This document shows positions 1 to 20,413 of a stretch of 20,413 nt of DNA, piece by piece. The notes below the pieces were generated by a model, which made no database searches, had not been told where the DNA came from, and saw nothing but the letters and a program-made list of their open reading frames with translations. Within the stretch, counting starts at the first letter, position 1. Each line of letters starts with the position of its first letter. The position numbers and the translations under genes were made by a program. Origin of the DNA: a virus; the IMG/VR virus record IMGVR_UViG_3300035698_006416, positions 1-20,413 of that record, one strand, 5' to 3'.

Positions 1-1
1 G

Positions 2-274
2 AAGTCCAATGCCGCGATCAACCCGTTCTACGGCGAAGGGCTCAAGATTGTCCCGAGCGCTCGCCTGGACGACAGCTCCGTGACGGTGTGGTATCTCATC
101 GCGGACTTCGGCCTCATTGACACCATCGAGGTCTGCTTCCTTCAGGATGAGGCGCTGCCCGTGCTCAAGCAGGAGACGGATTTTGACACGGACGATCAGA
201 AGTTCGCCGTTCGCCACACCGTGGCGGCCAAGGCGATCGACTTCCGTGGCATGGCGAAGAACCCCGGCACGTAG
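2..274 (+). CDS. Major capsid protein, C-terminal fragment (5' truncated)
   Basis: The reading frame is open from the window edge and stops at the TAG at 272-274, giving the last 90 residues. The text around WYLIADFG, DTIEVCFLQ, and the ending VRHTVAAKAIDFRGMAKNPGT match my memory of the C-terminus of HK97-fold major capsid proteins of the Mu gpT-like or prohead-protease/capsid-fusion type, where an AKAIDxRG(L/M)xKNPG ending is characteristic. It would form the icosahedral shell. A GTG at 80 is only an internal codon, since the homologous sequence continues upstream of it. The next gene encodes a capsid decoration protein, which fits. Assignment rests on motif recognition of a fragment; a protease part, if any, lies outside the window. 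Confidence 0.8.
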   Translation, partial: KSNAAINPFYGEGLKIVPSARLDDSSVTVWYLIADFGLIDTIEVCFLQDEALPVLKQETDFDTDDQKFAVRHTVAAKAIDFRGMAKNPGT

Positions 275-298
275 GGCCTGACAAAAACGAACCGACAC

Positions 299-339
299 GG
301 CCCGGCAGACGAGGCAACCGCCTCCGACCCTGCCGGGCC
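299..339 (+). other. Intergenic double stem-loop between capsid and decoration genes
   Basis: GGCCCGGCAG (299-308) is the exact reverse complement of CTGCCGGGCC (330-339). Nested inside, GAGGC (311-315) pairs with GCCTC (320-324) around an AACC loop. No T-run follows, so it does not look like an intrinsic terminator. The ribosome binding site of the next gene (AAGGAGAGG, 344-352) begins five bases after the stem. It could stabilise or process the mRNA and set the ratio between capsid and decoration protein. Confidence 0.6.
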
Positions 340-355
340 AAGCAAGGAGAGGATC

Positions 356-1012
356 ATGGCGACGAACTATACGCAGGCTGGCAAGACCTTGACCACCACG
401 AATGGCAGTGGTGTCGATGTCGTCTCTGGCGGCGTGATCGTCAGTGGCGACGAAATTCGTGTGGCGCTCGTGGACATTGCGAACGCCGCAGCTGGCGAAT
501 GCGCGGCTGAAGGCGTGTTCACGCTGGACGCCACCTCGGCAGACGACTGGTCGGATGGCGACGCGCTGTACTGGGATGCGACCAACGAGAAGCTCACGGA
601 TTCCGCAACCGCCGAGGTCGTGGCCGGTATCGCCATTGGCGACAAGGCCGCCCTCACCCTCACGGCAAACGTGAAGCTCGGCAATCCGGCGGGACCGCGC
701 CAGAAGGACGGCACCGTAGCCGTCGCTGGAGCGGCGCTCGTGATCCCCGTGACGCACGGAACCGTGACGAAGACGACCGGTGGTGCCGAGGCGCTGACCT
801 TGGCCGATGGCAAGCCGGGACAGATTCTCACGGTCTCGATGACCGCAACCGGTGGCGACGGGACTCTGACGCCCGCGACCGCAACCGGTTGGGCTACGTG
901 TGTGTTCATCGCGGCCGGCGACACGCTGTCGCTGCTGTTCGTCGATTCAACGGTCGGTTGGGTGATTCTCGGCACCGCTGGCGTTCTGGCGCCTCCGGTG
1001 ATCTCCGTCTAG
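356..1012 (+). CDS. DUF2190-type capsid decoration protein, copy 1
   Basis: This 218-residue protein begins MATNYTQAGKTLT, the usual opening of DUF2190 phage proteins. It continues with the family's SGGVIVSGDE, GVFTLDA and WSDGDALYWDATNEKLT segments (roughly residues 1-112). DUF2190 proteins sit beside the major capsid gene and are regarded as capsid decoration or cement proteins. The last ~90 residues form a beta-rich extension (KTTGGAEALTLADG, GGDGTLTP, FVDSTVGWVI, ending APPVISV) that reappears in the gene at 6153. A strong ribosome site (AAGGAGAGG) lies just upstream of the ATG. The role is inferred from family and position next to the capsid gene. Confidence 0.82.
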   Translation: MATNYTQAGKTLTTTNGSGVDVVSGGVIVSGDEIRVALVDIANAAAGECAAEGVFTLDATSADDWSDGDALYWDATNEKLTDSATAEVVAGIAIGDKAALTLTANVKLGNPAGPRQKDGTVAVAGAALVIPVTHGTVTKTTGGAEALTLADGKPGQILTVSMTATGGDGTLTPATATGWATCVFIAAGDTLSLLFVDSTVGWVILGTAGVLAPPVISV

Positions 1013-1024
1013 CGTCTGCTCCAC

Positions 1025-1054
1025 GGGGCGGCGGATTCCTCCGTCCGTCGCCCC
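1025..1054 (+). other. Intergenic hairpin after decoration gene 1
   Basis: GGGGCGGCGGA (1025-1035) pairs over 11 bp, with one G-U pair, to TCCGTCGCCCC (1044-1054) around an 8-base loop. No T-tract follows; the ribosome site GGAG of the next gene is at 1068-1071. It is likely a transcript-stability or attenuation element rather than a standard terminator. With the structure at 299-339 it brackets the decoration gene. Confidence 0.5.
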
Positions 1055-1078
1055 GCCCCACCCTCTTGGAGAAATGAC

Positions 1079-1399
1079 ATGCGCCGGCAGGATTACTACC
1101 GAAAAACGATAGTGGTGACGATCGGGACGGCTGACCGGCTCGTTGATGTTGGCGCTGCCTTGCGCGCTGCGTGGAGTGATGGCCGGTTCACGCCCGCGCC
1201 CACCCGGCTCGTGATCGAGACCACAGTGGACTTGACGCTGAAGATCAACGAGACCACGGCAGACGAGATCACAATCACAGCAGCTTCCGGATTTACGCTG
1301 CCGCCGGAAGCCGAGCTTGAGGTTTCACGACTGTACTTCTCGCACACCGGCGCCTCGTCCGGGTCGGGTGACGCCTCAGTCAGCATCTTTGCCGCATAG
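1079..1399 (+). CDS. Small hypothetical virion-region protein
   Basis: I do not recognise this 106-residue protein. It opens with a basic MRRQDYYRK and then appears mostly beta-stranded (alternating hydrophobic and Thr-rich stretches such as TRLVIETTVDLTLKINETT). It ends in a Gly/Ser-rich tail. There is no signal peptide or membrane segment. A GGAG ribosome site is at 1068-1071. It lies between a capsid decoration gene and the glycosyltransferase cassette, and its stop codon lies in the strong AGGAGGG ribosome site of the next gene, so it is co-translated with the virion genes. A minor capsid or fibre-associated role is possible but is only inferred from context. Confidence 0.6.
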   Translation: MRRQDYYRKTIVVTIGTADRLVDVGAALRAAWSDGRFTPAPTRLVIETTVDLTLKINETTADEITITAASGFTLPPEAELEVSRLYFSHTGASSGSGDASVSIFAA

Positions 1400-1411
1400 G
1401 AGGGAAGGCGC

Positions 1412-2590
1412 GTGACTGTCGCGCACGTCAGCCCGTGGGGTGTCCAGTGCGGGATCGCGAAGCACCTGAGTTACTGGATCGCGGAATTGCCGCCCACGCG
1501 GCAGGTCGTGATGTTGGCGGAGACGCCCCCGCCGTGGTATCCGCCGGCAGCCCGATGGCCGGGGCCGCTGATTAATCGCTGCTGGAAACGCTCCGGCGCT
1601 GATGCTCTCCCGGCAATTCAAGCCGCCGCTGAGAAATGCGGCGCGGCAATTCTCCATTTTCAGTGGGACCCATCCTGGTTTCCGTATCGGTCAATGCTGG
1701 CATTTGGCGAGTGGGCGCGCGCGCGAAATGTCAAGATCATCGCAACAATTCACACGCTGGAGGACGTGGATCATTTCGCGTTCCAGAACCAAACCTTCCT
1801 TCGCGTCGTGGATCAGCTTGTCGTCGGCACTCCAGGCATGAAGCGAGCCTGGCGGGAGTACGCCGGACGATTTCATATCCCCATACGCCGGCCAATAGAG
1901 ATCATTCCCTTGCCTGCGCCGCCGCATCCGGTGACATTGCGGGGCCCCGAAGCAACCGATGCGGAGCCGGAGCCGACAGTGCTCACGTGGGGAATGCTTG
2001 GCAAGCTGAAGGGGCATCGCACTGTATTCGAGGCGGTGCAATACCTGCGTGAGACCGGATATCCCAAGCTCCGATATCTGGTCGTCGGAAGTGCGCTGAC
2101 GATGGAACAAAAAGAGCACGTTGCCGACCTGGAGGTCCTCGCGGCGGAAGCTCCTGATGTATTCGAGTTGCGTCTTGGATTCCCGGACGAATCGCAACTG
2201 TACGAATACTGCCGGAAGGCTTCCGTGATCGTGCTTAATCACCAATGGACGCATCAATCATCGAGCGGTACGGTCGCGCTGTCTGTGATGTCGGGCACGC
2301 CGGTTGTAGTCTCGGAGAGTCCGATGTTTTCGGGCTACGTGACTGAGGGGGCAGTTCGTGTCGCGCCGAACGACCCCAAGACTATGGCAGAGATCATCGC
2401 GGATTTACTACGCGCTCCGGATCAGCTTCTCGCGGGACGCGCGCGAATGCTCCAGCGAATCACGCCGGTGTCTGTGGCTGCTGAATACGAGCGGTTATAT
2501 CGGCTGCTGGAAGGGCCGTGCAAAACCGCAAAACCAAACCGGCCCAACAGGGCACAACGGATGGCTGATGCAATTTGGGGATACCGCTGA
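1412..2590 (+). CDS. GT-B glycosyltransferase (GT4-like), first of pair
   Basis: The 392-residue protein has a two-Rossmann-domain glycosyltransferase layout. The N-terminal domain starts VAHVSPWGVQCGIAKHL, a variant of the Gly-rich acceptor loop. The C-terminal domain begins near residue 188 with TVLTWGMLGKLKGH, followed by LRYLVVGSAL and the donor-site segment SSSGTVALSVMSGTPVVVSE (283-302). Such enzymes move a sugar from a nucleotide-sugar to an acceptor. The acidic pair of the canonical EX7E motif is not evident; Ser/Thr occupy that region, as in some GT4 relatives. Start is GTG with an excellent AGGAGGG site at 1398-1404. The next gene, a second glycosyltransferase, starts one base after the stop. 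The acceptor could be a virion protein; that is inference. Confidence 0.8.
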   Translation: MTVAHVSPWGVQCGIAKHLSYWIAELPPTRQVVMLAETPPPWYPPAARWPGPLINRCWKRSGADALPAIQAAAEKCGAAILHFQWDPSWFPYRSMLAFGEWARARNVKIIATIHTLEDVDHFAFQNQTFLRVVDQLVVGTPGMKRAWREYAGRFHIPIRRPIEIIPLPAPPHPVTLRGPEATDAEPEPTVLTWGMLGKLKGHRTVFEAVQYLRETGYPKLRYLVVGSALTMEQKEHVADLEVLAAEAPDVFELRLGFPDESQLYEYCRKASVIVLNHQWTHQSSSGTVALSVMSGTPVVVSESPMFSGYVTEGAVRVAPNDPKTMAEIIADLLRAPDQLLAGRARMLQRITPVSVAAEYERLYRLLEGPCKTAKPNRPNRAQRMADAIWGYR

Positions 2591-2591
2591 G

Positions 2592-3776
2592 ATGAAAATC
2601 CTTGGCATTCACGCGATGGACCACTACGGCGTGGGCGGCGCGTTGCGCGGTCAGGAGATGGGGTTCGCGCTCCGCAAGCTGGGACACGAAATCGTGCAGA
2701 TACCGCCAGGCCACTCTGCGGTTCACATGATCGAGGCCGATTCTCCCGACGCCGTGGTTCTGGCGGGGACGTGGCATCAGCTTATGACCCCTCGCGCCCA
2801 TGCCGCGATCGTGGCCGAAGCCTGCGACAAGGCCCACGTGCCCTGTATTTGGTGGTACGGGTCGAACGGGTCTGTATTCGGCTGTGTCGATCCTTCGCCC
2901 GACGTGCGCGCGCAAACAGAACGCCGAGTGATCCAGGCCATTTGCGATCGTCAATTCATCGCCGTAATCTGCCCGTATTCAATTGGCATCTATGCGCGCC
3001 ATGGTGTGCCGCGCCCGAAAATGCGGCTTGTCCCGAGCGTATTCGATGGCGACCTTTTCTGTCCCGCGTCGAGCACCTATGATGCGCGTGTCTCTGAGCG
3101 GATGCGGTACAAGTTTGGAATTCCGGACGGCGCGTTCTGCCTTGGCACCGTGGGCCATACGCCAAACAGCAAAGGCGGCGATGAAATCATTCAGGCCGTG
3201 GCCCTCCTGAAAAACGAGATGCCGGACCTACATTACCTGGTTTTGCACAGCCCGGAAAACACGTTGAGCAAAGTCAAGGCCACGAGTCCGGATAAGAAGG
3301 TCATTGGCAACAGCGAATGGGACGTACTCCAAAAAACCAAGGTCCTTGCGCGTACGCTTGGCGTCCAGGATCGCGTGCGGTTCCTTGGGATGAGATTTCC
3401 GCGCATTGCAATGCCGACGTTCTATCGGCTGTGTGACGTCTACTGTTCGCCGTCCAAGGCTGAAAACTTGGGGCAGCCGTTGGTCGAGTCGCAACTCTGC
3501 GGGTTGCCGCTGCTGACGTTCAAGGGCTTCAGTTTCGATTTTGTCGCCTGCCCGACAAGCGCCGTGCAGATCGAGCCCACACATACGGTAACGGATAACT
3601 ACGGATTGGTGATCCCCGAGGTGAGTGGCGAGGTCGTTGCCGAGGGCATCCGCCAAGCACGCGCGCTAGGGGGGGATGCGGAGATCGCCAAAGCAACGCG
3701 CGCGTGGGCTTACGAGAAGTTCCACCACCACAATGCACAGGTGATGGTGGACGCCATCGAGGAATACCGTGGCTGA
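2592..3776 (+). CDS. GT-B glycosyltransferase (GT4 family), second of pair
   Basis: This 394-residue protein shows the retaining GT4 pattern. It has an N-terminal fold starting MKILGIHAMDHYGVGGALRG, a C-domain from about residue 183 (LGTVGHTPNSKGGDEIIQA), and the donor-site motif SKAENLGQPLVESQLCGLP with the two glutamates of EX7E at 291 and 299. It should transfer a sugar from a nucleotide donor. I chose ATG 2592, one base after the previous stop, because the Rossmann strand MKILGIH starts there. The frame is open further upstream (to ATG 2568 and a GTG at 2358), but that stretch overlaps the previous gene and does not resemble the family. The stop overlaps the next start by 8 bases. Confidence 0.83.
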   Translation: MKILGIHAMDHYGVGGALRGQEMGFALRKLGHEIVQIPPGHSAVHMIEADSPDAVVLAGTWHQLMTPRAHAAIVAEACDKAHVPCIWWYGSNGSVFGCVDPSPDVRAQTERRVIQAICDRQFIAVICPYSIGIYARHGVPRPKMRLVPSVFDGDLFCPASSTYDARVSERMRYKFGIPDGAFCLGTVGHTPNSKGGDEIIQAVALLKNEMPDLHYLVLHSPENTLSKVKATSPDKKVIGNSEWDVLQKTKVLARTLGVQDRVRFLGMRFPRIAMPTFYRLCDVYCSPSKAENLGQPLVESQLCGLPLLTFKGFSFDFVACPTSAVQIEPTHTVTDNYGLVIPEVSGEVVAEGIRQARALGGDAEIAKATRAWAYEKFHHHNAQVMVDAIEEYRG

Positions 3777-5322
3777 CAAGAACGCACAAGCTGATGGCGA
3801 CTGGGCATCCGCAGCAACGTGGGCCGAGGGGGCGGTTCCACAGACGGGCGAGACGGTCTCAATCTCTGGCTGGATTGTAGACCTCACGACGACCAGCAAC
3901 GCCGTGGGAACTGTCACGCTTGCCGGTGTGGGGGAGTTGTACATACACTCCGGAGGGAAGCTGCGACTCGCGGGGCAGGTCATCGCCGCGACTGGAACGA
4001 CGTTCCGCATGGACGGTGGTGGCGAAGTCGCCATCGTCTGCACTGCAAACAATCAAGCCAGTCGGCAGCTTACGATCAGCGGAAACTTCATAGTTGCAAA
4101 CGCGGGCCTTGGGAACATGGCGAAGATTTACGGCGAGGACGGCACGAAGCGACCCTATACTGCTGTGTATCTTAATCTGGCAACTGTGTCGACCATCGCC
4201 GTTGATGGCCTCGAAATTTTTGACGCAGCTACCATTGCCCTCCGAATCTTGAATGGCCCGTTCATCGGCAGCCTTCGGAATATACTCATTCGCGATATCC
4301 AGTATTATGGCATCCGAGCGGATGGCATTGGCACGCTAATTATGCAAGACGTATGCATGTACTCGTGTGTGTATGGGGTGTACCTTTCGTCCGGCACGAC
4401 CATGGTCTGCCAAAATGTCCTGCTCGGAAAAGACCTTGCCGGGGCGGCTCACCCGAATACCGGAGGAGACGTTCGGGTGCAAAATGGATGCACGCTCAGC
4501 ATCGTGAATGGCGTGCTAGCATCGGGGACGCAGTTCTATACTTCGATCGGTCACCAGGAACGCGGCCCTCTGGCGTTCGTCCGCAACATCGGCTATGTGC
4601 CGACGGATGGAATACTCACGGGCGAGGGGACGCCCGGCACAAACAAGATCGCTCGATGGGAAGGGGTCATTGACGATCAGGTGATTACGCCGACATCGGG
4701 CGCGGCGTCATGGCCGCTGTGCTGCAATGGCTGGCGGTTCGGGCTCGCGCCGATTCCGTTCGAGGCGCGTATCCCCGCGAGTGGCGACGATACGATCAGC
4801 ATGGAGGTCGTGGTCGAGCCGAACGCCTCACAGCCGGCCGATTCTGTCGTGCTTAAACTCGATCCCGACAACATCTACGGTGCGCAGGATGATAGCGTGC
4901 AGGCGGTGCCTGCGGGCGTCGAAACCACGCTCACGGCCTCGGGCACCGTCCTTGCGGCGCATGGGCACGTAGCGGTGCCCTGGCGCATCGAGGTCAACGA
5001 CTACGGCGCGGGCGGTACTGTCGAGATCAAGTCCGTGATCGTTACGGTTGGAGCTGCCGAACCGCTGACGCTAGACTTCGCGCGGTGGTCATTCGCGCGC
5101 CCCGACTGGCCCGCCGTTGCGGATGTCGAGGACGGCGTGACGTATCAGGATGGCGCCAAGGCCGGAACCGTAGAACTGCCGGTCGAGACGGACGTGAGGG
5201 AATCCATTCAGTACGGCGCCGGGGGTACGGAGTACACGGGGACGCTGCACGTGCAACGGCCGATCGGCGAAGTCGTGCTCGATGTCCGGGGCAGGCTCGG
5301 CCTGGAGGTGCGAGATGGCTGA
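3769..5322 (+). CDS. Beta-helix fibre or spike-like protein
   Basis: The protein has 517 residues. The N-terminal part (WASAATWAEGAVPQTGETVS then VGELYIHSGGKLRLAG) and the middle (IRDIQYYGIRADGIGTLIMQ, VYGVYLSSGTTMVCQNVLL) have the short hydrophobic-strand and turn periodicity of right-handed parallel beta-helices, common in phage spikes and carbohydrate-binding proteins. The C-terminal third looks like beta-sandwich plus an ending typical of virion accessory proteins (VTYQDGAKAGTVELP, YGAGGTEYTGTLHV). No catalytic residues are recognised. The start is GTG with GAGG at 3759-3762, overlapping the glycosyltransferase stop. It is sandwiched between sugar-transfer enzymes and a baseplate-like gene, so it is a candidate surface fibre and possibly the glycosylated product. 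The function is inferred from fold appearance. Confidence 0.6.
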   Translation: MADKNAQADGDWASAATWAEGAVPQTGETVSISGWIVDLTTTSNAVGTVTLAGVGELYIHSGGKLRLAGQVIAATGTTFRMDGGGEVAIVCTANNQASRQLTISGNFIVANAGLGNMAKIYGEDGTKRPYTAVYLNLATVSTIAVDGLEIFDAATIALRILNGPFIGSLRNILIRDIQYYGIRADGIGTLIMQDVCMYSCVYGVYLSSGTTMVCQNVLLGKDLAGAAHPNTGGDVRVQNGCTLSIVNGVLASGTQFYTSIGHQERGPLAFVRNIGYVPTDGILTGEGTPGTNKIARWEGVIDDQVITPTSGAASWPLCCNGWRFGLAPIPFEARIPASGDDTISMEVVVEPNASQPADSVVLKLDPDNIYGAQDDSVQAVPAGVETTLTASGTVLAAHGHVAVPWRIEVNDYGAGGTVEIKSVIVTVGAAEPLTLDFARWSFARPDWPAVADVEDGVTYQDGAKAGTVELPVETDVRESIQYGAGGTEYTGTLHVQRPIGEVVLDVRGRLGLEVRDG

Positions 5323-5638
5323 TTTTTACATCAAGACTGACGACACGCGCCCCTACCTTGGCGCGCGGATCAAGCAAGATGCGGCAGCGGTAAGCCTCTC
5401 CGGGGCAACGGTAGCTTTCACGATGGCGACAACTGCCGGTGTCGTGAAGGTAAACCGGCAAGCATGTGTCGTCACGGATGCCACCGCCGGCGAGTGCGAA
5501 TACCGCTGGGCTGCCGGGGACACGGACACGGCCGGCGAGTACAATGCCGAGCTTGAGATTACGTTCGCCGACGGCAAGGTGATGACCGCTCCGGCGAATG
5601 GTTATATCCGGCTGACGGTGGTCGAGGACTTGGCATGA
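5315..5638 (+). CDS. BppU N-terminal domain-like baseplate/fibre protein
   Basis: This 107-residue protein reads like the N-terminal domain of phage baseplate upper protein BppU (DUF2479-like). It has MADFYIKTDDTRPYLGARI, then VSLSGATVAFTM, then YRWAAGDTDTAGEYNAELEI and ITFADGKV with a short NGYIRLTVVED ending. In characterised phages this domain attaches receptor-binding proteins to the baseplate; here it stands alone. I chose ATG 5315 over an in-frame upstream GTG at 5282 because GGAGGTG (5304-5310) is ideally spaced and the family match starts at MADF. The first bases overlap the beta-helix gene, and the stop overlaps the methyltransferase start (ATGA). Together these suggest a small fibre module. 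Confidence 0.72.
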   Translation: MADFYIKTDDTRPYLGARIKQDAAAVSLSGATVAFTMATTAGVVKVNRQACVVTDATAGECEYRWAAGDTDTAGEYNAELEITFADGKVMTAPANGYIRLTVVEDLA

Positions 5639-6150
5639 ATGAGATGATCGTCGGTTACGAGGCTGCGGCAGATCGAATTGAAGCGGAAATCGGCAAGCCG
5701 ATGGGCAACGTACTCGATATCGGGTGCAATTCGGGCGATGGCATGATGGCGTTGGCGGCGCGGTGGCCGAATACTACGGTGATGGGGATCGAGCCTGACG
5801 ACACCCTGGGGCGTCTTGCGCGGGATAAGGGCTTGGCCGTATGGTGCGCGAGTGCTGAGGACATATCGGTCGGCGATGGCGCAATTGACCTCGTGTTCTC
5901 GCGGCACTCGCTAGAGCACGTTCCGGATCGGAACTTGGCGGTTCAGGAGTTGTGGCGAGTTCTGCGACTAGGAGGACACCTGTACATTCAGGCGCCCATA
6001 GAGCCCGGCGGGTCGCCGAATGCCCTGCACGTATCGCCATTCCTGTCATGCGACGAGTTGCGAGGTCGTTGCATGTCCCTTTTGGGCTCCCGCGAGATTT
6101 ACTGGGGCCCCCAGGCGACCGTCGCTGAAATCATCATCAAGAAGGAGTAG
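5635..6150 (+). CDS. Class I SAM-dependent methyltransferase (Methyltransf_11-like)
   Basis: The 171-residue protein carries the Rossmann methyltransferase motifs. Motif I is NVLDIGCNSGDG (25-36), the acidic ribose-binding residue is in GIEPDD (51-56), and the central IDLVFSRHSLEHVPD (84-98) is followed by RVLRLGGHLYIQAP (108-121). It should move a methyl group from S-adenosylmethionine to a small molecule, sugar or protein; there is no DNA-methylase catalytic motif such as DPPY. It is shorter than typical members and has only a brief C-terminal cap. The ATG overlaps the previous stop in ATGA. Its place after two glycosyltransferases suggests it modifies the same glycan or the same virion protein, which is inference. 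Confidence 0.82.
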   Translation: MNEMIVGYEAAADRIEAEIGKPMGNVLDIGCNSGDGMMALAARWPNTTVMGIEPDDTLGRLARDKGLAVWCASAEDISVGDGAIDLVFSRHSLEHVPDRNLAVQELWRVLRLGGHLYIQAPIEPGGSPNALHVSPFLSCDELRGRCMSLLGSREIYWGPQATVAEIIIKKE

Positions 6151-6152
6151 TC

Positions 6153-6875
6153 ATGCTGTCCAATTACCAGGGCGACGGCGCGGTACTCGACACGCTGAAC
6201 GACACCGGCGGCGATCATGCCGACGGTGACATGATCGTCGTCGGCGATACGGTCCGCGTGTGTATTGGCGCGATCGTGAACAACGCGACCGGTTCGGCGT
6301 ATTCTCAGGGTGTATTCCAGTTGAGCGCGACCGCCGCCGATTCGTGGACGGACGGAGCGGTACTCTACTGGGATTCCGCAACCGCGAAGTTGACGGACAC
6401 CGCGAGCACGAACACCCTTGCCGGATATGCCGTGGACGCGAAGGTAGTCAATAGCCTGACGGCGAAGGTCAAGTTCGATCCGGGGGCCATCAGCACCGGG
6501 CGTGTCGGCACGACCGCGTTGGCAGTGGACAGCGTGACCGAGACAGAACTGGAAGCCTACACCTCGGGCTCTGTGGCTGTGATTGCCGACGAGTTGCCGA
6601 TCCCGATTACGCACAGATTTGCGTCGAAAACCACGGGAGCTGATGCCGAAGCCCTGACGCTGGCCGATGGCACGCCCTGTCAAAAGGTGACAATCAGCCT
6701 CGTCGTTGACGGCGGCGGCGACGGGACCCTTACCCCGACGACATGTACAGGTTTTGCGACTATCGTATTCGCCGACGCGGGCGATACGGCCGAACTGGAG
6801 TTTGTCGACGCGGCAACCGGTTGGGTTATCGGCGCTCTCTTCGGCGTTGCCGCGCCTCCGGCGATCACGATCTAG
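6153..6875 (+). CDS. DUF2190-type capsid decoration protein, copy 2
   Basis: This 240-residue protein is a paralog of the gene at 356. They share VFQLSATAADSWTDGAVLYW against VFTLDATSADDWSDGDALYW, a repeated KLTDTAS-type strand, and a closely matching C-terminal domain (KTTGADAEALTLADG, GGDGTLTP, FVDAATGWVI, APPAITI). The N-terminus lacks the standard MATNYxQxGK opening, and an additional ~20-residue segment separates the two halves (around TETELEAYTSG). A second decoration or cement protein is the likely role. AAGGAG (6142-6147) precedes the ATG. It resumes the virion gene order after the glycosyltransferase cassette, so the two copies flank that cassette. Confidence 0.78.
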   Translation: MLSNYQGDGAVLDTLNDTGGDHADGDMIVVGDTVRVCIGAIVNNATGSAYSQGVFQLSATAADSWTDGAVLYWDSATAKLTDTASTNTLAGYAVDAKVVNSLTAKVKFDPGAISTGRVGTTALAVDSVTETELEAYTSGSVAVIADELPIPITHRFASKTTGADAEALTLADGTPCQKVTISLVVDGGGDGTLTPTTCTGFATIVFADAGDTAELEFVDAATGWVIGALFGVAAPPAITI

Positions 6876-6887
6876 GGTGTGCGCGAA

Positions 6888-7091
6888 ATGGCAACCTTCA
6901 GTCCCGAACAACAGGCGTTCATTCGCCAGATCGTCACCGAGGTTGTGCCGATCATCATTGAGCAGCACGTCGAGAGCTGCCCATGGGGGCGTCAGGTCCG
7001 GCGGGTGTTCTGGCTTGGCATTGGCATCGGCATCGGCGCGGGCGCCCTCGGGCTCCCCGCCGTGGCACGTCTGTTGGGGGTGTTGGTATGA
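6888..7091 (+). CDS. Small single-pass membrane protein in head-tail region
   Basis: This 67-residue protein has a soluble N-terminal helix (FSPEQQAFIRQIVTEVVPII), a short HVESCPWGRQVRR segment, and one C-terminal hydrophobic Gly-rich span (VFWLGIGIGIGAGALGLP, about residues 40-57). Membrane proteins of this shape recur in phage head-tail regions, but I know no assigned function. A holin-like role is possible but the position argues against it. ATG 6888 is preferred because AGGGTG (6874-6879) is well spaced for it; an in-frame GTG at 6879 would overlap that site. Its stop overlaps the next start (ATGA). Confidence 0.6.
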   Translation: MATFSPEQQAFIRQIVTEVVPIIIEQHVESCPWGRQVRRVFWLGIGIGIGAGALGLPAVARLLGVLV

Positions 7092-7417
7092 TTGACTGGG
7101 CGACCATGAGCGGCGCGTTGAAATCCGCGCTCGGGGAATCGGTCACGTACACGCCTCGTGTGGGGGCGGCTCGAACGCTGACTGCGATTGTGGACCGGCA
7201 CGCGGCAGAGATCATAACCGAAGAGCCTCGTGCGCTTCGGCCGCGAATCGAGGTATGGGTTGACAACGACGCGACGACTGGCATCTCGGCAACTGAACTC
7301 GACACAGGCGGGGATACGCTAGGCTTTGCGTTCCGTGAAGGCGGGGACGCCAAGACGTTCACGGTTGCCAAGCTGCTCGACCACGACAACGGGATGTTGC
7401 ACCTGGAGTGCCGATAG
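7088..7417 (+). CDS. Head-tail joining protein candidate (gpFII-like position)
   Basis: The 109-residue protein (MIDWATMSGALKSALGESVTYTP at its start) has the size and position of small head-tail joining or connector proteins such as lambda gpFII. It comes just before a gpZ-like, a gpU-like and a tail-tube gene. Sequence gives only a beta-rich pattern (IEVWVDNDATT, DTLGFAFREGGDAKTFTVAK). The ATG lies in an ATGA overlap with the preceding small membrane protein and follows GGGGGTG. An in-frame upstream GTG at 6983 would lie wholly inside that gene and is rejected. The assignment comes mostly from gene order. Confidence 0.55.
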   Translation: MIDWATMSGALKSALGESVTYTPRVGAARTLTAIVDRHAAEIITEEPRALRPRIEVWVDNDATTGISATELDTGGDTLGFAFREGGDAKTFTVAKLLDHDNGMLHLECR

Positions 7418-8031
7418 TGTCCTTGATTTCCGTACAAGTTGATCCCGCGACGTTGGCAAACTTGGAATCCGTGTTTGTCGATTCGCCGAAGGACATCTCC
7501 AAGGTGCTGTATCGCGCCATCAACCGCGCGAGCAACAAGATGCGCAGCATGATCGTCAAGCGCGCATCAAAGGAACTGGGAATCAAGGCGAAGATCATCA
7601 GGACGCGCGTCTGGTTTCGGAAGGCGACAAGCAAGAGATTGCAGTCGTCCGTGCGTGGCGGCGTGAAAGGGTTTGATCTTGCCGGTTTTTCGCCAGTGCA
7701 AACGCCGGCTGGCGTAAAGGTGAAGGTCGGGCGAAAACGTCATGTGTTGCCGCACACGTTCATTGCGACGGTCAAGCACGGGCATCGTGGCGTGTTTATG
7801 CGCGCTGCGGTGTATCGTAGCGCGCCGTGGTGGCTTCGTGATGATTTGACGCCGAAAGAGCTAGGAAAATTGGTTGCCCGGGTGCCGATCCGCGAACAGC
7901 GCACGGCCGGCGTGGCCCCGGCGATTAGAAAAATCGGCGCGTTACCCGAAATACTTTCGGAAGGTTCGGCGGTACTCGAAAAACGGATCAAGGCCGAGAC
8001 GGAACGAATCCTGAATCGGAAGAGGCGATAA
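7417..8031 (+). CDS. Minor tail protein Z-like (gpZ family)
   Basis: The 204-residue basic protein matches the gpZ pattern. It has an N-terminal helix with YRAINRASNKMRSMIVKRAS, then LGIKAKIIRTRVWFRKA (the recognisable N(I/L)KAKxIRxx segment), a beta region (VKVKVGRKRHVLPHTFIATV), the GHRGVFMRA motif and a C-terminal charged helix. Minor tail protein Z contributes to tail-tip or tail-terminus maturation in lambda; its length (192 there) is close. I chose GTG 7417 (TAGTG junction) because GGAG (7405-7408) is 8 bases upstream. The GTG at 7408 would leave no room for a ribosome site. The next gene is gpU-like, as expected. Confidence 0.75.
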   Translation: MSLISVQVDPATLANLESVFVDSPKDISKVLYRAINRASNKMRSMIVKRASKELGIKAKIIRTRVWFRKATSKRLQSSVRGGVKGFDLAGFSPVQTPAGVKVKVGRKRHVLPHTFIATVKHGHRGVFMRAAVYRSAPWWLRDDLTPKELGKLVARVPIREQRTAGVAPAIRKIGALPEILSEGSAVLEKRIKAETERILNRKRR

Positions 8032-8035
8032 CGGC

Positions 8036-8494
8036 ATGGCAACGCCCATCGTGGAACAGATAGCACAGGCGATCAAGGCCGCGCTCGACACGATGATAGC
8101 TGAGGGCACGGCAAGTGTTGTCGAGCGACCGTTGCGTAGCGGGCTGCCGGATCACCCGCAAGACAAGATGCTTGTGCTGTACCAGGATGACCCGGACCGC
8201 GCGGAGCCGACTGAGGAGGCATACGCTAAGGTCACGTGGACGCAGCCATTTGCCATTGCGTGTTTCGTGCGTCCCGCCGATGCGGACGACACGCCGATCG
8301 ACACGCGGATCAACACGCTGCGCAGCGATGTCGAGAGGCTGTTGCGCGTAGACCCGTTTTGGGATGGGCTGGCAATCGACACGTTCATTCTGTCGCCGAC
8401 GAGCTTCGCCATTGGCGAGGCGTTCGAGGGCGTCGTCGTGAATTGCGAGGTCCTCTATCGGACCTTGCTTGACGACCCGTACACACAAGGATAG
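8036..8494 (+). CDS. Tail terminator candidate (gpU-like)
   Basis: This 152-residue acidic protein starts with an amphipathic helix (IVEQIAQAIKAALDTMIAEG) followed by a beta-rich body (KMLVLYQDD, WTQPFAIACFV, DTFILSPTSFAIGEAFEGVV, VNCEVLYRTLLDDPYTQG). This helix-then-strands plan is that of phage tail terminator or completion proteins, which cap the tail tube. The position immediately between the gpZ-like and tail-tube genes matches lambda gpU. No definitive motif is visible, so order and shape carry the call. Confidence 0.65.
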   Translation: MATPIVEQIAQAIKAALDTMIAEGTASVVERPLRSGLPDHPQDKMLVLYQDDPDRAEPTEEAYAKVTWTQPFAIACFVRPADADDTPIDTRINTLRSDVERLLRVDPFWDGLAIDTFILSPTSFAIGEAFEGVVVNCEVLYRTLLDDPYTQG

Positions 8495-8506
8495 GAGACT
8501 AGGAAA

Positions 8507-9421
8507 ATGGCTGGCCCACTGCTGAACAGAGTTCGAGTGCTTGCCGCGAAGGTGGAAGGCACGCCGGGAACTGCGGAAGCGTTGACCGCGGCTGAAGCTG
8601 CGCACAACGTGTTCGACGCGAAAATCCAGCAAATGATGGATGTCGAGGAGCGGCCTGAGCAGGGCGGATTTGAGGCCTTGCCGACAGTGCTTGGCGGCCA
8701 CAAGGGCCAGATCACGTTCTCGATGGAGATGTACGGCGGCGCAGCCGCGCCGCCCTGGGCGTCCGTGTTTCTCCCCGCGTGTGGGCTGGGCATCGTAGTC
8801 GGAACGTACAAGCTCGACAAACTCCCGCCGGAGGCCGCCGCGAGTACGTGCGAGACGATCACGATCGGGATGTATGAGGATGGCGTGTTCAAGGTGCTTG
8901 CCGGCTGCATGGGGAACGCGAAGTTCACATTTGACGCGGGCAAGAAGGCTCGCGTTGAGTTCACGTTTACCGGCATCTGGGCCGCGCCGACGGACGTGGC
9001 AATTCTCGCGCCGACGTATCCCACGAGCGTGCCGCTGCGATTCGTGTCGTCCGCGCTGACCGTCGGGGCGTGGACTCCGGCAGTGCAGCAGTTGACCATC
9101 GACCTTGGCAACGTGGTCTATCTGCGCGAGGACTCGACCAAGGCGTCTGGGTACTCATCGGCTGTGATTCAGAATCGGCTCGTCAAGGGCACGCTGAACC
9201 CGGAGACGGCGCTCATTGCAACCAAGGACCTGTTCGGAGAGTGGCTTGCGGCGACGGAGGCGGCCCTATCGGTTAAGGCGATTGCCGGTGCCGCCGACTG
9301 CACGCTTACGGCCACGGAGATGCAATTTCTCAATCCCCAGGAAGCCGAACGGGAAGGACTCCAGACGACGGAACTGGAGTATCAGCTGAACGCGGACGAC
9401 CTGACGCTGACGTTTACCTAG
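8507..9421 (+). CDS. Major tail tube protein
   Basis: The 304-residue protein starts LLNRVRVLAAKVEGTPGTAE, a common opening of phage tail-tube proteins (an extended arm with VExTPGTA). It continues as alternating strands including FTFTGIWAAPTD and a TELEYQLNADDLTLTF ending. Hexamers of such proteins stack into the tail tube. Two AG-rich ribosome sites precede the ATG (AGGAG 8493-8497 and AGGA 8501-8504). It lies between tail terminator and tail chaperone genes, the canonical position for the tube protein. Its length exceeds lambda gpV (246), implying an extra domain. Confidence 0.8.
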   Translation: MAGPLLNRVRVLAAKVEGTPGTAEALTAAEAAHNVFDAKIQQMMDVEERPEQGGFEALPTVLGGHKGQITFSMEMYGGAAAPPWASVFLPACGLGIVVGTYKLDKLPPEAAASTCETITIGMYEDGVFKVLAGCMGNAKFTFDAGKKARVEFTFTGIWAAPTDVAILAPTYPTSVPLRFVSSALTVGAWTPAVQQLTIDLGNVVYLREDSTKASGYSSAVIQNRLVKGTLNPETALIATKDLFGEWLAATEAALSVKAIAGAADCTLTATEMQFLNPQEAEREGLQTTELEYQLNADDLTLTFT

Positions 9422-9434
9422 CCCAGGAGGAGCG

Positions 9435-9884
9435 ATGCCCCTAGCACTGGATACAGCAGAGACATTCGAGGTCGTGCTCGAAACGGACAAGGGCGTTGAC
9501 CCGCAACCGGCGTTCGTGTTTCGTTACCTGTCGGCTCGTGAGTGGCGACAGGTCGCCAAGGTTGGCGACGACCGCGAAGCGCTTGCCGCGAGCGAAGAAC
9601 CGCTTGACGCTCTCTATGGTACTCTGTGTGTCAACCTCGTCGGATGGCAGAACCTCCGGGACCGTTCGGGGCAAGAGATTCCGTTTGACGCAGCCGAGCT
9701 CGACACGCTTACCACGGTTGGCGAAGCGTGGGAACTCTACTACTCGGCACGGCGGCAGGTTCGGCTGACGCCGGACCTAAAAAAAAACTCAGAGTTGCCG
9801 TCGCCTACCAATACGGGCGAATCTGTGCCGGAGAGTGCGGAGGGTGTCCCCACGCCGGAGGGCGCCCCGCCCCTGGCGCCGTAA
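9435..9884 (+). CDS. Tail assembly chaperone gpG-like, zero-frame product
   Basis: This 149-residue product starts with FEVVLETDKGVDPQPAFVFRY and a helical middle (AREWRQVAKVGDDREALAAS, TVGEAWELYYSARRQVRL). After the slippery site its C-terminus becomes a disordered Pro/Ser/Glu-rich tail (SPTNTGESVPESAEGVPTPE). Tail assembly chaperones of this kind occur between tube and tape measure genes and are made in two forms, the longer by a -1 ribosomal frameshift (see 9779). It binds and holds the tape measure during tail assembly in characterised siphophages. AGGAGG precedes the ATG. Position, disordered tail, and frameshift make the call secure, though the core fold is inferred. Confidence 0.82.
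   Translation: MPLALDTAETFEVVLETDKGVDPQPAFVFRYLSAREWRQVAKVGDDREALAASEEPLDALYGTLCVNLVGWQNLRDRSGQEIPFDAAELDTLTTVGEAWELYYSARRQVRLTPDLKKNSELPSPTNTGESVPESAEGVPTPEGAPPLAP
9779..9788 (+). promoter_or_regulatory. Programmed -1 ribosomal frameshift slippery site
   Basis: Nine A residues (9779-9787) followed by C create two overlapping slippery heptamers in the gpG frame: A-AAA-AAA (9779-9785) and A-AAA-AAC (9782-9788). A -1 slip moves ribosomes into the overlapping frame that is open to 10156, joining the two chaperone segments. A GGCGCC/GGCGCC stem (9861-9866 / 9875-9880) exists further downstream but is too far to be an obvious stimulator. Confidence 0.85.
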
Positions 9885-10156
9885 TCGCCCAGTACGAATG
9901 CCCCGAGTGTGGCGGCAAGGGATGCGAGGAATGCGACGGCGACGGAGATCAACGACTGACTATCTGCCCGCTGGAATACGTGATGCCGGATGTCTGGCAA
10001 GGGATCGAAATGGCTGACCTGTACAAACGCGGATCACCACCGCTTGCGGGTGGCAGCCTCGATCAGACTCAGGTATTCCTTGATGCCGCTCGGTTCGTGT
10101 GGGGCGAGGCAGCCCACTGGCGCGCCGAACTTGGATTGACGATGACCGATGGCTAA
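9788..10156 (+). CDS. Tail assembly chaperone gpGT, frameshift extension with DnaJ-type cysteine motifs
   Basis: This is the -1 frame segment translated only as a fusion to the first 118 residues of the gpG-like protein, giving about 240 residues (close to lambda gpGT, 279). It starts LRVAVAYQYGRICAGECGGC and carries two perfect tandem CxxCxGxG motifs, CPECGGKG and CEECDGDG (fusion residues 156-171), plus further cysteines at about 131, 135, 138 and 179. Such motifs bind zinc in DnaJ-family chaperones. The rest is helical (LDAARFVWGEAAHWRAEL), like other T extensions. There is no ribosome site of its own, and its stop overlaps the tape measure ATG. Confidence 0.8.
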   Translation, partial: LRVAVAYQYGRICAGECGGCPHAGGRPAPGAVIAQYECPECGGKGCEECDGDGDQRLTICPLEYVMPDVWQGIEMADLYKRGSPPLAGGSLDQTQVFLDAARFVWGEAAHWRAELGLTMTDG

Positions 10157-11921
10157 GCAATCCCTCGAAATCGTGATGAAGGCTCGGGACGAGGCGAGCT
10201 CCAAGCTGAAGAAGGTACAGTCGAGCATTGCCGGCTTGAATGCAGCGACGGTTGCGGGGGGTCTTGCCGCCATCGGTGGAATCGGGATGCTGGCCAAGGC
10301 GGCGGCCGCGGGGGTCATGGGCATCGTCGCTGCACAGAAGGAAGCCGCTGCGGTTCAGCAGGGTTCGGCGTCTGATATCCTGGAATCGCAGATCAAAATC
10401 AACACCGCGTGGGCCGAGCTTGGCGGATCAATCCCGCTCATCGGCGAAGCCGTGAAGAAGGCAATGGACGCCTGGTCGGATGCGGAGGGCATCCGCAAGG
10501 CTATTGCGGCAATCAAGCAGATTGAAGCTGCCGCGAAAAAGTATCACGATAAGGCCATGCAATGGGCTCGGGAACGCGCGTTCCTGGAAGCCAAGGTCGC
10601 CGGAAAAACGGCGGCGCAAATTGCGGCGATGAAAATTGAGTACGCACGCGAGGGGCGCGCGGCCGATATTGCCGAGATGCGAAAGCAGGAACAGAAAGCC
10701 CATACGCTAGTAAAACAGGCAGCTCGAAAGATAAGCGAGTTGCGTATAAATGAAGAAGAAGAGTACAGGCGGCAGGTAGAACAGCATGGTAAGAAATGGG
10801 CCGATTCCAGCCGCAGCATTGGTGGTGGCGCCAAGCAACGCAAGGCGGCAGATGCCACCTACAAAGACCTCGTAAAGAAGCGCGCATCGATTCGCGCCGA
10901 CCTCCGCTCAATGGAATCGGATGAGGCGCGCCGAAAGATTGCCGAGGACAAGGATATTGAGCAGCAGCGCACGAACGAAATTGAAGCGGAAGAAAAGAAA
11001 CGCGCGAGTAGTGCCAAGTCGTTTGCCGATCGGCACGCAGCGGACATGGCGGCAATACGGTCGGCAGCAGCGGCGCGCCGCGACACGGCTGAACAGGCCG
11101 AGGCGCGGGCAACCAGAGAGCGCTACGCGAAGATGCTTGCGCCGTATGCTGCGGCGTTGCATGGCAAGGAAAAAGCCGACGAGAACTATGCTGCGGCTAA
11201 GCTAAAAATCGAGGAGTACGCTGCGCATGAGATGCGGCGAATCCAGGAGGAGGGTGGCGACCGGGCGGAAGCCGAGGATGAGATAGCGCGGCGAACCGAA
11301 GCAGCTAAGGACGTTCACGCCGCCGAACTCCACCAGGCGCGCCGCGCCGCCAAGATGCGAGAGCGGATCGAGAAGGAGAAGGCTGCCGCGCTCCTGGCGA
11401 TTCAGAAAAAATCCGCGTCAGCAGCGGCAGCCGAGGCGAAACGGGCCGCCGACGCACAAACCGCCGCTGACCGCAAGGCGGCCGAAGAGAAGCGCCGATC
11501 CGACGAGCAGGCGGCGGCCACAAAATCACAGCTTGAACAGACGATTCTCCGAGCTACCGGGAAGAGCCGCGAAGCTGACCTGCGAGCGAACGCAGAGCAC
11601 TACGCCGGAATCCGCAAGGAGATTGATGCCAGCGCTACTGCCGACAAGGACCGATTGAAGGCGTTGGCGACGATAGCCGAGAAGTTGCGCGCGCGAGAGA
11701 TCAAGGGCAAGGACACCCCCACCGGCGCGCCGGAGGTGACGGCCTTCACGTCGCGGTTCCTCCAGCGCGCGCCCGGCCGCGAATCGAAGCCCGTGAACGC
11801 AGGCGACCTGGACAGCCAAACCAAGACCATCAGTGCGGAACTCGCAAAACTCCCGCGCAACATGGCGGCGGAAATCGCGCGCGAACTCGGGCAGCGGTTG
11901 AAAATCAGTAGCCTTAACTGA
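10149..11921 (+). CDS. Tail tape measure protein
   Basis: The 590-residue protein starts with MAKQSLEIVMKARDEASSKL, a typical tape-measure opening, followed by a hydrophobic Gly/Ala-rich segment (about residues 29-62) and then very long Ala/Glu/Lys/Arg-rich coiled coil (about 100-530) with virtually no folded domain. Such proteins set tail length and occupy the tail lumen before injection. At the usual ~1.5 Angstrom per residue this predicts a tail of roughly 90 nm. No peptidase or lysozyme domain is seen. The start overlaps the chaperone stop by 8 bases, so translation is coupled. Position after the frameshifted chaperones supports it strongly. Confidence 0.88.
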   Translation: MAKQSLEIVMKARDEASSKLKKVQSSIAGLNAATVAGGLAAIGGIGMLAKAAAAGVMGIVAAQKEAAAVQQGSASDILESQIKINTAWAELGGSIPLIGEAVKKAMDAWSDAEGIRKAIAAIKQIEAAAKKYHDKAMQWARERAFLEAKVAGKTAAQIAAMKIEYAREGRAADIAEMRKQEQKAHTLVKQAARKISELRINEEEEYRRQVEQHGKKWADSSRSIGGGAKQRKAADATYKDLVKKRASIRADLRSMESDEARRKIAEDKDIEQQRTNEIEAEEKKRASSAKSFADRHAADMAAIRSAAAARRDTAEQAEARATRERYAKMLAPYAAALHGKEKADENYAAAKLKIEEYAAHEMRRIQEEGGDRAEAEDEIARRTEAAKDVHAAELHQARRAAKMRERIEKEKAAALLAIQKKSASAAAAEAKRAADAQTAADRKAAEEKRRSDEQAAATKSQLEQTILRATGKSREADLRANAEHYAGIRKEIDASATADKDRLKALATIAEKLRAREIKGKDTPTGAPEVTAFTSRFLQRAPGRESKPVNAGDLDSQTKTISAELAKLPRNMAAEIARELGQRLKISSLN

Positions 11922-11929
11922 GGTGCCCC

Positions 11930-12766
11930 ATGCCTCTCGTGAATATTCAAGAAAGATGGAGCAACGTTAACGTCCACATCGGGCAGGTGGACGGAATCGC
12001 GAACACGGAATACGGGTCGGCCCGAAGCTGGACCGTGCTCATGGAGCCTCCGAATGAGGGCGCCATGTATGCGATCGTAGCGGCGGGGTTGCCTGTCATC
12101 GGCGATGCACACCCGGATGCCACAGACCAAAAGGCATTGCGCAAGACCTGCGTACCGCTCGGGCCGCTGCTGTACGAGGTGAACGTAGACTATGCCGGTA
12201 AGACAAGCCCACTGTACGAACCATACGAGCGCCGTTGGGGGGCTTCGGCCTCGACTGAGGACATAGATCAAGACGCCGACGGTGATCCGATCCGAACGCC
12301 GACGAAAGAGCCGTTCGTAGGGATGAAAAAAGAGATCCTTGATCCGGTGTACATAGTGACGCGCAATGAGTTGGCGTTCCCGACGACGACCGCGTTGGCA
12401 TTTCGGAACCGGCTGAACTCGGATGTGTTCTTGGGGCAGGATGCTGGCAAGGCCAAGATGGGCGCGATTACCGGGAATCGAGTGGTTGACGGGGCGGCGT
12501 ACTATTGGCAGGTGACGTATCCGATAGCATTCCGCGATGACGGATGGGCGCGCCGGACGTTGTGTGAGGGGAAGCGGCACTGGACAGGCAAGCTCTTGGC
12601 AAGCGGTGAGAAGCAGATCATCCCTATCGTTGTGGGCGGCGTCCCCGTGTCCAAGCCGATGCGACTGGACGCGACCGGGAAGCTGCTGGCCGAGAGCGAT
12701 GCGGACGTATGGCTAGAGTTCGACATTTACGAGTCGACGGCGTTCGCGCCGTTGGCGTTGGTATGA
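11930..12766 (+). CDS. Distal-tail-region protein, unknown family
   Basis: The 278-residue protein has WTVLMEPPNEGAMYAIVAAG near the N-terminus and a distinctive middle: PVYIVTRNELAFP, FRNRLNSDVFLGQDAGKAKM, YYWQVTYPIAFRDDGWAR. The spacing of these blocks matches a family I recall from planctomycetal phage-like loci, but I cannot name a function. It is beta-rich overall and soluble. GAGGTG (11920-11925) overlaps the tape measure stop and is well placed for the ATG at 11930. Position right after the tape measure is where distal tail or baseplate hub proteins occur, so a tail-tip protein is the best inference. Confidence 0.6.
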   Translation: MPLVNIQERWSNVNVHIGQVDGIANTEYGSARSWTVLMEPPNEGAMYAIVAAGLPVIGDAHPDATDQKALRKTCVPLGPLLYEVNVDYAGKTSPLYEPYERRWGASASTEDIDQDADGDPIRTPTKEPFVGMKKEILDPVYIVTRNELAFPTTTALAFRNRLNSDVFLGQDAGKAKMGAITGNRVVDGAAYYWQVTYPIAFRDDGWARRTLCEGKRHWTGKLLASGEKQIIPIVVGGVPVSKPMRLDATGKLLAESDADVWLEFDIYESTAFAPLALV

Positions 12767-12776
12767 TCGGCGCACC

Positions 12777-13364
12777 ATGAGCAGCGCCCTACACGGCTTC
12801 TCTGCCGACGACGTGAAGCGCATAGGGGATGCGGTTGCCCGCGTCGAGGGCGCCCCACGCCGTGTGGCAAGTGATGCCGACGTGACTGACAATCGCTGGA
12901 CCGATGCGCGTGCCGCCTCGAATGTCAGTGGCGAAGTCGTTCCACAATACGGCCTGCTGTGGAACACGGATTCGGACGTGGACGGCGTGATGGAAGTGGA
13001 TCGGATTGAGTATCCCGGCGTCAGCGCGTTGGCAATCGCCGCCGACGAAATTCCGGTTGATGGCGACGGCATGGCGTGGATTGAGGGGCGGCACACCGTG
13101 CTCGTCAACGCGGCGGATCATGCCGGAATTTCCGTAGGCGACGACCTCGGGCCACAGCAGGACTCGTTCGCGGCGATCCCCCAGGAGGGGGGCAGCCTGC
13201 TGGTCGTGGGGCTTGGCGACTCGCCTTACGTGGACGTTGAGATGCGAGGCCGCCGATGCGACACGGCTATGATCGCCGGCCGCAACTGCGAGGTCCTCGT
13301 GATCGATCCGGCCGTGTTTAAGTTTGCCGTCGCCTCGGATGATGGAACGGTGTACCTGGAATGA
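12777..13364 (+). CDS. Hypothetical distal tail/virion protein
   Basis: This 195-residue protein is not recognised by function. An N-terminal helix (ADDVKRIGDAVARVEG) and the segment NVSGEVVPQYGLLWN lead into strands (WIEGRHTVLVNAADHAGISV, VVGLGDSPYVDVEM). The phrase SGEVVPQYGLLW is echoed by NQSGSTRSQYSVLS in the next gene, suggesting related beta-sandwich modules. The ATG has only a weak ribosome site. The stop overlaps the next ATG (ATGA). It lies in the distal tail block and is probably a virion component. Confidence 0.5.
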   Translation: MSSALHGFSADDVKRIGDAVARVEGAPRRVASDADVTDNRWTDARAASNVSGEVVPQYGLLWNTDSDVDGVMEVDRIEYPGVSALAIAADEIPVDGDGMAWIEGRHTVLVNAADHAGISVGDDLGPQQDSFAAIPQEGGSLLVVGLGDSPYVDVEMRGRRCDTAMIAGRNCEVLVIDPAVFKFAVASDDGTVYLE

Positions 13365-14122
13365 GTCAGTTGTTAATCGTCGCCGAAGTCACGGGAGCGG
13401 CAGGGGTGTGGAAAGCGTACCCCGCGAGCCGTGTGCGATGGCCTGCGGGCTATGAGGTGGTGCCCCGCGACGGGCACGCCGAGGTCCGGGCTGGCATCGG
13501 CGAACGATGGCTGCTGCGGCCAGACACCGTGGATTTTACCGGGTTCACGATTACGGACCTCAGCAACCGAATCTCCAAGATGACAGCCAAACCGGCAGCC
13601 GCCGCCGCGCTTGGCGCAATCCCCCCGGTGCCGGGGCCCCAGGTGCTCGTGCGCAATCAGAGCGGCAGCACGCGAAGCCAGTACAGCGTGCTGAGCATCA
13701 GTAGCGTGAGTATCATTGATACGCGAGCGGTGCTGAACCTGATTACGCCTCCGGCTGTGATTGCGGATCGGGCTGCGTTTGTCGTGCTCGCGGAACCGCT
13801 TGCCAACACCGCCGTGGGTTGGGCATGGGTCCGAGGGCTGTGTGTCTGCAAAGTGAATATCCACGACACGGGGCACACCCGCGCCGGGCCGATCGGGGGG
13901 CTCGTGACGCACCTGCAATCGCTCGGCACGGGGACTGCGCAGATACTCTGGGCCGAAGCCGGGACCGGGATCAAGTGGTGCTTGCTTGATCTTGATTCCC
14001 TTGTCGGGTTCCCGACGATCTACAAGGCCACGGCCGATGCGGCAGCGGGCGCGATTACCGCGAAGTGGATAGACGACGCGGGTGCCGTGACGGGGACGAC
14101 AGAGACGTTTAAGGTGTACTGA
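13361..14122 (+). CDS. Hypothetical virion protein, beta-rich
   Basis: The 253-residue protein has an N-terminal stretch (LIVAEVTGAAGVWKAYPASR), a proline spacer (IPPVPGPQ), then VLVRNQSGSTRSQYSVLSI, FVVLAEPLANTAVGWAWVRG and TAQILWAEAGTGIKWCLLDL. This run of blocks is familiar to me from planctomycetal phage-like loci, where no function is assigned. No membrane segment or catalytic motif is visible. Its ATG overlaps the previous stop by 4 bases. It comes just before the Kelch-like propeller gene, so an adaptor or fibre-base role is plausible; that is inference. Confidence 0.55.
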   Translation: MSQLLIVAEVTGAAGVWKAYPASRVRWPAGYEVVPRDGHAEVRAGIGERWLLRPDTVDFTGFTITDLSNRISKMTAKPAAAAALGAIPPVPGPQVLVRNQSGSTRSQYSVLSISSVSIIDTRAVLNLITPPAVIADRAAFVVLAEPLANTAVGWAWVRGLCVCKVNIHDTGHTRAGPIGGLVTHLQSLGTGTAQILWAEAGTGIKWCLLDLDSLVGFPTIYKATADAAAGAITAKWIDDAGAVTGTTETFKVY

Positions 14123-14140
14123 TTTCAGCGCGGGGACGGC

Positions 14141-15274
14141 ATGGACAGCGGCGATCTCCTCATCCCGATGATGAATGCCGATGGGAATATGGCGGCGTTC
14201 GAGGTGTCGTCGCCCACGAAATCCGGCGAGTTTTTCATCCCCCTGGAAAACGCGGACGGGACGCTCTGTGCGGCTCAGGTGCGGCCGGCCGAAAAGCAGG
14301 ACGAGTATTGTATCTGGGCGCAGACGGCTGACGGGGGGCTGGCGCTTTTCAGGAGTGCGGTGTCTGACAACGTGTTCGCGTGGTTTGTTGGGGGGAGCGG
14401 GGTAGCGGGAAGACAAACTCGCATTGACGGTCTTGATTTGACTAACGAAAGCGCTAGCGTGGTAGATAGAGCGGATTTGCCTGTTGCGCGTGCCGGAATG
14501 AGCACGATGCAGAATGCGCTGTTTGCATGGTTTGGCGGTGGATTCTCGACAGGGTATGAAGATCGTGTGGACCGCATGGAGTTTGCCGACGACACGACAA
14601 ACGCAATCTTTAGATGCGATCTCTCTCTGGCACGAAACTCCGTGAAAGGCGTGTCGGCGTCTCTTTTTGGGTATACCCTTGGCGGCGACCTTGCCGGTGG
14701 CGAGCCCATGACAGACCGAGTAGATAGAATTGAGTTTGCGGATGACACCACAAATGCACTCGACAGGTGCAACATGGTGCAGGAGGCGTTTTCGTACACG
14801 GCGCGAGAAACACCAGAATATGGATATGCAATGGGGGGATATACATACACGGGATACACAAATCTGAAAAACATCAGCCGCTTGGTATTTGCAAACGATA
14901 CGACTGATATGCTTGACAGGGCGGAGTTGCCCGTCGCGGTTCGCGGGGCAACATCTGTAAAAACATTTGATTCATCGTTCATCTACTCTTGCGGTGGAAG
15001 GACGGGAGCGTATGTCAAAGACTGCAATCGGTATGATACGGCTTCGGATACCGTAAATGCGGTGCATAAGCTGGACACCACCCTTCCTGCCGGCGCAACC
15101 ATGGGAGGCGTTTACAACTCAACGTATGGTTGGCTTGCGGGCGGGTGGGTAAGTTATTTCACGGGTCGTGTGCTCCGAATGACTTTCGCAGACGACACGA
15201 CGGATTTTGTGGACAGGCATCCGACTGTCTTGACTATCGCTCGAAGTGATCTTGCTGCGGCTTGTGCTCCATAA
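14141..15274 (+). CDS. Kelch-like beta-propeller, likely receptor-binding fibre tip
   Basis: The protein has 377 residues. The N-terminus has three repeats spaced exactly 25 residues: LLIPMMNADGNMAAF (6), FFIPLENADGTLCAA (31) and YCIWAQTADGGLALF (56). The rest is six Kelch-type blades, each with a GG doublet (about residues 84, 132, 181, 232, 285, 334) followed by R(V/I)DRxEFADDTTNA and a closing LPVAR-like strand. Six blades fit a complete propeller. Phage Kelch-like proteins of this kind occur in tail fibres and are thought to bind receptors. The region 14400-15250 looks more AT-rich than its flanks, consistent with separate acquisition. GGGGA precedes the ATG. Confidence 0.72.
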   Translation: MDSGDLLIPMMNADGNMAAFEVSSPTKSGEFFIPLENADGTLCAAQVRPAEKQDEYCIWAQTADGGLALFRSAVSDNVFAWFVGGSGVAGRQTRIDGLDLTNESASVVDRADLPVARAGMSTMQNALFAWFGGGFSTGYEDRVDRMEFADDTTNAIFRCDLSLARNSVKGVSASLFGYTLGGDLAGGEPMTDRVDRIEFADDTTNALDRCNMVQEAFSYTARETPEYGYAMGGYTYTGYTNLKNISRLVFANDTTDMLDRAELPVAVRGATSVKTFDSSFIYSCGGRTGAYVKDCNRYDTASDTVNAVHKLDTTLPAGATMGGVYNSTYGWLAGGWVSYFTGRVLRMTFADDTTDFVDRHPTVLTIARSDLAAACAP

Positions 15275-15286
15275 CAAGGAACGACC

Positions 15287-16009
15287 ATGACAACGCAATG
15301 GCTAACCGACTACTTCGCAGAGTTCGCCCAAGGGAAGAGTGACTTCCAGATTGAGAAGTTCTCTGCCGCGTCTGAGGGCTCCTCGATTATTCACCAGTTT
15401 CGGTTTTCCCTTGCACAGGTCCAGGTCGGGTTGTATCAAATGGCGCTGTGGGAAGCTGAGATTGGGGTGATGGAACACAATGCCGCGTACCATGCGCGGT
15501 GCCTGCGGGGCATCGTGCCGCGTGTCATTCAGTGGCTCGTGGGGCTGACTGGCTACGTCGTGCCGGTGAATCACAGGGCGAAGCTCACACAGATCGAGGC
15601 GAGCCTTGCCGAAACGCGGCTGTCGCTTGCCGGGCGTCGGCAGGAAACGGACACCTATATCAAAATCTGCAAGCACTTGCACGAGACGCACGGCCCGTTT
15701 ACGAATCGTCAGCTCCAAGCTGCCGAGCCGGCGTACTACGCGCAACGCCTGGCGCGTCAGGTGTTCTGTGCCTTACGCGATCGCGACGGCGGGGCAGGCA
15801 ATTGGAACTCCTTGATTCACGCTGCGGCGGCTCCGGTGCTGCCGGGCAGTGAAAACCAATTCGTGCTGCCGGGGCTGACCTCGGCAATAGATCATAGCCC
15901 CAACGAAACGTGGAAGCTCGCCGTTGGCGACGCCGGCGCGTGGGAAAACACGATCAGAGGAAAGGACATCAAAGGTCTACCCGACAGCCGACTCGAAACG
16001 CAATCATGA
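15287..16009 (+). CDS. Unknown helical phage protein
   Basis: This 240-residue protein is not recognised. The first two thirds are helical with amphipathic segments (IHQFRFSLAQVQVGLYQMAL, KLTQIEASLAETRLSLAGRR) and the C-terminal third includes FTNRQLQAAEPAYYAQRLAR, a segment with mixed Arg/Tyr. There is no signal peptide and no recognisable lysozyme, amidase or peptidase motif. AAGGA (15276-15280) precedes the ATG. It lies between the receptor-binding gene and the small membrane genes, so it could act in virion maturation or in lysis, but the sequence alone does not say. Confidence 0.5.
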   Translation: MTTQWLTDYFAEFAQGKSDFQIEKFSAASEGSSIIHQFRFSLAQVQVGLYQMALWEAEIGVMEHNAAYHARCLRGIVPRVIQWLVGLTGYVVPVNHRAKLTQIEASLAETRLSLAGRRQETDTYIKICKHLHETHGPFTNRQLQAAEPAYYAQRLARQVFCALRDRDGGAGNWNSLIHAAAAPVLPGSENQFVLPGLTSAIDHSPNETWKLAVGDAGAWENTIRGKDIKGLPDSRLETQS

Positions 16010-16215
16010 CCACTTCGGCGGTTCGGCTTCCGGAGTTTCCGGCGCGTGCGCTGGATTTCGAGGCCGATCTCGCCAACACAGGCGAGATCCGCGTTTGTCC
16101 GATGACCGAACCCCCACAGCCCACGCCGCAAGCCACGCGGCGGCGGCGGCTTGTGGGCTTTGGAGTCGCCGGGACACTACTCGGAGCGGCGTGGACATGG
16201 ATTCGCGGAAGATGA
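16006..16215 (+). CDS. Small single-pass membrane protein, holin candidate
   Basis: The 69-residue protein has a polar, proline-rich N-terminal part (PMTEPPQPTPQ), a RRRR cluster, and a C-terminal hydrophobic segment (LVGFGVAGTLLGAAWTWI, about residues 49-66). By the positive-inside rule the N-terminus should be cytoplasmic. Start is fixed by the ATGA overlap with the previous stop; an in-frame upstream GTG at 15910 lies inside the preceding gene. The lipoprotein gene that follows overlaps it. A small holin-like role is possible given that neighbour, but a single short transmembrane segment is weak evidence. Confidence 0.5.
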   Translation: MTTSAVRLPEFPARALDFEADLANTGEIRVCPMTEPPQPTPQATRRRRLVGFGVAGTLLGAAWTWIRGR

Positions 16216-16499
16216 TCGTTGCGTGCTGCGTCGTGCTGCTGTGCGGGTGTGCCGTCCCCGTGCGGGTGGTCGGGGCAGGTGATGCGGTGTCGCCGGCGCT
16301 CGTTGAACTCGCGGAACGTGTCGAGGTCGTCGCGAAGGTCGTGAACGAGAAATCGCGCGACCTGGGCGGGGCGTCGGGCCGGCTGCTCGAAATCGCCAGT
16401 GGTGCCGTGGCAATTCTCGTGGGCGCATACGCCGTTTCCGAGCGCGCGCGTCGCAAACGAGCAGAAAACGGCGGAAAGAAACCCACCCCCCCAGCGTAA
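16197..16499 (+). CDS. Lipoprotein with C-terminal membrane segment, candidate u-spanin
   Basis: The 100-residue protein starts MDSRKMIVACCVVLLCGC, a basic n-region, hydrophobic core, and lipobox-like LCGC with the lipidated cysteine at residue 18 (position -2 is Cys, not canonical). A helical stretch (about 31-56) leads to a second hydrophobic segment (LLEIASGAVAILVGAYAV, 63-80) followed by a strongly basic tail (RARRKR). Outer-membrane lipid anchor plus inner-membrane anchor is the topology of unimolecular spanins such as T1 gp11, which fuse the membranes at lysis. The region between anchors is short (~45 residues). ATG 16197 is preferred for its GGAG (16183-16186); an in-frame ATG at 16212 is possible. 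Confidence 0.55.
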   Translation: MDSRKMIVACCVVLLCGCAVPVRVVGAGDAVSPALVELAERVEVVAKVVNEKSRDLGGASGRLLEIASGAVAILVGAYAVSERARRKRAENGGKKPTPPA

Positions 16500-16548
16500 C
16501 CCCAGCAGCAGCAACACCTTACACCGCAAGATAAATCCTGGAATCTTC

Positions 16549-16576
16549 TTGACCCCCCTGTAGCATGTGTTACAAT
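16549..16576 (+). promoter_or_regulatory. Sigma70-type promoter for the regulator/early block
   Basis: TTGACC (16549-16554) and TACAAT (16571-16576) are separated by 16 bases, with a TG extended -10 (TGTTACAAT). Start of transcription would be near 16583. A strong ribosome site (AAAGGAGG, 16599-16606) and ATG 16614 follow. The promoter sits in a 40-base dyad (16553-16592). Confidence 0.65.
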
Positions 16577-16592
16577 ATATGCAGATGGGGGG
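16553..16592. promoter_or_regulatory. Dyad-symmetric operator candidate over promoter
   Basis: CCCCCC-N4-GCATGT-N8-ATATGC-N4-GGGGGG: the CCCCCC arm (16553-16558) mirrors GGGGGG (16587-16592), and GCATGT (16563-16568) mirrors ATATGC (16577-16582) with one mismatch, both with equal spacing around a centre in the -10 element. This layout suggests a dimeric repressor or activator site; the XRE-type protein at 17024 is an obvious candidate. Confidence 0.5.
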
Positions 16593-16613
16593 AAGGCTAA
16601 AGGAGGCTGGGAG

Positions 16614-17027
16614 ATGAAGATCAGGATTGAATGGGCGAATCGGAAGAAAATCGAAGCAGCGCTGGCCAAGGTCAACGGCCGCGCAACGACGTGGACCGTG
16701 ACGACGGCGGGTGCGGTGATCTTGGCGGCAGAAACAGCTGAGGCCGCCATGGATGACGCCGGAATCCCGAAGAAGCTCTGGCCGGGCACGCTGGGGCAAT
16801 ACGAGCCGTCGTGCTACGCGGCGAATGTGTACAAATCCAGCGCGATTTCGTCACGCATTACGTTGTTTCGCGGCAGCAAAGACTGGTTTCTGACAGATGT
16901 CGTGAAAACTACGGTTTGGCCCAACCGCGACTGCGGGGAATACCGCAGCATCGAAATCAGCCCGGACGCACGCGACGCCGTTATACGGCACGCGATGGCG
17001 CCGTTTGCTGTGAGACCGGACGCATGA
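16614..17027 (+). CDS. Hypothetical phage protein, first gene of early block
   Basis: The 137-residue protein (MKIRIEWANRKKIEAALAKV, then NGRATTWTV) resembles a phage protein type I have seen in several genomes but that has no assigned function. Later segments ISSRITLFRGSKDWFLTDVV and KTTVWPNRDCGEYRSIEIS suggest a small alpha-beta fold. There is no membrane segment. It is the first gene after the promoter at 16549, with an excellent AAAGGAGG site, so it is likely well expressed. Its stop overlaps the ATG of the HTH gene (ATGA), pointing to shared control. Confidence 0.6.
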   Translation: MKIRIEWANRKKIEAALAKVNGRATTWTVTTAGAVILAAETAEAAMDDAGIPKKLWPGTLGQYEPSCYAANVYKSSAISSRITLFRGSKDWFLTDVVKTTVWPNRDCGEYRSIEISPDARDAVIRHAMAPFAVRPDA

Positions 17028-17257
17028 CAAACGAAACCTTATGGCCCCCCGAACGCATTCGCGCACTACGCGGCCCACGAACACAAGTTGAGTTCGCCAA
17101 GGTTCTCGGCGTCCACCGCGTCACGGTGGCCCGTTGGGAAATTGGCCGGCACCCGCCGACCGCTCTGGCGATTCGTGAGCTTGACGACGAGGAGCGAACG
17201 ATCGCAAGGCGCGCGGTGGCGGTGGCGAGCGCGGTCAAGTGGATTCACGACGATTGA
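17024..17257 (+). CDS. XRE-family HTH transcriptional regulator
   Basis: This 77-residue protein holds one helix-turn-helix domain: ERIRALRGPRTQVEFAKVLG then VHRVTVARWEIGRHPPTALA, the pattern of phage XRE/Cro-type DNA-binding domains (Q-x-x-F-A near the start, T-V-A-R-W-E in the recognition helix region, G-x-x-P after it). It lacks a C-terminal oligomerisation domain of CI type. Start is fixed by ATGA overlap with the preceding stop. A perfect 15-base palindrome and a promoter follow directly after its stop, and a dyad-embedded promoter precedes its operon, so it may regulate one or both. Repressor or activator role is not determined. Confidence 0.75.
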   Translation: MTNETLWPPERIRALRGPRTQVEFAKVLGVHRVTVARWEIGRHPPTALAIRELDDEERTIARRAVAVASAVKWIHDD

Positions 17258-17262
17258 GTCAA

Positions 17263-17277
17263 GAAATCTCAGATTTC
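17263..17277. promoter_or_regulatory. Perfect 15-base palindrome, operator candidate
   Basis: GAAATCT-C-AGATTTC is an exact inverted repeat of 7+7 bases around one base. It ends two bases before the -35 element at 17280. Size and place fit an activator or repressor binding site for a small HTH protein. Confidence 0.6.
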
Positions 17278-17279
17278 CC

Positions 17280-17308
17280 TTGACAGACTCGCGCAAAACG
17301 CGCATAAT
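17280..17308 (+). promoter_or_regulatory. Sigma70-type promoter for MerR-like gene
   Basis: A consensus TTGACA (17280-17285) is followed after 17 bases by CATAAT (17303-17308). The predicted transcription start (about 17315) nearly coincides with ATG 17316, so the first gene would be read from a leaderless or near-leaderless transcript. The spacer holds GCGC-AAAAC-GCGC (17291-17303). Confidence 0.7.
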
Positions 17309-17315
17309 GGTCAAC

Positions 17316-17507
17316 ATGAGCAACACGGGCAAAGCAAGCATGACGCCGAAAGAAGCAGCTGAGGCCCTTGGGGTGAGCACGAGCACGCTTCGCCGGTGGG
17401 CGCGGTGCGGATATCTCGCCCACCGGGTGCTGCCCAGTGGCCACCGCCGGTATGAACCGGAAGACGTGGCTGCGTTGAAGGAAAACGCGAAGGAGACCGA
17501 CGCATGA
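17316..17507 (+). CDS. MerR-type HTH (excisionase/BldC-like) DNA-binding protein
   Basis: The 63-residue protein is essentially one MerR-like winged HTH: MTPKEAAEALGVSTSTLRRW then GYLAHRVLPSGHRRYEPEDV. The T-x-x-E-A-A-x-x-L-G-V-S-x-x-T-L-R-R-W and GHRRY signatures are diagnostic. Such small proteins act as phage regulators or excisionases. Candidate starts are ATG 17307, 17316 and 17340; 17316 fits the predicted transcription start, whereas 17307 overlaps the -10 element, and none has a clear ribosome site. It is the first gene of the recombination block, and its stop overlaps the next ATG (ATGA). Confidence 0.72.
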   Translation: MSNTGKASMTPKEAAEALGVSTSTLRRWARCGYLAHRVLPSGHRRYEPEDVAALKENAKETDA

Positions 17508-17641
17508 TCTCAAACCGGGCTGGGGTGATGGACAACAAGACCAACGGACACAACCGACAGGCAAATCGGGTCGCTCGCGGCGAGGCTCCCCCCAGCCCAC
17601 CCGCTGCGGGCGGCCCGGTTGCTTTGGAGGCCACCCCATGA
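17504..17641 (+). CDS. 45-residue small protein coupled at both ends
   Basis: This short ORF starts in an ATGA with the MerR-like gene stop and ends in an ATGA with the nuclease gene start. AAGGAG (17490-17495) is 8 bases before its ATG. The product begins MISNRAGVMDNKTNGHNRQA and then is proline/alanine-rich (EAPPSPPAAGG). It looks disordered and has no membrane segment. I do not recognise it. The coupling and ribosome site are strong evidence it is translated; it may be a phage regulatory or accessory peptide. Confidence 0.6.
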   Translation: MISNRAGVMDNKTNGHNRQANRVARGEAPPSPPAAGGPVALEATP

Positions 17642-18678
17642 CTGAAAACCTCACACACAGCGCCATGAGCGCGGCACGGCGATGCCTCATGTCATACCAC
17701 TACCGATATGAACTTGGCCTGGTCCGGGACGCCGAGGCCAAGGCGCTCCGCATGAGCAGCGCTGTCCACGCGGGGCTTGCGGCGTGGAGCCGTGGCTCGT
17801 GCGATTACGTCACGGTGGCCACTGCCGATTATGCCACGCTGCCGATATGGGCCGATCCCGACGACTGGGCAATCGAATGCGAGGTCGTCACGGCGCTGCT
17901 GGCGGGCTACTCGGCGTACTACCGCGACGATCCGATCGTATACCGCAGCGTCGAGGATAAGTTCACCGTGCCGCTTATCAACCCGGACACTGACCACCCG
18001 AGCCGCACGTTTCATCTGGCCGGACGGCGCGACGGGATCGTGGAATGGGAAGGCCGGCTGATGGTGCTCGAACGCAAGACGTGTGGCGAGGACATCAGCC
18101 CGGCGTCGGATTACTGGTTGAGGCTGCGGATTGACCCTCAGATCAGCCTGTATGCGCTTGCCGCCCGGCTGGAAGGCCACGACGTGGCCGGCGTGATGTA
18201 TGATGTAATTCGCAAGCCGACGATCAAGCCTCGCCAGGTGCCGTCGCTTGATGAGGACGGCTTGAAGATTGTGCTCGACAAGGACACTGGCGCGCGCGTG
18301 TTCAAGAAGGACGGCAAGCCACGGCAGTCTGGCGGGGGCGAAATGCTGTTGCTTTCGCGCACGGAATCCCCCGACGAATACGGCACGCGGCTGGCCGAGG
18401 ACATCAAGAGCCGCCCGGACCACTACTTCGCGCGGCGTGAAATCCCCCTGCTTGACGATCAACTCGAAACGTTCCGACACGAAATATGGCATCAGGCAAA
18501 GCTGCTCATGGAATGCCGCAACCGTGGGCTGTGGTTCAGGTCGGTTGGCCGTACCACCTGCGGATTCTGCGATTACGCGGATATCTGCTTGCAGAGCCGA
18601 TCCGTCGAAGATGGCGAGGTGCCGTCCGGGTACAGTCGTTTGGAAAACGTGCATCCTGAACTGGAGGATCAGAAATGA
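17638..18678 (+). CDS. PD-(D/E)XK nuclease, Cas4/RecB-like with Fe-S cysteines
   Basis: The 346-residue protein has the RecB-type nuclease pattern. It has an N-terminal cysteine (C16 in AARRCLMSYHYRYE), an active-site histidine (H44), D132 in GRRDGIVEW, E145 and K147 in VLERKT, the QxxxY motif (Q168, Y172), and a C-terminal C308-x2-C311-x5-C317 set. One N-terminal cysteine with three at the C-terminus is the 4Fe-4S arrangement of Cas4, AddB and phage exonucleases. It should be a DNA exonuclease for recombination or end processing. No cas1, cas2 or repeat array is near, so a CRISPR role is unlikely. GGAGG precedes the ATG, and the ends overlap neighbours. Confidence 0.85.
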   Translation: MTENLTHSAMSAARRCLMSYHYRYELGLVRDAEAKALRMSSAVHAGLAAWSRGSCDYVTVATADYATLPIWADPDDWAIECEVVTALLAGYSAYYRDDPIVYRSVEDKFTVPLINPDTDHPSRTFHLAGRRDGIVEWEGRLMVLERKTCGEDISPASDYWLRLRIDPQISLYALAARLEGHDVAGVMYDVIRKPTIKPRQVPSLDEDGLKIVLDKDTGARVFKKDGKPRQSGGGEMLLLSRTESPDEYGTRLAEDIKSRPDHYFARREIPLLDDQLETFRHEIWHQAKLLMECRNRGLWFRSVGRTTCGFCDYADICLQSRSVEDGEVPSGYSRLENVHPELEDQK

Positions 18679-18995
18679 GGTTCAAGATGGGCATGGTCCA
18701 GGCCGGCGGGGATAGCGCGGTGCAGGCGGCTGGGCACGCCGCAACACAAACGGCACGTTATTTTTCGACACAGACGGCAGGGGATATCTCGACACAGACG
18801 GCAGGGGAGTTTTCTACCCAGCGGGGCGGCACTGGCACCGTCCAGATTATTCGCGAGTGGGACGATGTCGGAGCAAAAACGCACGTTCGCGTCATCACAG
18901 ACGCCGAAGCCGACACGTGGTGGCGATTCGAGGACGGCGACTGGCGACTATGTACCGACGGCGAATCGGCTGAGGCTGACAGGAGGACGAAATGA
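18675..18995 (+). CDS. Small protein with octapeptide repeats
   Basis: The 106-residue protein has an N-terminal part with 8-residue repeats (ATQTARYF, STQTAGDI, STQTAGEF, STQRGGTG; about residues 23-54) and a C-terminal globular piece (VQIIREWDDVGAKTHVRVIT, WWRFEDGDWRLC). I do not recognise the family. The repeats come from a 24-base tandem repeat in DNA. Start overlaps the nuclease stop (ATGA), and its stop overlaps the next ATG in the same way, so it is translated with the recombination genes. A role as nuclease partner is only suggested by the order. Confidence 0.6.
   Translation: MRFKMGMVQAGGDSAVQAAGHAATQTARYFSTQTAGDISTQTAGEFSTQRGGTGTVQIIREWDDVGAKTHVRVITDAEADTWWRFEDGDWRLCTDGESAEADRRTK
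18741..18829. repeat. 24-base tandem repeat inside coding region
   Basis: About 3.5 copies of a 24-base unit: 18741-18764 (diverged), 18765-18788, 18789-18812 and a partial copy from 18813. The two central copies share ACACAGACGGCAGGGGA. It stays in frame, encoding octapeptides with consensus STQTAG(D/E)(I/F). Copy number could vary by slippage. Confidence 0.8.
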
Positions 18996-19207
18996 CGGAC
19001 CGCATATCGGATTGCGAGTTGGAGACGCGGGCGAAGCTGGACGCGAAGCCGGAGCACGCTTGCGAAGGATGCCGGAAGCGGGACGCGAAGATCGCCATAG
19101 TGTTCGACATCCTTGCCGAATCAACATCGATGTTGAAGGCCATGAATGCGTATGTACGGCTCCTCGAAGCCCAGATCGCAGACCTGAAAGGAAAGACCAC
19201 CCCATGA
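18992..19207 (+). CDS. Small hypothetical protein with CxxC
   Basis: This 71-residue protein has an N-terminal part with a CEGC pair (HACEGCRKRD) and a C-terminal helix likely to form a coiled coil (ILAESTSMLKAMNAYVRLLE). No family is recognised. It is translationally coupled on both sides by ATGA junctions, with the repeat protein before and the ATPase after. With one CxxC plus another cysteine it may bind metal, but this is uncertain. Confidence 0.55.
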   Translation: MTDRISDCELETRAKLDAKPEHACEGCRKRDAKIAIVFDILAESTSMLKAMNAYVRLLEAQIADLKGKTTP

Positions 19208-19989
19208 GCCCCCCCCCGAAACGGCAGACCGCACCTGGCGGCGCAACCTTCGAGACCGCACCCCGCGCAACGGCCCAACGAATCGGCATCTACGGCCCCG
19301 GCGGCATTGGGAAAACGAGTCTCGCGGCTGCGGCACCGGGCCCGGTCGTGTTTTTCGACTTGGACGACTCCCTTGGAATCCTCGGCCTGAAGGTTCAGCG
19401 CGTTTCAGGCACGCCCGACTTGGCCGACATGCGGCGCGTGCTGCAAGGCCCCGAATGGGACGACATCAAGACCATCGTGATTGACAGCGCGACGCGAGCC
19501 GAAGAACTTGCCGTGGACTGGACGTGCGCGAACGTGCGCACCGAAAAGGGCAAAACCGTGTCCCGGATCGAGGGCTACGGATACGGCCAGGGCTATACCC
19601 ACGTGTACGATACGTTTATGACGCTTGTCGGCGACCTTGACGCGCATATCCGCGCCGGACGCAACGTGATCCTCGTCATGCACGACTGTACCGCAAATGT
19701 CCCGAACCCCCACGGTGAAGATTACATTCGGTACGAGCCTCGCTTGCAGTCGCCGAAATCAGGCAAGGCGTCTATTCGCCTGCGCATACGGGAATGGCTC
19801 GACCACCTCATGTTCGTCGGGTATGATGTCGCCGTGGACAAAGGCAAAGGCCAGGGCTCTGGCACCCGCACGATCTACCCAGTGGAAACGCCGGCGTGTA
19901 TGGCGAAGAGCCGGTTGCTTGACGAGCCGATCCCGTTCGCACGCGACAGTGCGGAACTGTGGGATCGGTTGTTTGTTGATTCTGACTGA
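19204..19989 (+). CDS. RecA-fold AAA ATPase, Sak4-like (AAA_24 type)
   Basis: The 261-residue protein has Walker A GPGGIGKT (31-38) in QRIGIYGPGGIGKTSLAAAA, an early acidic strand VVFFDLDDSL, Walker B TIVIDSATRAEE (90-101), and a third strand NVILVMHD (154-161). This is the phage nucleotide-binding AAA_24 layout, including Sak4-type RecA-core recombinases that act in single-strand annealing. A nearby nuclease supports a recombination role, but some AAA_24 proteins have no tested function. Start is the ATG in the ATGA overlap; a longer in-frame extension to 18865 lies inside the earlier genes and is rejected. Confidence 0.8.
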   Translation: MSPPPKRQTAPGGATFETAPRATAQRIGIYGPGGIGKTSLAAAAPGPVVFFDLDDSLGILGLKVQRVSGTPDLADMRRVLQGPEWDDIKTIVIDSATRAEELAVDWTCANVRTEKGKTVSRIEGYGYGQGYTHVYDTFMTLVGDLDAHIRAGRNVILVMHDCTANVPNPHGEDYIRYEPRLQSPKSGKASIRLRIREWLDHLMFVGYDVAVDKGKGQGSGTRTIYPVETPACMAKSRLLDEPIPFARDSAELWDRLFVDSD

Positions 19990-20006
19990 AGCGAGAAAGG
20001 AAGGCC

Positions 20007-20288
20007 ATGACGCCACCGTTTCCGACAGCAGAATACAAGCGCCACGTTTCGGACATCTACCATCTGCTGGACAATATCAGGGATGATGTTGGCGGCCACG
20101 CTGAGCGTGTTTGCGTTGGCCTTGCATCGAGAAATGGCATGACACGTAATTCTACCCTACCGCATACATTGGCTATGGCACACGTTGTCAGCCAACTCGT
20201 GAACATCCGCGTATCACTGTCACCACGATCAGCAGAAGACTTCCGAACAGAATTGTCTGGGCGGCACGACCGAGAAACCGAGAACTGA
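20007..20288 (+). CDS. Small helical hypothetical protein
   Basis: The 93-residue protein is likely helical (YKRHVSDIYHLLDNIRDDVG; LPHTLAMAHVVSQLVNIRVS), soluble and unrecognised. AAAGGAAGG ends close to the ATG and serves as a strong ribosome site. It lies between the ATPase and the gene running off the window, both of which are early-block genes. Nothing in it indicates a catalytic role. Confidence 0.55.
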   Translation: MTPPFPTAEYKRHVSDIYHLLDNIRDDVGGHAERVCVGLASRNGMTRNSTLPHTLAMAHVVSQLVNIRVSLSPRSAEDFRTELSGRHDRETEN

Positions 20289-20299
20289 AAGGACACACC

Positions 20300-20413
20300 A
20301 TGCCGATGGCGAACAGGGCAGGACGTTTTCGGGCGCGAGTCGTTGATGCGGGAATCTCGGAAACGGGGAAAAACAACCTCCTGACGTTTATTCCGAAGCT
20401 GCATTTGACGGAA
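20300..20413 (+). CDS. N-terminus of a phage recombination-block protein (3' truncated)
   Basis: Only 38 codons are in the window: it begins MPMANRAGRFRARVVDAGIS and then ETGKNNLLTFIPKLHLTE. AAAGGA (20288-20293) precedes the ATG. The opening strand pattern is like proteins that follow phage AAA_24 ATPases and may be single-stranded DNA-binding or annealing partners; this is a guess from position and a short fragment. Confidence 0.5.
   Translation, partial: MPMANRAGRFRARVVDAGISETGKNNLLTFIPKLHLTE

Follow-up and report, generated by a model that had tools for sequence, protein, structure and literature searches.

Gene organization of the locus

The window analyzed here, i.e., the entire 20,413-base virus record, starts inside the 3′ end of a Phage_capsid_4 capsid gene, which is followed by a decoration gene (DEC1), a short ORF (p2), two glycosyltransferase genes (GT1 and GT2), a 517-aa ORF, an ORF with a BppU_N domain, a methyltransferase gene (MT), a second decoration gene (DEC2), a 67-aa ORF and a connector-like gene (Table 1). 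Beyond this last gene, the same strand continues with the genes for a Minor_tail_Z/neck protein, a tail terminator and a tail tube protein. Every gene lies on the same strand, with intergenic gaps from −8 to +66 nt, and the GC3 of the cassette resembles that of its neighbours—the composition bears no sign of recent import. A preliminary description of this DNA had placed two glycosyltransferases, a BppU-like protein and a methyltransferase between two DUF2190-type genes with a shared C-terminal domain. Profile searches bear out this content, with two PF00534 matches, BppU_N and Methyltransf_11 for the enclosed genes, and both PF09956 and phrog_122 for the flanking ones. The 106-aa p2 ORF was absent from the earlier gene list, and it proved to be the constant partner of both glycosyltransferase genes. 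The true start of GT2 is the one given in Table 1 and not that of the longer ORF. The 517-aa ORF, a putative beta-helix protein according to that description, gave zero matches in Pfam, PHROGs, NCBIfam, PDB or phage records to back this label.

Elsewhere in the window, the gene for a Kelch-like repeat protein contains 36-nt DNA repeats and has a GC3 of 0.58, compared to about 0.7 around it. At the right end, an exonuclease and an annealing protein make up a recombination pair.

Table 1. Predicted genes of the window, with their positions and supporting matches.
Feature	Position	Strand	Support
Major capsid/protease protein (Phage_capsid_4), C-terminal end, cut by the contig end	1..274	+	PF25209, E 7.5e-10; phrog_4523, 1e-22
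DEC1, DUF2190/Phage_cement_2 decoration protein, extended by a C-terminal domain	356..1012	+	PF09956, 4e-17
p2, 106 aa, predicted single jelly roll; constant GT1 partner and candidate acceptor	1079..1399	+	Present in 6/6 cassettes, 8-15 nt before GT1
GT1, GT4-type GT-B glycosyltransferase, altered EX7E	1412..2590	+	PF00534, 1.6e-13
GT2, GT4-type glycosyltransferase, EX7E intact	2592..3776	+	PF00534, 4e-14; MshA match, E 1e-7
517-aa ORF, between GT2 and MT in the window only	3769..5322	+	Absent from L004, L012, L010 and L015
Single BppU_N (Ig-like) domain protein, inserted along with the 517-aa ORF	5315..5638	+	PF10651, 4e-7; phrog_1627, 8e-7
MT, class I SAM-dependent methyltransferase	5635..6150	+	PF08241 (Methyltransf_11), 4e-17
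DEC2, second DUF2190 decoration paralogue	6153..6875	+	PF09956, 3e-15; 45% to DEC1
67-aa ORF, common only to the window and L012	6888..7091	+	61% to L012
Head-tail connector-like protein, right boundary of the insertion	7088..7417	+	46-54% in L012 and L004
Kelch-like repeat protein	14141..15274		PF24681 (weak); phrog_19111, 1e-28
PD-(D/E)XK exonuclease	17638..18678		PF12705
Sak4-like annealing protein	19201..19989		AAA_24

Related loci with and without the cassette

Two loci, L004 and L012, have the whole head module in common with the window at 40-74% protein identity (73-74% for the end of the capsid protein). Both display the order capsid-DEC-p2-GT1-GT2-MT-(putative second methyltransferase)-connector, with one DEC each. 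GT2 and MT are fused in frame in these relatives (L004:3927-5741, 604 aa; L012:4711-6465, 584 aa), whereas in the window they are split by two structural-type genes, i.e., the 517-aa/BppU pair. The gene after MT in L004 and L012, which was tentatively assigned to the FkbM family by an N-x-E-G-S/T-E motif only, retrieved nothing from Pfam, PHROGs or NCBIfam; in the window, its slot is occupied by DEC2. A cassette-less site was found in L017, where capsid, DEC and connector follow each other with no genes between, and where DEC consists of the N-terminal domain only. Some 50 other loci have a related tail tube; their capsid-connector interval measures roughly 0.8 kb and gave no p2, GT1 or GT2 hit. 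Taken together, the comparison of L004 and L012 with L017 and the cassette-free loci argues that the sugar genes entered the interval that separates one decoration gene from the connector.

The history put forward in the preliminary description is contradicted by L004, L012 and L010. The idea that the sugar genes were inserted between the copies of a duplicated decoration gene draws on the homology of DEC1 and DEC2 and on their position on either side of the cassette; we nonetheless give it very little credence as the founding event, since the cargo is accompanied by a single DEC in L004 and L012 and by no detectable DUF2190 gene in L010, L014 and L015, and since DEC2 is no nearer to DEC1 (45% identity) than to the DEC proteins of L004 (50%) and L012 (52%).

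The paralogy of the two decoration genes is itself supported, as they align end to end (45% identity, E 5e-57), with about 21 more residues in the linker of DEC2, and this divergence excludes an assembly duplicate. PF09956 (62.9 bits for DEC1 and 56.9 bits for DEC2, against a Pfam gathering cut-off of 24 bits) and phrog_122 (head decoration) match the N-terminal 108 residues of both proteins, which differ from other DUF2190/Phage_cement_2 decoration proteins in their additional C-terminal domain. DEC1 lies directly 3′ of the capsid gene and has orthologues at the same position in L004 (71%) and L012 (67%); DEC2 is located 5.9 kb downstream, and two full-length copies occur in the window alone among the loci of the set. 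These identities suggest that DEC2 split off earlier, was acquired from another phage or evolved fast. A recent duplication of DEC1 into DEC2 within this lineage is disfavoured, though not rejected, on phylogenetic grounds: constraining the two to form a group carries a cost of 10.5 log units (AU p = 0.07) in a decoration tree that is unresolved. Most likely, this lineage alone gained DEC2 and the 517-aa/BppU pair at a later stage, and the bracketing of the cassette by two decoration genes is incidental.

The C-terminal domain shared by DEC1 and DEC2 comprises about 100 residues, has no Pfam entry and is, judging from where its sequence occurs, a mobile virion module. It stands alone after capsid genes at L005:5898-6263 and L009:1133-1498, and forms the end of 700-800-aa fibre-like proteins at L006:7123-9306 and L007:6901-9276. 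In an otherwise unrelated phage contig, two adjoining DUF2190 hits (L091:7199-8021) possibly represent a tandem decoration pair.

Conservation and mobility of the p2-GT1-GT2-MT unit

The association of p2 with the glycosyltransferases was found at six loci in all (the window, L004, L012, L010, L014 and L015), with p2, GT1 and GT2 in the same order and with tight or overlapping ends. The distance from the p2 stop to GT1 is 8-15 nt in every case, and GT1 and GT2 either overlap by 4-14 nt or are separated by a 1-nt gap—except in L015, where a 258-aa ORF lies between them. MT comes after GT2, directly or as a fusion, in all four of the other loci whose contig reaches that point (L004, L012, L010 and L015). 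Among about 170 loci compared, p2 is confined to these six, three of which (L010, L014 and L015) came in through glycosyltransferase queries. A pattern scan derived from a four-row p2 alignment returned GT-linked, already known loci only and missed L010 and L014, which indicates a low sensitivity; the six-row alignment was too diverse for a scan of this kind.

The head genes of the carriers are of several types: Phage_capsid_4 plus DUF2190 in the window, L004 and L012, GP7 plus a Bbp16-like protein in L010, an HK97-type head in L014 (whose contig ends inside GT2) and an unassigned capsid in L015. While p2 and GT1 of the window are nearest to those of L012 (56% and 60% identity, respectively), its GT2, which shares 48-66% identity with the copies in the other loci, is nearer to that of L010 (66%), with another capsid, than to those of L004 and L012 (60-61%), with the same capsid, suggesting that the genes move across capsid types. 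Moreover, the distances of p2, GT1 and GT2 correlate weakly (r 0.27-0.54), which points to reshuffling within the cassette instead of strict co-inheritance. These sequence comparisons indicate horizontal transfer of the cassette with some reshuffling, and the recurrence of the gene set beside quite different heads suggests that it is probably a portable kit for placing sugars on the virus particle.

Two of the carriers encode additional proteins next to the unit. Directly after the L015 cassette (12606-13688) lies a glutamyl-tRNA-synthetase/GluQRS-like catalytic domain (TIGR03838, 3e-6; PF00749, E 1e-3, below the cut-off), and the protein might attach an amino acid to something. In L014, the product of the gene just upstream of p2 (2592-3806; 404 aa) has weak matches, methyltransferase in its N-terminal and GT2-like in its C-terminal part, and is possibly a further enzyme of that cassette.

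Searches across 84,980 bacterial and archaeal genomes gave no relatives of GT1 or GT2, and a plasmid search gave no match. Among about 50,000 phage records searched by tblastn, there was no match to GT1, p2 or DEC1; GT2 and MT had weak partial matches only, and DEC2 weak DUF2190 matches only. On the basis of the phage-record results, the kit appears to be unknown among cultured phages. Scans of viral contigs, which relied on short exact peptide patterns and hence yield counts that are lower bounds, returned no relatives of DEC2 or of the 517-aa ORF.

Predicted features of the glycosyltransferases and of p2

The AF2 model of GT1 (pLDDT 84) adopts a GT-B fold, with GlgM, MshA and SPS (sucrose-phosphate synthase) as Foldseek matches at E about 1e-14 and with the pseudo-glycosyltransferase VldE also among the structural matches. 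At the EX7E position, GT1 reads (Q/E/H)SSSGTV(A/V)L in all six loci, with Q, E or H at the position of the first Glu and always Leu at that of the second. GT2, by comparison, keeps ENLGQP(L/F)(V/I)E in the five loci that reach the motif (E291...E299 in the window). The intact motif of GT2, set against the altered one of GT1, makes GT2 the likelier catalyst; GT1 could have an altered donor site or a helper role, or could be inactive. Both resemble GT4 enzymes of the MshA/PimA/BshA type in their GT4 Pfam domain, with a GT-B fold predicted for GT1 and EX7E kept in GT2, but their identity to these enzymes is low (9-20%), and most copies of GT1 lack both motif glutamates.

For p2, an AF2 model built from six rows (pLDDT 76.6) predicts a small jelly roll. 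Its top PDB matches by Foldseek and VIA-align are the penton proteins VP9 of HCIV-1 and SH1 (E 1e-3; Z 8.1 and 7.7), at scores that unrelated rows reach too; cupins and other jelly rolls follow close behind, so only the fold class is supported. Although the predicted fold aligns best with single jelly-roll vertex (penton) proteins—VP9 of HCIV-1/SH1 and P31 of PRD1/PR772—identities are 14-17% at middling Z, and these viruses are non-tailed. By sequence, p2 matched no characterised virion protein. An N-x-T sequon in p2 was set aside as a candidate modification site, with the invariant Asn lying in a sequon in just five of the six copies. To our knowledge, GT4 enzymes do not act as sequon glycosyltransferases.

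Proposed function of the cassette

Corndog-type mycobacteriophages carry an O-methyltransferase, two glycosyltransferases and an N-acetylglucosaminyltransferase between portal and protease (PMC4351075), and capsid and tail tube are the reported targets of the GT/O-methyltransferase sets in such phages (PMC11600133, PMC12363180, PMC12619734). The cassette of one of them, Idergollasper (ON260829), is alike in joining several glycosyltransferases and a methyltransferase, as overlapping genes, within a structural operon. It differs in its insertion site, in the absence of p2 and in its enzymes, which comprise a TylF methyltransferase and weak GT2- and GT25-like matches, as opposed to the GT4 GT-B enzymes and Methyltransf_11 of the window. 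Profile searches for enzyme homology to Idergollasper genes 33-36 gave negative scores only. The different enzyme families and the lack of profile similarity speak for a functional parallel and not for membership, and, by analogy, the cassette of the window most likely works like the Corndog GT/O-methyltransferase cassette without being homologous to it.

In the best reading of the locus, the enzymes would modify virion proteins encoded next to them. Among these, we favour p2 as the acceptor, since no other non-enzyme accompanies the enzymes across carriers with different capsid and decoration families, and it is a better candidate than the DUF2190 proteins. The opposite assignment, in which the major capsid, tail tube or DUF2190 proteins are the substrates of the glycosyltransferases and MT in Corndog fashion while p2 is a virion protein travelling along, would agree with the known capsid and tail tube targets in mycobacteriophages (PMC11600133, PMC12619734) and with the predicted surface proteins DEC1 and DEC2 adjoining the cassette. 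We hold it to be unlikely, though not far-fetched: the acceptor of a conserved enzyme pair would have to be conserved as well, and it is p2 that stays constant among carriers whose capsid and decoration families differ.

Targets outside the virion proteins fit the locus less well. GT4 enzymes commonly build host glycans, methyltransferase/glycosyltransferase pairs are found in polysaccharide loci and the PHROG match phrog_2170 is classed among morons, all of which could suit enzymes that block superinfection by remodelling the O-antigen, capsule or teichoic acid of the host surface; yet the genes sit within a late head operon between capsid and connector and are linked to p2, and the annotated hits include no flippase or polymerase, which renders this role improbable. 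Virus-encoded DNA glycosyltransferases exist as well (cited in PMC12619734), but a glycosylation of modified DNA bases as an anti-restriction hypermodification is very improbable here, given the linkage of the cassette to head genes and p2, and given that the annotated hits of the 20 kb, which are part of the genome, include no base-modifying or nucleotide-metabolism gene beyond the exonuclease and the annealing protein.

With slightly better than even confidence, we thus interpret the region as a portable virion-glycosylation cassette carried by an uncultured tailed phage, with p2 as the most plausible acceptor. Its conserved unit, p2-GT1-GT2-MT, lies downstream of the decoration gene and upstream of the head-tail connector gene. 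Late transcription would yield the four proteins together with the capsid. As a predicted small jelly-roll capsid accessory protein, p2 would be part of the virion, and GT2 and GT1 would assemble a short glycan (one or two sugars) on one of the virion proteins, with p2 as the most plausible one. GT1, with its GT4 fold and changed donor motif, might add the second sugar, have another specificity or serve as a helper subunit, and MT would then act on the product by methylating the sugar or the protein.

Virion glycosylation of mycobacteriophages affects antibody recognition. All phage virion glycosylation that we know of acts on proteins that the phage already possesses. It is conceivable, and we put this forward tentatively, that the unit constitutes a self-contained, horizontally moving capsid-glycosylation kit that brings its own acceptor, the jelly-roll accessory protein p2, along with a dedicated GT4 pair and a methyltransferase, such that any tailed phage, regardless of its capsid family, could take up the set in one piece and bear a methylated glycan on its head. 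If true, the retention of these enzymes with one small partner protein beside unrelated capsids would mean that phages can pick up glycosylation in modular form, and the cassette would offer a compact four-gene system for joint tests of a protein-glycosylation pair and its acceptor.

Follow-up and report, generated by a model that had tools for sequence, protein, structure and literature searches.

The window, by which we mean the whole stretch of DNA analysed here, is a 20,413-base virus record whose + strand carries two overlapping reading frames between a tail tube gene and a presumed tape measure gene. The tail tube protein (Phage_tube_2; 8507–9421), which served as the anchor of our searches, was recognised by Pfam PF18906 (E = 9.5e-11, above the cut-off) and PHROG 290 (E = 2e-12); upstream of its gene lie head-tail connector genes (PHROG 27, and PHROG 4204 for the tail terminator). 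The downstream neighbour G (9435–9884), with a 0-frame product of 149 aa, is assigned as a tail assembly chaperone from its position, from weak PHROG matches in relatives and from an AlphaFold model. Near the end of G and in frame with it, a run of nine A contains the canonical heptamer A AAA AAC (9782–9788), the putative −1 frameshift site. The −1 frame is open up to a stop at 10156 and would supply a T extension of 122 aa (9788–10156), giving a G–T fusion of 240 aa. The presumed tape measure gene (10149–11921) follows directly and overlaps the end of T. Its N-terminus matches those encoded by the correspondingly placed genes of relatives, with which the window shares the order tail tube, G, T, tape measure.

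In the numbering of the 240-residue fusion, the cysteines of the T extension fall at 131, 135 and 138, at 156, 159, 164 and 167, and at 178. The first three form an outer triad (CAGECGGC, 9824–9847). The next four belong to an inner pair of CxxCxGxG motifs (9899–9946) set back to back, CPECGGKG at 9899–9922 and CEECDGDG at 9923–9946. The last putative ligand, C178, is followed by proline (CP, 9965–9970), and downstream of it lies a predicted two-helix core (9986–10129). A preliminary description of this DNA had correctly placed both motifs in the −1 frame and recognised the CxxC at 135–138; it overlooked C131 and C178.

An AlphaFold model of G residues 1–118 (pLDDT 81.6) shows a modest predicted resemblance to the tail assembly chaperone of HK97 and to YqbN. 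The top Foldseek matches were chains A and B of the HK97 protein (2ob9; probability 0.82–0.84, with E-values of 0.07–0.08), and VIA-align gave Z-scores of 5.7 for 3fgx, 4.9 for YqbN (3klu) and 4.4 for 2ob9, all under the level that stands out. The G proteins of some relatives weakly match PHROG 313 or 8233, annotated as tail assembly chaperone (best E = 0.0026), and window G has no match to PHROG 313. Position and slip site, together with the modest support from the fold, lead us to take the window to encode a lambda-type G/G–T tail assembly chaperone pair.

Elsewhere in the window, two Phage_cement_2 proteins (356–1012 and 6153–6875) are 45% identical to each other and flank two glycosyltransferase genes (1412–2590 and 2358–3776) and a methyltransferase gene (5635–6150), an arrangement that we read as two copies of a duplicated cement gene enclosing cargo within the structural module. 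Further downstream, a PD-(D/E)XK nuclease (17638–18678; PF12705, E = 1.8e-13) with a CGFC motif at 18559 adjoins an AAA_24 ATPase (18865–19989).

Cysteine-bearing and cysteine-free T extensions

Direct searches with the T frame returned nothing significant in viral contigs, phages, Pfam, PHROGs or genome contigs, the phages yielding Alteromonas phage P24 alone (E = 0.3). As family libraries gave no match, relatives were sought by walking from the tail tube gene and additionally by searches with T profiles. In this way we found all eight cysteines kept in nine distinct lineages, the window included; the triad is CxxC-like, the inner pair CxxC...CxxC, and the last cysteine is part of a CP. The eight other lineages (L029; L003 with the near-identical L004–L006; L007; L028; L036/L037; L039/L051; L042; L053) are 31–61% identical to the window in T protein sequence. 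One of them, L053, is a 4.5-kb contig binned to a Microbacteriaceae MAG that encodes tail tube, G and an eight-cysteine T and may represent a prophage or a binning error.

It is the −1 frame that is conserved. Against L029, L039 and L007, in which all eight cysteines recur, its alignment scores were 354, 280 and 227, compared with 141, 44 and 48 and with 157, 44 and 7 for the other two frames; in the same comparison the T frame has no stops, whereas the other two contain 1–6. Two CxxCxGxG motifs arose in the T frame in none of 100,000 Markov shuffles of the 369-nt stretch, and one in 155 of 100,000, yet conservation is the stronger evidence that the motifs are real. The proposal of the preliminary description that a frameshifted tail chaperone carries a probable zinc site in its T extension alone is supported. 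The same description had stressed two perfect CxxCxGxG motifs, which holds for the window but is not a conserved trait, since both are perfect in three of the nine lineages only (window, L028 and L039). What the eight-cysteine lineages conserve is CxxC...G...CxxC, with an inner spacing of CxxC-x4-CxxC in six of nine and a longer one in L003, L007 and L028; the spacing of the outer triad also varies among them.

Eight further lineages, comprising Alteromonas phage P24, Rhodobacter phages RcZahn and RcTiptonus, Rhizobium phages TM16, L338C and I4, Agrobacterium phage JP1 and contig L055, lack the inner pair and have just the outer four cysteines (CxxC-x5..9-C ... CP). By HHalign, the CP and the two-helix core are homologous between the two sets (probability 92, E = 5e-7), and the outer four cysteines are present in all 17 T extensions, with the CP invariant across the alignment and the triad variable in spacing. 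Window T thus has in common with the T extensions of P24, RcZahn, L338C and JP1 the outer four cysteines, the CP and a homologous core, the triad being matched by position. Counted in T residues, the first cysteine is at 10–14 in one set and at 16–18 in the other, which favours equating the outer triads. Since MAFFT, run on all sequences, placed the CxxC of the four-cysteine set on the inner pair instead, and the HHalign match begins only at the CP, we infer this correspondence from position and the shared CP. The four-cysteine T extensions otherwise agree with the window in gene order and heptamer, and the best reading of the difference is that the DnaJ-like knuckle is a lineage-specific insert in T.

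Many phages with related tail tubes carry a T of another kind, cysteine-free and of the DUF1799 type (Synechococcus phages S-CBS1, S-CBS3 and S-LBS1; RcapMu, whose T bears the DUF1799 annotation; RcWaterboi; RS1; ThpS-P1; contigs L043–L047). Like window T, it follows a related tail tube gene in the same −1 layout, with its own canonical heptamer in the isolates; unlike window T, it has no cysteine motifs. The shared gene order made homology worth considering, but we rejected it, as HHalign of the zinc-type T alignments A6 and A7 against the DUF1799-type alignment gave probabilities of 0.3 and 0.1. The preliminary description had named homologs of the same gene order but without the cysteines as counting against its proposal of a distinct T type; such an arrangement occurs only in these remote relatives, whose T has no detectable homology to that of the window. 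A T type distinct from the cysteine-free ones is supported. As a T without cysteine motifs occupies the same context, zinc is not required for T there, and one T type has, by all appearances, replaced the other.

Access to the T frame

A canonical heptamer lies at the G–T junction in seven of the nine eight-cysteine lineages and in all eight four-cysteine relatives. Its form is A AAA AAC in the window, L029, L003, P24, RcZahn, TM16 and JP1; A AAA AAA in L036, L039 and, by its context, L053; A AAT TTT in L042; A AAA AAG in RcTiptonus; and G GGA AAC in L338C, I4 and L055. Downstream of the window slip site, the predicted RNA fold is no better than that of shuffles (z = −0.9), so that no stimulatory structure was detected there.

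T could alternatively be a small zinc protein in its own right, whose translation begins at an internal start of the −1 frame, and not part of a fusion. A GTG at 9728 opens the −1 ORF, and the junctions of L007 (6300–6320, GGC AAA TTC) and L028 (2985–3001, GCA AAA CTA) have no canonical heptamer, with the eight-cysteine T again in the −1 frame. Moreover, the annotators of RcZahn drew the equivalent reading frame as a gene of its own, gene 28, and saw, according to their genome paper, no clear signal for a frameshift (PMC8601537). Against this stands the heptamer exactly at the junction in all the other lineages, RcZahn included, together with a conservation of T that starts right after it. We therefore consider a separate protein improbable and favour the G–T fusion; the in-frame A AAA AAC at the RcZahn junction (L011:2779–2785) is, as we read the sequence, the frameshift signal that its authors could not identify.

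The inner cysteine pair and DnaJ

The preliminary description had also suggested a DnaJ-like substrate-binding element. The inner motifs would then be a working DnaJ-type element, through which the fusion with its zinc would capture tape measure, or another tail protein, in an unfolded state, in the manner of the cysteine-rich domain of DnaJ, or would act on thiols. A profile of T does match the central domain of DnaJ (1exk, E = 1.3e-3), NCBIfam DnaJ models match one relative with E-values down to 8e-5, and a DnaJ-type zinc domain without a J domain can act as a holdase, as in ZnJ2 (PMC5818400). However, the PDB matches of the T profile span only about residues 31–55, roughly 24 residues, and include EMB2737 (5.6e-4), PheRS-alpha (4p71, 6.7e-3) and anti-TRAP (3lcz, 7.1e-3). 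As the knuckles of DnaJ, anti-TRAP and PheRS-alpha match the inner pair about equally well, we conclude that the pair is most plausibly a generic zinc knuckle and not the mark of a DnaJ protein.

Further observations point the same way. DnaJ and ZnJ2 carry four CxxCxGxG motifs (PMC5818400), which in DnaJ make up two zinc sites, whereas T has two motifs and one knuckle pair. The DnaJ profile PF00684 has no match to window T at E ≤ 1; in relatives it scores 9.5 bits (L003) and 11.2 bits (L007) against a curated cut-off of 32.7 bits, with a best E-value of 0.0018 among eight T members, and it falls below the cut-off wherever a bit score is given. A search of G and the fusion for a J domain gave no match, and homologous T extensions do without the inner pair. 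DnaJ membership was accordingly rejected on motif count and cut-offs, and the proposed substrate-binding element finds no support; a DnaJ chaperone is unlikely, and we rate a working DnaJ-type element as quite improbable. More speculative still is the idea that a holdase or thiol element with a single knuckle was taken up by the phage into a rare frameshift product, only the few G–T per tail holding or checking the unfolded tape measure. If the knuckle did act in the DnaJ sense, zinc or redox state would control tail assembly. Similar knuckles also occur in cyanophage genes, where they match over the cysteine stretch only (E = 0.2–0.6).

A probable zinc-stabilised T domain and its known counterparts

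An AlphaFold model of T built from 8 sequences (pLDDT 70.5; residues 18–24 below 50) places helices at T residues 67–80 and 91–114, with G-x-P-P...GG-x-LDQ between them. A fold search with this model gave nothing significant: the best PDB match was anti-TRAP (2zp9, E = 1.6, probability 0.75), Atg44 reached a Z-score of 5.3 over the helices, and the best match in the viral library had an E-value of 0.04.

As a whole, the locus is best explained, with a probability of roughly 0.75, by a frameshift-made G–T fusion whose T domain is stabilised by zinc and docks tail partners through its helical core. Most ribosomes would make G alone, and a minority would slip by −1 at A AAA AAC and add the T domain. 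The eight conserved cysteines probably bind zinc: the outer triad near the start of T and the CP just before the first helix may form one site, and the DnaJ-type CxxCxGxG-CxxC knuckle, inserted between them, a second. A four-cysteine T would accordingly hold one zinc (outer) and an eight-cysteine T two (outer plus inner). Together the sites would anchor the N-terminal half of T on the conserved two-helix core, which could present a surface to which the tail tube protein or the tape measure docks, by analogy with lambda T. Transcriptional slippage, a phenomenon of RNA polymerase known at a run length of nine A, might yield the same protein from the A9 of the window (9779–9787), but this is very improbable, because only six A stand at that place in L029, L003 and P24, and L042 and L338C/I4 use AAATTTT and GGGAAAC, respectively, leaving the ribosomal heptamer as the common denominator.

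The tape measure offers a lead on the proposed docking by the putative zinc-stabilised T domain. In the window (10149–10230) it starts with I-x-x-K-ARD-x-AS-x-K, and most phages with a zinc-type T share an I-x-ARD-x-AS-x-K-like motif there, which those with a DUF1799-type T lack. This shared N-terminus may reflect docking of T there, but it is no more than a lead: JP1, RcTiptonus and the annotated start of L338C are exceptions.

Nothing in the assembly of long-tailed phages is less understood than the T half of their tail chaperones, which varies beyond recognition between phages. The cysteine-marked family can be traced from metagenomic contigs to isolates with culturable hosts (Alteromonas, Rhodobacter, Rhizobium and Agrobacterium), which makes it useful for locating T frames that lack annotation, for determining a T structure with the help of its metal and for testing which partners T binds. 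Open-licence full-text papers on tail assembly or tape measure chaperones yielded no description of a cysteine-rich or zinc-bearing T, and the zinc type appears to be an undescribed variant of the G/G–T tail chaperone.

Among known systems, the cysteine-rich domain of DnaJ (PF00684), ZnJ2/BSD2, anti-TRAP and PheRS-alpha share with T the local CxxCxGxG...CxxC knuckle, which in T sits as a single pair within an unrelated phage domain. The HK97 tail assembly chaperone (2OB9) and YqbN (3KLU) resemble the predicted fold of G; both are G-type proteins and uninformative on a zinc T. The closest parallel in layout is gpG/gpGT of lambda and the conserved G–T frameshift of long-tailed phages, with the same gene position, a −1 heptamer, a G product plus a longer G–T and then the tape measure gene. 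In lambda, the binding partner of G is the tape measure and that of T the tail shaft subunit, and the ratio of G to G–T matters (reviewed in PMC5009743). Unlike gpG/gpGT, the window has a T with a probable eight-cysteine zinc fold.
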